Shown here: piece by piece, positions 1 to 64,000 of the stretch | How positions within the stretch are numbered: the first letter of the stretch is position 1 | Layout: each line of letters begins with the position of its first letter | Source: Salinigranum halophilum | GTDB lineage: Archaea > Halobacteriota > Halobacteria > Halobacteriales > Haloferacaceae | NCBI RefSeq assembly: GCF_007004735.1 | Contig: NZ_ML660182.1 | Span: 490,130 to 554,129 of the forward strand | Length of the DNA: 64,000 bases | Direction of reading: 5' to 3' | The notes under the pieces: model-generated | Seen by the model: the letters and a program-made list of their open reading frames with translations, nothing else | Told to the model about the DNA's origin: nothing | The model's database searches: none | Made by a program: the position numbers and the translations under genes

Positions 1-324
1 TTCGACGTCTCCGACGACGGCAGGCGAGCGACCTGGCACATCGCACTTCCCATCCCCGTGATTAGCCAGACGGCCGAGGTGGAGACCAAAGACATCGTCG
101 TCGAGCCGCCCCGCTACGTCAAGTTCGTCGGCAAGTCGTCGGTGATGCGCGTCACGGGCGAGCACACCATCGAGACGGTCGACGACGACAGCTGTCGGCT
201 CCGGAACGAGTTCGTCGTCGACGGTCGACTCCCCGGGGTCGAGCGGTTCTTCAAGAAGAACCTCGACCGCGAGCTCCGCAACCTCGAACAGGCACTGCGT
301 CGTGACCTCGAACTCACCGCCTGA
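1..324 (+). CDS. SRPBCC-family protein (partial, 5' end outside window)
   Basis: The frame is open from the first base of the window, so the N-terminus is missing and only the last 107 residues are visible. They alternate beta-strand-like hydrophobic stretches and end in a long charged helix rich in Arg and Leu, the layout of the C-terminal half of a START/Bet v1-like (SRPBCC, CoxG-like) ligand-binding domain. Such proteins bind hydrophobic small molecules. The ligand cannot be inferred. Its stop codon lies immediately before the start of the nitrilase-family gene, suggesting co-transcription. The family call rests on overall pattern, not on a diagnostic motif. Confidence 0.55.
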   Translation, partial: FDVSDDGRRATWHIALPIPVISQTAEVETKDIVVEPPRYVKFVGKSSVMRVTGEHTIETVDDDSCRLRNEFVVDGRLPGVERFFKKNLDRELRNLEQALRRDLELTA

Positions 325-325
325 G

Positions 326-1135
326 ATGCAGCTCACACTCGTCCAGCTCGAACAACGGGCCGGAGACGTCGACGGCAACAGGCGGCGGGCGGCCGGCGCC
401 ATCGAGCGCGCCGCCTCGCGCGGTGCGGACCTCGTCGCCCTGCCCGAACTGTGGAACGTCGGCTACTTCGCGTTCGACTCGTACGCACGCGAGGCCGAAG
501 GTGTGGAGGGGCCGACCCTCTCGGAGATGAGCGCGCTCGCCGCGGAACACGAGGTCGGCTTGCTCGCAGGGAGCATCGTCGAGGACCTCGCCGCCTCGGC
601 CGAGGTCGGCATCGACGTCCCGGCCGACGAGGGGCTCGCGAACACGGCCGTGTTCTTCGACCGCGACGGGACGCGGCGAGGCATCTACCGCAAACACCAC
701 CTCTTCGGCTACGGCTCCGCCGAGACGCGACTGCTCACGCCCGGTGAGCGGCTCCTGACGGTCGACTTCGAGGGGTTCACCCTCGGCTTCACGACGTGTT
801 ACGACCTCCGCTTCCCCGAACTCTACCGCGACCTCGCGGCGGCGGGTGCGACGCTCGTCGTCGTTCCGAGCGCGTGGCCGTACCCCAGAGTCGAACACTG
901 GACGACCCTCTCGCGCAGTCGCGCCATCGAGAACCTCTCGTACGTCGCGACGGTCAACGGCTCTGCGACGTTCGACGAGGGGACGCTCCTCGGTCGGTCG
1001 ACCGTCTACGACCCGTGGGGGACGACCCTCGCGAGCGCCGGCGACGATCCCGCACTCGTCACCGCGGAGGTGACGCCGGACCGGGTCGAGAGCGTCCGAG
1101 ACGAGTTCCCCGCGTGGGAGGACCGCCGGCGTTGA
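326..1135 (+). CDS. carbon-nitrogen hydrolase (nitrilase superfamily)
   Basis: This 269-residue protein has the Glu-Lys-Cys triad of the nitrilase/omega-amidase superfamily: E41 in LPELWN, K123 in YRKHHLF and C158 in TTCYDLRFPE. The length fits a single-domain family member. These cytosolic enzymes hydrolyse non-peptide C-N bonds, typically small amides or omega-amides; the substrate here is not evident. The ATG at 326 was chosen over an upstream in-frame codon at 302 because it starts directly on the conserved first beta-strand and sits 1 nt after the stop of the preceding gene, implying translational coupling. Confidence 0.85.
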   Translation: MQLTLVQLEQRAGDVDGNRRRAAGAIERAASRGADLVALPELWNVGYFAFDSYAREAEGVEGPTLSEMSALAAEHEVGLLAGSIVEDLAASAEVGIDVPADEGLANTAVFFDRDGTRRGIYRKHHLFGYGSAETRLLTPGERLLTVDFEGFTLGFTTCYDLRFPELYRDLAAAGATLVVVPSAWPYPRVEHWTTLSRSRAIENLSYVATVNGSATFDEGTLLGRSTVYDPWGTTLASAGDDPALVTAEVTPDRVESVRDEFPAWEDRRR

Positions 1136-1581
1136 CACCGGCACTGACCGCGCCGAACTCGCCTCGGAACCGACACCCACACGTTCGGCCGCGGTCGGTG
1201 GGTTTAACTCGTTGCTCCTCGTAGCCGCTATTGCCAACGGACGACGCTTTTCTCGTCGAAGTTGGCACTCAACAAATCCGCCGCGCCACCGCCACAGTAT
1301 CGGGGTCTACTGTGGCAACTCGACCCGGACCGTCTGGCCACGTTCCCTGAGCCCGGCAGGGAGTCGGCCGCACATCCGGTTCACTCCACCTCGCCTCCCG
1401 TTTCGTTGCGTGTGCTGATTCACTCGCCGAGCGGTGCGTCGTGACCTGTAACACCGCCTCGTGAGTCACCGTCGCCGAGAGGCGCTCGCCTGTCCCGAGC
1501 GAGAGCGGTGAACGACACGTCGTGAGAAGAGACCGAGAACCGCGGTAGCGACCACCGATAGCGGACACAGCCGCCCGACGC
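1136..1581. other. 446-nt gene-free stretch between convergent genes
   Basis: No open frame here has convincing haloarchaeal codon usage or protein character. The stretch holds a TATA-like box at about 1202-1208 and a series of stem-loops between 1232 and 1362, described separately. A fourth short perfect stem lies at 1483-1488/1496-1501 with a 7-nt loop. The rest is featureless GC-rich sequence reaching the stop codon of the leftward aldehyde dehydrogenase gene. Confidence 0.6.
1230..1362 (+). ncRNA. candidate structured small RNA with three stem-loops
   Basis: Three hairpins follow one another. The first has a 7-bp outer stem (1232-1238 with 1261-1267) and a 5-bp inner stem (1242-1246 with 1254-1258). 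The second has a perfect 9-bp stem (1291-1299 with 1308-1316) and an 8-nt loop. The third has a 6-bp stem (1344-1349 with 1357-1362), flanked by GGCC/GGCC that could extend it. A TATA-like TTTAAC at 1203-1208 lies about 25 nt before the first hairpin, correct for a start near 1230. No RNase P, SRP or tRNA signature was recognised. Strand and 3' end are inferred, and part of the pairing could be chance in GC-rich DNA. Confidence 0.3.
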
Positions 1582-3108
1582 TCAGTCGTCTTTCGTCTTG
1601 ATGTCCGCCGAGAGGCCCTGCGCCATCTGGATGTCCTTGGAGTTGTTGAGCGTCCACGCCGTGCGCTCGGTGACGGCCTCGATGATTTCCCGCGCGCTCG
1701 GGTAGCCGTTCCCGGACTTCTTCACGCCGCCGAACGGCAGGTGGACCTCGGCACCGATGCAGGGGAGGTTGCCGTAGGCCAGTCCCACCTCGGCGTTGTC
1801 ACGGTAGTAGTTGATCTGACGGTAGTCCTCGGAGATAATCGCACCCGCGAGGCCGTAGTCGGTGTCGTTGTGGTACTCGACGGCGTCTTCGATGTCACCC
1901 GAGTACTTCAGCAGGGCGACGTGCGGCCCGAACACCTCCTCGTGGGTGCAGCGGAGGTCCTCGTCGATGTCGGCCTCGTAGACGAACGGACCGACCCAGT
2001 GGCCCTCGGCGTGACCGTCGGGAATCTCGTCGGCCCCCAGTTCCGTCCGGTCGACGAGGACGTTCACGCCCTCCGTCTCCGCGAGTTCGTTGTACTTCGT
2101 GACCTTCTCTCTGTGTGCGTCCTCGATGAGCGGCCCCATGAACGTGCTCTCGTCGAGGGGGTCGCCGACGGCGACGTCCGCGGCGATGTCGACGAAGCGC
2201 GCTTTGAACTCGTCGTACACCTCCTCGTGGACGATGAGCCGCTCGGAGGAGACACAGCGCTGTCCCGTCGTCTTGAACGAACTCATCACCGCGGAGTGGA
2301 CGGCCACGTCGAGGTCCGCCTTCTCTGTCACGACGATGCCGTTCTTCCCGCCCATCTCACACGCCGCGAGCTTGCCGGGCTCGCCACCGACCTTCGAGGC
2401 CACCTCGTGGCCCACCTCCGCCGAGCCGGTGAAGAGCACCGTGTCGACGCGGGGGTCGTCGACGATCTCCGCGCCGGCGTCGCCGAAGCCCTGGACCATG
2501 TTGAACACCCCGTCCGGGATACCGGTGTCGTCGAACATCTCGGCGATGATCTGCGCACACCACGGCGTCTGTTCGGCGGGCTTCCAGACGACGGTGTTCC
2601 CCTCGACGAGCGCGACCGCCATGTGCCAGAAGGGGATGGCGACGGGGAAGTTCCACGGGGTGATACAGCCGACCACGCCGCGGGGTTTACGGCGCATGTA
2701 GGCGTCCTTGCTCGGAATCTCGCTCGGGATGACGTCGCCCTTCGGGTGCCGGGCGTCGCCGGCGGCCCACTCGACCATGTGATACGCCTCGATGACGTCG
2801 GCGCGTCCCTCGGAAATCTCCTTACCGCACTCTTTGGTGACGACCTCCGCCAGCTCCTCGGTCCGCTCGCGGAGTTCGTTGTAGATCTCCCAGAGGTACT
2901 CCGCACGGTCGATGTGTGAGAGTTCGCGCCACTCCTCGAACGTCTCCTCGGCGGCCGAAAGCGCCGTGTCGACGTCGTCTTCGGTCCCCTGTCTGAACGT
3001 CGCGAGCGTCTCCCCGGTCGCGGGGTTCTCGCTCTCGAACGTCTCCGTCCCGGTTCCCTGGGTCCACTCGCCGTCGATGTAGTGCGCGTAGACGTCGTCT
3101 CCTGGCAT
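1582..3108 (-). CDS. aldehyde dehydrogenase, probable 1-pyrroline-5-carboxylate dehydrogenase
   Basis: This full-length 508-residue NAD(P)-dependent aldehyde dehydrogenase has the ITPWNFP motif near residue 150, VVWKPAEQTP near 175, the general-base E251 in CEMGGKNG and nucleophile C285 in TGQRCVSSERL. It oxidises an aldehyde to a carboxylate in the cytosol. The nearby proline dehydrogenase (4317-5153) and the divergent regulator suggest the substrate is glutamate semialdehyde/P5C, completing proline to glutamate. Sequence alone does not separate this from other haloarchaeal ALDHs, so the substrate is contextual. The ATG at 3108 lies about 27 nt from a TATA-like element. Confidence 0.85.
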   Translation of the reverse strand: MPGDDVYAHYIDGEWTQGTGTETFESENPATGETLATFRQGTEDDVDTALSAAEETFEEWRELSHIDRAEYLWEIYNELRERTEELAEVVTKECGKEISEGRADVIEAYHMVEWAAGDARHPKGDVIPSEIPSKDAYMRRKPRGVVGCITPWNFPVAIPFWHMAVALVEGNTVVWKPAEQTPWCAQIIAEMFDDTGIPDGVFNMVQGFGDAGAEIVDDPRVDTVLFTGSAEVGHEVASKVGGEPGKLAACEMGGKNGIVVTEKADLDVAVHSAVMSSFKTTGQRCVSSERLIVHEEVYDEFKARFVDIAADVAVGDPLDESTFMGPLIEDAHREKVTKYNELAETEGVNVLVDRTELGADEIPDGHAEGHWVGPFVYEADIDEDLRCTHEEVFGPHVALLKYSGDIEDAVEYHNDTDYGLAGAIISEDYRQINYYRDNAEVGLAYGNLPCIGAEVHLPFGGVKKSGNGYPSAREIIEAVTERTAWTLNNSKDIQMAQGLSADIKTKDD

Positions 3109-3131
3109 GGTCGAGAGAACGCGTATCGGTC

Positions 3132-3139
3132 ATTAATAT
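3132..3139 (-). promoter_or_regulatory. TATA-like box of the aldehyde dehydrogenase gene
   Basis: On the minus strand the AT-rich GATATTAATG lies about 25-30 nt upstream of the ATG at 3108, the spacing expected for a leaderless haloarchaeal mRNA. Confidence 0.5.
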
Positions 3140-3214
3140 CCGCAACCGTCCATGGAAGGGTCCGCGCGACCGGCCCCTGCGGGGGGTCGACGGCGGCCGT
3201 GTTCACTCGATGCG

Positions 3215-3224
3215 GTGATATCAC
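3215..3224. promoter_or_regulatory. perfect 10-bp palindrome in divergent promoter region
   Basis: GTGATATCAC reads identically on both strands and lies between the divergent ALDH and HTH-regulator genes, 1 nt before the candidate upstream mini-ORF of the regulator. It is a plausible operator for the adjacent regulator, by position only. Confidence 0.35.
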
Positions 3225-3266
3225 ATGGTAAGTCTCATCACACACGAGCGTCAACGCCCGCCATGA
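3225..3266 (+). other. 13-codon upstream ORF overlapping the Bat-type regulator start
   Basis: ATG 3225 encodes MVSLITHERQRPP, ending in a TGA at 3264-3266 that shares ATGA with ATG 3263. No clear TATA lies at leaderless distance, so this case is weaker than those at 45706, 47706 and 59533. Confidence 0.25.
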
Positions 3267-3979
3267 GCAGCGAGACGGTCTCCGGGGGGACGCGGCTGAC
3301 GCTGGACCTCTGGCATCCGAACTGCTGGGCCATCGAGGCGACGTCGGCGTGTCCGGGGGGAATCCTCGCACACGCCATCTACGACGCACCGGCGGCCGCG
3401 GGTGAGACGGTCAACGGCCTGTTCACCGCCTACGGTGAGTCGGCGGACGAGGTCGAGACGCTCCTCGAACACATCCGTGACTCACGCCTCACCGGCGGCG
3501 TACAGGAGCTCAAAGCACGCTTCGGTCAGCCCGGACGGGACATCTCGCCGGGGAACGCGGCGCGGGAGTTCTTCCTCGAGTACGACCCGAACGACATGAT
3601 CTGCCCGAAGCTCGTCCGGGAGGGGTTCGTCCACAGCGCCCCCTGTCGCATCGAAGACGGTCGCGAGTACTGGCAGGTCGTCTACGCGGGCGAACGCGAC
3701 CGAATCGAACCGAAGCTGGACGTCATCCGCAACGAGGAGGGAGCCGACATCGACGTCGCCCGCATCGCCTCGTCGGGGTCGGCCAGTTCCGAGCGCGCCC
3801 GCCGCCTCGACACCCTCACGCCGAGCCAGCGCGAGGTGTTCGACCTCGCGCGCGAACGCGGGTACTACGAGTGGCCCCGCGGCGTCTCGACCCGCGAACT
3901 GGCCGACGAACTCGACGTCTCGAAGACGACGCTGCTGGAGCACCTGCGGAAGGCGGAAGCGAAGTTACTGGACCCCTGA
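3263..3979 (+). CDS. Bat-type helix-turn-helix regulator
   Basis: This 238-residue protein has an N-terminal ligand-sensing-like domain (about residues 10-165) and a C-terminal HTH-10 (bacterio-opsin activator) DNA-binding domain. The latter is marked by LTPSQREVFDLARERGYYEWPRG and VSTRELADELDVSKTTLLEHL split over residues 175-230. Such proteins are haloarchaeal transcription factors. Its position between ALDH and proline dehydrogenase suggests control of proline catabolism, which is inference. ATG 3263 is preferred because the sequence before it reads as non-coding. A 13-codon mini-ORF starting at 3225 ends on the ATGA of this start. Confidence 0.8.
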   Translation: MSSETVSGGTRLTLDLWHPNCWAIEATSACPGGILAHAIYDAPAAAGETVNGLFTAYGESADEVETLLEHIRDSRLTGGVQELKARFGQPGRDISPGNAAREFFLEYDPNDMICPKLVREGFVHSAPCRIEDGREYWQVVYAGERDRIEPKLDVIRNEEGADIDVARIASSGSASSERARRLDTLTPSQREVFDLARERGYYEWPRGVSTRELADELDVSKTTLLEHLRKAEAKLLDP

Positions 3980-4015
3980 GGGGTCGCTTGCGGACCGCCG
4001 TGAGACGGGGGCGAA

Positions 4016-4240
4016 TCACTCGTCTGTCGCCGACCGGTGTAGTCGACGAAAGAGCGGGAGGAACACGACCCACAGGAGCACCCCGGCCGCGACGACGAGC
4101 GCGACAACGAGCGGAAGACCGGCGAGGCCGAGACGTGAGAGGCCAACAGCGACCACCAGACAGCTGAGCGCGTACGCCGCGACTGCGAGGTACTTCGGCG
4201 CGTGTCGCTTCGTCCCCATCGCGTCCGTTGGGTCCATCAT
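4016..4240 (-). CDS. small two-helix membrane protein
   Basis: The predicted product of about 74 residues has a short charged N-terminus, two adjacent transmembrane segments and a C-terminal tail rich in Arg, His and Glu. It lies 76 nt downstream of the proline dehydrogenase stop on the same strand and could share its transcript. Start choice is uncertain: ATG codons at 4240 and 4219 are both possible, and an upstream in-frame codon at 4300 seems too early. No family recognised. Confidence 0.5.
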   Translation of the reverse strand: MMDPTDAMGTKRHAPKYLAVAAYALSCLVVAVGLSRLGLAGLPLVVALVVAAGVLLWVVFLPLFRRLHRSATDE

Positions 4241-4316
4241 CGTTGAGTCGACTCGTGTCGACCGTCTCTCGACGGGACCGAAAACCCACCGAACACGCAA
4301 ACAGTCGCTGGAGCGG

Positions 4317-5153
4317 TCAGTTCCCGACTACAGCCCGCAACGCGAACAGTGCGTTCTCCTTTCGCTCCCGAATCCGGCGATAGAAGTACGAGAACCACTT
4401 GCTCCCGTAGGGGATGTACTGCCAGACCTCGTACTCGTCTGCCAGGTCGAACTGCGCGCGTTCACGAACACCCATGAGCATCTGCACCTCGAAGTCGGTG
4501 CCGTACTCCTCGTGGAGTTCCTCGGCGAACGAGATCATCGCCGGGTCGTGACTCCCGACGGCGACGCCGCCCTCGAACTCGCGGAACATGAGTTCGAGGT
4601 ACTCCTTGTACATCCGGTCGACCTCGCTCTTCTTCTTGTACGCGAGCTCTTTGGGTTCGTCGTAGGCCCCCTTGACGAGCCTGACCTTGCCGGGGAGCGG
4701 CGCCAGTCGCTTCAGGTCCTCGCCCGTGCGTTTGAGGTTCGCCTGGGTACACACGCCGACCATCCCGTCCGTCTCGCGGGCGAGTCGCTCGTAGGCGTCG
4801 AGCGTCACGTCCGTGGTCGTGTGGTCCTCCATGTCGACCCAGGTGAACACCCCGTTACGCGACGCGTGGTCGACGATGTGGGCGATGTTCTCCTCGAACA
4901 CCTCGTCGCCGACGTCGAGACCGATCTGTGAGGGTTTCACGGAGATGCACGCGTCGACACCCGCCGCGTCGATGGCGTCGACGAGGTCGACGTACGCGTC
5001 CCTGTCCTCGTCCGCGGGGGGCCGTTCCTGGTAGTGCTCGCCGAGGAGGTTGAGGATGCCCTTGACGCCCCCCTCGTTCAGTTCTCGGACGTGTTCGAGC
5101 GCCGTCTCCGGGTCCTCCCCGGCGACGAAATTGCTCGCAATGGGCGGAATCAT
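4317..5153 (-). CDS. proline dehydrogenase
   Basis: This 278-residue protein of the FAD-dependent proline dehydrogenase family (PutA PRODH barrel) oxidises L-proline to pyrroline-5-carboxylate. Supporting features are SVKPSQIGLD (residues 70-80), the WVDMED strand, VRLVKGAYDEPKE, and a C-terminal YFYRRIRERKEN carrying the Arg-rich motif that binds the proline carboxylate in this family. The length fits stand-alone PRODH. It is encoded on the same strand as the P5CDH-like ALDH, with the HTH regulator between them in the opposite orientation, so the three form a likely proline-to-glutamate unit. The start is supported by a TATA box 25 nt upstream. Confidence 0.9.
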   Translation of the reverse strand: MIPPIASNFVAGEDPETALEHVRELNEGGVKGILNLLGEHYQERPPADEDRDAYVDLVDAIDAAGVDACISVKPSQIGLDVGDEVFEENIAHIVDHASRNGVFTWVDMEDHTTTDVTLDAYERLARETDGMVGVCTQANLKRTGEDLKRLAPLPGKVRLVKGAYDEPKELAYKKKSEVDRMYKEYLELMFREFEGGVAVGSHDPAMISFAEELHEEYGTDFEVQMLMGVRERAQFDLADEYEVWQYIPYGSKWFSYFYRRIRERKENALFALRAVVGN

Positions 5154-5174
5154 ACCCCACTGTATCGACTGGCT

Positions 5175-5181
5175 CCTCTAA
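5175..5181 (-). promoter_or_regulatory. TATA-like box of proline dehydrogenase
   Basis: TTTAGAG on the minus strand lies about 25 nt upstream of ATG 5153, consistent with a leaderless transcript. Confidence 0.45.
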
Positions 5182-5295
5182 AGGGGGGACCCTACCATAC
5201 AATCCACCACCGAACGGTCCGTAAATAATCAGCTCGGGTGGTTCCGTGACCGAAGAGTGGGCGAATCCGGGAGACCCCTACCATGGGCGGTTTCA

Positions 5296-5304
5296 TCTAT
5301 AAGG
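5296..5304 (+). promoter_or_regulatory. TATA-like box of the Liv-type ABC operon
   Basis: TCTATAAGG lies about 35 nt before ATG 5336, predicting a start near 5325 and a leader of roughly 10 nt. Confidence 0.5.
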
Positions 5305-5335
5305 ATAGGCTGTGGATAGCTCGTGATAGTTCGCC

Positions 5336-6685
5336 ATGAAACCGACTCGCATGCGAAACTGGACGCGCAGAGACCTCGTCAAACTCTCCGGCCTCGTCGG
5401 CCTCACTGGCCTCGCCGGCTGTGCGGGAACCACGGATGACGGAGGAAGCGAGGGCAGCGGCGATGGTGGCAGTGGAGACGGTGGCGGCGATGGCGGCTCC
5501 GACGACGGCAGCTCCGAGGAGACCGAAGCCGAAACCGAGGCCGAAACCGAGAGCGGGGGGTCGGAGAGTGGCCCCTACACCATCGGGATGGTCGACTCGC
5601 TGACCGGGTCGCTGTCCGCCTTCGGTGAGCGCAACCAGCGCGGGAAAGACCTCGCGCTCGCGGCGGTCAACGAGGTCGGTATCGACGGCCGGGAACTGGC
5701 AATCACCGTCGAGGACTCCGAGAGTCAACCACAGGGTGGCGTCTCTGCCGCCCAGAAGCTGGTCAACCAGGACGAGGTGCCGTTCCTCATCGGTGCGGTG
5801 GGTTCCGGTGTCTCGCTCGCCATCTACGAGTCCGTCATCCAGGGGACCGACGTGGTCCAACTGAGTCAGAACTCCACGGGACTGAGCCTCACCGACTTCC
5901 CCGGCCTCCTGCGGATGTCGCCGACCGGCCGCACGCAGTCTACCGCCCTGTCGAACATCATCTCCGACGACGGCTACGACTCGGTCGCACTCACCTACGT
6001 CAACAACGACTACGGACAGAGTCTGGCCGACGCCTTCGTCGAGGCGTTCGAGGGCGAAATCGCCTACAACAACCCACACGACCAGGAACAGCAGTCGTAC
6101 TCCAGTGTGGTCTCCGAGATGAACAGCGCCGGCGCCGACGCGTGGCTGTTCATCACCTATCAGGCGGAGTTCGCGACGATGGTCAACGAGGCATTCTCCT
6201 CGGGCTACGAGGCCCAGTTCTACGGTGCCGACTCGGTCTCCGGGGACAACGTCCTCGAGAACACCCCGGAGGGCAGCACCGACGGCATGAAGATCGTCGT
6301 GCCGTCGGCACCCGTCGAGGAGGAGAACTACCAGCAGTTCGCCGCGGAGTTCGAGGAGGCCTACGGCGAGCAGCCGACCTCGTGGTCGGCCTACGCGTAC
6401 GACTGTGTCATCAACGCCGCGCTGGCCATCCAGGCCGCCGACGAGTTCACCGGTGCGGCCCTGCAGGAGACGGTCCGTGAGGTGTCGCGTCCGGAGGGTG
6501 AGCAGGTCACGTCCTTCGAAGCCGCGAGCCAGATTCTCGCAGACGGCGGCGGCCCGAGCGACGTCGACTACCAGGGCGTCAGCGGCCCCATCGACTTCAA
6601 CGAGGACGGTGACCCCGTGGGCTTCCTGCAGATTCAGACGGTCCAAGACCACGAGTACGTCGGCACCGGCTTCATCGAGTCCTGA
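5336..6685 (+). CDS. livJ: branched-chain-amino-acid-type ABC transporter, substrate-binding lipoprotein
   Basis: This 449-residue exported binding protein begins with a Tat-type signal (TRRDLVKLSG) and a lipobox LAGC ending at C29. An unstructured linker of Asp, Glu, Gly and Ser (about 30-78) follows, which is typical of haloarchaeal lipoproteins. From about residue 80 it shows the periplasmic-binding type-1 (LivK/urea/amide) fold, with YTIGMVDSLTGSLSAFG and KLVNQDEVPFLIGAVGSG. It captures a substrate outside the cell for the permease genes that follow. The ligand could be branched-chain amino acids, another amino acid or a short amide. The operon diverges from proline dehydrogenase across a 182-bp spacer. 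Confidence 0.9.
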   Translation: MKPTRMRNWTRRDLVKLSGLVGLTGLAGCAGTTDDGGSEGSGDGGSGDGGGDGGSDDGSSEETEAETEAETESGGSESGPYTIGMVDSLTGSLSAFGERNQRGKDLALAAVNEVGIDGRELAITVEDSESQPQGGVSAAQKLVNQDEVPFLIGAVGSGVSLAIYESVIQGTDVVQLSQNSTGLSLTDFPGLLRMSPTGRTQSTALSNIISDDGYDSVALTYVNNDYGQSLADAFVEAFEGEIAYNNPHDQEQQSYSSVVSEMNSAGADAWLFITYQAEFATMVNEAFSSGYEAQFYGADSVSGDNVLENTPEGSTDGMKIVVPSAPVEEENYQQFAAEFEEAYGEQPTSWSAYAYDCVINAALAIQAADEFTGAALQETVREVSRPEGEQVTSFEAASQILADGGGPSDVDYQGVSGPIDFNEDGDPVGFLQIQTVQDHEYVGTGFIES

Positions 6686-6692
6686 CCGGGTC

Positions 6693-7634
6693 ATGGTACT
6701 CGACTACCTCGCAAGCGGTCTCGTGTTCAGTAGCATCATCGTCCTGGGGAGCATCGGGCTCTCGCTAATCTACAGCATCGCGAACTTCGCGAACTTCGCT
6801 CACGGCGACACGATGACCGTCGGCGCCTACGCCGCGCTCGTGACGTTCGGGGCGACCGGCGGACTCGGAGCCGGCCTCCTGGGCCTGCCGCTCGGGTTCT
6901 TCGTCGCGCTGGTGGTCGGTATCGTCGCGGCGGCCGTCGTCGCCGTCCTCACGGAGAAGGTAGTCTACGACGGCATGGACGCCGGCTCCATCGAACTGCT
7001 CATCACGTCTATCGGTATCGCCTTCGTCTACCGGGCCATCATCCAGATGGGCTTCGGCGCGGACTTCACGCGCTACGACGTCCAGACGCTGCGCCCCATC
7101 GAGGCGCTGTTGCCCTACGGTATCCGCGTCACGCAACACGACGTGGCCATCGTCGTCACGGCGTTCGTCCTCGTCGGGGGGCTGCACACGCTGTTGCAGT
7201 ACAGCGACCTCGGGCGCAAGATGCGGGCGATGGCGGACAACCCCGACCTCGCGCGCGTCAGCGGCATCCGGACCGACCGCGTGAAACTCTGGACGTGGAT
7301 TATCGGTGCCGGCCTCGCCGGCTCCGGTGGTGTGTTCCTCGGACTGTACAACCAGCTCTCGCCGCGCATGGGGTTCAACCTCCTGCTTCTCATCTTCGCC
7401 GCGGTCATCCTCGGCGGCATCGGCTCCGTCTACGGGGCGATGCTCGGCGGCTTCCTCATCGGGATGATAAACCAGTTGACGCCCGTGCTGGGACAGCTGG
7501 GCGAACTCCTGCCGCTCGTGCCGGACACGTTCGCCATCCCCATCGGCATCGAGTACGCCAACGCCATCGCGTTCGTCATCATGGTCGCGGTCCTGCTCAT
7601 CAGGCCGCGCGGCATCGCCGGGGAGGGCGCCTGA
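6693..7634 (+). CDS. livH: Liv-type ABC transporter permease (LivH)
   Basis: This 313-residue polytopic protein has about eight hydrophobic segments and the LivH signature IANFANFAHGD near its N-terminus. A conserved region with MRAMADNPDLARVSGI precedes the last helices and is the likely coupling loop to the ATPases. The start at 6693 follows the substrate-binding protein gene by 7 nt; the frame is also open upstream inside that gene, but the upstream part does not read as protein. It acts with LivM in the membrane. Confidence 0.9.
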   Translation: MVLDYLASGLVFSSIIVLGSIGLSLIYSIANFANFAHGDTMTVGAYAALVTFGATGGLGAGLLGLPLGFFVALVVGIVAAAVVAVLTEKVVYDGMDAGSIELLITSIGIAFVYRAIIQMGFGADFTRYDVQTLRPIEALLPYGIRVTQHDVAIVVTAFVLVGGLHTLLQYSDLGRKMRAMADNPDLARVSGIRTDRVKLWTWIIGAGLAGSGGVFLGLYNQLSPRMGFNLLLLIFAAVILGGIGSVYGAMLGGFLIGMINQLTPVLGQLGELLPLVPDTFAIPIGIEYANAIAFVIMVAVLLIRPRGIAGEGA

Positions 7635-7635
7635 G

Positions 7636-8814
7636 ATGAGCGCTCTCAGCGACCCACGGGGGTACTGGGCGGACCTCACGACCCCCGAACGAGGCGTCGT
7701 CGCCGCCATCACTGCCTTCGCCGTGTTGCTCGTCCTCGGCCTGCTCACCGGGGCGCTCGCGCCCGCGTACTTCCTGTACCTGGTCGGTCTCGCCGGTATG
7801 TACGCGCTGCTCTCGTTCGGCCTGAACTCCCAGTGGGGGTTCACCGGGCTCATCAACTTCAGCGTGGCCGCCTTCTTCGGCCTCGGCGCCTACGGGACCG
7901 CGCTGATGAGCGCCAGTTCGTCGCCGATTGCCGGGCAGTTCCTGCCCATCTTCGGGTTGGTCGCTGCGCTGGTGCTGGCTGCGATACTGGCCGTCGCCAT
8001 CGGCATCCCGACCCTGCGCCTGCGGGCGGACTACCTCGCGATCGCCTCGCTCGGCCTCGCCGAAGTGGTCCGACTCATCGTCCTCAACGAACGCGAGGTG
8101 ACGAACGGGAGCGCCGGCGTCCGTGGCATCCCGACGTTCTTCGAGGGGTGGCCGGTGCTCGAAACCCTGCCACAGCAACTGCCAGGCATCTTCCTCCAGC
8201 CGCTCCCCGGGACGCGACTCGTCTTCGAGGAGCCGTTCTGGAGCGCGCTGTTGAACGTGGTCGTCGTCGTCACGTTCGTCGCGGGGAGTTACGCCATCCT
8301 CCGGCGGGCACATCGCTCGCCGTGGGGGCGCGTCCTCCGGACCATCCGGGGCGACGAGGACCTGGCGCGCGCGCTCGGCAAGCACACCTACCGGTACAAG
8401 ATGCAGTCGTTCGTGCTCGGGAGTCTCATCATGGCGCTGGCCGGCGTGTTCTACGCGCATCTGAACCTCTACGTCAGCCCGAGTGACCTCGACCCGGTGA
8501 CGACCTTCTACGTCTGGGTCGCCGTCATCCTCGGCGGCAGCGGGTCGAACCGCGGCGCGCTGTTCGGGGGCATCGTCATCGTCACCATCCGCGAGGGGAC
8601 CCGCTTCCTCAACAGCTTCGAGTGGATTCCCGTCGACGTGGCACCGCTGCGCATCCTGCTCATCGGCGTCCTCATCGTCGTACTGATGCGCTACCGGCCG
8701 CAGGGCATCCTGCCGCCACAGCGAGAACTCATCTGGCCGAGCGTCGTCGACGAGGCACCCGACCAGCCGACTTCCGGCGTCCGCGAAGCCAGGATGGGAG
8801 GGAAGGATGACTGA
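7636..8814 (+). CDS. livM: Liv-type ABC transporter permease (LivM)
   Basis: This 392-residue membrane protein follows livH directly. It carries the LivM hallmarks GFTGLINFSVAAFFGLGAYG (residues about 74-93) and a C-terminal ILGGSGSNRGALFGG segment, with about ten hydrophobic helices. It pairs with LivH to form the translocation path. The C-terminus overlaps the start of livG by 8 nt, implying coupled translation. Confidence 0.9.
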   Translation: MSALSDPRGYWADLTTPERGVVAAITAFAVLLVLGLLTGALAPAYFLYLVGLAGMYALLSFGLNSQWGFTGLINFSVAAFFGLGAYGTALMSASSSPIAGQFLPIFGLVAALVLAAILAVAIGIPTLRLRADYLAIASLGLAEVVRLIVLNEREVTNGSAGVRGIPTFFEGWPVLETLPQQLPGIFLQPLPGTRLVFEEPFWSALLNVVVVVTFVAGSYAILRRAHRSPWGRVLRTIRGDEDLARALGKHTYRYKMQSFVLGSLIMALAGVFYAHLNLYVSPSDLDPVTTFYVWVAVILGGSGSNRGALFGGIVIVTIREGTRFLNSFEWIPVDVAPLRILLIGVLIVVLMRYRPQGILPPQRELIWPSVVDEAPDQPTSGVREARMGGKDD

Positions 8815-9652
8815 CGCCGACACGACGGCTGTCGGCGACCGTGAGACGACGGAGACGAGCGCCGTCCGGCCGACTGCAGACGGCGGCAGAGACCTCGTCC
8901 TCGAGGTCGACGGCCTCCGGAAGTCCTTCGGGGCGCTGACCGCGACCGACGACGCGACGTTCTCCGTCGAGCGTGGCACCATCACGGGCCTCATCGGGCC
9001 GAACGGCGCCGGGAAGTCGACCCTGTTCAACCTCGTCTCGGGCTTCTACATGCCCGACGCCGGGTCGGTCAGGGTCAACGGCGTCGACGTGACCGGCATG
9101 GAGCCCTACGAGGTGTCCGACTACGGCCTCATCCGGACGTTCCAGACCCCCCGAAAACTGGAAGGAATGACGGTTCGAGAAGCGATGCTCGTCGGGCCGC
9201 GAAACCAGCCCGGCGAGTCGTTCCGGAACCTGTTTCTCAACCCGAGCGCGGTCGAGGAACGTGAGCGGGCGAACCTCGAGCAGGCCGAGCGCATCCTCGA
9301 AGAGTTCGAGATCGACCACCTCGCCACCCAGCCGGCGACCAAGATTTCGGGGGGTCAGATGAAGCTGGTCGAACTGGCTCGCGCGATGCTGGCCGAACCG
9401 GAACTCCTGCTGCTCGACGAACCCGCCGCCGGGGTGAACCCGACGCTGCGGAACAAGCTCGCCGAGCAGATCCGTCGACTCAACGAGCAGGGCACCACCT
9501 TCCTGCTCATCGAACACGACATGGACTTCGTGATGAAGCTCGCCGACCCGGTCATCGTCCTCGACCAGGGGAGTGTCCTGATGGAGGGCACCCCCAAACA
9601 GGTCCAGACGGACGACCGTGTCATCGACGCCTACCTCGGAGGGAGCCCATGA
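8807..9652 (+). CDS. livG: Liv-type ABC transporter ATP-binding protein (LivG)
   Basis: This 281-residue ATPase has Walker A GPNGAGKST, the family signature ISGGQMKLVELARAML and Walker B ELLLLDEPAAG. The roughly 25-residue N-terminal extension before the ABC core is acidic and unstructured in character. It overlaps livM upstream and livF downstream by a few bases. It powers substrate import together with LivF on the cytoplasmic face. Confidence 0.92.
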   Translation: MTDADTTAVGDRETTETSAVRPTADGGRDLVLEVDGLRKSFGALTATDDATFSVERGTITGLIGPNGAGKSTLFNLVSGFYMPDAGSVRVNGVDVTGMEPYEVSDYGLIRTFQTPRKLEGMTVREAMLVGPRNQPGESFRNLFLNPSAVEERERANLEQAERILEEFEIDHLATQPATKISGGQMKLVELARAMLAEPELLLLDEPAAGVNPTLRNKLAEQIRRLNEQGTTFLLIEHDMDFVMKLADPVIVLDQGSVLMEGTPKQVQTDDRVIDAYLGGSP

Positions 9653-10359
9653 GCGAACACGTGCTCGAACTGACGAACGTCGACAGCGGCTACGGCGAGG
9701 TGCAGGTCCTCGACGACCTCACGCTCCACCTCGATGCCGGCGAAATCGTCTGTCTCATCGGTCCCAACGGGGCCGGGAAGTCGACCGTGCTGAAGACGGC
9801 CTTCGGGATGTTGACGCCGTGGAAGGGGTCGGTCAGCTACCACGGCGACGACATCGGAGGGATGGCTCCCGAGGACATCGTCCGCGAGGGAATCGGCTTC
9901 GTCCCCCAGACGGACAACGTGTTCGGATCGCTGACCATCGACGAGAACCTTCGGATGGGTGGCGTCGCCCGGTCGTCGGGACTCGACGACGTCATCGGCC
10001 GCCTCTACGAGCGCTTCCCGCTCCTCGACGAGAAGCGGGCGGCGAACGCACGGACACTCTCGGGGGGACAGCGGCAGGTGCTCGCCTTCGCCCGTGCCCT
10101 GGTGATGGAACCCGACGTGTTGCTCATCGACGAGCCCTCGGCCGGGCTGGCACCCAACACGGCCGACGAGGTGTTCGGCCACGTGACGGCCGTCAACGAA
10201 CTGGACACGGCGATCCTCATGGTGGAACAGAACGCCAAGAAGGGGCTCGGTATCTCCGACCGCGGATACGTCCTCGACCAGGGCACGGTCGCCTACGAGG
10301 ACGAGGCGGGCGAACTGCTCGACAACCCCGAGGTCTCCAAACTCTACCTCGGGGGGTGA
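9649..10359 (+). CDS. livF: Liv-type ABC transporter ATP-binding protein (LivF)
   Basis: This 236-residue second ATPase of the importer shows Walker A GPNGAGKST, signature LSGGQRQVLAFARALV and Walker B DVLLIDEPSAG. The length is typical for LivF. It starts within the last codons of livG (4-bp overlap), and its stop overlaps the GTG start of the EamA-family gene, extending the operon beyond the transporter. Confidence 0.92.
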   Translation: MSEHVLELTNVDSGYGEVQVLDDLTLHLDAGEIVCLIGPNGAGKSTVLKTAFGMLTPWKGSVSYHGDDIGGMAPEDIVREGIGFVPQTDNVFGSLTIDENLRMGGVARSSGLDDVIGRLYERFPLLDEKRAANARTLSGGQRQVLAFARALVMEPDVLLIDEPSAGLAPNTADEVFGHVTAVNELDTAILMVEQNAKKGLGISDRGYVLDQGTVAYEDEAGELLDNPEVSKLYLGG

Positions 10360-11255
10360 GCAGTCGAGCGCGACGAAACGCGTACGCCCTCTTTCCCCTC
10401 GCGGCGGCCGCTCTCTGGGGCGGCATGTACGTCGTCTCCGCGTGGGGCTTCTCACGGATTCCCCCGGTAACCCTCGGGTTTCTCCGGGTCGCGATCGGAG
10501 CCGCGACGCTCCTCGCGGTCGTCCGTCTCCGTGGACATGACCCACTCACCCGAACCGACTGGCGCGCCGTCACTGTGCTCGGTGGGTGGGTCGCACTCAC
10601 CATCGTCTCGCAGTTCCTCGGCACCGCGTGGACCAGCGCCAGCCAGGGGTCGCTCCTGACCGTGTTGACGCCCGTGTTTACGGTCCTGCTCGGCTGGTCG
10701 GTCCTCGACGAACCGGTCGGGCGAGTCAAGGCCGTCGGACTGGCCCTCGCTGTTGTCGGCACCGTGGTCGTCCTCGGTGGTCGATACGACGTCGGCGCGG
10801 CGTTCACCGACCTGGGGCTCGGTGTGGGTGCGCTCCTCGTCGCCTCCGCGGCGTGGGCGGCGTACACGGTGTTCGGCGCGCCGGTCGTCCGCCGGCACTC
10901 GGCGCTGGTCGCCGCGACCTACTCGACCCTCTGTTCCGTCCCGCTGCTCGCCGTCGCCGCGGGCGTCGAACTCGTCGTGACGGGTCGGCCGCTCTCCACT
11001 CTCCCCACGACCCTCGACGTGGTCGGTGCGGTCGGCTATCTCGGTGTCGCCGCGACGGCCGCCGCGTGGTACCTCTGGTACAAGGGGTTAGAGTCGGTCG
11101 ACGCCGGTACGGTCGCCGTGTTCTTCTTCGCCCAGCCGGTCGTCGGGGCGGTCCTCGGTGTCCTCTTCTTGGGCGAATCTGTCGACCTCGCGTTCGTCGG
11201 CGGCGGCGTCGTCATGGCCGTGGGGATAACGCTCGTGAGTCGGACGCGTGCGTAG
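10356..11255 (+). CDS. EamA-family (DMT superfamily) transporter
   Basis: This protein of about 299 residues has ten predicted membrane helices in two related halves, the RhaT/EamA drug/metabolite transporter layout. Each half has the typical GxxxxxL and late helix-capping pattern (LLGWSVLDEPVG in half one, VLGVLFLGESVD in half two). Members usually export amino acids or other metabolites. The GTG at 10356 is chosen because its GTGA overlaps the livF stop and the first helix follows at once. Linkage of an exporter-type carrier to an importer operon is unusual. Confidence 0.82.
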   Translation: MSSRARRNAYALFPLAAAALWGGMYVVSAWGFSRIPPVTLGFLRVAIGAATLLAVVRLRGHDPLTRTDWRAVTVLGGWVALTIVSQFLGTAWTSASQGSLLTVLTPVFTVLLGWSVLDEPVGRVKAVGLALAVVGTVVVLGGRYDVGAAFTDLGLGVGALLVASAAWAAYTVFGAPVVRRHSALVAATYSTLCSVPLLAVAAGVELVVTGRPLSTLPTTLDVVGAVGYLGVAATAAAWYLWYKGLESVDAGTVAVFFFAQPVVGAVLGVLFLGESVDLAFVGGGVVMAVGITLVSRTRA

Positions 11256-11329
11256 AGTGGGTTTCCGACGACCCGGTGACCCCACAACCGCGGCGTCAGA
11301 CCCTTACCCGGGGCTGTCGTGGTGTGGGT

Positions 11330-11677
11330 ATGACTGAGACAGTCCCCCCGGGACTCCGTCGGGCACGACGCGTCGCGACGCTCCTCGACGACGCGGTCAC
11401 GATACCCGTCGTGAACGTGAAGGTCGGCCTCGACTCGCTCATCGGCCTGCTCCCGCTCTCTGGGGACCTCGCCGCCGGCCTCCTCTCGCTGTACATCGTC
11501 TTCGAGGCGGCCCGCAGCGGCGTTCCACGGCCGGTCCTCGCCCGGATGCTGTTCAACGTCGCCGTCGACACCGTGGTCGGCTCCGTCCCCGTGGTCGGCG
11601 ACCTCTTCGACGTCGTCTGGAAGGCCAACCGGCGGAACGTGACGCTGTTCGAGCGGGTCGTCGACGCGGACGGCTGA
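11330..11677 (+). CDS. DUF4112 family membrane protein
   Basis: This 115-residue protein has a short basic N-terminus, the DUF4112 core VKVGLDSLIGLLPLSGDL (residues about 28-45), one or two hydrophobic segments, and a conserved GSVPVVGDLFDVVWKANRRN near the C-terminus. The function of this widespread family is unknown. The gene stands alone between the transporter operon and a gene-poor stretch. Confidence 0.8.
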   Translation: MTETVPPGLRRARRVATLLDDAVTIPVVNVKVGLDSLIGLLPLSGDLAAGLLSLYIVFEAARSGVPRPVLARMLFNVAVDTVVGSVPVVGDLFDVVWKANRRNVTLFERVVDADG

Positions 11678-12031
11678 CCCATACCGGGACGGGCCCGCAA
11701 AAAATCCGTCCGGTGTGCGGTGCCTCGGCGTCAGGACTCGATCTGAATACGCGTTCCGGTGACCGTCGCTCCGGCCTCGACCGGGAGTCGGACCTCGAGG
11801 CCATCGCACGTGTGTGATACGTCAGTACACGTCAGTCAGAGCCTGAACGCCGTCACGGACCGACGTCAGCGTCGGCCGTGGAGCCCTCGTCCCACGTGCC
11901 GAGCGCCGGCGAGTCGACGATGGAGGACATCACGCGCGAGCAGTCGACCGAGACACGAACCTCCTCGGGCCGCCTCCGCTCCCCCGAGGTGTACAAACAG
12001 TTAACACATTACACGTTACAGTTGTGGTACG
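11678..12031. other. 354-nt stretch without an intact gene
   Basis: Between DUF4112 and the SDR gene no intact gene is seen. Its minus strand carries two coding-like fragments in different frames (listed as a possible pseudogene). The right edge (about 11991-12031) is AT-richer and must hold the promoter of the SDR gene. Confidence 0.5.
11731..11990 (-). pseudogene. possible decayed haloarchaeal gene, two fragments in different frames
   Basis: On the minus strand a C-terminal fragment of about 35 codons (stop at 11731-11733) ends in LPVEAGATVTGTRIQIES. An upstream fragment in another frame (stop at 11853-11855) reads RRPEEVRVSVDCSRVMSS and continues with WDEGSTADADVG. Both use GC-ending codons and acidic residues like real neighbours, yet neither has a proper start and stops separate them. 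A frameshifted remnant is the simplest reading; chance coding character is the alternative. No family is recognised. Confidence 0.28.
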
Positions 12032-12814
12032 ATGTCTGAGACGACACAGCGTCTAGAGCCACTGGACCCCCGACCACTCGCCGGACGTACCTGTCTCGTC
12101 ACGGGCTCTTCCCGCGGAATCGGGCGGGAAATCGCCTTCGAGTTCGCGCGGTGTGGCGCGGACGTCGTCGTGAACTACCGCCGCTCGGACGCCGCCGCCG
12201 AGGCGGTCAAGGAGGTCATCGAGGAGGACGGCGAGACGGCCATCACCGTCGGTGCGGACGTCTCCGACCCCGCCGCTGTCGAGCGGATGGCACGCGAGAT
12301 TCACGACGAACTCGGCTCCATCGACGTCCTCGTCAACAACGCGGGGATCACCGTCGACAGGAAGTTCGAGGAGATGAGTTACGACGACTGGAACCGGGTC
12401 ATCGACACGAACCTGGGTGGGACGTTCAACTGCACGAAGGCCTTCTTCGACGACATCAAGCGCGCCGACGCGGGGCGACTCATCAACATCTCGAGCGTCG
12501 TCGGCCAGCAGGGCAACTACGGGCAGGCGAACTACGCGACGTCGAAGGGTGGGCTCTTCGCGTTCACCCGGACGCTCGCGCTCGAACTCGCCCGGTACGA
12601 CTCGACGGCCAACTGCGTCGCGCCGGGGTTCACCGAGACGGACATGCTGGAGAAGGTCCCCGACCGAGTGCGCGAGAAGATTCAAGCGCGCATCCCGCTC
12701 GACAGGTTCGCCGACCCGAAGGACGTCGTCGGGATGGTCCGGTATCTCGCGAGCGACGAGTCGAGCTACATGACCGGGCAGGTGCTCGGTATCAACGGCG
12801 GGCTGGAGTGGTAA
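12032..12814 (+). CDS. SDR reductase, 3-oxoacyl-ACP / acetoacetyl-CoA reductase type
   Basis: This 260-residue classical short-chain dehydrogenase has cofactor motif TGSSRGIG (residues about 30-37), NNAG near 106, and catalytic Ser-Tyr-Lys in ISSVVGQQGNYGQANYATSK. The Arg just after the glycine motif and in NYRRSD suggests NADPH. It is FabG/PhaB-like, reducing a 3-oxoacyl thioester. In haloarchaea, which lack bacterial fatty-acid synthesis, a role in polyhydroxyalkanoate formation or acyl-CoA metabolism is more likely; that is inference. It is convergent with the downstream kinase-like gene. Confidence 0.85.
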   Translation: MSETTQRLEPLDPRPLAGRTCLVTGSSRGIGREIAFEFARCGADVVVNYRRSDAAAEAVKEVIEEDGETAITVGADVSDPAAVERMAREIHDELGSIDVLVNNAGITVDRKFEEMSYDDWNRVIDTNLGGTFNCTKAFFDDIKRADAGRLINISSVVGQQGNYGQANYATSKGGLFAFTRTLALELARYDSTANCVAPGFTETDMLEKVPDRVREKIQARIPLDRFADPKDVVGMVRYLASDESSYMTGQVLGINGGLEW

Positions 12815-12823
12815 GCAGAGGCG

Positions 12824-13621
12824 TCACGACGCACGCTTTTCGATCTCGCCTTTCAGCCGGGCGGCGTCGAAGTCGTGGTCGGGACGGATGTTGACGAAGT
12901 CGAGAAACTCCAGGGCGGCGACGAGGTCCGACACGGAGTAGGCCGTCAGCGCGGCCTCGACGACCGCCCGTGCGCCGATGAGCGGTTCGAGCGCGGCGAG
13001 TGCGCAGGCGAGGTCGTACGACTTCGCGTCCGCGGCGGCGTCGGCACGGACCCGCGTCGCGTCGATGAAGTAGAGTTCGTCGTCGAGGATGAGCACGTTC
13101 TCCGCGCGGAGGTCGCCGTGGGCGAGGTTGTTCTCGTGCATCGTGTGCAGCGCCGCGAACAGGTCCGGCGCGAGCGCCGCCTCGGCCTCGCGGTCGAGCT
13201 GGTCGAGCGGCCGGAACTCGGGGAGATACTCGAGGACGACGACGCCCAGGTCGTCGACTTCGAGCGCCTCGACCGGTTCGGGAGCGTTCAGCCCGAGCTC
13301 CCGGATGCGTCGTGTCGCCTCGAGTTCGTGTTTCGCCATGTCGTAGGGCGTTCCGAAGTGCTCGAAGAACCCCTCGGTCCCCGAGGAGAAGGCGCCGAGG
13401 TTCCGCCCCGTGGTGATGACGGCGTGGACGAGCGAGTTCTGCCGCGAGATGACCTTGACGAACAGCTCCTCGTCGAGCACCATCGGCGTCGACAGCCAGT
13501 TGTCCGCGTCGAGGAATCGGATGTGCGCCTGCTCGCGGTCGTAACGGTTCTGGAGGGTTCGGACGACCCGTTCGAGCTGTTCCCAGCCGAGTCGACCACG
13601 GACGAGACGGCGCAGTTCCAC
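12824..13621 (-). CDS. RIO-like protein kinase / phosphotransferase
   Basis: This protein of about 265 residues has a protein-kinase-like fold. An N-terminal lobe contains VKVISRQNSL. The catalytic loop is LAHGDLRAENVLI, corresponding to HxDxxxxN with Gly at the second position. The metal-binding step is FIDATRVR, where the DFG is replaced by an IDxxR arrangement as in RIO1/Bud32-like kinases. It likely phosphorylates a protein or small substrate in the cytosol; the target is unknown. A GTG at 13621 fits the domain boundary, and a TTATCA element about 20 nt upstream could be its TATA box. Confidence 0.72.
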   Translation of the reverse strand: MELRRLVRGRLGWEQLERVVRTLQNRYDREQAHIRFLDADNWLSTPMVLDEELFVKVISRQNSLVHAVITTGRNLGAFSSGTEGFFEHFGTPYDMAKHELEATRRIRELGLNAPEPVEALEVDDLGVVVLEYLPEFRPLDQLDREAEAALAPDLFAALHTMHENNLAHGDLRAENVLILDDELYFIDATRVRADAAADAKSYDLACALAALEPLIGARAVVEAALTAYSVSDLVAALEFLDFVNIRPDHDFDAARLKGEIEKRAS

Positions 13622-13756
13622 GCTCGTTTCGTTCGAGGTGAAGCGTGATAAGTTCGCGGGCGAGCGCGGTGAAGAGCGCGCGAGCACCGACGGGGACCCG
13701 ACACGCCGACTGGGCCGGAGCGGGTCTCCGCTCCGTCGACGCCACCGGGCGCTGAC

Positions 13757-13763
13757 TTTATAC
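13757..13763 (+). promoter_or_regulatory. TATA-like box of acyl-CoA dehydrogenase
   Basis: TTTATAC lies about 25-30 nt before ATG 13787, the typical spacing for a leaderless mRNA, and supports that start over a TTG 6 nt upstream. Confidence 0.55.
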
Positions 13764-13786
13764 TCGCGCTCTGGCAAGGCTTGCCT

Positions 13787-14926
13787 ATGGATTTCGAGGT
13801 TCCCGCGGAACACCGGATGGTCCGAGACCAGGTCCGGGAGTTCTGCGAGGCGGAGATCGCCCCGATCGCCCAGGAACTGGAGGACGAACACCGCTTTCCC
13901 GGGGAGGTCTTCGAGGAACTCGGGAGACTGGACGTCATGGGCGTCCCCGTCTCCGAGGCGTACGGCGGGCTGGGTGGCGACCAGCTGATGTACGCCCTCG
14001 TCACGGAGGAACTGGGGCGGGTCTCGGGCGGTATCGGGCTCTCGTACGCGGCGCACGTCTCGCTCGGTTCGAAGCCCATCGACCTGTTCGGCACCGAGGA
14101 GCAGAAGGAACGGTGGCTCCGACCGCTGGCCGAGGGGCGCGAGATGGGCGCGTGGGCGCTCACCGAACCCGAGAGCGGGTCGGACGCGAGCGACATGGAG
14201 ACCACGGCCGAGAAGGACGGCGACGAGTGGGTGCTGAACGGGACGAAGCAGTTCATCACGAACGCGAACGTCGCCAACTCGGTGCTGGTGAAGGCGGTCA
14301 CCGACCCTGCAGCGGGCTACGACGGCATCTCGACGTTCATCGTCTCGCCCGACGACGACGGCTTCGAGGTGACGACGGTCTGGGAGAAGATGGGGCTGAA
14401 CTGCTCGCCCACCTGCGAGATACGGTTCGACGACTGTCGGCTCCCCGAAGAGCGCCTCCTCGGTGACGAGGGAGAAGGGTGGAAACAGACGATGAAGACG
14501 CTCGACGGGGGGCGGGTCTCCATCGCCGCGCTCTCTGTCGGCCTCGCACAGGGCGCGTACGATGCGGCACGCGAGTACGCCGTCGAGCGTGAACAGTTCG
14601 GACAGCCCATCTCGGAGTTCGACGCCGTCCGCGACACCCTGGTCGACATGTATCGGAAGACCGAACGGGCACGCCTCCTGACGCACAAGGCCGCGGCCCG
14701 CTACGACGCCGGCGAACGGGTCACGACGGAGTCGTCGCTCGCGAAACTCGACGCCAGCGAGGCGGCTCGCGAGGTCGCAGAGGACGCCGTCCAGGTTCTC
14801 GGCGGCTACGGCTACACCACGGACTTCGCCCCACAGCGCTTCTACCGCGACGCGAAGCTGATGGAGATCGGCGAGGGCACCTCCGAGATTCAACACCTCG
14901 TCCTCGGTCGGCAGTTGGGGCTCTGA
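13787..14926 (+). CDS. acyl-CoA dehydrogenase
   Basis: This 379-residue FAD enzyme of fatty-acid/branched-acyl oxidation has the FAD-binding WALTEPESGSDASDMETTA (about residues 122-140), the substrate region LNGTKQFITNA and the C-terminal catalytic base E363 in IGEGTSEIQ. Length and motifs fit short/branched-chain acyl-CoA dehydrogenases. It transfers electrons to an electron-transfer flavoprotein that is not in this window. It is divergent from the RIO-like kinase gene. Confidence 0.92.
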   Translation: MDFEVPAEHRMVRDQVREFCEAEIAPIAQELEDEHRFPGEVFEELGRLDVMGVPVSEAYGGLGGDQLMYALVTEELGRVSGGIGLSYAAHVSLGSKPIDLFGTEEQKERWLRPLAEGREMGAWALTEPESGSDASDMETTAEKDGDEWVLNGTKQFITNANVANSVLVKAVTDPAAGYDGISTFIVSPDDDGFEVTTVWEKMGLNCSPTCEIRFDDCRLPEERLLGDEGEGWKQTMKTLDGGRVSIAALSVGLAQGAYDAAREYAVEREQFGQPISEFDAVRDTLVDMYRKTERARLLTHKAAARYDAGERVTTESSLAKLDASEAAREVAEDAVQVLGGYGYTTDFAPQRFYRDAKLMEIGEGTSEIQHLVLGRQLGL

Positions 14927-15021
14927 CCCCCGTCACGACGCGGTGTCGCGACGCGAGTGACGACCCGGAACACGGTCACGACGACGGTCCAGGGTATCAG
15001 AACAGATACTCGAAGCTCACC

Positions 15022-15028
15022 ATTTAAC
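15022..15028 (+). promoter_or_regulatory. TATA-like box upstream of histidine kinase
   Basis: ATTTAAC predicts a transcription start near 15052, giving a leader of about 55 nt that contains the five-codon mini-ORF at 15093. Confidence 0.35.
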
Positions 15029-15092
15029 TACACGACCTCGAATCGAACAGACAGTCAGGAGACCGTGACTGTGGAGGCCAGTCGTCAGTAGT

Positions 15093-15110
15093 ATGGACGT
15101 GAGAAGATGA
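15093..15110 (+). other. mini-ORF overlapping the histidine kinase start
   Basis: ATG at 15093 encodes MDVRR and stops on the TGA at 15108-15110, which shares ATGA with the kinase start at 15107. It may serve translational coupling. At five codons chance is a real alternative. Confidence 0.25.
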
Positions 15111-17215
15111 CGACAGAGATAGTCTACGCCGGGGGCCTCTTCGGTGCGGGTGTCGTGTCGGCCGTGACGGCCATCGTCGCGCTCGGGCGGGTGCGCTCGT
15201 ACACCCAGCAGGTCCCCCTCACGTTCGCCGCGACGGCGCTCTCGGCCGCCGTGTGGGCCACCGGCTACGGTTTCTACCTCCTCTCGACCACGGCGGGCGG
15301 GCGCGCGTTCTGGCTCCAGGTGCTCTGGTTCGGGGCCGCCTCGGTCACGACGCTCTGGTTCGCGTTCACCCTCTCGTACACGCGGTACGACGGGTTTCTC
15401 ACCCCCTGGACGGCCGCGCTGCTGGCTGTCGTTCCGGGGACCGTCATCGGCCTCGTGGCGACGGCCGACCAGCATGACCTCCTCTCCAGCGGCGACGTCG
15501 CCACGCTCGGAGCGCTCCCGACGCTCTCGACGGAAGCCGGGCCGCTTCCCGCCTTCCACGGCGTGTACACGGCCGTCCTCGCCGTCGCGGGACTCGCCTG
15601 CCTAATCGCGCAGTTCAGGCGCTCGCGCCGCCTCTACCGGCAGCAGGTCGCCGTCGTCCTCGCCGCGTCGGCGGTGCCCGTCGCCGCGTCACTCGCGACG
15701 GTGGCCGCCCCGCGCTCGCTGGTGGGACTCGACGTCACCCCCGTCTCGTTCGGACTCTCGTCCGTCGCGGTCCTCGTCGGCTTCTACCGCTACCAGCTGT
15801 TCGACGTGGCTCCCATCGCTCGCGACGTCGTCGTCGGCGAACTTCGCGACGGTGCCGTCGTCGTCGACGACCGCGGCCGGGTCGTCGAGGCGAACCCCCG
15901 CGCCAGACGGCTCTTGGGTGTCGGGGACGGTCGCCTTCTGGGCCGGCACCTCGACGACCTGCCCGAGTACGGCCCCGTGTTGCAGCGCATCGTCGACGAC
16001 ACCATGTCGCGCGAGGAGTTCGCTGTGGACACGTTCGGTAACGAGCGCTTCTTCGAGGCGACGGCGAGCCGATTCGACGGGCAGGGCGACCACGAGCGCG
16101 GCCACCTGATTATGCTCCGCGACGTCACCGAACGGCGGCGCACCGAAGCGGAGTTCCGGGCCCTCATCGAGAACTCCCGCGACCTCATCACGGTCCTCGC
16201 ACCCGACGGGACACGCGTGTACTGCGCTCCCTCGTTCGAGCGGGCGCTCGGCCACGACCCCGAAGACGTGGTCGGGCAGGACGCATTCGACCTCGTCCAC
16301 CCCGAAGACCGCACCGACATCCGCGAGACGTTCGACCGGCTCTGTGCCAGCGACCAGGGGACGCAGGAACGAGTCGAGTACCGCGTCCACCACGCCGACG
16401 GGTCGTGGCGGACCGTCGAGGCCGTCGGCGTGAACCTCGTCGACGACCCGGTCATCCAGGGCGTCGTGGTGAACGCACGCGACGTGACCGCTCGACGTCG
16501 CTACGAACAGCGACTCCGGGTACTCAACCGCGTCCTCCGCCACGACCTCCGGAACGAGGTCAACGTCATCCAGGGTCACGCCGACCTCATCCTCGACGGG
16601 AACGTCACCGCGGAGACGAAAGACCACGCAAGTGTCATCAGGCGGAAGGCCGAGACACTCGTCGACCTCGGCGAACAGACGCGCAAGATCGACTACACGC
16701 TCCACAGCACCGACGGAGTGGAGAAGCCCCTCGAGATCACCGCCGCCATCCGTGACCGACTCGATGCCGTCCAGAAGGAGTTCCCGTCGGCCATCGTCAC
16801 GAGAGAACTCCCCGACGAGCAGTGGGTGCTCGCCGACGACCTCGTCGATTCGGCCATCCTGAACGTCGTCGACAACGCCATCGAACACAACGACCGCGTC
16901 GCGCCCCAGATCACCGTCGCGGTCGAGCCCGTCACGGTCGGCGGCGTCGACTACGTCGAGGTGGCCGTCGCGGACAACGGACCGGGGATACCCGAGTCCG
17001 AGCGGCGCGTCTTCACCGAGGGGACCGAGACGCCGCTGAGCCACGGGAGCGGCCTCGGGCTCTGGCTCACCGAGTGGATCGTCACGCGGTCGAACGGTCA
17101 CCTCTGCTTCGAGGAGAACGACCCGCGCGGGACGGTCGTTCGGGTCCGCCTCCGCGAGACCGAACCCGCTTCGGCCAGTACCGAACCCGCGGTGTCGACG
17201 GCGTCGACCGACTGA
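15107..17215 (+). CDS. membrane histidine kinase with 7TM N-terminus and PAS domains
   Basis: This 702-residue sensor kinase has about seven transmembrane helices (residues 1-235, 7TM histidine-kinase type) and a first PAS-like domain (about 245-340). A second PAS domain (about 345-460) is marked by RALIENSRDLITVLAPDG. The haloarchaeal HisKA-like phosphoacceptor is NRVLRHDLRNEVNVIQGH, and the HATPase domain carries VDNAIEHN, DNGPGIPESE and GSGLGLWLTEW. It autophosphorylates on His in response to an unknown membrane or PAS-sensed cue. No response regulator is adjacent, as is common in haloarchaea. Confidence 0.88.
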   Translation: MTTEIVYAGGLFGAGVVSAVTAIVALGRVRSYTQQVPLTFAATALSAAVWATGYGFYLLSTTAGGRAFWLQVLWFGAASVTTLWFAFTLSYTRYDGFLTPWTAALLAVVPGTVIGLVATADQHDLLSSGDVATLGALPTLSTEAGPLPAFHGVYTAVLAVAGLACLIAQFRRSRRLYRQQVAVVLAASAVPVAASLATVAAPRSLVGLDVTPVSFGLSSVAVLVGFYRYQLFDVAPIARDVVVGELRDGAVVVDDRGRVVEANPRARRLLGVGDGRLLGRHLDDLPEYGPVLQRIVDDTMSREEFAVDTFGNERFFEATASRFDGQGDHERGHLIMLRDVTERRRTEAEFRALIENSRDLITVLAPDGTRVYCAPSFERALGHDPEDVVGQDAFDLVHPEDRTDIRETFDRLCASDQGTQERVEYRVHHADGSWRTVEAVGVNLVDDPVIQGVVVNARDVTARRRYEQRLRVLNRVLRHDLRNEVNVIQGHADLILDGNVTAETKDHASVIRRKAETLVDLGEQTRKIDYTLHSTDGVEKPLEITAAIRDRLDAVQKEFPSAIVTRELPDEQWVLADDLVDSAILNVVDNAIEHNDRVAPQITVAVEPVTVGGVDYVEVAVADNGPGIPESERRVFTEGTETPLSHGSGLGLWLTEWIVTRSNGHLCFEENDPRGTVVRVRLRETEPASASTEPAVSTASTD

Positions 17216-17249
17216 TCGCGACCGGTCGCGACGCGTGACCGCGCCTCCC

Positions 17250-17621
17250 TCACTCGCGCGTGAGCACCATCGCTCCCCTGTCACCCGTCGGTGAGCCGCC
17301 GACCGTGGCTTCCAGTTGACGCCGGTGGACCGTCCGTAACAGCGTCGCCTCCCGCTCGTCGAGTGAGAGCGCGGCGGCGAACTCCGGCCAGACGGTGTCG
17401 GCGACCGACAGGTAGTACGCCTCCTGTCGCCGCTCGACCACCGGGTCGTTCGGGAACCCCCTGCGCCACTCGTAGACGATGTCGTCGACGCCCGGCAGGC
17501 GCCGAACCGCCTCCTGCTGTCGGCGGACGAGGTCCCGAAGCGCCGCCGTCGAGGTGTCGAACTCCTCGGCGACCGCGGCGAACACCGCGTCGTCGAACGG
17601 GGCGAGCGGGTCGCGGGTCAT
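17250..17621 (-). CDS. conserved haloarchaeal protein of unknown function
   Basis: This 123-residue acidic, mostly helical soluble protein has VRRLPGVDDIVYEWRRGFP (about residues 39-57) and AYYLSVADTVWPEFAAALSL (about 68-87) as its most ordered stretches. I recognise no domain. The start is well supported by a TATAAA element 24-29 nt upstream. It is convergent with the histidine kinase and divergent from the PfkB kinase. Confidence 0.7.
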   Translation of the reverse strand: MTRDPLAPFDDAVFAAVAEEFDTSTAALRDLVRRQQEAVRRLPGVDDIVYEWRRGFPNDPVVERRQEAYYLSVADTVWPEFAAALSLDEREATLLRTVHRRQLEATVGGSPTGDRGAMVLTRE

Positions 17622-17644
17622 AGCTGGACAGAGTCGCGCGTTCG

Positions 17645-17650
17645 TATAAA
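17645..17650 (-). promoter_or_regulatory. TATA box of the 17250-17621 gene
   Basis: TTTATA on the minus strand is centred about 26 nt upstream of ATG 17621, so the mRNA is probably leaderless. Confidence 0.55.
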
Positions 17651-17726
17651 CGTCCGCGAACCTCGCGCGTGGGGTGGCGAACGGGAAGCAGGAGGTTTCA
17701 ATTAGGTGCCGACAGAAGCGCCTGCC

Positions 17727-18695
17727 ATGACGCAGGAGGTTCTCGTCGCCGGCGAGACGCTCGTCGACTTCATCCCCGAACAGACCGGACCGCTCGCGGC
17801 CGTCGAGTCGTTCTCCCGCCGCGCCGGCGGGGCACCCGCGAACGTCGCCGTCGGCCTCGCACACCTCGATTCCGCCCCGTTGTTCTGGACGCGCGTCGGC
17901 GACGACGCCTTCGGCGACCACCTCCGGGAGACGCTCGCTGACGCGGGCCTCGCCGACACCTACGTCGAGACCGACCCGGTGGCGAAGACCGGCCTCGCGT
18001 TCGTGAGCCTCGGCGAGGAGGCCGAGCGCGAGTTCTCCTTTCACCGCCACGAGAGCGCCGACACCCGACTGCAGCCCGGAACCGTCGACGACGAGACGCT
18101 CGCGGAGGTCGAGTGGGTCCACGTCGGCGGTGTGACGCTCGCGGACGAACCCGCGCGGACGGCGACGCTCGACCTGGTCGAGCGTGCACAGGCGGCCGAC
18201 GCGACGGTCTCGTTCGACCCCAACGCCCGCCCGGAGCTGTGGGCGGGAGACGAGTGCTCGTTCGCCGAGACGGTCGACGACCTCCTGCCACAGGTGGACG
18301 TCCTGAAGGTGACGCCGGACGACCTCGCCGAGGCCGACATCGCCTACGACGGACCGGAGGCGACGGCCGAGGCGCTTCTCGACCGCGGCCCACACACGGT
18401 CTTCTTGACACTCGGGGACGCGGGCTCGTTCGCCGCGGCGACGGCCGAGGCACCGTGGACCGAGGCGGCCGTGGCGACGTTCCACGACGGCTACACCGTC
18501 GACCCGGTCGACACGACGGGAGCGGGCGACGCCTTCACCGCCGGGGTGGTCGCCGCACTCGTCGAGGGGGCCGACCTCGACGAGGCCCTCGGCTTCGCCA
18601 ACGCCGTCGCCGCGGTGACGACGACGGCCCCGGGAGCGATGACGGCGCTCCCCAGCTGCGAGCAGGTCGTCACGTTCCGCGCCGAACAGTCCTAG
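17727..18695 (+). CDS. PfkB-family sugar kinase, fructokinase-like
   Basis: This 322-residue ribokinase-fold enzyme has substrate-side GGAPANVAVGLAHL (about residues 36-49), VGDDAFGDHL and the C-terminal catalytic anion-hole motif DTTGAGDAFTAG with the catalytic Asp. The N-terminal FIPEQTGPLAAVESF and EFSFHRHESAD patterns resemble fructokinases more than 2-keto-3-deoxygluconate kinases, but substrate is not proven. It acts in cytosolic sugar catabolism. ATG 17727 was chosen over an upstream GTG because a CAATTAGG TATA-like element lies about 25 nt before it. Confidence 0.83.
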   Translation: MTQEVLVAGETLVDFIPEQTGPLAAVESFSRRAGGAPANVAVGLAHLDSAPLFWTRVGDDAFGDHLRETLADAGLADTYVETDPVAKTGLAFVSLGEEAEREFSFHRHESADTRLQPGTVDDETLAEVEWVHVGGVTLADEPARTATLDLVERAQAADATVSFDPNARPELWAGDECSFAETVDDLLPQVDVLKVTPDDLAEADIAYDGPEATAEALLDRGPHTVFLTLGDAGSFAAATAEAPWTEAAVATFHDGYTVDPVDTTGAGDAFTAGVVAALVEGADLDEALGFANAVAAVTTTAPGAMTALPSCEQVVTFRAEQS

Positions 18696-18714
18696 TCCGC
18701 GCCTCGGTCGCGGC

Positions 18715-19584
18715 TCACGCGCGGTTCACCGCGAGTTCCGCGTCGAGTGCCCGCTCGAGTCCTTCGACGGCACGGCGTCCGACCGCAGACGACGGGAGGT
18801 CGAGTTCGAGGGCCTCCTCGCCGGCGCGTTCGACGACGAGCGTCGGCTGTCGCCCTCGAACGTACCAGACACCGAGCGCGAGCGCGAGCATGCCAGCGAC
18901 GAACGCGCCGACGAAGAGCAGGTCGACGAGGAGTCCCACGAGCGCACCGACCAGCGAAAGTACCGAGACGAGGCCGCCGACGCCCGGCGTGTTTCCGACG
19001 CCGGGAGCTGTGGCGAACAGCGTCCCCAGCCCCAGCGCGCGGGCCATGACGCCGCCACCGCCGAGGACGACGGCGTAGAGGCCGGCCCGCAGTGCGTACG
19101 AGCGAACCCGGCGACTCCCGCCGCCCGTCGTTCGAACGTCGACCACGTTCGGGCGGTCGACGGTCTCGAATCGCTTCCCCGAGGAGTCGGGGTCGAACAC
19201 CAGGAGGCGGTGACTCGTCGCAACGACCCAGCCGCGGCGCACGTCGACGCGCTCGACGACCGACTCACCAGCGAGGAGGTACCGCTCGGGGTCGAGCGTC
19301 GACGAGGCCGGGGCGGACGCTCGAACACCGGGGGACACCGACTCGGACGCCGCGTCGACGTCGGAGGGCCCCGTGACGGGCGGGCCGCCGGCTTGGCCCG
19401 TGTTTGCGTCCGTCGGTTCGGCGTGCTCGCCCGCCTCGTCGCCGAATTCGTCCTCCCAGACGAACGAGGTCGACCCGGTCGCGTCGTCGATGTTCGGCGT
19501 TCCGTCGGCGCTGACCGCACCGTCCGACCCGTCGGCGTCGTCCCCGCCGTCGAACGCCGCCGAGTCGGTGCCGTCAGCGCCCAT
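18715..19584 (-). CDS. membrane protein with N-terminal acidic region and PH-like domain
   Basis: This 289-residue protein has an unstructured Asp/Gly/Ala-rich N-terminus (1-95) and a bacterial-PH-like beta domain (about 97-160, with ERYLLAGESVVERVDVRRGW and VATSHRLLVF). About three hydrophobic helices (165-245) and a short cytoplasmic C-terminus follow. PH-like domains of this kind often anchor or scaffold membrane-associated assemblies. It starts 9 nt after the stop of the actin-like gene, so it probably shares its transcript and may tether it to the membrane; that functional link is inference. Confidence 0.65.
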   Translation of the reverse strand: MGADGTDSAAFDGGDDADGSDGAVSADGTPNIDDATGSTSFVWEDEFGDEAGEHAEPTDANTGQAGGPPVTGPSDVDAASESVSPGVRASAPASSTLDPERYLLAGESVVERVDVRRGWVVATSHRLLVFDPDSSGKRFETVDRPNVVDVRTTGGGSRRVRSYALRAGLYAVVLGGGGVMARALGLGTLFATAPGVGNTPGVGGLVSVLSLVGALVGLLVDLLFVGAFVAGMLALALGVWYVRGRQPTLVVERAGEEALELDLPSSAVGRRAVEGLERALDAELAVNRA

Positions 19585-19593
19585 CGTCGTGCG

Positions 19594-20715
19594 TTACCGC
19601 CGCTCGATGAGTCGACCAGCGATTCGCTGTGCGCCCTGTGCGGCCGCGAGGTCGGGCCGCTCTGGCGCCGTCGCTTCGACCTCGCGATTCAGCTCCGCAC
19701 CGAGTCGCGCCTCGAACTCCTCGACGATGCCCGGGATGCAGGCCATCCCCCCCGTCACAGCGATGGGCCGCGAGAGGGCGATCTGGTAGGGTTTGATGTG
19801 GCTGTTCGCCAGTTCCGAGAGGAAGTTGTTCGCGATCTCGTCGACGACCTCGTCGACGTAGTCGTCGAGGGGGTCCATGACGGAGCGCTCGATGGTGAAC
19901 TCGTGGCTGCCGCCGCCGGGCTGCTGGATGACGTCGGTGAACGGTTCGAAGTCGACGAAGTTTCCGTGTTCTTCCTTGTACTCCCGGGCGGTGGTCCGGT
20001 CGATGTTGACGCGCCCCTGCGTCTCCTCTTCGACCGCGTTCGCGATGTGTCGGTCGACCTCGTTTCCGGTGACAGAGCCCGTCGAGAAGGGAGCGAGCTG
20101 TTCGCCGTGACGGTACGCACACGCTTCGAGGTTCGTCGACCCCATGTTGACCGCGATGAATATCTCGTCGATGGCCTCCAGGTCGTCGCCGAGGGCCGGA
20201 ATCGAGCCGCAGAGCGACTCGGGGAACGACCGGACGAGCGCGTCCCCGATGCCGCTCTCTTCGATGACGGCCGCGAGGTTCCCGAGCCCCTCCTCGTTCT
20301 CGATCGTCGGGATAGCGTAGACGACGGCGCTGTCGCTCGGGATGTCCTGCGACTGGACGAGCTCGGAGAAGAACTGCTTTGCGAGGTCGGCGTTCTCGTC
20401 GTCCTCGGGGAGGCCCGAGCGGAGCATGTAGCGGACCCGGTCGGGATACTCGCGGGCGGCCTGTTCGCCGTAGATGACGCGCTCCTCGCCGGTGAGCGCG
20501 TCCTCGTAGGTGGAGAGACAGGTGAGCGTCCGGATGGTTCGGAGCGAGCCGTCCTCGTCTGGGACGTAGATGACGGTTCGGGTGCTGCCGAGCTTCACAC
20601 CGACCGGAACCGGTCCGTCCGCACCGCTGGCGGTCGGTTCGTGGTCTGAACCCGCAGAATCGTCGGCTGGTGTCTCGCTCTCGTCGTCCGGTTGTGGCTC
20701 GTCCTCGTCTGCCAT
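19594..20715 (-). CDS. actin/MreB-superfamily protein
   Basis: This 373-residue protein has an acidic disordered N-terminus (1-35) followed by an actin-fold ATPase. Phosphate-1-like VPVGVKLGSTRTVIYV lies near 36-51, phosphate-2-like IFIAVNMGSTNLEACAY near 186-202, and adenosine-motif-like IAVTGGMACIPGI near 327-339. It belongs with the haloarchaeal actin homologues; salactin and volactin are described examples, but orthology is not established here. Such proteins form dynamic filaments. Its location between a FlaD/E-domain gene and a PH-like membrane protein, inside a chemotaxis/archaellum region, suggests a polar-organising role. Confidence 0.75.
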   Translation of the reverse strand: MADEDEPQPDDESETPADDSAGSDHEPTASGADGPVPVGVKLGSTRTVIYVPDEDGSLRTIRTLTCLSTYEDALTGEERVIYGEQAAREYPDRVRYMLRSGLPEDDENADLAKQFFSELVQSQDIPSDSAVVYAIPTIENEEGLGNLAAVIEESGIGDALVRSFPESLCGSIPALGDDLEAIDEIFIAVNMGSTNLEACAYRHGEQLAPFSTGSVTGNEVDRHIANAVEEETQGRVNIDRTTAREYKEEHGNFVDFEPFTDVIQQPGGGSHEFTIERSVMDPLDDYVDEVVDEIANNFLSELANSHIKPYQIALSRPIAVTGGMACIPGIVEEFEARLGAELNREVEATAPERPDLAAAQGAQRIAGRLIERR

Positions 20716-20740
20716 GATAGGCCGCTCGGTGTCTACCCAC

Positions 20741-21370
20741 TTAACTCATCGAGGCGAGGCGGGCGACGTACAGCAGACTGAGCTGGTGGTCGTCGACGTC
20801 GAGGTCGTGCCCGCCGTAGCTGTCGTCGGTGAAGCCGACCAGGTAGTCCTGGAGCGTGTCCTCGACGTCGCCGGTGATCCAGTCGATGGTCCGGTAGTAC
20901 CGGAGCGCGTCCATCGTCCGCTTGAACCCGCCTTTGAGGACCAGGAACTCGAGCCAGTCGAAGACGACCCGTTCGGCGGCGTACTTCTGCGGGAGCGACC
21001 CGAGATACGGCTTCGTCATCTCCTCTGTGACCATCGCCGACTGGTGGAGGAACAGCTGTTCGAGCTGGTTCGAGCGGAGCGCGTCCGCGGCGACGCCGCG
21101 TCTCGACGGCGTTCCGCGCGGTGTCGGACGCGCTCGCGGTTCGCGATGACCGCGCTCACCGTACGCCTCACGGCGGCCGTCGCGACCGTCGTGCCGCGCG
21201 TGCGGCTCGTCGCCCTCCCCGTTCCGTCGGGAGTGCGCGTCCTCCACGCGGTCTCCGGCCTCCGCCCCGTTGCGCTGTTCAGTGCGGTTCTCGGGATGGT
21301 CGAGGTCCCGTCGGTCCGCTGCCATCCGCCGCAACTCTTCGGGGTCGTAGTCTTCGGGGTTGACGTTCAT
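20741..21370 (-). CDS. archaellum accessory protein with FlaD/E domain
   Basis: This 209-residue protein has an N-terminal half (1-105) that is charged, Arg/Glu/Asp/His-rich and likely disordered. The C-terminal half is the archaeal FlaD/FlaE domain: PYLGSLPQKYAAERVVFDWL (about 122-141), then GGFKRTMDALRYYRTIDWI and LQDYLVGF. In haloarchaea ArlD and ArlCE carry this domain and link the motor to a cytosolic polar structure. This gene probably corresponds to ArlD. It sits 25 nt upstream of the actin-like gene on the same strand. Confidence 0.78.
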   Translation of the reverse strand: MNVNPEDYDPEELRRMAADRRDLDHPENRTEQRNGAEAGDRVEDAHSRRNGEGDEPHARHDGRDGRREAYGERGHREPRARPTPRGTPSRRGVAADALRSNQLEQLFLHQSAMVTEEMTKPYLGSLPQKYAAERVVFDWLEFLVLKGGFKRTMDALRYYRTIDWITGDVEDTLQDYLVGFTDDSYGGHDLDVDDHQLSLLYVARLASMS

Positions 21371-21466
21371 ATTGTATTCACGCGAGCCTGACTGTTAGTG
21401 TGAGTGAGCAGTGTGTCGGACATAAAGCTACGTCCTCTGTTATCTCGATTGATACTGGTCGCGGGG

Positions 21467-21973
21467 TCAGAGCATCTGCTGGCCGGCCGACGCGGAGCGG
21501 ACGTGGAGCGTCCCCGTCGCCCCGTCGAGTTCGAGCGAGCGGCCGTGGTCGCCGCCGACGTCCTCCGCCTCGACGGGTACCGCGAGCGCGGCGAGCGTCG
21601 CTCGTGCCGCGTCGACGTTGCGGTCGCCGACGCTCTCGTCCGTCGATTTGAACTCGAACATCGTACTCCCCCCGGCGAGCTTCGCCACGAGTCGGCGACG
21701 CGACGCGCCCTCACGTTCCATCGCCTCGACGAGCGCGCCGACCGCGGTGTCGACGTACTTCGCCTCGTCGCTCTTTCCCTCACCGTGAGGGAGCATCGCG
21801 TGCGCGAGCCCGGCGACACCGACGCGGTCGTCGTACAGTGCGACCCCCACGCACGAGCCGAGTCCACTCGTCGAGAGCGTACTCTCTCGGTCCCCGACCG
21901 CGAAGTCGGCGATACCGACTTTGATGCGGTCGGTCGTCCGTCGGGTCGGCGGGCCGCTCGTGTAGATTTCCAT
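21467..21973 (-). CDS. cheD: chemoreceptor glutamine deamidase CheD
   Basis: This 168-residue enzyme has the CheD thiol hydrolase signature: C41 in GLGSCVGVALYD and H58 in LAHAMLPHGEG, with T/S-containing KLAGGSTMFEF downstream. It deamidates Gln residues in chemoreceptors and binds CheC. The ATG overlaps the cheC stop by one base (TGATG), indicating translational coupling in the cheY-cheC-cheD operon. Confidence 0.92.
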   Translation of the reverse strand: MEIYTSGPPTRRTTDRIKVGIADFAVGDRESTLSTSGLGSCVGVALYDDRVGVAGLAHAMLPHGEGKSDEAKYVDTAVGALVEAMEREGASRRRLVAKLAGGSTMFEFKSTDESVGDRNVDAARATLAALAVPVEAEDVGGDHGRSLELDGATGTLHVRSASAGQQML

Positions 21974-23157
21974 CAGGCTGGCCGCGCCGTCAACTGGTCC
22001 AGTGCGCCGTGCAACTCCTCCTCGTTCGGCAGGGCGTAGATGTCACAGGTGAACTCGTCGTCGGCCGTCCGGATGGTCGAGTCGATGAGGAACGCGTAGT
22101 CTTGCTGCTGGGCGAGTTCTGTCGCCAGCGGGTCGATAATCGCCGGGCCGAGGTCGTGGACGAACTGCGGTGGCGATATCTCGATGGTCGTCTCCAGCCG
22201 GTTGGCCCACCCGTCGAGAAAGCCCGACGTGATGATGTTACCGATTTCCTGGATCGCGCTCTGTCGCATCTCCGCCCCGGCGTCCACACCAGGGAGGAGC
22301 GCCGAGGCGATGCGTTCCGACGACGGTTCGTCGAACAGGATGGCGATGTAGCCGCTCGGAGCCCCTTCGAACTCGAGGACGACTCCGACGCGTGTCGCGT
22401 CGTCGAGTTGCATCGGGATGCCCTCGATCGGGACGAAGCTCAACCGGGAGACGTCGACGGTGGTGTCGGTTCCCGTCATCGCCGAGATGTCCGCCGACGC
22501 CTGTTCGGCACCGTCGGCGATCATATCGCTGAACGCGGTGAACGTCTCGATAGGAAGCGCCTCCTCGGCGTCGGTCGCGGTGTCGACGATGGTCTCGATC
22601 GACCCCGCCGTCGGGACCATGTAGAGGTAGAACGTGACCGGGTCGGTGACGGTCTCGAGTTGATTCCGGAAGACGAGGACGTGCTCTTTCTCGCCCCCGA
22701 ACCCCTCTTTCGAGACGTTGAAGTCGTCGAGCGGCCCGTCGCTGTCGACGTCGAGGTAGGTCGGCGTCGTGATGTCGATGGTCGTCTCGAGGTGGTTCGC
22801 CCACCCGTCGATGAAGCCGCCGAGCATGATGTTCCCGACCTCTTTGAGCCCCGACGTCGCGAGTTCGTCGCCCGCGGTCGCTCCGGGGAGGATCGCCTCG
22901 ACGACGTTCATCGCGCTCTCGCGGTCGAACGCCAGGATGGTCCGTCCCTCGAGCCCGCCGCTGAACCCGATACGGATACTCACGAAGTCGTGTTCGCGGA
23001 ACTCGCACTCGACGTCCGAAGCCGTCTCCAGTTCGACCTTCGTGACGTTGACGTGCGTCTCGATCCCGGTCAACTCCGACAGCGACCACGCGGCCGTCTC
23101 GGCACCGGAGTGTGCCAGTTGACTGAACGTCCGGAGCGCGTGGACGTCGAGGTTCAT
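21973..23157 (-). CDS. cheC: two-domain CheC phosphatase
   Basis: This 394-residue protein has two tandem CheC-type domains. Each contains the phosphatase helix: SGLKEVGNIMLGGFIDGWAN near residue 100 and SAIQEIGNIITSGFLDGWAN near 305, both keeping the Glu and Asn of the ExxN motif. It should dephosphorylate CheY-P and interact with CheD. Two active-site helices in each half suggest up to four centres, unlike single-domain CheC. ATG 23157 overlaps the end of cheY by 4 nt. Confidence 0.9.
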   Translation of the reverse strand: MNLDVHALRTFSQLAHSGAETAAWSLSELTGIETHVNVTKVELETASDVECEFREHDFVSIRIGFSGGLEGRTILAFDRESAMNVVEAILPGATAGDELATSGLKEVGNIMLGGFIDGWANHLETTIDITTPTYLDVDSDGPLDDFNVSKEGFGGEKEHVLVFRNQLETVTDPVTFYLYMVPTAGSIETIVDTATDAEEALPIETFTAFSDMIADGAEQASADISAMTGTDTTVDVSRLSFVPIEGIPMQLDDATRVGVVLEFEGAPSGYIAILFDEPSSERIASALLPGVDAGAEMRQSAIQEIGNIITSGFLDGWANRLETTIEISPPQFVHDLGPAIIDPLATELAQQQDYAFLIDSTIRTADDEFTCDIYALPNEEELHGALDQLTARPA

Positions 23158-23522
23158 ACCTTCGCCTTCGCGACGTCGTCGATTGCCTGCAGCACGTTCG
23201 GCTTCTGAAACGGCTTCGTGATGTACCCGTCCGCGCCCGCCTCGACGGCCTCGCGCATCTTCTCTTCCTGCCCGACACTCGTGCACATGATGACCGACGA
23301 GCCCGGGTCGAGGTCTTTGATCTCGGTCGTCGCCTCGATACCGTTTCTGATAGGCATCACGACGTCCATCGTCACCACGTCGGGGTCGAGTTCGCGGTAC
23401 ATCTCCACCGCTTCGACGCCGTTTTCGGCCTCGCCGATGACCTCGTGCTCGCCGTCGAGAAGCTGTTTCAGTAGGTTTCGCATGAACGCAGAGTCGTCGA
23501 CGACCAGTACTGTGCTAGCCAT
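23154..23522 (-). CDS. cheY: chemotaxis response regulator CheY
   Basis: This 122-residue single receiver domain has the acidic pocket D9/D10 (VVDDSAF), phosphoacceptor D53 in VTMDVVMP, a conserved Thr/Ser in MCTSVG and Lys in YITKPFQ. It is phosphorylated by CheA, and in haloarchaea it acts on the archaellum through CheF. It is first in the cheY-cheC-cheD operon, with a TATA-like box 27 nt before the start. Confidence 0.95.
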   Translation of the reverse strand: MASTVLVVDDSAFMRNLLKQLLDGEHEVIGEAENGVEAVEMYRELDPDVVTMDVVMPIRNGIEATTEIKDLDPGSSVIMCTSVGQEEKMREAVEAGADGYITKPFQKPNVLQAIDDVAKAKV

Positions 23523-23547
23523 ACAATCTGGATTCCCGAAAACGAGG

Positions 23548-23554
23548 CATAAAG
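23548..23554 (-). promoter_or_regulatory. TATA-like box of the cheY-cheC-cheD operon
   Basis: CTTTATG on the minus strand is about 27 nt upstream of ATG 23522, consistent with a leaderless operon mRNA. Confidence 0.5.
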
Positions 23555-23594
23555 CCTCCCCACTGAATATCAGAGATGATTTCTAATCTGGAGG

Positions 23595-24146
23595 TCACTC
23601 GCGGGCCGCGTCGTCCGGTGGCAGCACGAGCCCGTCTTCACGAACCGTCTCGAGGAGGTCCCGAATCGAGTCGTCGGGCGAGAGGTCGTGGACCCCGAGG
23701 AAGTCGACGAGCGTTCGGGCCGGATACCGGACCTGGACCTCACCGGCGAGGCAGAGGATGCCGAGCACTTCCGGAACCGGGGTGTCGCCGTCGACGTGCA
23801 CCGCGTACCACGTGAGGAGGTCGCCGAAGACCGCGCCCGGATCGTCCGAGGCGCGCTCGTTCACGTGGACGTCGCCGTCGAATCGCCCGGCGACGACGAA
23901 GCCGTTGGCGACCGAGAGCGATTCCAGGTGGTCGACGAGCGCCGACCGGGGGTCGGAAGCCGGTGCTTGCTCGGCTGCCAGTTCGGCCCGGATGTCCGCA
24001 CGGAGGTCGGCGAAATCGTCAGCCGCGCTGTCGGTGGCGATGACGTACTGCCCCTCGCGTAGCTCCTGGACCTGTTCGTTCTCCGTGATGTCGAGGTCCT
24101 CGGGGTCGACTACACCCTCGTCGTCGCGCGACCCACCCGGTGGCAT
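23595..24146 (-). CDS. conserved haloarchaeal protein of the chemotaxis region
   Basis: This 183-residue acidic soluble protein has a disordered first 25 residues, a helical section (about 30-75) and a compact beta-rich C-terminal domain with NGFVVAGRFDGDVHVNERAS and FGDLLTWYAVHVDGD. I do not recognise a characterised domain; proteins of this type recur beside che/arl genes in haloarchaea. It ends 72 nt before the cheY start on the same strand and has its own TATA-like box. A motility role is contextual only. Confidence 0.65.
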   Translation of the reverse strand: MPPGGSRDDEGVVDPEDLDITENEQVQELREGQYVIATDSAADDFADLRADIRAELAAEQAPASDPRSALVDHLESLSVANGFVVAGRFDGDVHVNERASDDPGAVFGDLLTWYAVHVDGDTPVPEVLGILCLAGEVQVRYPARTLVDFLGVHDLSPDDSIRDLLETVREDGLVLPPDDAARE

Positions 24147-24166
24147 AGTTCACGTTCTCCTGAGAC

Positions 24167-24174
24167 GATAATAA
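24167..24174 (-). promoter_or_regulatory. TATA-like box of the 23595-24146 gene
   Basis: CTTATTAT on the minus strand sits about 25 nt upstream of ATG 24146. Confidence 0.5.
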
Positions 24175-24260
24175 GCCCATCGGGCCCTGACTCTCGTCTG
24201 ACGGACTGAACGCGGGCCCGAATCGACGACCGCAGACACGCACACGTCAGCTCCACAACC

Positions 24261-24269
24261 AATACATTG
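24261..24269 (+). promoter_or_regulatory. TATA-like box of the EarA-like regulator
   Basis: AATACATTG lies 20-28 nt before ATG 24289 and suggests a leaderless mRNA. Confidence 0.4.
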
Positions 24270-24288
24270 ACATTAGTCGGTATCATGC

Positions 24289-24642
24289 ATGAAATTACTC
24301 ATGGAGCCCGATCGGACACTCGCGGCACTCGGGAACGATTACAACCCAGACATTCTTCGGTCTGCGTACCAGCCACACTCCGCACAGGAGTTCAGCGACA
24401 TGCTGGACATCCCCATCGCGACGTGTTACCGTCGCATCGAAGAGCTCTCGGAAGCCGGCCTCCTGACGCTCCACGACCGCGTGCTCTCCGACGAGCATCG
24501 ACGGACGAACGTCTACCGTCGCGAGGTCGACGAGATCAACGTCCGGTTCGAAGACGACGACCTCGTTCTCAACGTCACCGAACGACCCGAGGTCAAGACC
24601 AAACTCGACGACGTCTGGCGTCGGATCGCTCAGGACAACTAA
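24289..24642 (+). CDS. winged-HTH regulator, EarA-like, adjacent to archaellin genes
   Basis: This 117-residue DNA-binding protein has a winged helix-turn-helix (about 20-70; SAQEFSDMLDIPIATCYRRI then ELSEAGLLTLHDRVL) and a C-terminal helix. Small wHTH proteins of this kind beside archaellins are related to EarA, the archaellum activator known from methanogens; the assignment here is by size, fold and position. ATG 24289 and ATG 24301 are both in frame. The first is favoured by TATA spacing. Confidence 0.75.
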   Translation: MKLLMEPDRTLAALGNDYNPDILRSAYQPHSAQEFSDMLDIPIATCYRRIEELSEAGLLTLHDRVLSDEHRRTNVYRREVDEINVRFEDDDLVLNVTERPEVKTKLDDVWRRIAQDN

Positions 24643-24939
24643 CGCCTTCCACTTCTCCCACACCTCACCCGCTGAGCCGCGGCCCTCTCCGTCGATTGCG
24701 GCCCTCCCTCCCTCTTCTTTCTCGTCGCGTACGGCCGTCGGTCTCGTTCGGTACCGCCACCGGTGCGGCCGGCTCTCCGAGAATCATACCCGCACGCGGA
24801 CGCGTGCATTATGCTGAGTGTCCGCACCACTGACTGGTTTTCTATCGTGATAATCGGGGGAGTATGGTTATGTATTCGCTGTCGCTCGATGCGAGTAAGG
24901 CACGGACCCCCTCGGGGGATTCGGCCGAGACTACCCAAT
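24643..24939. other. 297-nt upstream region of the archaellin genes
   Basis: No gene is seen. The first half is pyrimidine-rich on the plus strand. The second half (about 24840-24880) is AT-richer and probably contains the archaellin promoter, but I cannot single out one TATA box with confidence. The long leader implied may be a control point. Confidence 0.4.
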
Positions 24940-25512
24940 ATGTTCGAAGACACAGACAACAGGGGTCAGGTCGGTATCGGGACCCTCATCGTGTTCATCG
25001 CGATGGTACTGGTTGCGGCGATCGCAGCCGGGGTCCTGGTCAACACGGCCGGGTTCCTCCAGGAGAGCGCAGAACAGACCGGACAGCAGGCACAGGGCGA
25101 AGTGAGTGACCGGGTGCAGGTCGTGACGTCGTACGCGCTCGATACCGACGGCACCGATCCGACGAGCTACGACGAGCTGAACATCACGATTCGGAAAGCC
25201 TCGGGCTCTGACGACATCAACATCAGCGATATCACCTTCACCTATCTCGGCCCGAGTACAACTAACTCCGGCACGCTGGGTGATCTCACGAACGACCGGA
25301 ACGCCGTCTCTGGTAACGCCGATTACCTCCGCAACGAGTCGGACCGTGTCCAGTTCACGATCGACGTCGATGGCGGTGACGTCGGTGCAACAGACGAACT
25401 CCAGCCCGGCACGGAGTTCCAGCTCCAGCTGACGACCTCGTCCGGTGCCTCGACCTACATCGAGGGCCGCATCCCTGAGACCGCAGAGAACGGCGGCGTG
25501 GTGGAGGTCTAA
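24940..25512 (+). CDS. arlA1: archaellin (major filament subunit)
   Basis: This 190-residue archaellin has a class III signal peptide MFEDTDNR cleaved before [15 protein letters not shown] by the prepilin peptidase. The hydrophobic N-terminal helix (about 9-38) packs in the filament core; the remainder is a beta-rich outer domain. Three N-glycosylation sequons are present (NIT, NIS, NES), as expected for glycosylated haloarchaeal archaellins. The ATG at 24940 starts the signal peptide; upstream in-frame sequence does not read as protein. It lies 5 nt before the second archaellin. Confidence 0.95.
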
Positions 25513-25517
25513 GACCG

Positions 25518-26087
25518 ATGGAGCTCAACATCTTCAACGACGAGGACCGCGGTCAGGTCGGTATCGGCACGCTCATCGTGTTCATCGCGATGGTGCTGGT
25601 CGCCGCGATTGCCGCCGGTGTACTCGTCAACACGGCCGGGTTCCTCCAAGAGAGCGCAGAACAGACCGGACAGCAAGCCCAGAGCGAAGTGAGTGACCGG
25701 CTCGACGTCGTCAACGCGTACGCCGGTGTCTCCGATGGCTCAACGTCGGACGTCAACATTACCGTTCGTAAGGCGTCTGGTTCGGACAATATTAACCTGT
25801 CCGCCGCCACTGTCCAGTGGATCGGCGAGAACGGGCAAGCACAGACGATTGTCGCGGGCACCAACGAGGTCGAGATTAACAACACGGCTGGCACTGCAGT
25901 CACCGATCTCATCATCAACAACAGCTCGAAGTACGTCCTCTGGGTTGACATCGAGTCGCTGAACGGCGGGAACGCGCTCAATGCTGGCGACGAGGGGACG
26001 CTCATCATCACGACGTCATCGGGCGCCACCACCCGCGTCGAGGTGGCCATCCCCGAGAACGTCCAGGACGACACGGTCTTCCTCTGA
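25518..26087 (+). CDS. arlA2: archaellin, second subunit
   Basis: This 189-residue paralogue of the preceding archaellin has signal peptide [11 protein letters not shown] cleaved before [15 protein letters not shown]. The first 50 mature residues are almost identical to the first archaellin, while the outer domain diverges. Five potential sequons (NIT, NLS, NNT, NNS, NSS) exceed the three in its partner. Two-archaellin filaments are common in haloarchaea, where the copies differ in abundance and stability function. It is co-transcribed with arlA1. Confidence 0.95.
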
Positions 26088-26389
26088 GACCGTCCTGAGA
26101 CGTCGCTGAACCGGCACGCGAACCACCTTTTATCAGACTCGCTCCGACCAGCGGCACGCTCACCGTCCCGAGTCCACGACGGACTGGTCCTCCGAATCCA
26201 CCGGCCGTCGTCGGCTTCTCATCCGTACCACCGGACAGGTACTCGTACAGGACCGTGACGGGTTCTAACACTTGAGTCCCCGACACGTGTCGCGTCGGCG
26301 CTAGCACTCGTGAGGGGCGGTCGCTCTCGGTCTGTGAGTCGGGCGTGTTCTCAGTCGAACGGGAGAGAAAGCGTCGCGAACCGCGCAGT
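26088..26389. other. 302-nt intergenic region between convergent archaellin and KaiC-like genes
   Basis: No gene found. A TTTTATC run at about 26128-26134, some 40 nt past the archaellin stop, may act in transcription termination. No archaellin-like remnant or repeat was visible. Confidence 0.4.
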
Positions 26390-27139
26390 TCAGCGTTCGG
26401 GCTGTTCGCCGCCGCCGAAGAACGGCGCGCTCTCGCCGACCATCGAGAAGCCGGCCGCCTGTTCGTAGATTTTCAGGCCGCCCTGGCCGATCTCCATCGG
26501 GAACATCGAGTTCTTGATGGACTGTTTGCGCATCTTCGCCACCCAGACGTACCGGTTCGAGGTCGAACCGGCGGGCGACTGCACCAGGTAGATGTTCCCG
26601 TCGGTGAGGAAGTTCTCGAGGCCGATCTCGGTCTCGGGGAAGATGGCCGACTGCTCCGTCGTGAGAAGCGACGTCAGCCCCGAGTCTTTGAGGATGTCGA
26701 TGAACTTCAGGAGGTAGTGGCGCTGTTCCTTCTCGTCCTCGAAGAAGAGCTGGAACATCGTCAGGGAGTCGAGGACGAGTCGGTCGTAATCCGTCGAGGT
26801 GAGGTCGTCGAGAATCCTGTCGAGGGTCCCCGAGAAGTCACCGTCACGCAGGAGCGTGCGCTTGTCGTAGACCTTGATGTCTCCGTTCTCGACGAACTCG
26901 GGCCACTGCTCGAACCCGATCGAGAGTGCTGCCTCCTCGATGTCGGCTTGCGATTCTTCGAACGTTAGATAGATACCGCCCTCTCCGTGGTCTTTCACGC
27001 CGTTGTAGAGGTACTGCATCCCGAGGATACTCTTTCCGGTCCCCGGGTTGCCACTGATGAGCACTGCGGCGTTCTTTACGATGCCACCGTTGAGGATGGA
27101 ATCGAGTCCTTCGATTCCAGTTTCGACGAGTTCAGGCAT
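26390..27139 (-). CDS. KaiC-like RecA-superfamily ATPase, CirA-like
   Basis: This 249-residue single-domain KaiC/RAD55-type ATPase has Walker A GNPGTGKS (30-37), paired catalytic Glu E61/E62 in YLTFEESQ and Walker B-like DRLVLDSLT. It is a paralogue of ArlH, which has the same length. Its position antisense between archaellins and arlCE matches the locus of cirA, a KaiC-like gene reported to influence motility in Haloferax volcanii; the identification is by context and family. It probably senses or regulates motor assembly by ATP-dependent interactions. Confidence 0.82.
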   Translation of the reverse strand: MPELVETGIEGLDSILNGGIVKNAAVLISGNPGTGKSILGMQYLYNGVKDHGEGGIYLTFEESQADIEEAALSIGFEQWPEFVENGDIKVYDKRTLLRDGDFSGTLDRILDDLTSTDYDRLVLDSLTMFQLFFEDEKEQRHYLLKFIDILKDSGLTSLLTTEQSAIFPETEIGLENFLTDGNIYLVQSPAGSTSNRYVWVAKMRKQSIKNSMFPMEIGQGGLKIYEQAAGFSMVGESAPFFGGGEQPER

Positions 27140-27439
27140 TTGAGATATCCTCGGACCTGTGAAAACTCGTAACCATCCCCAATAACTCTTCTCACCGATG
27201 AGAGGGGGTTCGCGACCACCTCGAGCGGGGCAAAAATCGCCCGCCGGCGTGCATTATCACGGTCGATATCTGGGTGGGAAGCTTCATGTATCGTTCATGG
27301 CTACCTGAATATCAATGCGCTCTCTTCCCCCGCCATCTGAGCAGGTGTCTGGCGCTACCGGACGCTCGCAGACGGCGCTCATCCCGACGTCCTGGCCGGA
27401 CAGCGGGGCCGTCCGCCGGGCCCACAGGAGGCGATCCGT
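27140..27439. other. 300-nt divergent promoter region of the KaiC-like gene and arl operon
   Basis: The left part contains an AT-rich AGTTATTGG element on the minus strand near 27180, suited to the KaiC-like gene. The middle (about 27250-27325) is AT-rich and likely holds the arl operon promoter. No protein gene is supported. The right end carries a Shine-Dalgarno-like site. Confidence 0.45.
27425..27431 (+). promoter_or_regulatory. Shine-Dalgarno-like site before arlCE
   Basis: CAGGAGG lies 8 nt before ATG 27440. A strong SD is notable in a window where most first genes appear leaderless, and it implies a leadered arl operon mRNA. Confidence 0.5.
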
Positions 27440-29107
27440 ATGGGAATGATGGACTGGGTAAACGACGGCCAAGACGGCGACGGAGACGCCGACGGAGGAG
27501 ACGGAGGAGACGGAGGAGACGAAGGAAACGACATGGACGAGTTCGACGACTTCGACGACGACTTCGATGAGTTCGGCGACGACTTCGACGGTGACGGCGC
27601 TCCTGACACCGACGAGGCTGCTGAGGAGTTCGACGACCTCGACGACTTCGACGGGGGGTTCGACGACGACTTCGGCGACGAAGCGATGGGAGACGCTGGC
27701 GGCGAAGCGAGTGGGAAGACAGCCGAGAAGCTCGCCGAGTTCGAAGACCGAATCGGGGAGCTCGAGACGGAGCTCGGCGGACTCTCTTCGACGATGAACA
27801 CGGTCCGCGAGGAGAACAAACAGATCGGGGAGACGGTGGACGACCTCGACGACACCATCCGGAAGCTCCTCGACATCTACGAGATGGTGACGCGCGGCAT
27901 CAACCCGTTCGTCGACGACGCCCGGGAGATGGGCGGGCTCGAGCACGGCGACGGCGCGTTCGGGCTCTTCGAGTCCGAGGAGGAAGACGAGGACGACCTC
28001 GACCCGGACGTCGTGAACGCGGACGCCGAGAGCTTCTTCGACGAGGACTTCGGCGACCTCGACTCGGAGGAAGGCGAGGCACGAGCCGAGGAAGCCGCAG
28101 AGGACGAACTCGCCGAGGAAGAGGCCGACCAGCCGGAGCTTCTCGACGACGACAGTGTGGCGGACGCCTCGGACGGCCCGGCCGACGTCGACGACACGGG
28201 CGGAGGCGGCGGTGTCTCCTTCGACGAGCTCAAAGCGGAGTACGACGAGAGCGAGGGCTGGGACGAGCCAGCGGGTGACGAGGCGGTCTCGGAGCCGGCA
28301 GCTGCTGACGGCGTCCCCGGGGACCTCGACGACGACACGGAGACGACGCTCGACGCGACCGAGGAGGACACGAGCGACGACGTGACCGAGGCGGACGAGG
28401 GCGACGGGCCGGACGTAGCCCAGTCAGACGAGGCCGACTCCGACTCCGGCGAGACCAACGACGACGTCGCTGTGGACGTCGACGTGAGCGCGGACGCGGA
28501 CGAGATGGCAGAGACGGCCGACGGTGATGGAGCCGACCCGGACGAACCGGTCGATGCCGATGGAGACACCGACGAAGCGGAGTCGGCCGCATCCGAGACA
28601 CACCGCGAGGTGAGCGTCGACTCGGTCGAGGTAGTGACTGACGACGAGATGTTCCTCGCGGACGACGAGACGGCACGTGCGGAGGAGGGTCGCACGTCGA
28701 CGACGCCCGACACCGACGACGGGGTCGGACGGGAGCGCCTGGGTGCCGAGCGCGCAGCCGCGTCCGGTCCGTACCTCACGTCGTTGCCGACGACCTACGT
28801 GGCCGAGTCGGTCGCGATGGAGTGGATGCAGTATCTCGTCTCGTCGGGTGGGCCGCTCGGGGCGTCGCGTGCGCTCCGACTCTACGAGGACTTCGGCTGG
28901 ATCTCTCCCGAGGTCAGAAGCACTCTCGACGCGTACGCGCGCTCTGTCGCGAGCCCGCGAGACGACGCACAGAACGGTTCACTCACCGCGAAACACCACG
29001 AGACGAGCCTCTCGTACGTGAGTCGACTCGGCGACCGAACGCCCGAGTCGGGTGCGCTCGACGCGCTCGTCGCCGATGGAGGGAGCCACGATGGGATTCG
29101 GCGTTAG
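27440..29107 (+). CDS. arlCE: archaellum motor protein ArlCE (FlaC-FlaE fusion)
   Basis: This 555-residue protein opens with a very acidic Asp/Gly region (1-95). The ArlC-type coiled coil and KLLDIYEMVTRGINPFVDDA (about 95-165) follow, then a long Glu/Asp-rich disordered linker (about 170-425) and a C-terminal FlaD/E domain (about 440-530, with GPYLTSLPTTYVAESVAMEW). ArlC/D/E proteins form the cytosolic ring around the motor ATPases and receive CheF signals. It is the first gene of the arlCE-F-G-H-I-J-cheF operon and overlaps arlF by 17 nt. Confidence 0.9.
   Translation: MGMMDWVNDGQDGDGDADGGDGGDGGDEGNDMDEFDDFDDDFDEFGDDFDGDGAPDTDEAAEEFDDLDDFDGGFDDDFGDEAMGDAGGEASGKTAEKLAEFEDRIGELETELGGLSSTMNTVREENKQIGETVDDLDDTIRKLLDIYEMVTRGINPFVDDAREMGGLEHGDGAFGLFESEEEDEDDLDPDVVNADAESFFDEDFGDLDSEEGEARAEEAAEDELAEEEADQPELLDDDSVADASDGPADVDDTGGGGGVSFDELKAEYDESEGWDEPAGDEAVSEPAAADGVPGDLDDDTETTLDATEEDTSDDVTEADEGDGPDVAQSDEADSDSGETNDDVAVDVDVSADADEMAETADGDGADPDEPVDADGDTDEAESAASETHREVSVDSVEVVTDDEMFLADDETARAEEGRTSTTPDTDDGVGRERLGAERAAASGPYLTSLPTTYVAESVAMEWMQYLVSSGGPLGASRALRLYEDFGWISPEVRSTLDAYARSVASPRDDAQNGSLTAKHHETSLSYVSRLGDRTPESGALDALVADGGSHDGIRR
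27491..27520 (+). repeat. 9-bp tandem repeat in arlCE
   Basis: Just over three copies of GACGGAGGA encode Asp-Gly-Gly repeats in the acidic N-terminus of ArlCE. This short repeat may vary in length between strains. Confidence 0.7.
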
Positions 29108-29525
29108 CGGAGCGACGGCGATCATCTTCCTCGGCCTGTTCATCGCCGGGGGGACGCTGGTCACGACGACGTCCGCGACGTTCGAGGAGGTCGACGAGGC
29201 CCGCGACGACCGTCAAGAGCACCTCCTCGACCGCCGGAACACGGAAATCGCCGTCCAGAGCGCGGTCTACAACAGCACGACCGGAACACTCCGCCTCTCG
29301 GTCTCGAACGAGGGGGCGACGACGCTCTCGGTGAACGGGACCACGGTGCTCGTCGACAACGAGTACGAGCCGACGACGGCTGCAGCGGTCGATGGAATCG
29401 CGACGACCGACCTCTGGGAGCCCGGCGAGACGATGACGCTGAACCTCAGTCGACCCGAGCCCACACGCGTGAAGATCGTCACCGAACAGGGAGTCGCAGA
29501 CACGAGTGACGTCACGGTGACGTAA
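29091..29525 (+). CDS. arlF: archaellum stator protein ArlF
   Basis: This 144-residue protein has one N-terminal transmembrane helix (SGATAIIFLGLFIAGGTLV, about 6-24), a charged linker and a beta-sandwich domain outside the membrane. ArlF binds the S-layer and forms the stator with ArlG. The start at 29091 lies inside the last codons of arlCE and shows the expected MGFGVSGA N-terminus. Confidence 0.88.
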   Translation: MGFGVSGATAIIFLGLFIAGGTLVTTTSATFEEVDEARDDRQEHLLDRRNTEIAVQSAVYNSTTGTLRLSVSNEGATTLSVNGTTVLVDNEYEPTTAAAVDGIATTDLWEPGETMTLNLSRPEPTRVKIVTEQGVADTSDVTVT

Positions 29526-29526
29526 C

Positions 29527-29976
29527 ATGGCGGAGATATCCGTTCCCACGCTCATCCTGTTCATCGCGAGCATCGTCATCGCGGCGGGCGTCGCCGGAGT
29601 ACTCATCGACACGGTCAGCGGCATCTCGAACGCCGTCGACGACCGCGGCGGGGACGTCTCGAAGTCCATCAAGACGGACGCCGAGATCATCTCCGACCCG
29701 GAGGCGGGGGTGTACGACGAGACGAACGACACGCTCACCCTCTACGTGAAGAACACCGGGGTTCGGACCCTCTCGGCGGACGCCCGCACCGTCGACCTCT
29801 TCGTCGACGGACGATACCAGACCGCCGTCTCCGTCTCCGTGGTCAGCAGCGACGAGTGGACGCCGAACGCCGTGGTTCGGGTCGTCGCCACCGGCGTCAC
29901 GCTGTCCGCCGGCGACCACCGCGTGAAACTCGTCGTCGACACCGACGAGGAGACCTTCGAATTCAGGACCTCATGA
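29527..29976 (+). CDS. arlG: archaellum stator protein ArlG
   Basis: This 149-residue partner of ArlF has an N-terminal membrane helix ([20 protein letters not shown]) and an extracytoplasmic beta-sandwich domain. It follows arlF by one base and precedes arlH by one base, so the three are translated as a block. Confidence 0.88.
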
Positions 29977-29977
29977 T

Positions 29978-30727
29978 ATGACTGACTCAACCCAATTTCC
30001 GATCGGACTCGACGGTCACGACCGCCTCAGAGAGGAACTCGGCGGCGGTATCCCACGCGGTGCGATCGTCCTCATGGAGGGCGAGTACGGTGCCGGAAAG
30101 AGCGTCCTCTCGCAGCGGCTGAGCTACGGCTTCACCGACGAGGACATCACGGTCACGCTCGTCTCGACGGAACTCAGCGTCCGGGGCTTCCTCGATCAGA
30201 TGCACTCGCTGGAGTACCCGATGGTCAAGCCGCTGTTGAACGAGGAGATCCTCTACATCCACGCGGAACTCGACTCGGGCGGGGTCCTCAGCGGTCAACA
30301 GCGGGACCGGAAGGAACTGCTCCGGCGGCTGATGGAGGCCGAGGCGCTGTGGAACGGCGACGTCATCATCATCGACACGTTCGACGCCATCCTCCGCAAC
30401 GACCCCCAGTTCGAGGCGCTCGTCCGAAACAACGAGGAGCGACAGGCAGCCCTGGAGATCATCTCGTTCTTCCGCGAGATCACCTCCCGGGGGAAGACGA
30501 TTATCCTCACCGTCGACCCGACCACCGTCGACGACGAGACGATGGGGCCGTTCCGCTCTATCGCCGACGTCTTCATCCAACTCGAGATGGTCGAGGTCGG
30601 CAACGACGTCCGGCGGAACATCTTCGTCAAACGCTTCGCGGGGATGGGCGAACAGGTCGGTGACCGCATCGGCTTCTCGGTTCGGTCCGGCATCGGCATC
30701 GTCATCGAGTCGAGGAGTGTGGCCTGA
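29978..30727 (+). CDS. arlH: archaellum motor ATPase-like protein ArlH
   Basis: This 249-residue RecA/KaiC-fold protein has Walker A GEYGAGKS (35-42) and Walker B-like [10 protein letters not shown] around D133. ArlH binds ATP, docks onto ArlI and regulates motor assembly. Compared with the KaiC-like protein at 26390-27139, the catalytic double Glu after strand 3 is replaced by STELS, consistent with the weak ATPase activity of ArlH proteins. Its stop overlaps the arlI start by one base. Confidence 0.93.
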
Positions 30728-32409
30728 TGGCGACAGAGCACGGCTCGGCGCAGCTCTCGGAGGAACTCAAACGGCACGCCATGCGCTGGGACCACCTCCG
30801 GGATCACCTCAAACGGTTCAAGAAGATTACGGGCGAGTACCCCTTGCTCGTCGACGAACCCGGCGACTACGAGTCGCGACGCCCGAACGTGCTCTACCCG
30901 CTCGGCGGCCCGGTCTTCGTCCAGGTGTACGGCAACATCGGCGAGGATACGAAGTACTACACCATCGAACCGGAACTCGACGAGGCCGAACGGGCGGTCT
31001 TCGCCGACGTCAAGGACAAGATTCTCGAGTACAGCGTCCACCAGCCCGCACCGGAGTCCGACACCGACTACGAGGAGCGTATCGAGTCGCTCCTCGACGA
31101 AGTGGTGAACGTCCGCGAGCCGATTCCCGAGGAGGAACAGACGTCGCTCCAGCAGCTGAAATCGCGGCTGGAGCTCGGACGCATCAACGTCTCGGAGACG
31201 ACGTACGAGAAGATGCGGTACCGTCTCGTCCGCGACATCGTCGGTCTCGGTCCGCTCGAACCCATCATGCGCGACCCGGAGAACGAGGACATTCACGTCA
31301 TCGGGCCCACCCAGGTCGACGTCGACCACGGGACCTACGGCCTCTTGGAGACGACGGTCGAGTGGGACTCACCCGAGTCGTTCGACAACTGGCTCCGGAA
31401 CATGGGCGAGCGCATCGGTGACCCCGTCTCCGACGCCCACCCCATCGTCGACTCGACGCTGCCGGACGGTTCCCGTATCAACATCATCTACTCCGACGAC
31501 ATCTCGCTGAAGGGCTCCTCGCTCACCATCCGCCAGAGCGAGGACGTCCCGCTCTCTATCTTCCAGATCACGAAGTGGGGGACGCTCTCGCCGCAGCTCG
31601 CCGCGTATCTGTGGGTCGCGCTGGAGAACGAGCGAACGGTGTTCGTCGTCGGCGAGACCGCGTCGGGGAAGACGACGACGCTGAACGCGATGCTGTCGTT
31701 CATCCCCCAGGATTCGAAGATATACACCGCAGAGGACACTGCCGAGGTGCTGCCGCCGCACAACACGTGGCAGCAACTGCTCACCCGCGAAGGGCGCGGC
31801 GCGGACTCCGAGGTGGACATGTTCGACCTGGTCGCGGCGGCGCTCCGCTCGCGGCCGGACTACATCATCGTGGGCGAGGTCCGTGGCGAGGAGGGACGGA
31901 TGGCGTTCCAGGCCGCCCAGACGGGCCACCCGGTCATCCTCACCTTCCACGCGAGCGACATCGTCTCGATGATCCAGCGGTTCACCGGCGACCCCATCAA
32001 TATCCCTGAGACGTTCATGGACAACGCCGACATCGCACTCTTCCAGAACCGTGTTCGGCGGGGTGACGACATCCTCCGTCGCGTGACGAGCGTCGTCGAA
32101 ATCGAAGGGTACTCCAAAGAGATGGGTGGCGTCGTCACCCGCGAGGTGTTCTACTGGGACCCCGTCGAGGACGAGATCGTCTTCCAGGGGATGAACAACT
32201 CGTACATCATGGAGGAGAAGGTCGCCTCGCTGCTCGGCTACTCCGACACCCGGCAGATATACGAGGACATCGAGTATCGCGCGGAGATCATCAGGCGCTC
32301 CATCCAGGAGAACATCGTCGGGTACCACGACGTGAACGAGGTCATCCAGGACTTCCAGCGGGACGGGGTGGAAGGTCTCCCCTTCGATATGGCCTCCGTG
32401 AGACGATGA
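30727..32409 (+). CDS. arlI: archaellum motor/assembly ATPase ArlI
   Basis: This 560-residue hexameric secretion-type ATPase of the GspE/TadA superfamily has an N-terminal region (1-150), Walker A GETASGKT (309-316), Asp-box-like YTAEDTAEV, Walker B DYIIVGEVRGEE and a His-box LTFHASD. It drives archaellin insertion and rotation of the filament. The length is typical for ArlI. Confidence 0.95.
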   Translation: MATEHGSAQLSEELKRHAMRWDHLRDHLKRFKKITGEYPLLVDEPGDYESRRPNVLYPLGGPVFVQVYGNIGEDTKYYTIEPELDEAERAVFADVKDKILEYSVHQPAPESDTDYEERIESLLDEVVNVREPIPEEEQTSLQQLKSRLELGRINVSETTYEKMRYRLVRDIVGLGPLEPIMRDPENEDIHVIGPTQVDVDHGTYGLLETTVEWDSPESFDNWLRNMGERIGDPVSDAHPIVDSTLPDGSRINIIYSDDISLKGSSLTIRQSEDVPLSIFQITKWGTLSPQLAAYLWVALENERTVFVVGETASGKTTTLNAMLSFIPQDSKIYTAEDTAEVLPPHNTWQQLLTREGRGADSEVDMFDLVAAALRSRPDYIIVGEVRGEEGRMAFQAAQTGHPVILTFHASDIVSMIQRFTGDPINIPETFMDNADIALFQNRVRRGDDILRRVTSVVEIEGYSKEMGGVVTREVFYWDPVEDEIVFQGMNNSYIMEEKVASLLGYSDTRQIYEDIEYRAEIIRRSIQENIVGYHDVNEVIQDFQRDGVEGLPFDMASVRR

Positions 32410-32412
32410 CAG

Positions 32413-34155
32413 ATGGGACAGAACACGAACGTCGCGACTGGGACGGCTCGGCTCAAAGAGTTCACCGACTCCGTCTGGGAGTCGTACCAGCGGATGCCGA
32501 TGCAGATCGAACGGTACCTCCTCTTGGTCGTCTCTCCGGCCGTGCTGTTCTTCCTCCTGTTGACAGTCGCGGCGGTCGTGCTCCCGCTCCCGCTTTTGGT
32601 TCGGCTCCCGATATTCTTCCTCGGAATGCTCTTGATGGCGACGGCGGTCCTCTACCCGCGGCTCCTCGTCGAACAACAGCGCCGCGGCCTCGAGAACCAA
32701 CTCCACCTCCTCATCACGCACATGACCGTGCTGTCGACGACGAACATCGACCGGGTCGAGGTCTTCCGTGCGCTCTCACGCGAGCGAGAGTACGGCGAAC
32801 TCGCGACAGAGATGAACCGCATCGTCCAACTCGTCGACACGTGGAACCAGTCGCTCGACGACGCGTGCAAGCGCCGGGCCCGGGAGGTGCCGTCGAAGCC
32901 GATGGCTGACTTCCTCGACCGCCTCGCGTACTCGTTAAACGCCGGCCAGGGCATCGACGACTTCCTCCTCGGCGAGCAGGAGGCGATGATCCAGTCGTAC
33001 ATCACCGTCTACGAGGGCGCACTGGAGAACATCGAGGTCATGAAGGACCTCTACCTCTCGATGATCCTCTCGATGACGTTCGCGCTCATCAACGCCATCG
33101 TCCTCCCCATCCTCACGGGGATGGACGCCACGATGACCATCCTCGCGGTCATCATCATGTTCGTCTTCGTCCAGCTGGGCTTTTACTTCGTCATGCGGAC
33201 GATGTCGCCGTACGACCCGCTGTGGTATCTCCAGGACGAGTACCGCACGAAACCCGTCCGGCAGGTCGACATCAGCCTCTACGGCGCGGTGGGGCTGTCG
33301 TTCATCCTCATCCTCGCGCTCGCGCTGGGGACGCTCGGGGTCACTCCCGTCGGACAGGCGATGCGCGGGGTCCTCGTCGGCGTGCCTATCCCCATCTTGA
33401 TGGCAGCGCCGTTGACTCCGCTCGCGATCCCCGGCATCCTCGCTCGGCGTCAGGAGAACTCCATCAAGGGGCGAGACGGCGAGTTCCCCGGGTTCATCCG
33501 CGCGCTCGGCTCCTCCGAGAGCGCGAAGCAGGCGACGACGTCGGCGGTGTTGCAGACGCTCCGGAAGAAGGACTTCGGCACCCTCTCGGCCGACGTGAAC
33601 CGGCTGTACACCCGGCTGAAGATGCGCATCGAGCCCACGCGGGCGTGGTTCTACTTCACCGCCGAGAGCGGGTCGTATCTCATCCAGAAGTTCTCCGAGA
33701 TGTACCTCGTCGGACGGCAGATGGGGGGGAGTCCGAAACAGCTCGGCGAACTCATCAGCCGGAACATGAACGAGGTGCTTCAGCTCCGCCGACAGCGACA
33801 GCAGGCGACCGTGACGCTCATCGGTGTCCTCTACGGCATCACGGCGTCGGCCGCGTTCGCCTTCTTCATCGGGCTGGAAGTCGTCGAAATCCTCGTCGAC
33901 ATCTCCGCGCAGATGGACCTGACCGGGACGAACGTCGGGACGATCATCCACGCCGGCGTCTACGACGTCCCGACAATCGAGTACCTCCTGACGCTCATCA
34001 TCCTGTTCAACGCGCTGTTGTCCTCGCTGATGATCCGCGTCGTCGACGGTGGTCACAAGGCGAACTCCTACCTCCACTTCGTCGCGCTGGCGTGGATCGG
34101 GAGCATCCTGGCCGTCGTGACCTCACACCTCGCGGGAGCACTGATCTCCGTATGA
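32413..34155 (+). CDS. arlJ: archaellum platform membrane protein ArlJ
   Basis: This 580-residue polytopic protein of the T2SF/TadC platform family has an N-terminal helix pair (about 30-75), cytosolic T2SF-like segments that bind ArlI, and two further helix groups (about 210-355 and 465-580). It anchors the filament base in the membrane. It starts 3 nt after arlI, and its stop overlaps the cheF start. Confidence 0.95.
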   Translation: MGQNTNVATGTARLKEFTDSVWESYQRMPMQIERYLLLVVSPAVLFFLLLTVAAVVLPLPLLVRLPIFFLGMLLMATAVLYPRLLVEQQRRGLENQLHLLITHMTVLSTTNIDRVEVFRALSREREYGELATEMNRIVQLVDTWNQSLDDACKRRAREVPSKPMADFLDRLAYSLNAGQGIDDFLLGEQEAMIQSYITVYEGALENIEVMKDLYLSMILSMTFALINAIVLPILTGMDATMTILAVIIMFVFVQLGFYFVMRTMSPYDPLWYLQDEYRTKPVRQVDISLYGAVGLSFILILALALGTLGVTPVGQAMRGVLVGVPIPILMAAPLTPLAIPGILARRQENSIKGRDGEFPGFIRALGSSESAKQATTSAVLQTLRKKDFGTLSADVNRLYTRLKMRIEPTRAWFYFTAESGSYLIQKFSEMYLVGRQMGGSPKQLGELISRNMNEVLQLRRQRQQATVTLIGVLYGITASAAFAFFIGLEVVEILVDISAQMDLTGTNVGTIIHAGVYDVPTIEYLLTLIILFNALLSSLMIRVVDGGHKANSYLHFVALAWIGSILAVVTSHLAGALISV

Positions 34156-35192
34156 GCGACGCCCCACAGACATCGAACACGGACTCGGACTCGGCCACGG
34201 CTGCGGAGACGACGGAGAGCCAACGGAAACAGCAGGCCGCGACGGAGGCCGTCCAGCAGGAGAAGCAGGCCCGGCAGAACCTCAAGCGGACGAAGTCCGG
34301 TGAGACGATCATCGTCGACTTCGTCGCGAACTTCGTCGCCGGCGGCTCGGGGACCTTCGAACCCCTCAAGGGGCGCGTCCTGATGAGCGACCGACGACTC
34401 ATCCTCGCGACGTCGGACTCGAAGACGGTCGTCCCGCTCACCTCGGTGTTCGACGTCGCCGTCGGCCAAGTCCCTCCGGAGGTCGAGGAGTTCTTCGACC
34501 ACACCGTCCTGGTCGGCTACGTCGTCAACGGCGTCCGCCGGACGACCGTGGTCGGCGGCGACCGCGAGACCATCGAGAAGTTCTCCGTCCTCCTCTACCG
34601 GGCGACCCTCCGCGGCTCCGTCGTCGCCCTCAAACACCCGGCGAAGGTCGGCGGCCGGTTCCAGGACGAGCCCGTCCGTGAGGTGGGGCTGCGACTCGAC
34701 ACCGACTCCGTCTCGTTCCCCGGAACCGAAGAGCTGACGCTCAGCGACGAGGTGTTCCGCATCGACCTCGGAAACATCGTCTTCTTCGAGGTGCTCGAGC
34801 GGACGGTCCTCGAGGAGAGACGCCTCGTCCTCTCGGTCCAGCACGTCACTCAAGAACAGACCGTCACGACGGAGGTGTCGATGGGGTCGCGGCGGAAGAT
34901 GAACATCCTCGGCCGCTACCTCCGACAGATGTATCACTACCTCGTCTCCGACGTCCGGAACCTCGACGTGAGCGAGGACGCCCTGGAGGTGCTCGTCGGT
35001 ATCTACTCGATGGCAGGGGTGGGTGGCGAGGTCGACCTCGCCCCGATGCTCGGGCTCGAAGCGGCAGAGCTCACGGCCCACCTCGAGTCGCTGTCCGACG
35101 ACGGACTCATCGAGAGCGTCGAACCACCACACGACCTCACGCCGCAGGGGCAGTTCCTCATCAACGAGCGGTTCGAGGACATCAACTTCTGA
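34152..35192 (+). CDS. cheF: chemotaxis adaptor CheF linking CheY to the archaellum
   Basis: This 346-residue archaeal CheF-family protein has a disordered, charged N-terminus (1-45) and a PH-like beta domain (about 50-170, with GRVLMSDRRLILATSD). A second beta domain and a C-terminal winged-helix-like part (about 290-346, GLEAAELTAHLESLSDDGLI) follow. CheF binds CheY-P and the ArlCE ring and is specific to archaea. The 4-bp overlap with arlJ means this adaptor is translated as the last gene of the motor operon. Confidence 0.9.
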   Translation: MSDAPQTSNTDSDSATAAETTESQRKQQAATEAVQQEKQARQNLKRTKSGETIIVDFVANFVAGGSGTFEPLKGRVLMSDRRLILATSDSKTVVPLTSVFDVAVGQVPPEVEEFFDHTVLVGYVVNGVRRTTVVGGDRETIEKFSVLLYRATLRGSVVALKHPAKVGGRFQDEPVREVGLRLDTDSVSFPGTEELTLSDEVFRIDLGNIVFFEVLERTVLEERRLVLSVQHVTQEQTVTTEVSMGSRRKMNILGRYLRQMYHYLVSDVRNLDVSEDALEVLVGIYSMAGVGGEVDLAPMLGLEAAELTAHLESLSDDGLIESVEPPHDLTPQGQFLINERFEDINF

Positions 35193-35286
35193 CCGCGACG
35201 CGCTCGGGCTGATTCTCGCTCGTGGAGCCGTGCGGCTCGGAGGGGTGGAACGAACGAAAAAGGACAACGTGTCGTCCGCGCGCTCG
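35193..35286. terminator. putative bidirectional terminator between convergent cheF genes
   Basis: A GAGCC/GGCTC hairpin lies at about 35224-35238 after the rightward cheF. On the minus strand a T5 run at 35257-35261 follows the leftward cheF stop by about 26 nt. Short T-runs can suffice for termination in archaea. Confidence 0.35.
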
Positions 35287-36150
35287 TTACTGGTCGGAGA
35301 TGACGTCGCTCGCGATGCTCCGCCCGCGGGCGTTGAGCGTCACCTCGTGTCTGATACGCACCTCGTTGAGGACGTCGTGGTCGATGAGCCGGACGTAGAG
35401 CTCTTCGACCTCGTCGACGTCGACACCGAGAAACGAAGGGATGTCGAACGGCGAGACACCGGAGTACAGCGCCGTGAGGACCTGCTTGTCGGTCTCCGAG
35501 AGTTCGAGCGACACCTCCGACTGCTCTTCGCCCTTGCGGAGGAGCGACTCGAGGAACGACATCTGCCGGTCCGACCCCGCGATGTACGTCTGAACGCTCG
35601 TCTCCTCGTCGGAGTGTTCGACCTCGACGACGAGCCGGCTGTCGTCGATGATGGTTCGTCGCCCCGTCGTGATATCGCCGATGTCGTCGAGCCGAATCTC
35701 GACGAACGTACCGCTCACGGTGGCCATGCTCACCGCCTCCGGTTCGACCTTCAACCGGGAGCGCTCCCACTCCGTGTTCTGGACGACGCCGCCCTCGACG
35801 GCCGGGTGGCGGGCGAGGAACGTCCCCTCGTTCAACACCGCCCCGTAGAACTCCTGTTCGAACTCCTCGAACTCCTTCGGGGCGACGAGGATGACGCCGC
35901 TGGGGATGCGAACCGAGAGGTACTCCGAGACGCTCGCGACCTCCTGGTTGACGTCGACCCGCCCCTCCAGTCCCTCGATTGCCGACAGCGGAATCGTCTG
36001 CTTGCCACCGTTGCCCGCCAGGATGAGTCGTCTGTTCGACAGGAGGATGCGACCGCTCGCCCACGTGGCGTCGTGGATCTCGTGGCCGTTCTTTTCGGCT
36101 CGCAGGAACCGTCCGTGCGTGTCGGACAGTTTGTACTCACCCCGTTTCAT
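35287..36150 (-). CDS. cheF: second CheF-family chemotaxis adaptor
   Basis: This 287-residue paralogue of the preceding CheF has the same PH-like start (GRILLSNRRLILAGNGGK), a central beta domain and a C-terminal winged helix (PFDIPSFLGVDVDEVEEL). It lacks the long disordered N-terminus. It is the last gene of the leftward cheB-cheA-cheR-cheF operon, so the two adaptors are controlled separately, one with the motor and one with the signalling enzymes. Confidence 0.88.
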   Translation of the reverse strand: MKRGEYKLSDTHGRFLRAEKNGHEIHDATWASGRILLSNRRLILAGNGGKQTIPLSAIEGLEGRVDVNQEVASVSEYLSVRIPSGVILVAPKEFEEFEQEFYGAVLNEGTFLARHPAVEGGVVQNTEWERSRLKVEPEAVSMATVSGTFVEIRLDDIGDITTGRRTIIDDSRLVVEVEHSDEETSVQTYIAGSDRQMSFLESLLRKGEEQSEVSLELSETDKQVLTALYSGVSPFDIPSFLGVDVDEVEELYVRLIDHDVLNEVRIRHEVTLNARGRSIASDVISDQ

Positions 36151-36151
36151 G

Positions 36152-36961
36152 TCAACGTGCGTTTCGGTAGATCCGAAGGCGCTTCTCGACCGGCTCGAAC
36201 CACGACCGGCAGTCGGCGGGGACGGTCTCCGTCATCCCGATGGTGAGGTAGCCGTCGGGCCGGAGGCCGGAGCCGAGCGTCTCGAACACGGCGCGTTTGG
36301 CGTCCGAATCGACGTAGATGAACAGGTTCCGACACAGGATGAGGTCGAACTCGTCGGGCGGGGACTGCCTGATGAGGTCGTGCCGACGGAAGTCGACCAT
36401 CCGCCGCACCGCCCGCGAGACGCGGTACGAATCCCCGTCTCGGTCGATGTACCGCTCGTAATCGCCGATGGGTGCGAGTTGCTCCTCCAGGTCGTTCGTC
36501 TCGGAGGCGTGGTACTCGCCGCGGTCGGCCTTCCGGAGGATCTCGCGCTTGATGTCCGTTCCGACGATGCGCACCCGGTCTTCGCGAACCTGGGGGTCGT
36601 CGTGTGCGAGCATCGCTAGCGAGTACGCCTCGCGGCCGTCCGAACAGGCCGCGCTCCACACCGTCGTGCGGCCCGAGGCCGTGAGGTCGCGAAGCACCGG
36701 CCGGAGCGCCTCCCACACGTCGGGGTTGCGAAAAAAGGAGGTGACGTTGACGCTCAGCGTGTCGAGCAGCGCCTGCTTCTCGTCGTCGTCGGATTCGAGC
36801 AGGCGCTGGTACGTGCGGTACTCCTCGGTGTCGTTCCGGCGCATCCGTGCCGAGATGCGTCGGTCGAGGTACGCGTCGTTGTACATCGAGGTGGCGAAGC
36901 CCATCGACTCTTCGATGTACGCGAGGAGGCGGTCGAAGCCGCGGCCCCTGGCGGTGGCCAT
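36152..36961 (-). CDS. cheR: chemoreceptor methyltransferase CheR
   Basis: This 269-residue SAM-dependent methyltransferase has an N-terminal helical CheR domain (about 1-75) and a catalytic domain containing VTSFFRNPDVWE, the SAM loop WSAACSDGREAYSLAM and DLILCRNLFIY. It methylates Glu residues of chemoreceptors. The start overlaps the cheA stop by one base. Confidence 0.93.
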   Translation of the reverse strand: MATARGRGFDRLLAYIEESMGFATSMYNDAYLDRRISARMRRNDTEEYRTYQRLLESDDDEKQALLDTLSVNVTSFFRNPDVWEALRPVLRDLTASGRTTVWSAACSDGREAYSLAMLAHDDPQVREDRVRIVGTDIKREILRKADRGEYHASETNDLEEQLAPIGDYERYIDRDGDSYRVSRAVRRMVDFRRHDLIRQSPPDEFDLILCRNLFIYVDSDAKRAVFETLGSGLRPDGYLTIGMTETVPADCRSWFEPVEKRLRIYRNAR

Positions 36962-39156
36962 CAGTCTGCCCTCCCACCGTCGGCGGCCAGTTCGGTGTAC
37001 GTCCGCGAGGTACCACCCGTGTCGGGGCCGTCGAGCGTCCCGATGTCGAGGATGGGGATGACGTTCCCGTCGCCGATGACGGCCGTGCCGGAGAGCCCCT
37101 CCGAGTTCGAGAGCGGCCCCTGCAGCGGGGTCACGACGACCTCCTCCTGCCGGGTGACGCCGTCACACCACAGCGCGACCTGTCGGTCCTGCGGACGGAT
37201 GCGGACGACCATGCCCGCCTCCGGCCGCTCCGCTCGTATGCCGAGGGCATCGCGTAGGCGGATGAGCGGGTACACCCGGTCGTCGTGGACGACCACCTCG
37301 TCGCCGTTGATGGTGTCGACGCGGGTCTGTCGAGCCACCTCGTCGATGTACTTGATGGGGACGCCGAACTGTCGGTCGCCGACCAGCACGAACAGCACCT
37401 TGATGATGGCCACCGAGACGGGGAGTCGGATCTTGAACGTCGTGCCGTCGCCGAGCGCGGAGTCGACCGACACCGAACCGTCGAGCGCCTCGACGGTCGT
37501 CTTCACGACGTCCATCCCGACACCCCGTCCCGAGACGTCGGTGATCTGTTCGTTCGTCGAGAAACCGGGGTGGAAGATGTAGTCGAACACCTCCTCGTCG
37601 GGGAGCGCCGAGATGGCCTCGGCGGACGTGACGCCTTTCGAGACGGCCTTCTCGCGGATGCGGTCGACGTCGAGGCCGCCGCCGTCGTCGGACACCTCGA
37701 TGACGACGGTGTCGTGTTCGCGGCGAGCCGACAGGGTGACGACGCCCTGTTCGGGCTTTTCGGCTTCGACCCGCTCTTCGGGCGGTTCGATGCCGTGGTC
37801 GACGGCGTTCCGGAGGACGTGCATCAGCGGGTCGGATATCTCGTCGAGGATGGTTCGGTCGAGCTCGATATCCGCCCCTTCGACGCGGAAGTCGACGCGC
37901 TTGTCCTGTCCGCGCGCGAGGTCGCGCACGAGCCGCGGGAACTTGTCGAACACTTTCTTCAGCGGGATGAGCCGCATGTCCATCACCGTGTTCTGGAGGT
38001 TCGAAGAGATCTTGTCCAGTTCGTCGAGCGTGTCGACGCCGTTCGTCTGTTCCTCGCCGATGGCCTGTCGGAGCTTGATACGGGAGGTGACGAGCTGTTC
38101 GACCAGTTCGTGCAGTTCGTCGAGTTGGTCGACGTCCACGCGGACGGACTTCACCTCCGCGATGCGACGCTCCTGCCCGGCGTCCGTCTCCTCCGACGCT
38201 TCGGCGTCCCCGCCCGCCCCGCCGTCGGCACCGGTCGCCGTGTCGGCCACGTCAGTCGGTTCGTCCCCGCCGTCCCCATCACCGTCGCCGAGTGACCCGC
38301 CGGCTCGGGTGATGGCCGTCGAGACGTCTGTGACGACACAGCCGGAGACGGCCCACAGGTCGTCGAACGTCTCTTCGACCGCCTCGCCGTCGGCGGCGTC
38401 CGCGACGAACAGTTCGACACGGTCGTCGAACGCGCCCTCTCTGACCGCCTCGAGCGAGGGACTCGCGCCGACGACCGCGACGTCGTCGGGGATGCCGTCG
38501 AGGAAGATTCCCGCGTCGACGCTCTTCATCTCGCCCGTCGTGAGCGTGACGTCGAGGTGGTAGAGGCTGTCGTACCCCGCGAGTTCCTCGGCTGGGATGG
38601 TCTCTCTGGCCGTATCGATGTGTTCGGCCCGCTCGGCCGGGACGTCGTCGTCGACCAAGTCCTCCATGCCACCGACCTCCTCGATGTCGTCGACAGCGTC
38701 GGGTGGGGCCGCCTCGTCCACCTCGGTCCCGTCGCTCCCGTCGTCCACGCCGAGTGTCGTCTCCCCGTCGTCACGACCGTCGCCTTCGGCCGCCGCCCGG
38801 AGCGCCGTGACTGTCGCCTCGGGGTCGATGCTCGTCTCGCCGTTCTTCTCGATGTCGTGGAGGATGTCGACGATGAGGTCGACGCCGTCGAAGACGAGGT
38901 CCATCCGCTCGGGGGTGACGTCGAGGCCGCCCTGCCTGACCTCGTCGAGGAGGTCCTCGACGGCGTGGGCGACGGTCGCCGCCGCGTCGAACCCCATCGC
39001 GCCGAAGTTCCCCTTCAGCGTGTGGGCACGCCGGAAGATGTCGTCGATGGCCTCGTCGTCCTCGGGGTTCGACTCCAGCGTGAGCAACGAGTTGTTGAGT
39101 TGCGTGATGCTCTCTTCGCTTTCAGTGATAAACGCCTGGTAGAGTTCTTCGTCCAT
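36961..39156 (-). CDS. cheA: chemotaxis histidine kinase CheA
   Basis: This 731-residue protein has the full CheA plan: an Hpt (P1) domain with phosphorylated H45 in FRRAHTLKGNFGAMGF, an acidic linker and P2-like region (about 125-300), and a P3 dimerisation helix pair (about 335-400). The P4 ATPase follows with N-box LRNAVDHGIEPPEER, DDGGGLD and GRGVGMDVVK, then a C-terminal CheW-like P5 domain (about 580-715). It phosphorylates CheY and CheB under receptor control. Confidence 0.95.
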   Translation of the reverse strand: MDEELYQAFITESEESITQLNNSLLTLESNPEDDEAIDDIFRRAHTLKGNFGAMGFDAAATVAHAVEDLLDEVRQGGLDVTPERMDLVFDGVDLIVDILHDIEKNGETSIDPEATVTALRAAAEGDGRDDGETTLGVDDGSDGTEVDEAAPPDAVDDIEEVGGMEDLVDDDVPAERAEHIDTARETIPAEELAGYDSLYHLDVTLTTGEMKSVDAGIFLDGIPDDVAVVGASPSLEAVREGAFDDRVELFVADAADGEAVEETFDDLWAVSGCVVTDVSTAITRAGGSLGDGDGDGGDEPTDVADTATGADGGAGGDAEASEETDAGQERRIAEVKSVRVDVDQLDELHELVEQLVTSRIKLRQAIGEEQTNGVDTLDELDKISSNLQNTVMDMRLIPLKKVFDKFPRLVRDLARGQDKRVDFRVEGADIELDRTILDEISDPLMHVLRNAVDHGIEPPEERVEAEKPEQGVVTLSARREHDTVVIEVSDDGGGLDVDRIREKAVSKGVTSAEAISALPDEEVFDYIFHPGFSTNEQITDVSGRGVGMDVVKTTVEALDGSVSVDSALGDGTTFKIRLPVSVAIIKVLFVLVGDRQFGVPIKYIDEVARQTRVDTINGDEVVVHDDRVYPLIRLRDALGIRAERPEAGMVVRIRPQDRQVALWCDGVTRQEEVVVTPLQGPLSNSEGLSGTAVIGDGNVIPILDIGTLDGPDTGGTSRTYTELAADGGRAD

Positions 39157-39157
39157 G

Positions 39158-40243
39158 TTAGCTCCTCAGTGTGTGCAAGATCCCCTCCGCGACACCGTGG
39201 GCGGGGAGGACCTCGTCGGTGTGTCCCGCCTCGATTGCTCGCTTCGGCATCCCGAAAATCGCCGACGTCCGCTCGTCCTGTGCGATGGTCGCCCCGCCCG
39301 CGCGCTTGACCGCCCCCATGCCGTCGACGCCGTCGCGTCCCATCCCGGTGAGCAGCACCGTCGTGAGCGGGCCGCGGACCACGTCGGCGGCCGACGACAT
39401 GGTGTGGTCGATGGCCGGCTTGACGCCGTGGAGGCGGTCGCCGCCGCGGAGTCGAAGCCGGAGTCTGTCGGCTCTGTCGTCGTCGACGAACAGGTGCGAA
39501 CCGCCCGGTGCGACCCGGGCCTGGCCTGGTCCGATTCGCTCGCCATCCTGCGCTTCGCGGACCTCGTAGCCGCAGCGACCGTCGAGGCGCTTCGCGAACC
39601 GACCGGTGAACCCCTCCGGCATGTGCTGGACGACGAGGATGCGGAGCCCCGCCTCCCGTGGGAGGCCGGTGAGCACCTCCTCGACCACGTTCGGCCCGCC
39701 CGTCGACGCACCGATGATGACCGTCCCGCCGTCGGGGAGCGACCCGGGGGCGACAGCACCGCCCGCCGGGCCCGCTGCCGACGGTGTCCGTGTCACTTGC
39801 GTCGGCGCGGCCGTCCGCTCTCGGGCCGTGAGGTCGACGGCAGCGGCCGACCGGACCTTGTCGACCAGTTCGCGCTTGACCCGCGGCATCTCCGAGGTGA
39901 CCTCGCCACCCGGCTTCGTGACGAAGTCGACGGCCCCACGGTCGAGCGCCTCGAACGTCACGTCGGCGTTCTCCTCGGCGTGCGCCGACAGCATCAGTAC
40001 GGGCGTCGGGCGGGTCGACATGATCTCCTCGACGGCCTCGATTCCGTTCTTTCGCGGCATCTCGATGTCCATCGTCACCACGTCCGGGTCGTGTTCGGCG
40101 ACGACATCGACGGCCGCGACACCGTCTTCGGCGTCGGCGACGACGTCGATTCCGCCGTCTTCGAGGAGTTTCGTGATGAGCGTCCGCATGAACCGCGAGT
40201 CGTCGACGACCACCGCCCGCGTCGTCCCCGCAGCCACGCTCAT
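39158..40243 (-). CDS. cheB: protein-glutamate methylesterase CheB
   Basis: This 361-residue protein has an N-terminal receiver domain with phosphoacceptor D59 (VVTMDIEMP) and a C-terminal methylesterase/amidase domain. The triad is S180 (IIGASTGGP), H207 (VVQHMPEGF) and D304 (LTGMGRDGVDG). It removes methyl groups added by CheR. ATG 40243 starts the receiver fold; the upstream open frame is not protein-like. It ends 1 nt before cheA and heads the operon. Confidence 0.94.
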   Translation of the reverse strand: MSVAAGTTRAVVVDDSRFMRTLITKLLEDGGIDVVADAEDGVAAVDVVAEHDPDVVTMDIEMPRKNGIEAVEEIMSTRPTPVLMLSAHAEENADVTFEALDRGAVDFVTKPGGEVTSEMPRVKRELVDKVRSAAAVDLTARERTAAPTQVTRTPSAAGPAGGAVAPGSLPDGGTVIIGASTGGPNVVEEVLTGLPREAGLRILVVQHMPEGFTGRFAKRLDGRCGYEVREAQDGERIGPGQARVAPGGSHLFVDDDRADRLRLRLRGGDRLHGVKPAIDHTMSSAADVVRGPLTTVLLTGMGRDGVDGMGAVKRAGGATIAQDERTSAIFGMPKRAIEAGHTDEVLPAHGVAEGILHTLRS

Positions 40244-40345
40244 CGACACCTCTCGACAGCGCGTCCAGTGTGCCGGCCGCTCCCATGCGGGAGCGCTCGG
40301 CGTGACGGTCCGATTCGCATCTCTGTCCGTGCTTCGACGATACGC

Positions 40346-40353
40346 TACATAAA
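40346..40353 (-). promoter_or_regulatory. TATA-like element upstream of cheB
   Basis: TTTATGTA on the minus strand lies about 105 nt upstream of cheB, implying a leader of roughly 75 nt if used. Confidence 0.3.
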
Positions 40354-40459
40354 CACACCTCGGCGACAATCAGTTGTGATAACGCTAGGGGTAGGTTTAG
40401 GTAGCGACTCACCGACCGCTGCGATAACAGGCGCGCCGACGCGTCAGACAGCCAGACCC

Positions 40460-40939
40460 ATGCACTCCCAGAAGACCCCGACGAACCCCCAGCCCGCGGC
40501 GCACGACCACGAGGAGGCAGAGAGCGCGACGGAGATTCAGGTGCTTGAGTTCAAACTCGGTTCCGAGACGTACTGCGTCGACATCGACTACGTCTCCGAG
40601 ATCGTCGACAAGGGCTCGCTCACCACGGTCCCGAACGCGCCCCACTACGTCGACGGCGTGATGGACCTCCGCGGGCGGACCACCTCCATCGTCAACCCGA
40701 AGAGCCTGCTGAACATCCGCGAGGAGAGCGAGGCCAAGCGGATTATCATCTTCGACTCCGGTGGCTTCGAAGACGACGCCGCCATCGGCTGGGTCGTCGA
40801 CGAGGTGTACCAGGTCGTCCGTGTGTCGATGAACGACGTGGAGAAGCCGCCGCTCGACAACGACCCGTCCATCGAGGGAATCATCAAACGTGACGACGAA
40901 CTCGTCATCTGGATCTCACCCGTCGCGGCGCTGGGGTGA
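40460..40939 (+). CDS. cheW: chemotaxis coupling protein CheW
   Basis: This 159-residue protein is a single CheW SH3-like double-barrel domain preceded by an acidic tail of about 25 residues. Features include LEFKLGSETYCVDIDYVSEI, the conserved DLRGRTTSIVNPKSLL and VVDEVYQVVRV. It couples chemoreceptors to CheA. It is transcribed divergently from cheB. ATG 40460 is the first start compatible with the domain. Confidence 0.93.
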   Translation: MHSQKTPTNPQPAAHDHEEAESATEIQVLEFKLGSETYCVDIDYVSEIVDKGSLTTVPNAPHYVDGVMDLRGRTTSIVNPKSLLNIREESEAKRIIIFDSGGFEDDAAIGWVVDEVYQVVRVSMNDVEKPPLDNDPSIEGIIKRDDELVIWISPVAALG

Positions 40940-40949
40940 GCCGGCGCGA

Positions 40950-42506
40950 TCAGCCGAACAGCACACCGCGAACCGCCTCCTCCGTGACCCAGACGAGCGC
41001 CGCGGCCGCCGCGGTGAGCACGACGAGAGAGACGAGGTCGACCTCGCTCTGGCGGTGCTGTGCGACCTTCGCCCGGACGGCGGCCGCGAAGTACCCACCC
41101 AGCGCGACCACGAGGACGAACACCGTCGTCGGCGCGATGGACGCGACGCCCGTCCCGGGTAACGCGACGAGCGCGAGCGACGTCCCGAGCCACTGGACGA
41201 CGAACGCCGTCGGGAGCGCGAGGCGGTCCGGAACGCGGGGGAGACGCGTCGTCACGCTATCGAACGGCGGGGCTTCGAGCAGGCGGCGCGGTGCAAGGGA
41301 CAGTGCCGTCAGCCCCACCATCGCGACGAGCGGCACGACCGGGCTCGACCCGGGGGCCGACCCGGGATAGAGGACGAACACCGCGGCCACGAGCGCGAGC
41401 GCCTGCGGGACGAGGACGCCCGGCGGTCGGTCGAGCCGCGATGGTTCGGCTCCCGCCTGCCGACCCGCCTCGGCGAACGTCGGAAGCCACCGCGCCGCAC
41501 GCGTCCAGAAGTGTCCGACGGTCGCCGCGTACACCAACAGCGCGACGACGACGACTCCCTCCGTGAGGACGCCCCAGGGCGACAGCGAGAGCGTCGCGCC
41601 GAACGCGACGGCGCGCCGGACAGCCGAGGCGGCGACCGCGACGGCGAGAACGGTCACGCTACTGCCGAGGAGGAAGCCGGAGGTGACGAGGAGCGTCGCC
41701 GCCATCCCCCGAAGCGAGGTGAGGAGGCTTCGGACGAGCCACCCCAGTCGCCGGACACGCCGGGTCGACCGCCGCCATCGGAGCCGCCACATCGGCGGCA
41801 GGTGTGCGAACAGTCGTCGCCCGGCGACGGCGGCGAGCCCTCCGAGAACGAGCAGTTCGAGCGCGGGGAACACGAGCGTCGGAAGCGCCGCGAGTGTCCC
41901 GGTCACGAGGACGAACCCGGCCGTGACGAGGCCGAACACCGCCTGGAGACCCACTCGTGCGCGCGGGTCGACCGTCGCGGTCTGAAAGAGCGCGGCGAAG
42001 TCGGTGAGTCGGTTCGTCGGGACGAACGACGAGAGCACTGCGAACGCGGGGCTGACGTACGGCGTCGTGAACGCCCAGTCGTTCGTCCACGAGGTCGCGA
42101 CGACGGTGACGACGACCGTCGCGACGACGACTCCAGCGAACGCGACGGCCGGGACCCGCCCGGCGACGACGAACCGCGCGAGCGCCGCCGTCACCGTCGT
42201 GAGTGTGGCCACGCCGACCCGGAACGGGAGCGCCGCGGTCAGCCCACGAGCGCGCTCGGGATACAACTCGGGGAGCACGAGGAAGGCGACCACCCAGATG
42301 AGAAGGAACTCGAGGCCGACGCCGACCGGCGACAGCAACGGCTGTGTGGGTTCCAGCCAGCCGAGCAACGCGCCGACGAGGGGGACGTCCTCGGTCGAGA
42401 GACCGGCACGTCCCCATGGGAGACGCACGAGGAGCGCACTCGTGGCGAGGACGGCGAGCACTGGCCCGCGTATCGACGCCGCTGTCCGTCCTGCATCGTA
42501 CGCCAT
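40950..42506 (-). CDS. polytopic membrane protein of unknown function
   Basis: This 518-residue protein has about twelve hydrophobic helices in two blocks, separated by a basic loop (about 230-260, rich in Arg). No transporter motif was recognised. It is convergent with cheW, with only 10 nt between the stops. The N-terminal MAYDAGRTAASIRG precedes the first helix. Function and family are open. Confidence 0.7.
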   Translation of the reverse strand: MAYDAGRTAASIRGPVLAVLATSALLVRLPWGRAGLSTEDVPLVGALLGWLEPTQPLLSPVGVGLEFLLIWVVAFLVLPELYPERARGLTAALPFRVGVATLTTVTAALARFVVAGRVPAVAFAGVVVATVVVTVVATSWTNDWAFTTPYVSPAFAVLSSFVPTNRLTDFAALFQTATVDPRARVGLQAVFGLVTAGFVLVTGTLAALPTLVFPALELLVLGGLAAVAGRRLFAHLPPMWRLRWRRSTRRVRRLGWLVRSLLTSLRGMAATLLVTSGFLLGSSVTVLAVAVAASAVRRAVAFGATLSLSPWGVLTEGVVVVALLVYAATVGHFWTRAARWLPTFAEAGRQAGAEPSRLDRPPGVLVPQALALVAAVFVLYPGSAPGSSPVVPLVAMVGLTALSLAPRRLLEAPPFDSVTTRLPRVPDRLALPTAFVVQWLGTSLALVALPGTGVASIAPTTVFVLVVALGGYFAAAVRAKVAQHRQSEVDLVSLVVLTAAAAALVWVTEEAVRGVLFG

Positions 42507-42588
42507 CGAGTAGCCGGATTCGACGGAGATGTATCAAACTTTTTACGGAACTACTGAAAGTCAACGACACTGATATCGCACCCTCGGC

Positions 42589-42708
42589 TCACGCGCCACG
42601 ATACCGGCTCACAGCGACGAGCAGAAGGTAGCCGACGAGACCCAGACCGAACAGTGCGACGGGGATGAGAAACGGTCCGAACGTCGAGACGAGCGTGTCG
42701 ACGACCAT
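42589..42708 (-). CDS. 39-residue single-helix membrane protein
   Basis: This small gene encodes MVVDTLVSTFG followed by one transmembrane helix (about 12-33) and a basic SRYRGA tail. Orientation by the positive-inside rule puts the C-terminus inside. Codon usage matches real genes, and it has its own ATG at 42708. Such micro-proteins are frequent in haloarchaea, often beside larger membrane proteins, and their roles are unknown. Confidence 0.55.
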   Translation of the reverse strand: MVVDTLVSTFGPFLIPVALFGLGLVGYLLLVAVSRYRGA

Positions 42709-42816
42709 ATCCGTGCTGTGTGGCCGCGGGTAACAGGTCTTCCGCCTCGGTCGTCTCGTTTGGTTCGTCCCCGTTCCAAACGAAACAAGTCCCTGGAGCG
42801 ACGACCGCCGACCGAG

Positions 42817-43041
42817 ATGGACGAAGCACTCGAAGCCGCCGAACTCGTCGCCGAGTCGGAACTCGAGGGTGCCGTCACCTGGCTCCTCCGCGTCGTCGGC
42901 CTCCTCGCCGTCGTGGCCGGGGTCGGGCTCTGGCTGTTCACCGAGATGGGTCTCCTGGTTCTCCCTGCGCTTCTCATCGCGGGTGGGCTGGTGCTCGTCG
43001 TCGCACCGACCGTCCTCCTCGCGCTCGCCCAACTCGGCTGA
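42817..43041 (+). CDS. small two-helix membrane protein
   Basis: This 74-residue protein has an acidic N-terminus (MDEALEAAELVAESE) and two adjacent transmembrane helices (about 22-42 and 46-70). It is convergent with the MscS gene, whose stop lies 2 nt away. No family recognised. Confidence 0.65.
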   Translation: MDEALEAAELVAESELEGAVTWLLRVVGLLAVVAGVGLWLFTEMGLLVLPALLIAGGLVLVVAPTVLLALAQLG

Positions 43042-43042
43042 G

Positions 43043-44206
43043 CTACCGTTCTTCGCGTCCGCCGTCGGTCTCGCTCGGCACGCCGTCACCGGCCTCGCCG
43101 TCGAACGGTGCCGTCGGAGTCACCGGGTTGTCTGTCCCACCCGGCGTGTTGGTGACCGTGAGGTCCCGCTTCGGGTACGGGATTTCGATGCCACTGGCGG
43201 TGAGTTCCTTGTAGATGGCCCGGTTGAGTTCGTGCGTCGCGCGGGCGCGGCGGGTCGGACTCGCCACCCAACAGAGGAGTTCGTACTCCAGCGCCGAATC
43301 GCCGAACCGACGGAAGCGCATCCGTGGTTTCGGCGACTCGAGGACGAGCGGTTCTTCCTGGGCGATCTCGGTGACGAGGGTCTCGAACGCGTCGACGTCG
43401 GTGCCGTAGGCGACCCCGATCGGTACTCGGATACGGCGACGACGCTGAGGGGCCGACTCGTTGATGATCTTCGCGGCGTTCAACGCCGAGTTCGGAACGG
43501 TCACGAGCACCTCGTCGCGTGTCATGAGCGTGGTCGAACGAATCCCGACCTCGACGACCGTTCCGGCCTCGCCGGAGTCGAGCACGATGTAGTCGCCGAT
43601 CTTGTACGTGTCGTCGAAGTACAGCGCGATGCCACCGAAGAAGTTGGCGACGGTGTCCTTCGCGGCGAAGCCGACGGCGATGCCGGCGACGCCGGCGGCA
43701 CCGAGGAGCGGCGTGATGTCGATGTCGTACAGTCGAAGGAGCGCGGCACCGGTGCCGACGGCGACGACGAGCGTCCAGACGTTCGAGAAGACGGGTGCGA
43801 AGTCGAACCGACTCCCCCGCTCTTTCACCTCCTCGACCGCTTCGGTGACGAGGGTGTTGAGCGCCCACGCCCACGTGACGATGATGACGACGAGCGACGG
43901 CCGCCCGAAGAAGGTGTTCAACTGGTCGGCGGTGACGAGCGTGCTGTCGACGACGGCCGGGGTCCGGGTCAACACGTAGATGCCCGCGAGGCCGACCGAG
44001 ATGACGAGCGGCCACCGGACGTTCCGCACGAAGATGTTGTCGAACTGCGTGTCCGTCCGCTTCACGAGGCGAGACGCCCCACGGATGACGACCATCTCGA
44101 CGACGAACGCTCCCCCGACCGAGAGCGCGAGGACGACGAGCGTCGCTTGCCACGCCGTCAGTCCGTCGAGGAGCCGGGTTACCGCATCTAACACGAACCC
44201 AATCAT
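43043..44206 (-). CDS. MscS-type mechanosensitive channel
   Basis: This protein of about 387 residues has three to four N-terminal helices and the MscS core. The pore helix GAAGVAGIAVGFAAKDTVAN carries the Gly/Ala packing pattern, then comes FFGGIALYFDDTYKIGDYI and a C-terminal cytosolic vestibule. It releases solutes under hypo-osmotic stress, relevant for a halophile. ATG 44206 gives the usual short N-terminus before helix 1; an in-frame GTG at 44254 is less likely. Confidence 0.88.
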   Translation of the reverse strand: MIGFVLDAVTRLLDGLTAWQATLVVLALSVGGAFVVEMVVIRGASRLVKRTDTQFDNIFVRNVRWPLVISVGLAGIYVLTRTPAVVDSTLVTADQLNTFFGRPSLVVIIVTWAWALNTLVTEAVEEVKERGSRFDFAPVFSNVWTLVVAVGTGAALLRLYDIDITPLLGAAGVAGIAVGFAAKDTVANFFGGIALYFDDTYKIGDYIVLDSGEAGTVVEVGIRSTTLMTRDEVLVTVPNSALNAAKIINESAPQRRRRIRVPIGVAYGTDVDAFETLVTEIAQEEPLVLESPKPRMRFRRFGDSALEYELLCWVASPTRRARATHELNRAIYKELTASGIEIPYPKRDLTVTNTPGGTDNPVTPTAPFDGEAGDGVPSETDGGREER

Positions 44207-44426
44207 GAACGCCGACTGACTAACCGTTTTCGCCTCGTTCACACCGCCGAACACCGGATAGAGCGGCGGTACGGGAATCGACGGCGTCCCGAACGTGTAT
44301 GAACGAAGACGACCCCACCCGCGGCCCGTGACCTGATACGAGCCACGGGACGCTCAGCGGTCGTGTGGCACCTCGTCCCGTGTCGGCACTGTGCCGCCTG
44401 TTCGCGAGAAGTCGCCCCGTCGCCCC

Positions 44427-44879
44427 TCAGTCGCTCTCGACGTCGTCCGCGCCCCGGACGGCCTCGAGTGTCTCACGGGCGTTCGCCAGCGCCGCCTCGC
44501 GCTTTGCAGGGTACGCCTCGACCTTCGCGCGGAAGGTGATGCCGCTCCCGAGGCGGACCTCACCGCGGAACGCCGCCTGCTTGTCGAATCGGAGGAACAG
44601 CTCGCAGTTGTCGGTGATGCGGTCGTCGAGTTCGTCGAAGATGCGGTCGTACTCGGGCGCCGCCCCGACCTGCGCGAGGACGTGTCGGACGTCGTCCGCG
44701 CGCTCGACGCGTGCCGAGCGGACGACGATTCGGTCGCCGTGGTGCCCACGGCTCTCTGCCCGCTCCACCTCGAACTCCTCCGGGAGGAACGTCCGAAGCG
44801 CCGCTTCGACCCGCGCTTCGTCCTCCGTCTCGTAGGAGAACGCCCGGAGGTCGATGTAGTGGAACGGGACGCGAGCCAC
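44427..44879 (-). CDS. RNA-binding protein, predicted exosome-associated (COG1325 type)
   Basis: This 150-residue protein starts with VPFHYIDLRAFSYETEDEAR and contains ESRGHHGDRIVVRSARV, which match the small archaeal RNA-binding/predicted exosome-subunit family. It is expected to act in RNA processing or decay in the cytosol; direct function is not established. It follows the 63-residue gene on the same strand with a 2-nt gap, suggesting an operon. Confidence 0.75.
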   Translation of the reverse strand: MARVPFHYIDLRAFSYETEDEARVEAALRTFLPEEFEVERAESRGHHGDRIVVRSARVERADDVRHVLAQVGAAPEYDRIFDELDDRITDNCELFLRFDKQAAFRGEVRLGSGITFRAKVEAYPAKREAALANARETLEAVRGADDVESD

Positions 44880-44881
44880 GG

Positions 44882-45073
44882 TTACGCGTCGTCTTCCTCG
44901 GCCGCTTCGAGCTGGTCCTCGGGCACGCCCGTCTCCTGTCCGTCCTCGAAGCTCACGGTGTAGGTCGCGTCGCCGAACATCGTCTCCATGACCTGTGTCA
45001 CCGTCCCCTCTTGGCCGTCGAACTCGCTGTGTTTGTCGTTCAGCACGACTGTATCGTCTTTCTCGAAGCTCAT
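44882..45073 (-). CDS. small SH3/KOW-like beta-barrel protein
   Basis: This 63-residue acidic protein begins MSFEKDDTVVLNDKHSEFDG and runs through GTVTQVMETMFG and TYTVSFEDGQETGVPED. That is the alternating pattern of a small SH3-like barrel (DUF1918/KOW-like). It likely binds protein or nucleic acid. It is first in a two-gene operon with the RNA-binding protein. It is divergent from folA. Confidence 0.7.
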   Translation of the reverse strand: MSFEKDDTVVLNDKHSEFDGQEGTVTQVMETMFGDATYTVSFEDGQETGVPEDQLEAAEEDDA

Positions 45074-45181
45074 ACCAACTCCTCGGCGTGGCCCGAATAA
45101 AAACTCGGTGATACGGTGACGTGTGGCCGTCGAGCCGACGGGGAACGAAGGGCTTTGGCCCACCCGGTGACTACCACCGGT

Positions 45182-45661
45182 ATGGAACTCGTCTCCGTCG
45201 CTGCGCTCACCGACGACCACGTCATCGGGAAGGACGGCGAACTGCCGTGGCCGAGCATCCCGGCCGACAAGAAACAGTACCGCGCACGTATCGCTGATTC
45301 CCCCGTCATCCTCGGGCGACGGACGTTCGAGTCGATGCTCGACGACCTCCCCGGCGAGCGACAGATCGTCCTCAGTCGTTCGACCCGGTCGTTCGACGTC
45401 GACACCGCCGTCCACGCCGCCGACGTCGACGAGGCAATCGAACGCGCCGCCGAGACGGGCGCCGAAACCGCCTACGTCATCGGCGGTGCCGGCATCTACG
45501 ACCTGTTCCAGCCGCACCTCGACCGGATGTTCCTGAGCCGCGTGCCTGGCACGTACCCCGGCGACACCCACTATCCGCAGTTCGACGAGTCGGCGTGGAC
45601 GCTCGCGGCGGAGACCGCATACGAGGGGTTCACGCTCGAAGAGTGGGTCCGCTCGGACTGA
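45182..45661 (+). CDS. folA: dihydrofolate reductase
   Basis: This 159-residue enzyme reduces dihydrofolate to tetrahydrofolate with NADPH. Family features are [19 protein letters not shown] (residues 6-24), the [11 protein letters not shown] strand with its Arg-Thr cofactor site, LSRSTR and the [11 protein letters not shown] glycine loop near 98-108. The length is typical. ATG 45182 begins the first beta-strand. No thymidylate synthase is adjacent. Confidence 0.93.
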
Positions 45662-45674
45662 CTACCGCCGAACG

Positions 45675-45680
45675 TTTAAG
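45675..45680 (+). promoter_or_regulatory. TATA-like box 27-31 nt before mini-ORF of the NUDIX gene
   Basis: TTTAAG is positioned so that transcription would begin at or next to the ATG at 45706 rather than at the NUDIX start. Confidence 0.45.
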
Positions 45681-45705
45681 TTCGCCATCATCTAAGTTGA
45701 AGCGC

Positions 45706-45759
45706 ATGTGTCGCCTGTTCGTGTCTGTGTTCGTGTCCGTGGTCGAGGTGCAGCCGTGA
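45706..45759 (+). CDS. 17-codon upstream ORF overlapping the NUDIX gene
   Basis: ATG 45706 encodes MCRLFVSVFVSVVEVQP, a short hydrophobic Val-rich peptide. Its TGA (45757-45759) overlaps the GTG start of the NUDIX gene in a GTGA. With a TATA-like box about 29 nt upstream it would be translated from a leaderless mRNA, and the main gene by re-initiation. No homologue known to me. Confidence 0.35.
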   Translation: MCRLFVSVFVSVVEVQP

Positions 45760-46313
45760 CGACGAGCACGCTCTGGTTCTTGGCCGACCAGGCGACGAGA
45801 CGAGCGGAGGCCGCGTACTACCGCCTGCGTGACGATTACGCGGGGTTCTTGGAGTGGAACCGCTCCCGCCGCGTCTCGCGGTCGTACTTCCGCACCCTCG
45901 CCAACCGGACGCGGCAGTCAGGCGCGCCGTTCGGCTCGCACACTGTCGTCCGCGACGACGACCGGCTCCTCCTCGTCCGTCACGAGGGCGTCGACCGGTG
46001 GGTCGTCCCCGGCGGCGAGGTGGAGTCCGGCGAGTCGTACCGCGCGGCGGCCGAGCGCGAACTGCTCGAGGAAGCCGGCGTCGAAGCCACGTACGACGGA
46101 CTGGCGATGACGACTCGCTTCGATATCCGGTGCGGTGAACACACCATGTGGGGTGTCCTCCCCGTGTTCGCGGCCGTCGCCCCGGGGACAGACCCGACCG
46201 TCTCCGACCCCGACGGCGAGATAAGCGACGCGCAGTGGTTCCCGGTCGACGCGCTCCCCGCAGACACCAGGAGCCGAGCGGAACTCCTCGCGTGGTACGA
46301 CCAGTGCGTATAA
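45756..46313 (+). CDS. NUDIX hydrolase
   Basis: This protein of about 185 residues has a haloarchaeal N-terminal helical extension (1-55, with LWFLADQATRRAEAAYYRL) and a NUDIX domain. The NUDIX box is complete: GGEVESGES, then RELLEEAGV. It hydrolyses a nucleoside diphosphate linked to another moiety; the substrate is unknown. GTG 45756 is chosen because the N-terminal helix begins there. An in-frame GTG at 45708 would add 16 residues, and translation from the leaderless ATG at 45706 would be out of frame. Confidence 0.83.
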   Translation: MTTSTLWFLADQATRRAEAAYYRLRDDYAGFLEWNRSRRVSRSYFRTLANRTRQSGAPFGSHTVVRDDDRLLLVRHEGVDRWVVPGGEVESGESYRAAAERELLEEAGVEATYDGLAMTTRFDIRCGEHTMWGVLPVFAAVAPGTDPTVSDPDGEISDAQWFPVDALPADTRSRAELLAWYDQCV

Positions 46314-46338
46314 CTGCCACGTCGACGTCACCCCGCCC

Positions 46339-46533
46339 GTGCCACTCGTCTCCGTCACCTGTCCCGCGTGCGGTGTCTCGACCTACGTCTCGCTCCCCGA
46401 CGGCCATCGGTTCGTGACCGCAGAACCGGACGGCGACGAGCCGACCCGCGCCGGCAGAACGGTCTCCGAGGAACCCTGCACGGCGTGTGGGTCCACGATA
46501 CCGGTCGTCCACGCCCCACAGCGCGACCGCTGA
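46339..46533 (+). CDS. small zinc-ribbon protein
   Basis: This 64-residue protein has two Cys pairs, CPAC near residue 8 and CTAC near 47, which form a zinc ribbon likely to bind Zn and possibly nucleic acid. It starts with GTG and follows the NUDIX gene by 25 nt on the same strand. Small zinc-finger proteins are abundant in haloarchaea and often regulatory. Confidence 0.7.
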   Translation: MPLVSVTCPACGVSTYVSLPDGHRFVTAEPDGDEPTRAGRTVSEEPCTACGSTIPVVHAPQRDR

Positions 46534-46536
46534 GCA

Positions 46537-46893
46537 CTACTCGCCGTCGTCGTCTCCGTCCACACCATCGTCCTCGTCGTCGACGTGTTGCCCCCAGAAC
46601 CCCGCGTGTTTCTCGACGGTGACGTCACCGAGGACTCGGGTCTGACAGGCGAGTCGGAGGCCGGACGCCGGGTCGTGCGGCGGGACCCGCAGTCGCAGTC
46701 GCTCCCGCCGCGTGCTGTCGGAGACGGGGCCCGAAACCGAAACCGCACACGTCCCACAGGAGCCGAGGCCGCGGCAGTTCAGCGACCCCGACGCGCCGTT
46801 GTGTGGCGTCTCGTCCCCGGCGAGGAGGACGTCTCTGAGGACGGCGCCGTGGGCACAGTCGAACTCGCGGGCGCGGAACCGGACAGTCGGCAT
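46537..46893 (-). CDS. 2Fe-2S ferredoxin
   Basis: This 118-residue plant-type ferredoxin-fold protein has the cluster ligands in LNCRGLGSCGTCAV (C40, C46, C49) and the fourth Cys in LACQTRV (near 83). The acidic C-terminal tail rich in Asp is typical of halophilic ferredoxins. It is an electron carrier with partners unknown. It is shorter than the major haloarchaeal ferredoxin, which carries an inserted acidic domain near its N-terminus. It is convergent with the zinc-ribbon gene. Confidence 0.82.
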   Translation of the reverse strand: MPTVRFRAREFDCAHGAVLRDVLLAGDETPHNGASGSLNCRGLGSCGTCAVSVSGPVSDSTRRERLRLRVPPHDPASGLRLACQTRVLGDVTVEKHAGFWGQHVDDEDDGVDGDDDGE

Positions 46894-46946
46894 ACGCTCG
46901 GAACGGACGGAGTGTACAAATCGGTGTTGGCCCTCTTACCACGTCG

Positions 46947-46955
46947 CCTAAGTAT
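46947..46955 (+). promoter_or_regulatory. TATA-like box of the DsbA-like gene
   Basis: CCTAAGTAT is about 25-30 nt upstream of ATG 46977, consistent with a leaderless mRNA. Confidence 0.4.
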
Positions 46956-46976
46956 CCCTGCTGCCTCATCTCCGGT

Positions 46977-47624
46977 ATGCACACCACTCGACGCGCCCTC
47001 CTCACCGGGGCCGGCGCGACGCTCGCTGCGACGGCCGGTTGTCTCGGCTCCGTGACCGGGTCCGGCGGCAGTAGCGACACCGACTGTGACCTCTCCGCAC
47101 GCCCGACGGTCGAGTCGCTTCCGACCCCCGCACTCGGCCCGGAGGACGCCAGCGTGACGGTCATGGCCTTCGAGGACTTCTCCTGTCCGCACTGTCAGAC
47201 GTACCACCTCGAGGAGTTCCCCGCTATCGAGCGCGACCTCGTCGGCGGGGACGTCCGCTACGAGCACCACGACCTCCCCATCCCGGTGAGCCAGCAGTGG
47301 TCGTGGGCGGCCGCGGGTGCCGCCCGGGCGGTTCAGGACTCGACTGACGACGAGACGTTCTTCGCGTACGCGAAGTCGCTCTTCGAGAACCAGGGGTCGT
47401 ACTCGATGTCGCTCGTCGAGTCGCTGGCGAACGACGTCGGTGCGGACGGGTGCGACGTCCGCGCCGCCGCCGCGAACGACCGGTATCGTCCCGTCTTGGA
47501 GGCCGACCGCCAGCGCGGTCTCGACATTGGCGTCCAGGGGACGCCGACGGTGTTCGTGAACGGCCGGGAGGTGAACCCGACGTTCGATGCCGTCCGCTCG
47601 GCCGTCGAGGGCGCGCAGTCCTGA
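46977..47624 (+). CDS. DsbA/DsbG-like thiol oxidoreductase lipoprotein
   Basis: This 215-residue exported protein has a Tat-like TTRRALLTG start, a lipobox TAGC ending at C22, and a thioredoxin-fold domain (from about 55). The active site is C70-P-H-C73, and the cis-Pro loop is GTPTVFV near 186. CPHC is the DsbA-type oxidising motif, so it probably forms or shuffles disulfides outside the membrane. It stands at the head of a string of exported redox genes including TlpA-like and CcdA proteins. Confidence 0.88.
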   Translation: MHTTRRALLTGAGATLAATAGCLGSVTGSGGSSDTDCDLSARPTVESLPTPALGPEDASVTVMAFEDFSCPHCQTYHLEEFPAIERDLVGGDVRYEHHDLPIPVSQQWSWAAAGAARAVQDSTDDETFFAYAKSLFENQGSYSMSLVESLANDVGADGCDVRAAAANDRYRPVLEADRQRGLDIGVQGTPTVFVNGREVNPTFDAVRSAVEGAQS

Positions 47625-47674
47625 GCCGGCCCCGAACACGGCCGGTGGCGTGCGGAGCGCACGACAACGCGTGG

Positions 47675-47682
47675 CATTTATG
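47675..47682 (+). promoter_or_regulatory. TATA-like box before TlpA-like gene
   Basis: CATTTATG is centred 27 nt upstream of the ATG at 47706 (mini-ORF), not of the TlpA start at 47738. Confidence 0.45.
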
Positions 47683-47705
47683 CCCAGCGGCCGAACCCCG
47701 GGGCG

Positions 47706-47741
47706 ATGACTCACATCGCCGATAGCGGGGTGACGCGATGA
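47706..47741 (+). CDS. 11-codon upstream ORF overlapping the TlpA-like gene
   Basis: ATG 47706 encodes MTHIADSGVTR and terminates in the TGA at 47739-47741, sharing ATGA with the TlpA-like start at 47738. Spacing to the TATA box suggests a leaderless start on this mini-ORF. Confidence 0.35.
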   Translation: MTHIADSGVTR

Positions 47742-48250
47742 ACCGACGACAGGTCCTCGCCGCGCTCGGCGGCCTCACGCTGACCGGCGGTGCAGGCTAC
47801 GTCGCGGTCACCGGTCTCGGGGGCGAACGCGATGCAGTCACCGTCGACACCCTCGATGCCCCCGGGTCGGCGGCCGGGAGCCAGCGGATTCCGGCTCCGG
47901 GGCGGCCGACACTCGTCGACCTCTTCGCGACGTGGTGTGTCCCCTGTGAGGCGCAGATGCGGAGCCTCGTCCCCGTCTACGAATCGTTCGGCGACCGCGT
48001 GGCGTTCGTCTCCGTGACGAACGAGCGGTTCGGCGGCGGACTCGACGCCGAGGACATCCGGCAGTGGTGGGTCGACCACGACGGCCGCTGGACCGTCGGT
48101 CACGATCCCGAGAGTCGACTCATGAGCGAACTCGGGGCGGGCGGCCTCCCGTTTCTCGCCCTCGCCGACGCCTCGGGCGAGGTGGTCTGGACGCACCGAG
48201 GCGTAGCGAGCGAGTCCCAGCTCCGCGAGGCTCTCGGGGCCGTCGTCTGA
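47738..48250 (+). CDS. TlpA/ResA-like thioredoxin, membrane-anchored or exported
   Basis: This 170-residue protein has a short twin-Arg-like start (NRRQVLAALGG), a hydrophobic signal/anchor (about 7-27) and a thioredoxin fold with active site C67-V-P-C70 in FATWCVPCEAQM. WCVPC is typical of reducing TlpA/ResA proteins that keep exported thiols reduced. It is coupled to ccdA (1-nt overlap), which would supply electrons. Confidence 0.88.
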   Translation: MNRRQVLAALGGLTLTGGAGYVAVTGLGGERDAVTVDTLDAPGSAAGSQRIPAPGRPTLVDLFATWCVPCEAQMRSLVPVYESFGDRVAFVSVTNERFGGGLDAEDIRQWWVDHDGRWTVGHDPESRLMSELGAGGLPFLALADASGEVVWTHRGVASESQLREALGAVV

Positions 48251-48927
48251 TGGCTGCCGCGCTCCAGGTGGATGCGGCCTTCACGGGCACCCTCGCATTC
48301 GCCCTCAGCGCGGGGGTGGCGACGTTCTTCGCCCCGTGTGCGTACCCGCTCTTGCCGGGGTACGTCGGCTACTATCTGAGTCGGGAAGAAGCCGACCTCG
48401 GGGGGGCCGTCGTCCGCGGTGGCGCTGCGACGGCCGGTGCGCTGGCAGTCCTCGCTGTCGTGGGTGGGGCGCTCGTCTCGCTCGGGACGCGCGTCGTGTC
48501 GAACCTCGCCTTCCTCGAGCCGGCGGTCGGCGTCGGGCTCGCCCTCTTCGGGCTCGCTGTCCTCCTCGGACGAGCACCCAGCGTCCACTTGCTCCTTCCG
48601 GAACACCGGTCGTCCATTCTGGGCTTCGTGTTCTTCGGCGGCGTCTACGCCGTCGCCGCCGCCGGCTGCGTGCTTCCCATCGTCTTCGGCGTCGTGACGC
48701 AGGCGCTCACGCTCCCGACGGAACAGGCGGTCACCGTCGTCGGCGTCTACGCCGCGTCGGTGTCGCTCCCACTCCTGGGCGTGACGCTCCTCTCTGCCGT
48801 CGGCAGCGACGCCCTCAGCGGCGTCTCCCGACACGTTGGCACCATCCAGCAGGTCGCTGCCGTCGTCATGGTCGTCGCCGGCCTCGCACAGATCGGCCTG
48901 TCGCTGTCGTACCTCGGCTGGGTCTGA
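48250..48927 (+). CDS. ccdA: CcdA-type membrane electron carrier
   Basis: This 225-residue membrane protein has six predicted helices and the CcdA/DsbD-beta cysteines: C30 in FFAPCAYPLLPG and C140 in AAAGCVLPIVFG. It passes electrons from a cytosolic thioredoxin to exported thioredoxins such as the TlpA-like partner just upstream. The start overlaps the tlpA-like stop. Confidence 0.9.
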   Translation: MAAALQVDAAFTGTLAFALSAGVATFFAPCAYPLLPGYVGYYLSREEADLGGAVVRGGAATAGALAVLAVVGGALVSLGTRVVSNLAFLEPAVGVGLALFGLAVLLGRAPSVHLLLPEHRSSILGFVFFGGVYAVAAAGCVLPIVFGVVTQALTLPTEQAVTVVGVYAASVSLPLLGVTLLSAVGSDALSGVSRHVGTIQQVAAVVMVVAGLAQIGLSLSYLGWV

Positions 48928-48978
48928 GCCGCCGGCGGGAACCGACCCCGTTTTACCGACGCTGTCCCTTCTCGAGCT

Positions 48979-50496
48979 ATGCACCGCAGTCGGCTGACGA
49001 CGGCCGCGACCACACGGCTCGTCGTCGCGCTGCTCGCCGTCGCCACCGCACTGCTCGCGCTTTCGGCCCCCGTCGCCGCACACGGCCGGGCGGCGACGGC
49101 CGACCCGTCACCGTTCGCGGCAGTCCCCGCCTGGGCCGGCGTCGCCGCCGGACTCGCCCTCGCCGCGGTCGGGGTCCTCCTCGTCGCCCGCACCGTCTGC
49201 GAGTCGGGCGTCCCGCGCAGTGTCGGCGCGGTCGCGGTCGCCCTCCTCGCGGGGGGCGTGCTCGTCGCCGGCGTCGGCACGACCGGGGTCGGACTTCCCG
49301 GCGGGGCAACGACCGAGACGCCGCTGTGGACGAGCGACACCGACCGGGAAATCGGTGGTAACCACCACGCCCCGGCCGTTACCGAGGGGCGTGTGTACGC
49401 CCCGCTGAGTGGCCCCGGAACAGACCAGGGGTGTGAGCTGGTCTCTCTCCACAGCTCCGACGGCGGCGTGGTGTGGCGCGCGCCCGTCGACGAGTGTACC
49501 ATCCACGCCGTCGCCGACCCCGCCGTCGCGGACGCCGACGGCGACGGGACGGACGAGGTCCTCGTCGCCACCACCGCCGACGACCTCCGCGTCTACAGCC
49601 AGGAGGGTGACCTCCTCCGACGAAGCGCGCTCGCCGACTACGGCTACACGCGCCCGGTCGTCGCCGACCTCGGCGGAACCGCCGCGCCCGAGACGGTCGT
49701 CGTCGACGTCCGTGGGACCGTCACCGCGTTCGACACCGCGGGCACGCCGAGGTGGGAGCACGCGCTGGACGACTACGTCTGGGCGCGTCCCGTCGTCGCC
49801 GACGTCGACGCCGACGGCGACACCGAGGTGTTCGTCGCCCAGCGCGACGGGACGCTCACGCTCCTCGCGCCCTCGGTGGGTGGCGTCGACGGCGCAACGG
49901 GCGACGCGGAGTCCGTCGAGTGGGCCGTCGGCGTCGGCGACGACCCCGCCGTCTCGTGGGTCGCATCGGGGCAGGCCGACGACGACCCGGCGCTCGAACT
50001 GTGGGTGGCGACGGTCGACGGGGGCGTCTACGCCGTCGACGGCGCGACCGGCGAGGTGGAGTGGTCCCGCGACGTCGGGTCACTCGCCTCCGTCGGCGGG
50101 TTCGGTGACGGCGACGGCGACGGGGCCAGCGAGGTGTACGTCGCCGACAACAGCGGGACCGTCCGCGCGCTCGACGCGGCGAGCGGCGAGGTGGAGTGGA
50201 CGACGCGCGTCACCGACGAGGCGGTGCAGATGATGCCGCCGCCCTCGCTCGGTGACACCGACGGCGACGACGCTCCCGACCTCGTCGTCCCCGCCCACGA
50301 CGGCAGTGTCACGAAACTCGACCCCGCCGACGGCACCGTCCAGGCGCGATACGAACGGCCGGCGACGCCCGCGGAGACGGACGCCGGTATCGACCGCCTC
50401 TTCGGGCGAGCCACGCTCGGAGACGTCGACGGCGACGGTGACGACGACGCCGTCGTCGTCTACGCCGACGGGACCGTCGTCGCCCTGGACTTCTGA
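48979..50496 (+). CDS. membrane-anchored PQQ/FG-GAP-like beta-propeller protein
   Basis: This 505-residue protein has a signal or first helix (about 14-34), two further helices (about 47-68 and 80-102), and then an exported domain of repeated beta-propeller blades. Blades are marked by Asp-rich Ca-binding-like loops (VADADGDGTDEVLVAT, VADVDADGDTEVFVAQ, LGDVDGDGDDDAVVVY) and Ala-x-Asp-Gly-x-Gly-like PQQ-type turns (VYAVDGATGEVEW, VRALDAASGEVEW). No catalytic residues recognised. It is likely a binding or scaffold module in the redox/metal cluster. Confidence 0.75.
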   Translation: MHRSRLTTAATTRLVVALLAVATALLALSAPVAAHGRAATADPSPFAAVPAWAGVAAGLALAAVGVLLVARTVCESGVPRSVGAVAVALLAGGVLVAGVGTTGVGLPGGATTETPLWTSDTDREIGGNHHAPAVTEGRVYAPLSGPGTDQGCELVSLHSSDGGVVWRAPVDECTIHAVADPAVADADGDGTDEVLVATTADDLRVYSQEGDLLRRSALADYGYTRPVVADLGGTAAPETVVVDVRGTVTAFDTAGTPRWEHALDDYVWARPVVADVDADGDTEVFVAQRDGTLTLLAPSVGGVDGATGDAESVEWAVGVGDDPAVSWVASGQADDDPALELWVATVDGGVYAVDGATGEVEWSRDVGSLASVGGFGDGDGDGASEVYVADNSGTVRALDAASGEVEWTTRVTDEAVQMMPPPSLGDTDGDDAPDLVVPAHDGSVTKLDPADGTVQARYERPATPAETDAGIDRLFGRATLGDVDGDGDDDAVVVYADGTVVALDF

Positions 50497-50572
50497 CGTC
50501 TGGCTCGCTCGGCGCTGTCGAGAGGCGCGATGGGTCGACGTCTCCACTCGAGAGGGTGGAACGGGCGCTCGG

Positions 50573-51844
50573 TCACGCGCCGGTCGGCGTCGGCAACGCC
50601 CGGAGCGGCCGTGGCGGGACGAGGTAGTTGCCCCGGCGGATGACGAAGATGTACTCGAGGATGCCGTTGTTGACGCGCTGGCGGATGGTGGGAACGTCGG
50701 TCAGGTCGGCTCCGTTCATCGCCTCTCTCACCGCCTCGAACGACGCGATATCCCGCTGGAGGGTGGGGAAATGCAGGCTCGCCTCGCCGTCGTCCGTCGA
50801 CTCGACGTGCCGCCTGAGCAGCAGCGGTCGCCCGTCGGAGTCGCGGTTGGCGCGGGCGGCCTTCTGGGCGTGGCCGACCCGTCCGTACTCGCGCGCCTGC
50901 TCGCGGATGGTCGAGACGACCTCCTCGTCGACGCCGCTGAAGTCGCCAAGGTTCTCTCCCGTCCCCTCGACGAGGCCCCGCTCGGCGTGCAGGGGGGAGA
51001 ACATCTCCATCACCTGTTCTTCGAAGTCCTGTTCCTCGTACCAGTCGTCGAGTCGCTGTCGGATAGTCGAGAGGTGTTTGGTCGTCCCGCCGGCGAACGG
51101 TCCGTCCTCGATGCTGACGGCGGCCTCGGTCGCCTGATTCCGCCGGAAGCCGGCCTTGAAGCCCATGAAAAGCGGCGATTCCGCCGGGACGGGACCCCCA
51201 CGTGGGATGCCCGAGACCTCGCCCTGTCGCTCGGCGGGCATCCCCGCACCCATGAAGCCCGTGCGCCGGCCGACCACCGAGAGGGCGTCCGAGAGGGGCG
51301 TCTCGACGTCGAGACCGTTCATGGCGTCCCGTTCGCCCACCAGCGCCTGTTCCGCCTCGAGCAACGCGTCGGGCCGGTCCGAAGCGAGGTGCAAAAGGGC
51401 GTCCTGGGTGTCGAGTTCGGGCGTCTCGAACGAGGAGAGTGGGCGGGGGTCGGGCAGTGGATACCGGAGTTCGGCGTCGTAGCGCGCGAAGTACGCCGGC
51501 GTGTACGCCAGCGAGGAGAGGACGCCCTCGTGACTCCACTCGTAGGCGCGGTCGAGCGTCCCCATCGCCGACTCGACGACGGCGCGGTCGGCCCGGGTCG
51601 GCGCTCCGTCACGGCCGAGCGAGAGCGAGAGGAACACGTGGTGTCGCGGGAGTTCGTGGTTCCCGGCGTCGTCGGTCGCGAGGAAGTCGTTCCAGCGGTG
51701 CTGTCCCGTGGGGAGGTCGTCGGAGGGGCTCCCGCGGGGCACCGGTTCGTCGGCCTCGGAGAGACAGGCCGAGAGCGCCGTCGCCCCGCCCGTCGCCACC
51801 GCGAGCTTCAGTGCGTCCCGCCGGGACAGGTCGCGGTCGAACAC
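50573..51844 (-). CDS. DyP-peroxidase-like Tat lipoprotein (DUF7405 type) lacking the GXXDG Asp
   Basis: This protein of about 423 residues has Tat signal SRRDALKLAVATGG and lipobox LSAC at C27. The rest resembles dye-decolorizing peroxidases: YTPAYFARYD and SSFETPELDTQDAL in the first ferredoxin-like half, GPFAGGT and a C-terminal DGRPLLLRRHV, LHFPTLQRDI and NYLVPP. H325 in GHAQKAARA aligns with the proximal heme His. The GXXDG motif reads GFKAG (228-232), so the catalytic Asp is Ala231. GTG 51844 is chosen because a TTATTT element lies about 25 nt upstream. It is divergent from the Sco-like gene. Confidence 0.68.
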   Translation of the reverse strand: MFDRDLSRRDALKLAVATGGATALSACLSEADEPVPRGSPSDDLPTGQHRWNDFLATDDAGNHELPRHHVFLSLSLGRDGAPTRADRAVVESAMGTLDRAYEWSHEGVLSSLAYTPAYFARYDAELRYPLPDPRPLSSFETPELDTQDALLHLASDRPDALLEAEQALVGERDAMNGLDVETPLSDALSVVGRRTGFMGAGMPAERQGEVSGIPRGGPVPAESPLFMGFKAGFRRNQATEAAVSIEDGPFAGGTTKHLSTIRQRLDDWYEEQDFEEQVMEMFSPLHAERGLVEGTGENLGDFSGVDEEVVSTIREQAREYGRVGHAQKAARANRDSDGRPLLLRRHVESTDDGEASLHFPTLQRDIASFEAVREAMNGADLTDVPTIRQRVNNGILEYIFVIRRGNYLVPPRPLRALPTPTGA

Positions 51845-51942
51845 GACCAGCGTACGGACCCGAAAAATAAACCGTTGTCGTCGATTCCGGAGCCGCGGGA
51901 AGGGGACAAGCGTCTTTACCTCCACGAACCGAACCACGAGCG

Positions 51943-52620
51943 ATGAACAGACGCAGGTTCCTCGCCAGCGGCGCGGCGCTCGGTGTCGGTGCGACTGCTG
52001 GCTGTCTGGGAACGCTTGGCATCGGCGACCAGAACCAGAACGTCGTCCTCGGCGCGCCCGACCGGACCGCCGACGTCTCGAGCGAGGACCTCCCGTACCC
52101 CGCGTGGGGCCAGCGTGTCCCCGACGTGACCCTCCCCGCGCCGGTGTCGGGCGAGACCGTCTCGTTCCGCGACGTCGACCGACCCGTCCTGGCGACGTTC
52201 ATCTTCACCAACTGCATGACGGCCTGTCCGGTGTTGCTCTCCACGCTCCGGGAGGTCCAGGTCCACTCCGTCCAGGAGGGGTACGCCGGCGACGTCGCCT
52301 TCCACCCCGTCACGTTCGACCCCGCCCGGGACGACGAGGCGGCGCTGCGAGCGGAACGAGACCAGTTCAACGTCGACACCGACGCCGGAAACTGGGCGTT
52401 CCTCCGCCCCGAGGACGAGGCGCGAGCGAAGGCGGTCGTCACCGACCAGTTCGGCGTCACCTTCCAGAAGCAGGAGGTCGAAGAGGGGCCGTACATGTTC
52501 ATCCACCTCTCGCTCATCCTCCTCGTGAACGCCGACGGCTACGTCGAGCGCGCCTACCGCGGCGAGGAGACGGACGAGGGACGCATCATCGACGACCTCC
52601 GGACGGTGCGAAACGCATGA
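51943..52620 (+). CDS. SCO1/SenC-family lipoprotein
   Basis: This 225-residue protein has a Tat-like NRRRFLASG start, lipobox TAGC at C21 and a thioredoxin-fold Sco domain with CxxxC as C91-M-T-A-C95 (FTNCMTACP) and the metal-binding H188 in YMFIHLS. Sco proteins bind copper for cytochrome oxidase assembly or act as thiol reductases. No oxidase gene is in the window, so a role in the neighbouring metal/thiol module is equally possible. A TTTACC TATA-like site lies about 25-30 nt before the start. Confidence 0.87.
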   Translation: MNRRRFLASGAALGVGATAGCLGTLGIGDQNQNVVLGAPDRTADVSSEDLPYPAWGQRVPDVTLPAPVSGETVSFRDVDRPVLATFIFTNCMTACPVLLSTLREVQVHSVQEGYAGDVAFHPVTFDPARDDEAALRAERDQFNVDTDAGNWAFLRPEDEARAKAVVTDQFGVTFQKQEVEEGPYMFIHLSLILLVNADGYVERAYRGEETDEGRIIDDLRTVRNA

Positions 52621-53681
52621 CCCGGCCGACTCGTCGGCGCTTCCTCGCCGGCGTCGGTGCCGCGGGCCTGGCCGGTCTCGCTGGCTGTGCGGGCTTCTCG
52701 ACGACGACGTACAGCGCCGAACCGCCGCTGGTCGAGGACCGGCCGAACGCCGTGTACATCCCCTCGCACGTCGAGGGGATGGAGATGGTGGGGATGGGCA
52801 TGGCCGGCGACGCGCGGGTGGCGGTCACGTACAGCTACCCGCACCGGTTCTGGACCGTCGAGCAGGACGGAACCGAGTTCGTGACTCAGCAGGTCGACGT
52901 CCGAGACGACGACGCGGCCCACCTGATGGCGACGGTGTGGGACCCCGAGACGGGCGTCGTCCTCCCGAACACGGGGCTGTCGATGGAGATTCGGAACGAC
53001 GACGGCCTCGTGAGCCAGGAGGTCGTCTACCCGATGCTCTCCCAGCAGATGGGCTTTCACTACGGGGCGAACTTCCCGCTGGACGGCAACGACGTCTACG
53101 ACGTCACCGTCAGCGTCGGTGCCCCCAACGTGAAGCGGTTCGGGTCGCTCGGAAACCGCTTCACCGAGGCGGCGACGGCGACCGTCTCGTTCGACTACCG
53201 GGAGGGAGCCCGCAACGAGATCGACTACACCGTGTTCGAGGCGGGCCGGCGGGGCCAGCGCGACGCCGTCGCGCCGATGTCGATGGATATGATGCCCGTC
53301 GGACAGGTACCCGACTCCGTCTCGGGGACCGCTCTCGGCGAGGCGACCGTCGGCGACCTCGTCCTCCGCGGCTACGTCGTCACGAACGAGCGGTTCGCCG
53401 ACGACTCGTACCTCGTCGTCACCGCCGCGACGCCGTACAACGACCTCGTCGTCCCCGGGATGGCGCTCTCCGCTCGCGTGCCCGGCGACGGCCGGGCGGC
53501 GTTCGCCGGACGGCTCGACCCGGCGCTCGACCCCGACCTCGGCTTCCACTACGGCGCTCCCGTCTCCGGGGGTGCCGTCCAGGACACCGAACTCACCGTC
53601 GAGATTCCCCCGCAAGTCGCCCGGCACGAGGGCTACGAGACGGCCTTCCTCGAGACGGGCACCGTCACGTTCTCCGCGTAG
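52617..53681 (+). CDS. Tpd/P19-like exported iron-binding lipoprotein, duplicated domain
   Basis: This 354-residue protein has Tat signal TRRRFLAGVG and lipobox LAGC at C24. Two related beta domains follow, each ending in the same FHYG motif (QMGFHYGANF at 145-153 and LGFHYGAP at 308-315). Met-rich segments EGMEMVGMGM (53-62) and APMSMDMMPVG (219-229) precede each. Met/His metal sites with a (F/P)HYG turn are a mark of the Tpd/P19 periplasmic iron-binding family. It overlaps the Sco-like stop by 4 nt. It probably binds and presents Fe or Cu outside the cell. Confidence 0.72.
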   Translation: MTRPTRRRFLAGVGAAGLAGLAGCAGFSTTTYSAEPPLVEDRPNAVYIPSHVEGMEMVGMGMAGDARVAVTYSYPHRFWTVEQDGTEFVTQQVDVRDDDAAHLMATVWDPETGVVLPNTGLSMEIRNDDGLVSQEVVYPMLSQQMGFHYGANFPLDGNDVYDVTVSVGAPNVKRFGSLGNRFTEAATATVSFDYREGARNEIDYTVFEAGRRGQRDAVAPMSMDMMPVGQVPDSVSGTALGEATVGDLVLRGYVVTNERFADDSYLVVTAATPYNDLVVPGMALSARVPGDGRAAFAGRLDPALDPDLGFHYGAPVSGGAVQDTELTVEIPPQVARHEGYETAFLETGTVTFSA

Positions 53682-53724
53682 GGAGCAACCCTTTCGTTCG
53701 TCCGGCGACTTCCCCCTCTCACGG

Positions 53725-54918
53725 ATGGGTACCGAACGCCGCGACAGGGTCGTCCTCGCGCTCGTCGTCTGGAGCGTCCTCGTCTCGCAGGTGCTCCTCT
53801 ACCCGGGGCTCGCGGACCTCGTCCGCGCGCTCGGCGGGCGCGGACTCGACGCCGCCACGGCCTTCCTCGTCGCGGAGGTGGCGGCGTTCGTCACCTTCGC
53901 CTCCGTCTGGGGTGCGCTCTCGGACGCGACGGGTCGGCGACTGCGGTGGGTCGTCGGCGGCGCACTCGGAGGTGCCCTCTCGTACCTCCTCCTCGCGGCC
54001 CTGCCGACGCTCGGCGTCGGCTTCGGCGTCGCGCTCGTCATTCGCGTCGTGGGCGGCGCGTTCACCATCGGTGCCTTCTCGCTGGCCGTGACGACGCTCG
54101 CCGACCTGGGCGGCGGGAACGGTCGGAACATGGGCGTGGCGGGTCTCGCCATCGGCCTCGGGGCCGCCCTCGGTGCCGTCGTCGGCGGCCGGCTCTCAAT
54201 CCTCGACCCCCTCGCCCCGCTCGTGGCGGCGGCGGGACTGCTGTTCGTCGTCGCCACCCTCTCGCTGTCGGTGACCGACCGTGCCCCCTCCGGGCGGAAC
54301 CTGGGCGTCGGTGCCATCGTCCGCGGGCTCCGCTCCCGGCCGGCACTGTCTGTCCCCTACGCGTTCGGCTTCGTCGACCGTCTCACCGCCGGCTTCTTCG
54401 CGCTCGTCGGCGTCTTCTACTTCCGCACACAGTTCGGCCTCGACGCCGCCGGCGCGGGCGTCGTGCTCGCGCTCTTTTTCCTCCCCTTCGCCCTCTTGCA
54501 GTACCCGCTCGGGGTCGTCTCCGACCGGGTTGGGCGCTTCTACCCGGTGGTCGCCGGCTCCGCCGCCTACGGCGTCGCCATCATCGGCGTGGGGCTCGCG
54601 CCCTCGCTCGTCTCGGCGGCGAGCATGATGGTCGTGGTCGGCGTCTTCGGCGCGCTCGTCGCCCCGGCGACCATGGCGCTGGCGACGGACCTCGTCCCGG
54701 AGGACGAACGCGGCGTCGCGCTCGGCGGCTTCAACGTCGCCGGCTCGCTGGGGTTTCTCACCGGCTTCCTCGTCGGCGGGCTCTCCGCGGATTCGCTCGG
54801 CTTCCTCCCCGCGTTCCTCATCGTCGGCGGGTTGGAGGTCGCCATCGCGGTGGTCGCGCTTCGCGCCGTCCGGGAGCTGAAGCCGTTCGAGCGCGCGGTG
54901 GGCACGGCGGACGACTGA
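53725..54918 (+). CDS. major facilitator superfamily transporter
   Basis: This 397-residue carrier has twelve helices, the MFS loop 2-3 motif reduced to GALSDATGRRLRW (about 54-66), and the matching second-half loop GVVSDRVGRFYPV. It resembles multidrug or metabolite permeases, with no substrate-specific motif. Located 43 nt after the Tpd-like gene, it may be part of the same transcript and could carry the metal or a chelate; that is inference. A T5 run follows the stop. Confidence 0.82.
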   Translation: MGTERRDRVVLALVVWSVLVSQVLLYPGLADLVRALGGRGLDAATAFLVAEVAAFVTFASVWGALSDATGRRLRWVVGGALGGALSYLLLAALPTLGVGFGVALVIRVVGGAFTIGAFSLAVTTLADLGGGNGRNMGVAGLAIGLGAALGAVVGGRLSILDPLAPLVAAAGLLFVVATLSLSVTDRAPSGRNLGVGAIVRGLRSRPALSVPYAFGFVDRLTAGFFALVGVFYFRTQFGLDAAGAGVVLALFFLPFALLQYPLGVVSDRVGRFYPVVAGSAAYGVAIIGVGLAPSLVSAASMMVVVGVFGALVAPATMALATDLVPEDERGVALGGFNVAGSLGFLTGFLVGGLSADSLGFLPAFLIVGGLEVAIAVVALRAVRELKPFERAVGTADD

Positions 54919-54925
54919 CGCACGC

Positions 54926-54930
54926 TTTTT
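54926..54930 (+). terminator. T-run terminator after MFS gene
   Basis: TTTTT starts 8 nt after the MFS stop codon and just before the methyltransferase gene. Short T-runs terminate archaeal transcription. Confidence 0.35.
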
Positions 54931-54958
54931 CACGGTCCCGGCCGACTCAGCGTGACGC

Positions 54959-55678
54959 ATGACCGACCCGTTCGGCCGTGCGGTCGCCGACCACTACCAC
55001 GACCGACGCACGGCACCACTCACAGTGCGCGACGGTGACGCGACCCGCGACCATCCGATCGAGTCGTTCTACTTCGAGCCGTTCGACACAGAGAGCGAGG
55101 CCGGCCGTTGGCTGTCGTCGTGGGTCCGTGGGCCGCTTCTCGACGTCGGCGCGGGTGCCGGCCGGCACGCGCTCGTCTTTCAGGCCGACGTGGAGACGGT
55201 CGCCATCGACGTGAGCGACGCGCTCGTCGCGGTGATTCGCGACCGCGGCGTCCGGGACGCACGCGCCGTCGACATGTTCTCGCTCCGCGAGGCGTTCGAC
55301 CGCGACCGGTTCGGGTCTGCGCTCGCCGTCGGCACCCAGCTGGGGCTGGCGGGGTCGATGCAGGGGCTCCGGCGGTGGCTGGGCGACCTGGCGTTCGCGA
55401 CCGACGCCGAGGCGACGGCCGTCGTCGACAGCTACGACCCGAGCCACGAGGCGAGCGACGACCTCCTCGGGTACCGCCCGGACCCGACCCGAGGACTCGC
55501 CGGGCGCGTCTTTCACTTCGTGTACGAGGGGGCGGTGAGCGAGACGCTCTGCTTCCGCCTGTTCAGCCCCGGCCGACTCCGGGAGGCGACGGTCGGCACC
55601 GGGTGGACGCTCGCAGACGTGCGGCGGAGCGACGCGGGGACGGCGTACTACCGCGCGGCGCTCGCGAAACGGGGGTAG
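54959..55678 (+). CDS. class I SAM-dependent methyltransferase
   Basis: This 239-residue protein has the SAM-binding glycine loop LLDVGAGAGRHALVF (about residues 60-74), followed by acidic VAIDVSD at the end of strand 2 and the LAVGTQLGLAG strand-4 region. Substrate cannot be deduced. It stands alone, convergent with the aldo/keto reductase. Confidence 0.83.
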   Translation: MTDPFGRAVADHYHDRRTAPLTVRDGDATRDHPIESFYFEPFDTESEAGRWLSSWVRGPLLDVGAGAGRHALVFQADVETVAIDVSDALVAVIRDRGVRDARAVDMFSLREAFDRDRFGSALAVGTQLGLAGSMQGLRRWLGDLAFATDAEATAVVDSYDPSHEASDDLLGYRPDPTRGLAGRVFHFVYEGAVSETLCFRLFSPGRLREATVGTGWTLADVRRSDAGTAYYRAALAKRG

Positions 55679-55721
55679 GCAGGGGCGGAGAGCGTGTCCA
55701 GAAGCGAGAAGCGGCAGACGG

Positions 55722-56696
55722 CTACTCGTGGCCCGACACCCGCACCGGCTGGTAGGGCTCCTCCAGCCACTCGATGTCGGAGTCCGAGAGGGAGATGTCG
55801 AGGGCTTCGACCGCGTCCTCGAGGTGTTCGACGCTCGTCGTCCCCACGATGGGCGCGTCGACCCACTCCTTGTGGAGGAGCCACGACAGGGCGACCTGCG
55901 CCATCTTCACGTCCTTCTCCGCCGCGAGTTCCTGGACCCGTTCGTTGATTTCCCTGCCGCCGCCCTCGAAGTACGGGTGCTGACGGGCGTAGTCGTCCGT
56001 CTCGCCCCGGACCGTCGCGTCGAACTCCTCGTGTGGCCGGGTGAGGTAGCCTCGTGCCAGCGGCGACCACGGGACGACGCCGACCCCCTGCTTCGCACAC
56101 AGCGGGAGCATCTCGCGTTCTTCCTCGCGGTAGAGGAGGTTGTAGTGGTTCTGCATCGTCAGGAACCGCTCGGTGCCGAGCGAGTCGGCGGTGTGCAGCG
56201 CCTCGGCGAACTGGTGGGCCCACATCGACGACGCGCCGAGGTACCGCGCCTGCCCCCGCCTGACCACGTCATCGAGGGCGCGAATCGTCGTCTCGAGCGG
56301 CGTGTCGTCGTCGAAGCGGTGTGTCTGGAGGAGGTCGACCGTGTCCATTCCGAGCCGCGAGAGGGAGTTCGCCACCTCCTGTTCGATGGCCTTCCGCGAG
56401 AGGCCGCCGGAGTTGGGGTCCGACTCGTCCATCTGGAAGTACACCTTGGTCGCGACGACGTTCTCGTCGCGTCTGCCCTCGAGCGCCGTCCCCAGCACCC
56501 GTTCGGACTCGCCGTCGGAGTACATGTTGGCCGTGTCGAAGAAGTTGATGCCGAGGTCGATGGCGCGCTCGACCAGTTCGAGCCCCGCCTCCTCGTCGAG
56601 CACCCAGTCGCGCCACGACGAGGTGCCGAAGCTCATACAGCCGAGACAGATGCGCGAGACCTCCATACCCGTGTCGCCGAGCGTGGTGTACTCCAT
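55722..56696 (-). CDS. aldo/keto reductase
   Basis: This 324-residue NADPH-dependent oxidoreductase of the AKR barrel family has FFDTANMYSDGESE with the catalytic Asp/Tyr (about 53-66) and DLLQTHRFDDDTP with the catalytic His (substituting the usual LHRxD). The Lys occurs in VVATKVYF. The C-terminal cofactor-binding region is IVGTTSVEHLEDAVEA. ATG 56696 is preferred to an in-frame GTG three codons upstream. Substrate unknown. Confidence 0.88.
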   Translation of the reverse strand: MEYTTLGDTGMEVSRICLGCMSFGTSSWRDWVLDEEAGLELVERAIDLGINFFDTANMYSDGESERVLGTALEGRRDENVVATKVYFQMDESDPNSGGLSRKAIEQEVANSLSRLGMDTVDLLQTHRFDDDTPLETTIRALDDVVRRGQARYLGASSMWAHQFAEALHTADSLGTERFLTMQNHYNLLYREEEREMLPLCAKQGVGVVPWSPLARGYLTRPHEEFDATVRGETDDYARQHPYFEGGGREINERVQELAAEKDVKMAQVALSWLLHKEWVDAPIVGTTSVEHLEDAVEALDISLSDSDIEWLEEPYQPVRVSGHE

Positions 56697-56729
56697 GTCT
56701 ACCACGCTCCACTCGGTGCGGGGACAAAA

Positions 56730-56968
56730 GTGAACGGGCGGGCCGCACCCGACTGTGGGCCGCGTTCGTCTACGGGTGCCTCGTCGCCGGGGCGTGGCTC
56801 CTCTCGCTGGTCGACCGGGAGGGGCGGTGGCTCGCGCTCGGCGTCGGTCTCACCGTCGTGACGCTCGTCGGCCTCGGAGCGTTCGTCCTCGTGGCGCGCG
56901 GCGTCCGCAGCGACGACGAGGGTGGCTTCGTCTTCGGCGGAACCGAAAAGGAGCCGGCTGCGGTCTAG
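56730..56968 (+). pseudogene. small two-helix membrane protein gene, apparently frameshifted or CTG-initiated
   Basis: From 56753 to the TAG at 56966-56968 the frame reads LWAAFVYGCLVAGAWLLSLV, a second helix and an acidic tail ending EKEPAAV, plainly a small membrane protein. That frame has no ATG, GTG or TTG before its first helix; the only candidate is CTG 56753. The GTG at 56730 begins a plausible N-terminus, VNGRAAPD, in another frame; a one-base insertion near 56752 would join the two perfectly. A frameshift mutation, sequencing error or CTG start are the options. It is too short for usual gene callers. Confidence 0.5.
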
Positions 56969-56999
56969 AGACGGTCGGGAGGCGCGCTCACACCCCGCA

Positions 57000-57018
57000 G
57001 GCTTCGAGTATCGAAGCC
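57000..57018. promoter_or_regulatory. 19-bp dyad upstream of acyl-CoA synthetase promoter
   Basis: Perfect 8-bp arms GGCTTCGA and TCGAAGCC are separated by GTA and lie about 16 bp before the TATA-like box at 57034. This is a good candidate operator. It could instead be a terminator hairpin for the preceding small gene. Confidence 0.45.
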
Positions 57019-57033
57019 ACCCACCCGCGACCC

Positions 57034-57043
57034 AAATTATTAT
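57034..57043 (+). promoter_or_regulatory. TATA-like box of acyl-CoA synthetase gene
   Basis: AAATTATTAT lies about 26-35 nt before ATG 57069. Confidence 0.55.
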
Positions 57044-57068
57044 TCGTCGGGTTTTCGATGTGTGAGCT

Positions 57069-58691
57069 ATGGCACTGGACTACGCCGCCGCCTGTGAGTC
57101 GTTCGAGTGGGACATCCCCGAGGGGTACACGCTCCCCGGCGTAATCGAGTCACACGCCGACGCGTTCGGCGACCGGGTCGCGGTCCGTTTCCTGAGCGAG
57201 GAGGGGACACGGGTCGAACGGACCTACGCGGACCTCCGCGCGGGGATGAACCGCTTCGCGAACGCCCTCGCCGACCGCGGCGTCGGGAAGGGTGACCGCG
57301 TGATGCATCTGTTCCCCCGCCATCCCGACGCGTTCGCCGTCCAACTCGGCGCGCTGAAACGCGGTGCCCTCCTGGTCCCGTGTTCGTCGATGTTGAAGCC
57401 GAAGGACATCTCGTTCCGCGCGTCGGACTGTGAGGCGTCCACCATCGTCGCCCACGCGTCGCTCACCGACATGGTCGAGCCCGTCCTCGACGAGACGCCG
57501 CTGGAGAACACCATCTGTCTCGACGGCGCGCCCGACGGCTGGGAGGGCTTCGCCGACCTCACCGCGGACCGGTCGGCCGACCACGACGGCCCCGACGTCG
57601 GCGCACAGGACCCGATGTCTATCAACTACACCTCGGGGACGACGGGCCAGCCGAAACCCGTGCTCCACAAGCACCGCTGGATGCGCTGTTTCGAGCTCGT
57701 CAACGGCCCCTACTGGTGGGGGCTCACGGCCGACGAGGACCTCTCCGACGAGTTGATGTGGGCGACGACCGGGACGGGGTGGGCCAAGTGGTTCTGGAGT
57801 CCGGTCGGCGTGGGGCTCACCACGGGTGCGACCCAGCTCATCTACGACGGCGCGTTCGACACCGAGACGTTCCTCGACATCATGGCCGAGGAGGGCGTCA
57901 CGAAGCTCTGTGCCGTCCCGACCCAGTACCGGCTGTTCGCCCAGGAGGAGCTGGCGGACTGGGACCTCGCGCTCACCGACGCGCTCTCGGCGGGCGAGCC
58001 GCTCAACCGCGAGCCGATCGAGGCGTTCCAGGAGGAGGTGGGAGTCACCCCGCGCGACGGCTACGGCCAGACCGAGACGGTCGCGCTCGTGACGAACTAT
58101 CCCGGCATCGAGGTGAAGGAGGGTTCGATGGGCAAGCCCACGCCGGGCATGGGGACGACCATCATCGACACGGTCGAAGATGAGCCGGTCGAAGACGGCG
58201 AGATCGGTGAAATCGCCGTCCCCGTCGACTGCCCGGGTATCTTCGACGGCTACTACGAGAAGCCCGACCTCGACGCCAAGACCTTCGCCGGCGACTACTA
58301 CCGGACCGGTGACCTCGCCTCGCGCGACGACGACGGCTACCTCTTCTTCGAGGGGCGAGCCGACGACATCATCATCTCCGCGGGGTACCGCATCGGCCCG
58401 TTCGAGGTCGAGGACGCGCTCGTCTCTCACCCCGCGGTCACCGAGGCGGCCGCGGTCGCGTCACCGCACGACGACCGCGGGAACGTCGTCAAGGCGTACG
58501 TCGTGCTCGCCGAGGGGCACGAGGGCTCTGACGAGTTGGCGACGGAGATACAGGAGTTCATGAAAGAGGAGACGGCACCGTACAAGTACCCACGACGGAT
58601 CGAGTTCGTCGACGACCTCCCGAAGACCTCCTCGGGGAAGATTCGGCGCATCGAACTGCGAGAGGAGGAACGAGCGCAGTTCGGCTCGTAA
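57069..58691 (+). CDS. acyl-CoA synthetase (AMP-forming)
   Basis: This 540-residue enzyme of the ANL superfamily activates a carboxylic acid with ATP and CoA. It shows the P-loop-like YTSGTTGQPKPVLH (about 188-201), DGYGQTETVALV in the A5 region, the YYRTGDLAS hinge Asp and the C-terminal PKTSSGKIRR with the catalytic Lys. Its pattern fits medium-chain acyl-CoA synthetases. It may feed the acyl-CoA dehydrogenase pathway elsewhere in the window. A 19-bp dyad precedes the promoter, suggesting repressor control. Confidence 0.9.
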   Translation: MALDYAAACESFEWDIPEGYTLPGVIESHADAFGDRVAVRFLSEEGTRVERTYADLRAGMNRFANALADRGVGKGDRVMHLFPRHPDAFAVQLGALKRGALLVPCSSMLKPKDISFRASDCEASTIVAHASLTDMVEPVLDETPLENTICLDGAPDGWEGFADLTADRSADHDGPDVGAQDPMSINYTSGTTGQPKPVLHKHRWMRCFELVNGPYWWGLTADEDLSDELMWATTGTGWAKWFWSPVGVGLTTGATQLIYDGAFDTETFLDIMAEEGVTKLCAVPTQYRLFAQEELADWDLALTDALSAGEPLNREPIEAFQEEVGVTPRDGYGQTETVALVTNYPGIEVKEGSMGKPTPGMGTTIIDTVEDEPVEDGEIGEIAVPVDCPGIFDGYYEKPDLDAKTFAGDYYRTGDLASRDDDGYLFFEGRADDIIISAGYRIGPFEVEDALVSHPAVTEAAAVASPHDDRGNVVKAYVVLAEGHEGSDELATEIQEFMKEETAPYKYPRRIEFVDDLPKTSSGKIRRIELREEERAQFGS

Positions 58692-58834
58692 GCCGGGGCA
58701 CCGGGGGTGACGACTGTTCCGCTCGCCACACCGACGATGACGAGCGGCTCGAAGCCGAGCGACCACGACGAGAGCGCGCTGTCGTCCGGTCGACAGTCGC
58801 CAGCGGGAACCGACACGGGCCGGCCCTCTGAGCG

Positions 58835-59446
58835 TTACTCGGTCGAACCGGTCGACTCCGGCGACTCGAACGTCTCCTCGTCGGGCAGTTCGCGGAAGGC
58901 CGCCTCGAAGTCGTCGTTCGAGTACTCCGTCAGCGTCTCGTCGAGTTCGCTCCGAAGCTGTTCCATCCGTTCGGTGAGTCGTTTGTACTCCGTCGTCGGC
59001 TCGTCCTTCTGGGCGCTCTCGAGGGTGGCTTTCTTCGAGGCGAGCGCGAAGAACTCCTGGGTTCGGCTGTCGAACGCCGCGCGCGAGAGCAGCACCGACA
59101 CCACCGAGTGCAGTTCCTCGCGGGTGACGGGTTTGACGAGGTAGTCGTCGAACGGCATGTCGACGATGTCGACGTCGGGCTCGACGGCCGTGATCATCGC
59201 CACACGACAGTTGATTCCCCGCTCGCGAAGCGCCGCGAGGACCTCGTCGCCGGTCATCATCGGCATCCGTCGGTCGAGCAGGGCCACGTCGACGTCGTCA
59301 GTCGCCAGTTCGAGCGCCTCCTCGCCACCGGTGGCGACGCGGACCTCGTACTCGTCGGTCAGCCAGTGGGCGTACAACTCGGCGAGTTCGGCCTCGTCGT
59401 CGGCGACCAGGACGACTGGGGGTCCGTCACTGTCGGTGCCTGCCAT
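58835..59446 (-). CDS. response regulator with HalX domain
   Basis: This 203-residue protein has an N-terminal receiver domain (10-125) with acidic pocket VADDEAE, phosphoacceptor D58 in ALLDRRMPMM and Lys in YLVKPVT. A C-terminal HalX helical domain (about 135-190, coiled-coil TEYKRLTERMEQLRSELD) follows. HalX regulators are haloarchaeal two-component outputs of unknown mechanism. The promoter has a TATATCA site about 31 nt from the start. It is divergent from the photolyase. Confidence 0.88.
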   Translation of the reverse strand: MAGTDSDGPPVVLVADDEAELAELYAHWLTDEYEVRVATGGEEALELATDDVDVALLDRRMPMMTGDEVLAALRERGINCRVAMITAVEPDVDIVDMPFDDYLVKPVTREELHSVVSVLLSRAAFDSRTQEFFALASKKATLESAQKDEPTTEYKRLTERMEQLRSELDETLTEYSNDDFEAAFRELPDEETFESPESTGSTE

Positions 59447-59503
59447 CTGTTCTCGATACTACCGTCTCACTCCTCGTATATCATGGTGACGACAGCCACA
59501 ACG

Positions 59504-59508
59504 AATTA
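59504..59508 (+). promoter_or_regulatory. TATA-like box 25-29 nt before mini-ORF of the photolyase gene
   Basis: AATTA is centred 27 nt before the ATG at 59533, placing the predicted transcript start on the mini-ORF. Confidence 0.4.
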
Positions 59509-59532
59509 CCCCGACCGTTCCCTAGCCGACGC

Positions 59533-59580
59533 ATGACACCGACCGCGCCGACTCGTCGACGGGAACGGGAGCGACCATGA
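59533..59580 (+). CDS. 15-codon Arg-rich upstream ORF overlapping the photolyase gene
   Basis: ATG 59533 encodes MTPTAPTRRRERERP and ends with the TGA at 59578-59580, sharing ATGA with the photolyase start at 59577. The basic composition is unusual in an acidic proteome. Arg-rich nascent peptides can slow ribosomes, so it could modulate translation. Confidence 0.35.
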   Translation: MTPTAPTRRRERERP

Positions 59581-61088
59581 CCGTCTGGCTTCTCGGCGAC
59601 CAGTTAGCACCCGACGCGACGCCGCTCGAGACCGCCGACCACGTGCTCATGATCGAAGCGCACGGCTTCGCCGCCCGTCTCCCGTACCATCCGGCGAAGC
59701 TCACCCTGCTCTTCTCGGCGATGCGTCACTGTCGCGACGAACTCCGCGAGCGGGGGTACGAGGTGACGTACGTCGAAGCGGAGACGTTCGGCGAGGGCTT
59801 AGACGAGTACTTCGGGGCCGCCCCCGGTGACGCGCTCGTCCTGATGGACCCGCCGAGCCACGGCGCGGCCGAACGGTTCACGGCGATGGTCGAAGACCGC
59901 GGTGGCAGCCTCACTCTCGTCGAGAACGACGCGTTCCTCACCACTCCCGACCAGTTCGACCAGTGGGCCGGCGACCGGACCGTCGAGGACGGCTTCAGGC
60001 AGGAGCGGTGGTACCGGTTCGTCCGCCGGGAGTTCGACATCCTGATGGACGGCGACGAGCCTGAGGGGGGTGAGTGGAACTACGACGACGAGAACCGCGA
60101 GACTCCCGGCCCGGAGTGGACGCCACCGCCGACGCCGACGTTCGAACCCGACGCGCTCACGCGGGAGGTCCACGAGTTCGTCACGGAGCGATACGACGAC
60201 CACTGGGGTAACCCCGCGCTGGACGCGGTGGTGTGGCCCGTCACCCGGGCGGAGGCCCGGTCGGCGCTGGACCATTTCGTCTCGACGCGTCTCCCCGAGT
60301 TCGGCGCGTACCAGGACGCGTTGGTGGAGGGCGAGTGGGCGCTGTCGCACTCGCTTCTGTCCTCGTCGCTGAACCTCGGCCTCCTCCGCCCGCAGGAGCT
60401 GGTCGACGCCGCCGTCGAGGCCTACCGCGCGGGAGACGCACCGCTCAACTCCGTCGAGGGGTTCGTCCGGCAGGTCGTCGGCTGGCGGGAGTTCATGCGC
60501 CACGTCTACCGGCGGGGGATGCCCGCCATGGGCGAGGCGAATCAGCTGGAACAAGAGCGGGCGCTCCCGCCGCTGTACTGGGACGGCGAGACCGACATGA
60601 CGTGTCTCTCCGAGGCGGTGTCGCACGTGTACGACCGGGGGTACGCCCACCACATCGAGCGGCTGATGGTGCTCTCGAACTTCGCGCTCGTCTACGGGGC
60701 CGACCCCCAGGAGTTGAACCGGTGGTTCCACCTGGGGTTCGTCGACGCGTACCACTGGGTGACGACACCGAACGTCGTCGGGATGGGCTCGTTCGCCACC
60801 GACGTGCTCTCGTCGAAGCCTTACGCGTCGTCGGGCAACTACATCAACAAGATGAGCGACTTCTGTGCCGACTGCGAGTACACCGTCTCGCGCACTACCG
60901 GCGAGGGGGCCTGCCCGTTCAACGCGCTGTACTGGGACTTCCTGAAGGAGAACGAGGAGACGCTGCGGGGGACCGGCCGCATGGGCCTGATGTACTCGCA
61001 CGTCGACCGGAAGGACGACGAGGAGTGGGCGGAGATTCGAGAACGCGCGGCTGACGTGCGGGAGATGGCTCGAGAGGGGACGCTCTAA
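59577..61088 (+). CDS. iron-sulfur cryptochrome/(6-4) photolyase (FeS-BCP type)
   Basis: This 503-residue flavoprotein of the PhrB-like photolyase clade starts with the Rossmann-type antenna domain (1-130, MTVWLLGDQLAP) and continues with the helical FAD domain. Four cysteines, C343, C430, C433 and C446, have the spacing (87-3-13) of the 4Fe-4S ligands known in this clade (88-3-13 in PhrB). FAD-binding features include GWREFMRHVYRRGM and NRWFHLGFVDAYHW. It repairs UV photoproducts in a light-driven reaction, expected in a sun-exposed halophile. Confidence 0.92.
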   Translation: MTVWLLGDQLAPDATPLETADHVLMIEAHGFAARLPYHPAKLTLLFSAMRHCRDELRERGYEVTYVEAETFGEGLDEYFGAAPGDALVLMDPPSHGAAERFTAMVEDRGGSLTLVENDAFLTTPDQFDQWAGDRTVEDGFRQERWYRFVRREFDILMDGDEPEGGEWNYDDENRETPGPEWTPPPTPTFEPDALTREVHEFVTERYDDHWGNPALDAVVWPVTRAEARSALDHFVSTRLPEFGAYQDALVEGEWALSHSLLSSSLNLGLLRPQELVDAAVEAYRAGDAPLNSVEGFVRQVVGWREFMRHVYRRGMPAMGEANQLEQERALPPLYWDGETDMTCLSEAVSHVYDRGYAHHIERLMVLSNFALVYGADPQELNRWFHLGFVDAYHWVTTPNVVGMGSFATDVLSSKPYASSGNYINKMSDFCADCEYTVSRTTGEGACPFNALYWDFLKENEETLRGTGRMGLMYSHVDRKDDEEWAEIRERAADVREMAREGTL

Positions 61089-61224
61089 CTCGACGTAGGG
61101 TGTGAGCGCGCCGAACGCCGCCAGCCCGGTGTCGGGCACGTCTCGGCGGGCCGCCCGAGCACGCCGCTCGACGGCCGCGCTCGTGAACCGAAAGAGAGAC
61201 AACCGGAACCGGTTATCCCCGAGT

Positions 61225-61479
61225 ATGCGCCCCTCACACCTCGAACTCCTCCCGGAACTGCTCGAACTGCTCGTGTTCGGACTCGGGAGCGTGCTTCTCT
61301 CGGCCGCCGGCGTGTACATCGAGCGGTTCGCGCTGCTCACGGTCGAGGGAGGACAGCTCGCACTCGGTGCCTGGGTGGCACTCATGGGTGTCATGGCCTT
61401 TTACTTCGCCTATCTGACCGTCACCGAGAAGTTCCGTCCGCGGTTCGTCCGGTTCGTTCGGACCGTCACCGGCCCCTGA
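61225..61479 (+). CDS. small two-helix membrane protein
   Basis: This 84-residue protein has two helices (about 10-32 and 42-66) and a basic C-terminal tail (EKFRPRFVRFVRTV). ATG 61225 is chosen because the upstream in-frame sequence is Arg-rich and not protein-like for this genome. It lies 136 nt downstream of the photolyase. No family recognised. Confidence 0.7.
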   Translation: MRPSHLELLPELLELLVFGLGSVLLSAAGVYIERFALLTVEGGQLALGAWVALMGVMAFYFAYLTVTEKFRPRFVRFVRTVTGP

Positions 61480-61548
61480 GCGTCGACTGTCTCGACCGAC
61501 GCACCTCGATTCGGTCGGCCGGCCGCGATGTCACCGTCACCTGGCGTC

Positions 61549-62136
61549 TCACCGACCCAGCCCGTGGAACTCGTCGTTGGGCCGCATGTCGGCGAACATC
61601 GCCATCCGGTTCGAGAGGTTGAAGAACGCCGTCACCGCGGCGATGTCCCAGATCGCCTCCTCGGAGTAGCCCGCGTCCTCGAGCAGTGCGATGTCTTCCT
61701 CGGTCACCTCGGCCGGGGATTCGGTGAGCTTCACGGCCACGTCGAGCATCGCCATACGCTCGTCGGAGACGTCCGCCGTACGGTAGTTCGCCACCAGCTG
61801 GTCGGCGAGCGTCGGGTCCTTCGCGTAGATGCGCGCCAGTGCGCCGTGGGCGACGTTGCAGTAGTAGCAGTGGTTCACGCCGGAGACGGCGACGACGATC
61901 ATCTCGACCTCCGCTCTCTCCAGGGCCGTGTCCTCGACGAGCGCGTCGTGGTACGCGAAGAACGCGCGGAAGTGCGAGGGCTTGTAGCCGAACGCCGAGA
62001 AGACGTTGGGGGTAAAGCCCGCGCGTGCGGTCTCGTCGGCGATTCGCTCCTGCAGGTCCTCGGGCAGGTCCTCGAAGTCGGGCACGGGGAAGCGTCGCAT
62101 CGCGTCGTCGTCGAGTTCCGGGGTCGAATCTGCCAT
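61549..62136 (-). CDS. AhpD/carboxymuconolactone-decarboxylase-like peroxidase-related protein
   Basis: This 195-residue all-helical protein has the AhpD-type redox motif in VNHCYYCNVAHG (Cys-X-X-Cys followed by His, about 88-98). It belongs to the peroxidase-related branch that couples thiols to peroxide defence. It probably works in the cytosol; its electron donor is unknown. It is convergent with the small membrane protein gene at 61225-61479. Confidence 0.85.
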   Translation of the reverse strand: MADSTPELDDDAMRRFPVPDFEDLPEDLQERIADETARAGFTPNVFSAFGYKPSHFRAFFAYHDALVEDTALERAEVEMIVVAVSGVNHCYYCNVAHGALARIYAKDPTLADQLVANYRTADVSDERMAMLDVAVKLTESPAEVTEEDIALLEDAGYSEEAIWDIAAVTAFFNLSNRMAMFADMRPNDEFHGLGR

Positions 62137-62211
62137 AGTCGGCGTTCGACGGGAGGGGTCAAAGGTGCAACGGCGAGGACGAGGGCGAGTGTTCGGGTGG
62201 TGGTCGCGGGC

Positions 62212-62706
62212 TCACCCCACGAACAGCACGCCGACCCACGCCGCGGTGACGAAGACGCCGAGCGAGAGCAGGCTGTAGTTGCCGAGGGTGCTGTCGGCGG
62301 TCCACAGCGAGAGCGTGAACTTCCGGCCGGAGAGCGGCCAGAGGGGCCTGATGCCCATCGGCGTCAACACGTCGGCCAGGAGGTGCGAGCCGACGCTCAC
62401 GAGACCGACCGCGGCACCGACCGTCCCCAGCGTCTCGGGACCGTACGGCGCGCCGAGGCCGAGGCGACCGACGGCGACCCCCGCCGCGCCCAACACGCCC
62501 CCGAGGAGAAGCGCGAACCAGACCGTGTGCGTCACGCCGCGGTGTGAGAGGCCGGGGACCCGGTGGTCGAGGTCGGGGAGCATCGCCAGCCAGAGCGCGC
62601 CCGCGCCCACGACGAACGCGAGGTCGACCAGCCCAGTCATCACGAGGGCGACGCCGACCGGCGCGAAGGTGAGCAGTGCGACACCGTAGTGGCCGTTGCG
62701 GTACAC
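62212..62706 (-). CDS. DUF457/YdjM-type membrane-bound metal-dependent hydrolase
   Basis: This 164-residue protein has four predicted helices and the family's His/Asp motifs: GHYGVALL at the N-terminus, AMLPDLDHRVPGLSHRGVTH (about 41-60) and SVGSHLLADVLTPMG (about 104-118). These residues are thought to bind a metal. The substrate is unknown. Confidence 0.85.
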   Translation of the reverse strand: MYRNGHYGVALLTFAPVGVALVMTGLVDLAFVVGAGALWLAMLPDLDHRVPGLSHRGVTHTVWFALLLGGVLGAAGVAVGRLGLGAPYGPETLGTVGAAVGLVSVGSHLLADVLTPMGIRPLWPLSGRKFTLSLWTADSTLGNYSLLSLGVFVTAAWVGVLFVG

Positions 62707-62769
62707 AGTGAATGGGGAGCGTCGAGCAACGAGTACCTGACGACTCGCCGCGGCGGGCCCGACGTCGGT

Positions 62770-63330
62770 TCAGTCGCGCCACTTGATGCTACAGCCGCGG
62801 GAGGGGACGACCTCGACGTCGACGGCCTCGTCTGCGAGCACGGCCTCGACGGCCTCGCGCATGACGTACTCGTCTGCCTCCTCGTCGGGGCTCATCGCGT
62901 CGTCGATGCGCCCGTGGTACCGGAGACGGAAGGTGCCGTCGTCGTTCGCGAAGAGGAACGGGTCGGGCGTACACGTCGCGCCGTACGTCTCGGCGACCTC
63001 CTGTGACTCGTCGCGGAGGTACGCGGTGTACTGGACGCGGCCGTCGTCGACGTACTCGCGCATCTTCTCGAAGGAGTCGTCGGGGTACTCCTCGGCGTCG
63101 TTCGGATTGATACCGACGACCGCGAGGTCGTCGTACGCCTCGGCGAGGTGGTTCAGTTCGTCGAACTTCGCCTGCGCGTAGGGGCAGTGGTTACACGTGA
63201 AGACGACGAGCAGCGCGTCGTACTCGGCGAACGAGCCGAGCGAGTACGTCTCGCCGTCGGTACCGACGAGGCTGAAGTCGGGCGCTTCGTCACCGAGGTC
63301 GAGGTTCCCTTCGGACTCTGTTAAGACCAT
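62770..63330 (-). CDS. thioredoxin-family (AhpC/TlpA-like) protein
   Basis: This 186-residue cytosolic thioredoxin-fold protein starts with DLGDEAPDFSLVGTDGETYS (AhpC/TSA-like) and has a CxxC active site in VVFTCNHCPYAQAKF (about 49-52). A third conserved region is GATCTPDPFLF with the cis-Pro position. There is no signal peptide. Redox partner unknown. Confidence 0.85.
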   Translation of the reverse strand: MVLTESEGNLDLGDEAPDFSLVGTDGETYSLGSFAEYDALLVVFTCNHCPYAQAKFDELNHLAEAYDDLAVVGINPNDAEEYPDDSFEKMREYVDDGRVQYTAYLRDESQEVAETYGATCTPDPFLFANDDGTFRLRYHGRIDDAMSPDEEADEYVMREAVEAVLADEAVDVEVVPSRGCSIKWRD

Positions 63331-63399
63331 ACCACTGGTTAGGAGTCGTGGAAAAAAGTCGTTGTGTGTCCACGGTCGGCCCGGACGGGGTCGCCTCGC

Positions 63400-64000
63400 T
63401 CAGGGCGGGGTGATGACGGCGCGTCCGTCGATCTCGCCGTGTTCGAGCCGTTCGGCGACGGTGTTCACGTCACCCAGGTCGTACCGCTCGGTGTGGAGGT
63501 CGACGGCCCCGCGGTCGACGAGCGCGACGAGTTCCTGCAGTTCCGCGTAGCGGCCGACGAGCGTGCCCCTGAACGCGAACTCGCCGTTGACGAGCGCCTG
63601 TGCGGGTTCGTGGATGTGACCGCCGTAGCCGATGATGTGGTGGTCACCGCCGGCGGCCGTGATGTCGGGCGCGAGCGCCGTCGTCTCGTCGCGGCCGACG
63701 AAGTCGAGCACCTGCTGTGCGCCGACGCCGCCGGAGAAGTCCGTGACGGCGTCGGTCACGTCCTCGGTCTGGGGGTCGACGGTCTCGTCGGCTCCCAGGT
63801 CCGACGCGAGGGCGCGCGCGGACTCTTTGAGGTCGACGGCGACGATGTCGGCGGCGGACATCGCCCGGAGGCACTGCAGGCCGATGTGGCCGAGGCCGCC
63901 GACGCCGATGACGACCGCCGTGTCGCCGGGGTTGAGTTCGCGGACGGCCTTCTTCGCGGCGTGGTAGGCGGTGATGCCCGCGTCGGCGTGCGGGGCGATG
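63400..64000 (-). CDS. zinc-type alcohol dehydrogenase (partial, N-terminus beyond window)
   Basis: The frame runs out of the window at its 5' end; the visible 199 residues are the C-terminal Rossmann domain. Visible features are NPGDTAVVIGVGGLGHIGLQ (NAD-binding glycine loop), VAVDLKESARALASDLGAD with Asp at the end of strand 2 (NAD preference) and GGVGAQQVLDFVG. It matches medium-chain Zn-dependent NAD(P) alcohol dehydrogenases. The catalytic zinc ligands would be in the missing part. Confidence 0.88.
   Translation of the reverse strand, partial: IAPHADAGITAYHAAKKAVRELNPGDTAVVIGVGGLGHIGLQCLRAMSAADIVAVDLKESARALASDLGADETVDPQTEDVTDAVTDFSGGVGAQQVLDFVGRDETTALAPDITAAGGDHHIIGYGGHIHEPAQALVNGEFAFRGTLVGRYAELQELVALVDRGAVDLHTERYDLGDVNTVAERLEHGEIDGRAVITPP

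Follow-up and report, generated by a model that had tools for sequence, protein, structure and literature searches.

An extracytoplasmic gene neighbourhood of haloarchaea that pairs a DyP-fold protein with a tandem P19-like lipoprotein and probably handles copper for respiratory enzymes

P19 proteins are known with both iron and copper bound. In the P19/FtrA-FTR1 iron systems (FetMP, HftA and the Campylobacter p19 locus) a single P19 domain with a metal-site glutamate is accompanied by the permease FTR1, and bacterial P19 operons also carry periplasmic thioredoxins (PMC6083913). The EfeUOB system comprises EfeU, EfeO and EfeB, the last an exported protein with the fold of the DyP-type peroxidases (YfeX, DyPB, DtpB), which have a distal aspartate. 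A further set of proteins forms the Sco/TlpA/CcdA route (CuA maturation, cytochrome oxidase, NosZ). Under denitrification, expression of a cupredoxin-SCO-thioredoxin-CcdA operon of H. mediterranei goes up by 3–7.6 log2, and the authors of that study link the operon to copper (PMC11218638).

Here we compare with these systems a locus of Salinigranum halophilum that lies in a window of 64 kb (the whole stretch of DNA analysed). A preliminary description had read eight neighbouring genes at 46977–54918 as an extracytoplasmic thiol and metal module, possibly for iron or heme-iron acquisition. All eight genes exist and are correctly placed, and they form a conserved extracytoplasmic neighbourhood. 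We consider it probable, at roughly 0.6, that this locus represents a single copy of a module with which haloarchaea handle a metal, putatively copper, outside the cytoplasm and bring about the maturation of cuproenzymes, chiefly heme-copper oxidases but also those of the NosZ type. Its features are the following:

46537..46893, minus strand: 2Fe-2S ferredoxin-like protein, a conserved neighbour divergent from dsbA (Pfam Fer2, E 1e-6)
46977..47624, plus strand: DsbA-like thioredoxin-fold lipoprotein with a Tat-type signal and CPHC (Thioredoxin_4, PF13462, E 2e-28)
47738..48250, plus strand: TlpA/ResA-like thiol-disulfide protein with WCVPC (Redoxin, PF08534, E 6e-11; ResA/DsbE-like)
48250..48927, plus strand: CcdA-type membrane thiol conduit with two conserved cysteines (profile match to CcdA 5vkv, E 1.4e-8)
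48979..50496, plus strand: PQQ/FG-GAP beta-propeller, membrane-anchored (PF13360, E 1e-15)
50573..51844, minus strand: DUF7405, Tat-exported lipoprotein with a predicted DyP-peroxidase fold (PF24152, E 1e-158)
51845..51942, no strand: divergent promoter region between DUF7405 and sco, in which TTCGA-N7-ACC-ASAAYS is absent
51943..52620, plus strand: SCO1/SenC copper-chaperone-like lipoprotein with CxxxC (CMTAC) (PF02630, E 1e-15)
52617..53681, plus strand: Tat lipoprotein with two tandem P19-like domains (PF10634 Iron_transport and PF24041 DUF7350)
53725..54918, plus strand: MFS transporter, MFS_1 (PF07690, E 6e-31)

The start of ccdA overlaps the stop codon of tlpA (TGATG), and its product, which has no Pfam match in a single-sequence search, was assigned by the profile match to the solved CcdA structure. 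The DUF7405 gene most likely starts at 51844, within an open frame that extends to 51937. As in the Sco/TlpA/CcdA route, the same three protein types are encoded side by side with their cysteine motifs: CxxxC in SCO, WCxxC in TlpA and two membrane cysteines in CcdA. The haloarchaeal module differs from that route by the addition of a DyP-fold protein, a tandem P19 protein, a beta-propeller and an MFS carrier, and no oxidase gene was found adjoining the window locus. Against the PDB, the MFS protein matched general MFS carriers only, with no copper- or iron-specific match.

The DUF7405 protein, which is not named in any paper that our literature search returned, had been described as DyP-like. 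Its AlphaFold model (pLDDT 89) matches DyP peroxidases in Foldseek with an E-value of 8e-16, a probability of 1.0 and a TMt of ~0.7, so that by its predicted fold DUF7405 is indeed DyP-like. The assignment rests on structure, since a direct profile comparison with E. coli YfeX is weak (probability 1.9%). An alignment of 29 members shows an invariant His325 and an invariant Arg344-Arg345 pair at places that may be equivalent to the DyP motifs; the arginine region aligns to deferrochelatase, and the equivalence of His325 to the DyP proximal histidine was read by eye. The GXXDG motif is replaced by GFK[S/A]GF, and in our reading of this motif the distal aspartate is absent from all 29 aligned members, which have Ser, Ala, Asn, Thr or Val instead; a shifted hhalign alignment with YfeX likewise places no conserved aspartate at this position. 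DUF7405 thus differs from the DyP-type peroxidases in the distal residue, in its ~15% identity to them and in forming a separate Pfam family. It resembles EfeB as an exported DyP-fold protein, but lacks GXXDG and any Pfam Dyp_perox_N match, and the window module contains neither EfeU nor EfeO.

The AlphaFold model (pLDDT 92) of the lipoprotein carrying PF10634 and DUF7350 suggests a tandem pair of P19 domains and a putative Met/His-rich site. Foldseek matches it to FetP, FtrA and HftA (E 5e-5, probability 1.0) and a profile comparison to FtrA (E 5e-7), in agreement with its earlier designation as Tpd/P19-like. Seven residues are invariant (M55, H102, M104, M140, M145, H148 and H337), and the first domain contains four invariant methionines and two invariant histidines. 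In the alignment against FtrA, the metal-site glutamate of P19 (HLE in FetP and FtrA, at the position of FetP E46, which the titles of matched PDB entries name as a site variant) is a methionine in 41 of 41 sequences. The window cluster has in common with the P19/FtrA-FTR1 systems the P19 fold and neighbouring thioredoxin-fold proteins, whereas it is without an FTR1 permease and without ABC permease genes, and its P19 unit is duplicated and has exchanged glutamate for methionine.

Co-occurrence was scored in 60 relatives and neighbourhood counts were taken from 80 named DUF7405 loci. DUF7405 of the main clade and DUF7350 occur together in 46 of 46 genomes, with DUF7350 found without DUF7405 in one further genome that is 70% complete, and a DUF7350 gene lies within 10 kb of 39 of the 55 main-clade DUF7405 copies (association by a hypergeometric calculation that ignores kinship, 2.7e-12). 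Haloferax volcanii is one of the species with both families. The neighbourhood is syntenic in Salinigranum, Haloferax and Halogranum and partly so in Halogeometricum and Halobellus, so that the synteny check proposed earlier supports a conserved neighbourhood. The 2Fe-2S ferredoxin gene at 46537–46893 is part of it; 17 of the 80 loci have such a gene no more than 6 kb from DUF7405. SCO genes are present in 41 of the 60 genomes and lie near DUF7405 in only 15 of the 80 loci, and an MFS gene does so in 27; only Haloferacaceae loci have the MFS carrier, and some of these keep DUF7405 and MFS and are missing the P19-like gene. The scarcity of SCO neighbours and the loci without the P19-like gene count against the copper reading. 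In its favour, genes of a 12-TM family that is associated with DUF7350 and the propeller are found next to cox1/2/3/4 genes as well. An unbiased Pfam tally of the neighbouring gene clusters returned two plastocyanin members, one FecCD and one P-type ATPase, with no dominant iron or copper family. A P-ATPase beside DUF7350 at the locus L213 was considered as copper evidence and set aside, because its score is better for a Zn/Cd/Pb type than for CopA. A winged-helix regulator (PF24266) is also encoded next to the genes of the module.

That the locus is a loose collection, in which a general disulfide module of DsbA, TlpA and CcdA has by chance become the neighbour of an unrelated DUF7405-SCO-P19-MFS cluster, would fit the many lineages in which DUF7405 and DUF7350 occur without these proteins (DsbA, TlpA and CcdA are near DUF7405 in 26, 14 and 14 of the 80 loci, respectively). 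However, other lineages too have SCO-TlpA-CcdA next to DUF7350, in varied arrangements (L063, L086, L101, L110 and L191), which argues for a functional tie and leaves chance proximity very improbable.

Orthologous DUF7405/DUF7350 loci carry the motif TTCGA-N7-ACC-ASAAYS in their promoters, ~30 nt upstream of the start codon. In 60 genomes it has 59 matches, whereas the reversed pattern has 2 and a spacing of N6 has 11, the latter representing background only and serving as a negative control; it occurs in 157 of 243 Halobacteriales genomes, where the reversed control pattern appears only a handful of times, and at 98 of 135 sites it lies 29–31 nt upstream of the start codon. Beyond DUF7405 and DUF7350, the motif precedes genes for SCO, DUF7471, NosL (3 loci), the COX15-CtaA heme A synthase (2 lineages), CopC-CopD, Copper-bind halocyanin (2 loci) and DsbD_2, in one case beside a Cu-ATPase matching TIGR01511 above its cut-off, as well as HiPIP and rhodanese genes. 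The module thus has the same promoter motif as SCO orthologues, NosL and CtaA of the Sco/TlpA/CcdA route, and the motif differs from the published haloarchaeal denitrification motif CGAAYATDKTYG. Haloferax orthologues have one motif facing each gene, DUF7405 and sco, and the second copy in the S. halophilum genome (L101) has it too. The window copy has none, with no match above a PWM score of 9 in the 64-kb window, and the promoter regions of other Salinigranum type-A loci are likewise without it, so that the regulon evidence reaches the window copy only through its orthologues and L101. Because the motif upstream of these relatives also precedes known copper genes, we favour copper handling for respiratory enzymes over iron uptake.

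Ferrous-iron acquisition of the P19/EfeB type, with the tandem P19 protein binding iron, the DyP-like protein oxidising or handling it, thioredoxins reducing and the MFS carrier importing in place of Ftr1, could draw on the P19 fold and PF10634 match, on the DyP fold as in EfeB and on the periplasmic thioredoxins of bacterial P19 operons (PMC6083913). Yet FTR1 (PF03239), EfeO (M75) and canonical DyP were each found in 0 of 30 relatives, the search for FTR1 covering the organism's own genome and being positive in control genomes. The bacterial P19-FTR1 and EfeUOB systems are therefore absent from these genomes; Ftr1 had rightly been reported missing, and none of the 30 has a homologue to do its job at another locus. 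The MFS carrier, once suggested as a stand-in, is not a constant partner and so cannot simply replace Ftr1. The identified motif targets include many copper genes and no iron gene, the P19-site glutamate has given way to an invariant methionine, and SCO is a copper protein family. An iron function, as first proposed, is unlikely on this evidence.

A respiratory or oxidative-stress module is a further alternative: DUF7405 would be an extracytoplasmic heme peroxidase guarding respiratory and copper proteins, and the P19-like and thiol proteins, controlled by a regulator that responds to redox state or oxygen, would repair or buffer metals that oxidation sets free. The DyP fold with its putatively retained histidine and arginine, the HiPIP and rhodanese genes among the motif targets, and, next to many loci, an ArsR-like regulator whose N-terminal domain is of the HVO_0163 type are in line with this, as is the rise of HVO_0163 itself under hypochlorite (PMC10294847). 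HVO_0163 is, however, the family namesake only, the DyP catalytic aspartate is gone from every aligned DUF7405, and the named targets are mostly copper chaperones and oxidase-assembly factors rather than stress enzymes, so we regard this explanation as improbable. Even so, the signal for the regulon could be oxygen or respiration and not copper.

For copper handling and oxidase assembly, the proteins may work together as follows. CcdA would carry reducing equivalents through the membrane and deliver them to TlpA, which would relay them to SCO, while DsbA would serve thiol oxidation. At the cell surface, the tandem P19-like lipoprotein would capture copper with its Met/His site and hand it, directly or via SCO, to the copper sites of respiratory enzymes. 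DUF7405, its near-constant partner and a putative heme protein, would most likely adjust the redox state of copper or heme, or remove peroxide, during metal loading. In this lineage, copper or a ligand may be transported by the MFS protein. More tentatively, DUF7405 and DUF7350, found only in Halobacteriales among the genomes searched, might constitute an undescribed two-protein surface copper system. One partner would be a heme protein of DyP fold that lacks the catalytic aspartate, the other a copper binder made of two P19 units; jointly they would load cuproenzymes, heme-copper oxidases among them, within an order-wide copper or respiratory regulon marked by a new promoter motif.

Respiratory electron transfer in haloarchaea depends on halocyanins, which are copper proteins, and to our knowledge the supply of copper to their oxidases has been little described. 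If our reading is right, it would give a role to two widespread families that lack an assigned one, DUF7405 and DUF7350, tie copper handling to a non-canonical DyP protein, and let one testable DNA motif define, for a whole order of archaea, a regulon of copper and oxidase-assembly genes.

The eight neighbouring genes at 46977–54918 are all present as the preliminary description placed them, in a window that forms part of contig C1 of its genome (G000), whose closest named relative is Salinigranum salinum. Three boundaries were refined:

ccdA: start at 48250, overlapping the tlpA stop
DUF7405 gene: start most likely at 51844
MFS gene: start at 53725

The expected cysteine motifs were found in DsbA (CPHC), TlpA (WCVPC) and SCO (CMTAC), together with two membrane cysteines in CcdA, a protein that Pfam did not recognize from the single sequence and that a six-member profile matched to a solved CcdA (E 1.4e-8). 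Elsewhere in the window, and unrelated to this finding, a CheA-like kinase (minus strand) adjoins a CheW-domain protein (plus strand) at 36961–40939.

The protein first called DyP-like corresponds to Pfam DUF7405, for which no naming mention was found in the literature, and its AlphaFold model (pLDDT 89) indeed matches PDB DyP peroxidases (E 8e-16, probability 1.0). Across a 29-member alignment H325, K328, R344 and R345 are invariant and the GXXDG aspartate is absent, its place being taken by Ser, Ala, Asn, Thr or Val; the alignment to YfeX can be shifted by about four residues, with no conserved Asp at this position in either register. DUF7405 is a predicted heme protein, with heme binding and reaction putative. 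The Tpd/P19-like assignment likewise held, the model (pLDDT 92) matching FetP, FtrA (also by profile) and HftA. Weak additional matches of the DUF7350 model to the N-terminal half of this reading frame, seen in many genomes, suggest that the P19-like protein consists of two tandem P19-like domains, which may mimic the P19 dimer. All 41 sequences share M55, H102, M104, M140, M145, H148 and H337, M104 occupying the position where FtrA instead carries the Glu of HLE.

DUF7350 occurs in 47 of 60 relatives and DUF7405 in 49, and each of the 46 genomes with the main DUF7405 clade also encodes DUF7350; this pair is the most constant core of the proposed copper-handling module. Within the order, 16/24 genomes searched encode DUF7350, and it was not found in any of about 124 others searched within the phylum. 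A divergent DUF7405 clade comprises 16 copies, none near DUF7350; four of its loci (L093, L094, L095, L097) adjoin a molybdopterin/formate-dehydrogenase-like gene, and the small neighbours of the operon there are conserved. The window arrangement (DsbA, TlpA, CcdA, with DUF7405 divergent from SCO-P19-MFS) proved syntenic in Salinigranum and most Haloferax; in Halogranum and others SCO is replaced by DUF7471 and a winged-helix regulator (PF24266), and the P19-like gene is missing from some loci in Halogeometricum, Halobellus and Haloferax. Neighbours no more than 6 kb from DUF7405 in 80 named loci are P19-like (52), MFS (27), DsbA (26), regulator (20), SCO (15), TlpA (14) and CcdA (14) genes, counts that mark the MFS gene as a Haloferacaceae feature.

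A comparison of the sequences upstream of orthologous loci revealed the motif TTCGA-N7-ACC-ASAAYS, with a T-rich stretch after it. It is matched exactly 59 times in 60 genomes, against 2 when reversed and 11 with spacing one shorter; several exact matches inside unrelated genes were taken as chance. Order-wide, the motif occurs in 157/243 genomes and 62/78 genera. The collected loci contain 151 strong sites; downstream of 135 a Tat-signal gene starts, in 98 of these cases 29–31 nt away, a spacing that would fit a leaderless promoter with the motif abutting the TATA region. The variant TTCGAAAGACAAACCAGAATC recurs unchanged as a 21-mer across genomes belonging to different families (G051, G186, G221, G168, G194, G126); it may represent a mobile element and not a regulatory site.

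Most sites precede DUF7405 and P19-like genes. The other targets identified are as follows (L numbers denote collected loci):

SCO
DUF7471
NosL: L172, L162, L262
NosD/NosL-domain protein: L172
Heme A synthase CtaA: L261, L283
CopC-CopD: L274
Halocyanin: L206, L197
DsbD_2: L260 (adjoining a copper P-ATPase), L172; L211 by PWM
12-TM membrane family: L118, L212; genomes G003 and G051 by position
Cys-cluster membrane protein, divergent from DUF7405: L278–L281
HiPIP
Rhodanese-domain Tat lipoproteins, in two families: L065:8176-8958, L275:2522-3262

The Cys-cluster protein (L278–L281, L283:4996-6177, L284:5567-6688) starts AH(S/T)GT.HA.TPHW and carries ATACCCCAPA; in one genus it is divergent from DUF7405, with one motif site facing each of the two genes. 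It is a possible copper carrier. A candidate for the regulator that binds the motif is the PF24266 protein, given that it recurs as a neighbour and that the motif precedes its partner DUF7471.

The 12-TM family (~450 aa, about 12 TM segments; alignment A3) shows invariant histidines within two motifs, AY..AH and GH..A, and matches nothing in Pfam, NCBIfam or PDB. Present in 44/60 relatives, it adjoins DUF7350 and the beta-propeller, and elsewhere cytochrome oxidase genes:

Examples: L124:12691-14019, L213:8683-10350
Own genome: G000:C1:446404-447738, C4:171059-172564

Iron acquisition, the function originally proposed, fits these data poorly: no iron-uptake gene is among the identified targets, and FTR1, M75/EfeO and Dyp_perox_N were found in 0 of 30 relatives searched, with control genomes positive. 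The missing Ftr1 permease was thus correctly noted, with no homologue elsewhere in these relatives. The motif is absent from the window's own promoter region and from other Salinigranum loci of its type, and it is through its orthologues and its gene content that the copper reading extends to the window. The same genome holds a second module (L101, G000:C5:616000-635000) with DUF7405, SCO and P19-like genes plus DUF7471, and a divergent SCO-TlpA-CcdA set; motif sites lie before its DUF7405 and P19-like genes and before the divergent SCO. Denitrification strongly induces an H. mediterranei operon that encodes a cupredoxin, SCO, a thioredoxin and cytochrome c biogenesis proteins and that need not be orthologous to the window's genes; the authors of that study linked it to copper and to the maturation of NosZ (PMC11218638). 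Copper handling and cuproenzyme assembly, with copper as the predicted metal, should replace iron acquisition as the interpretation.
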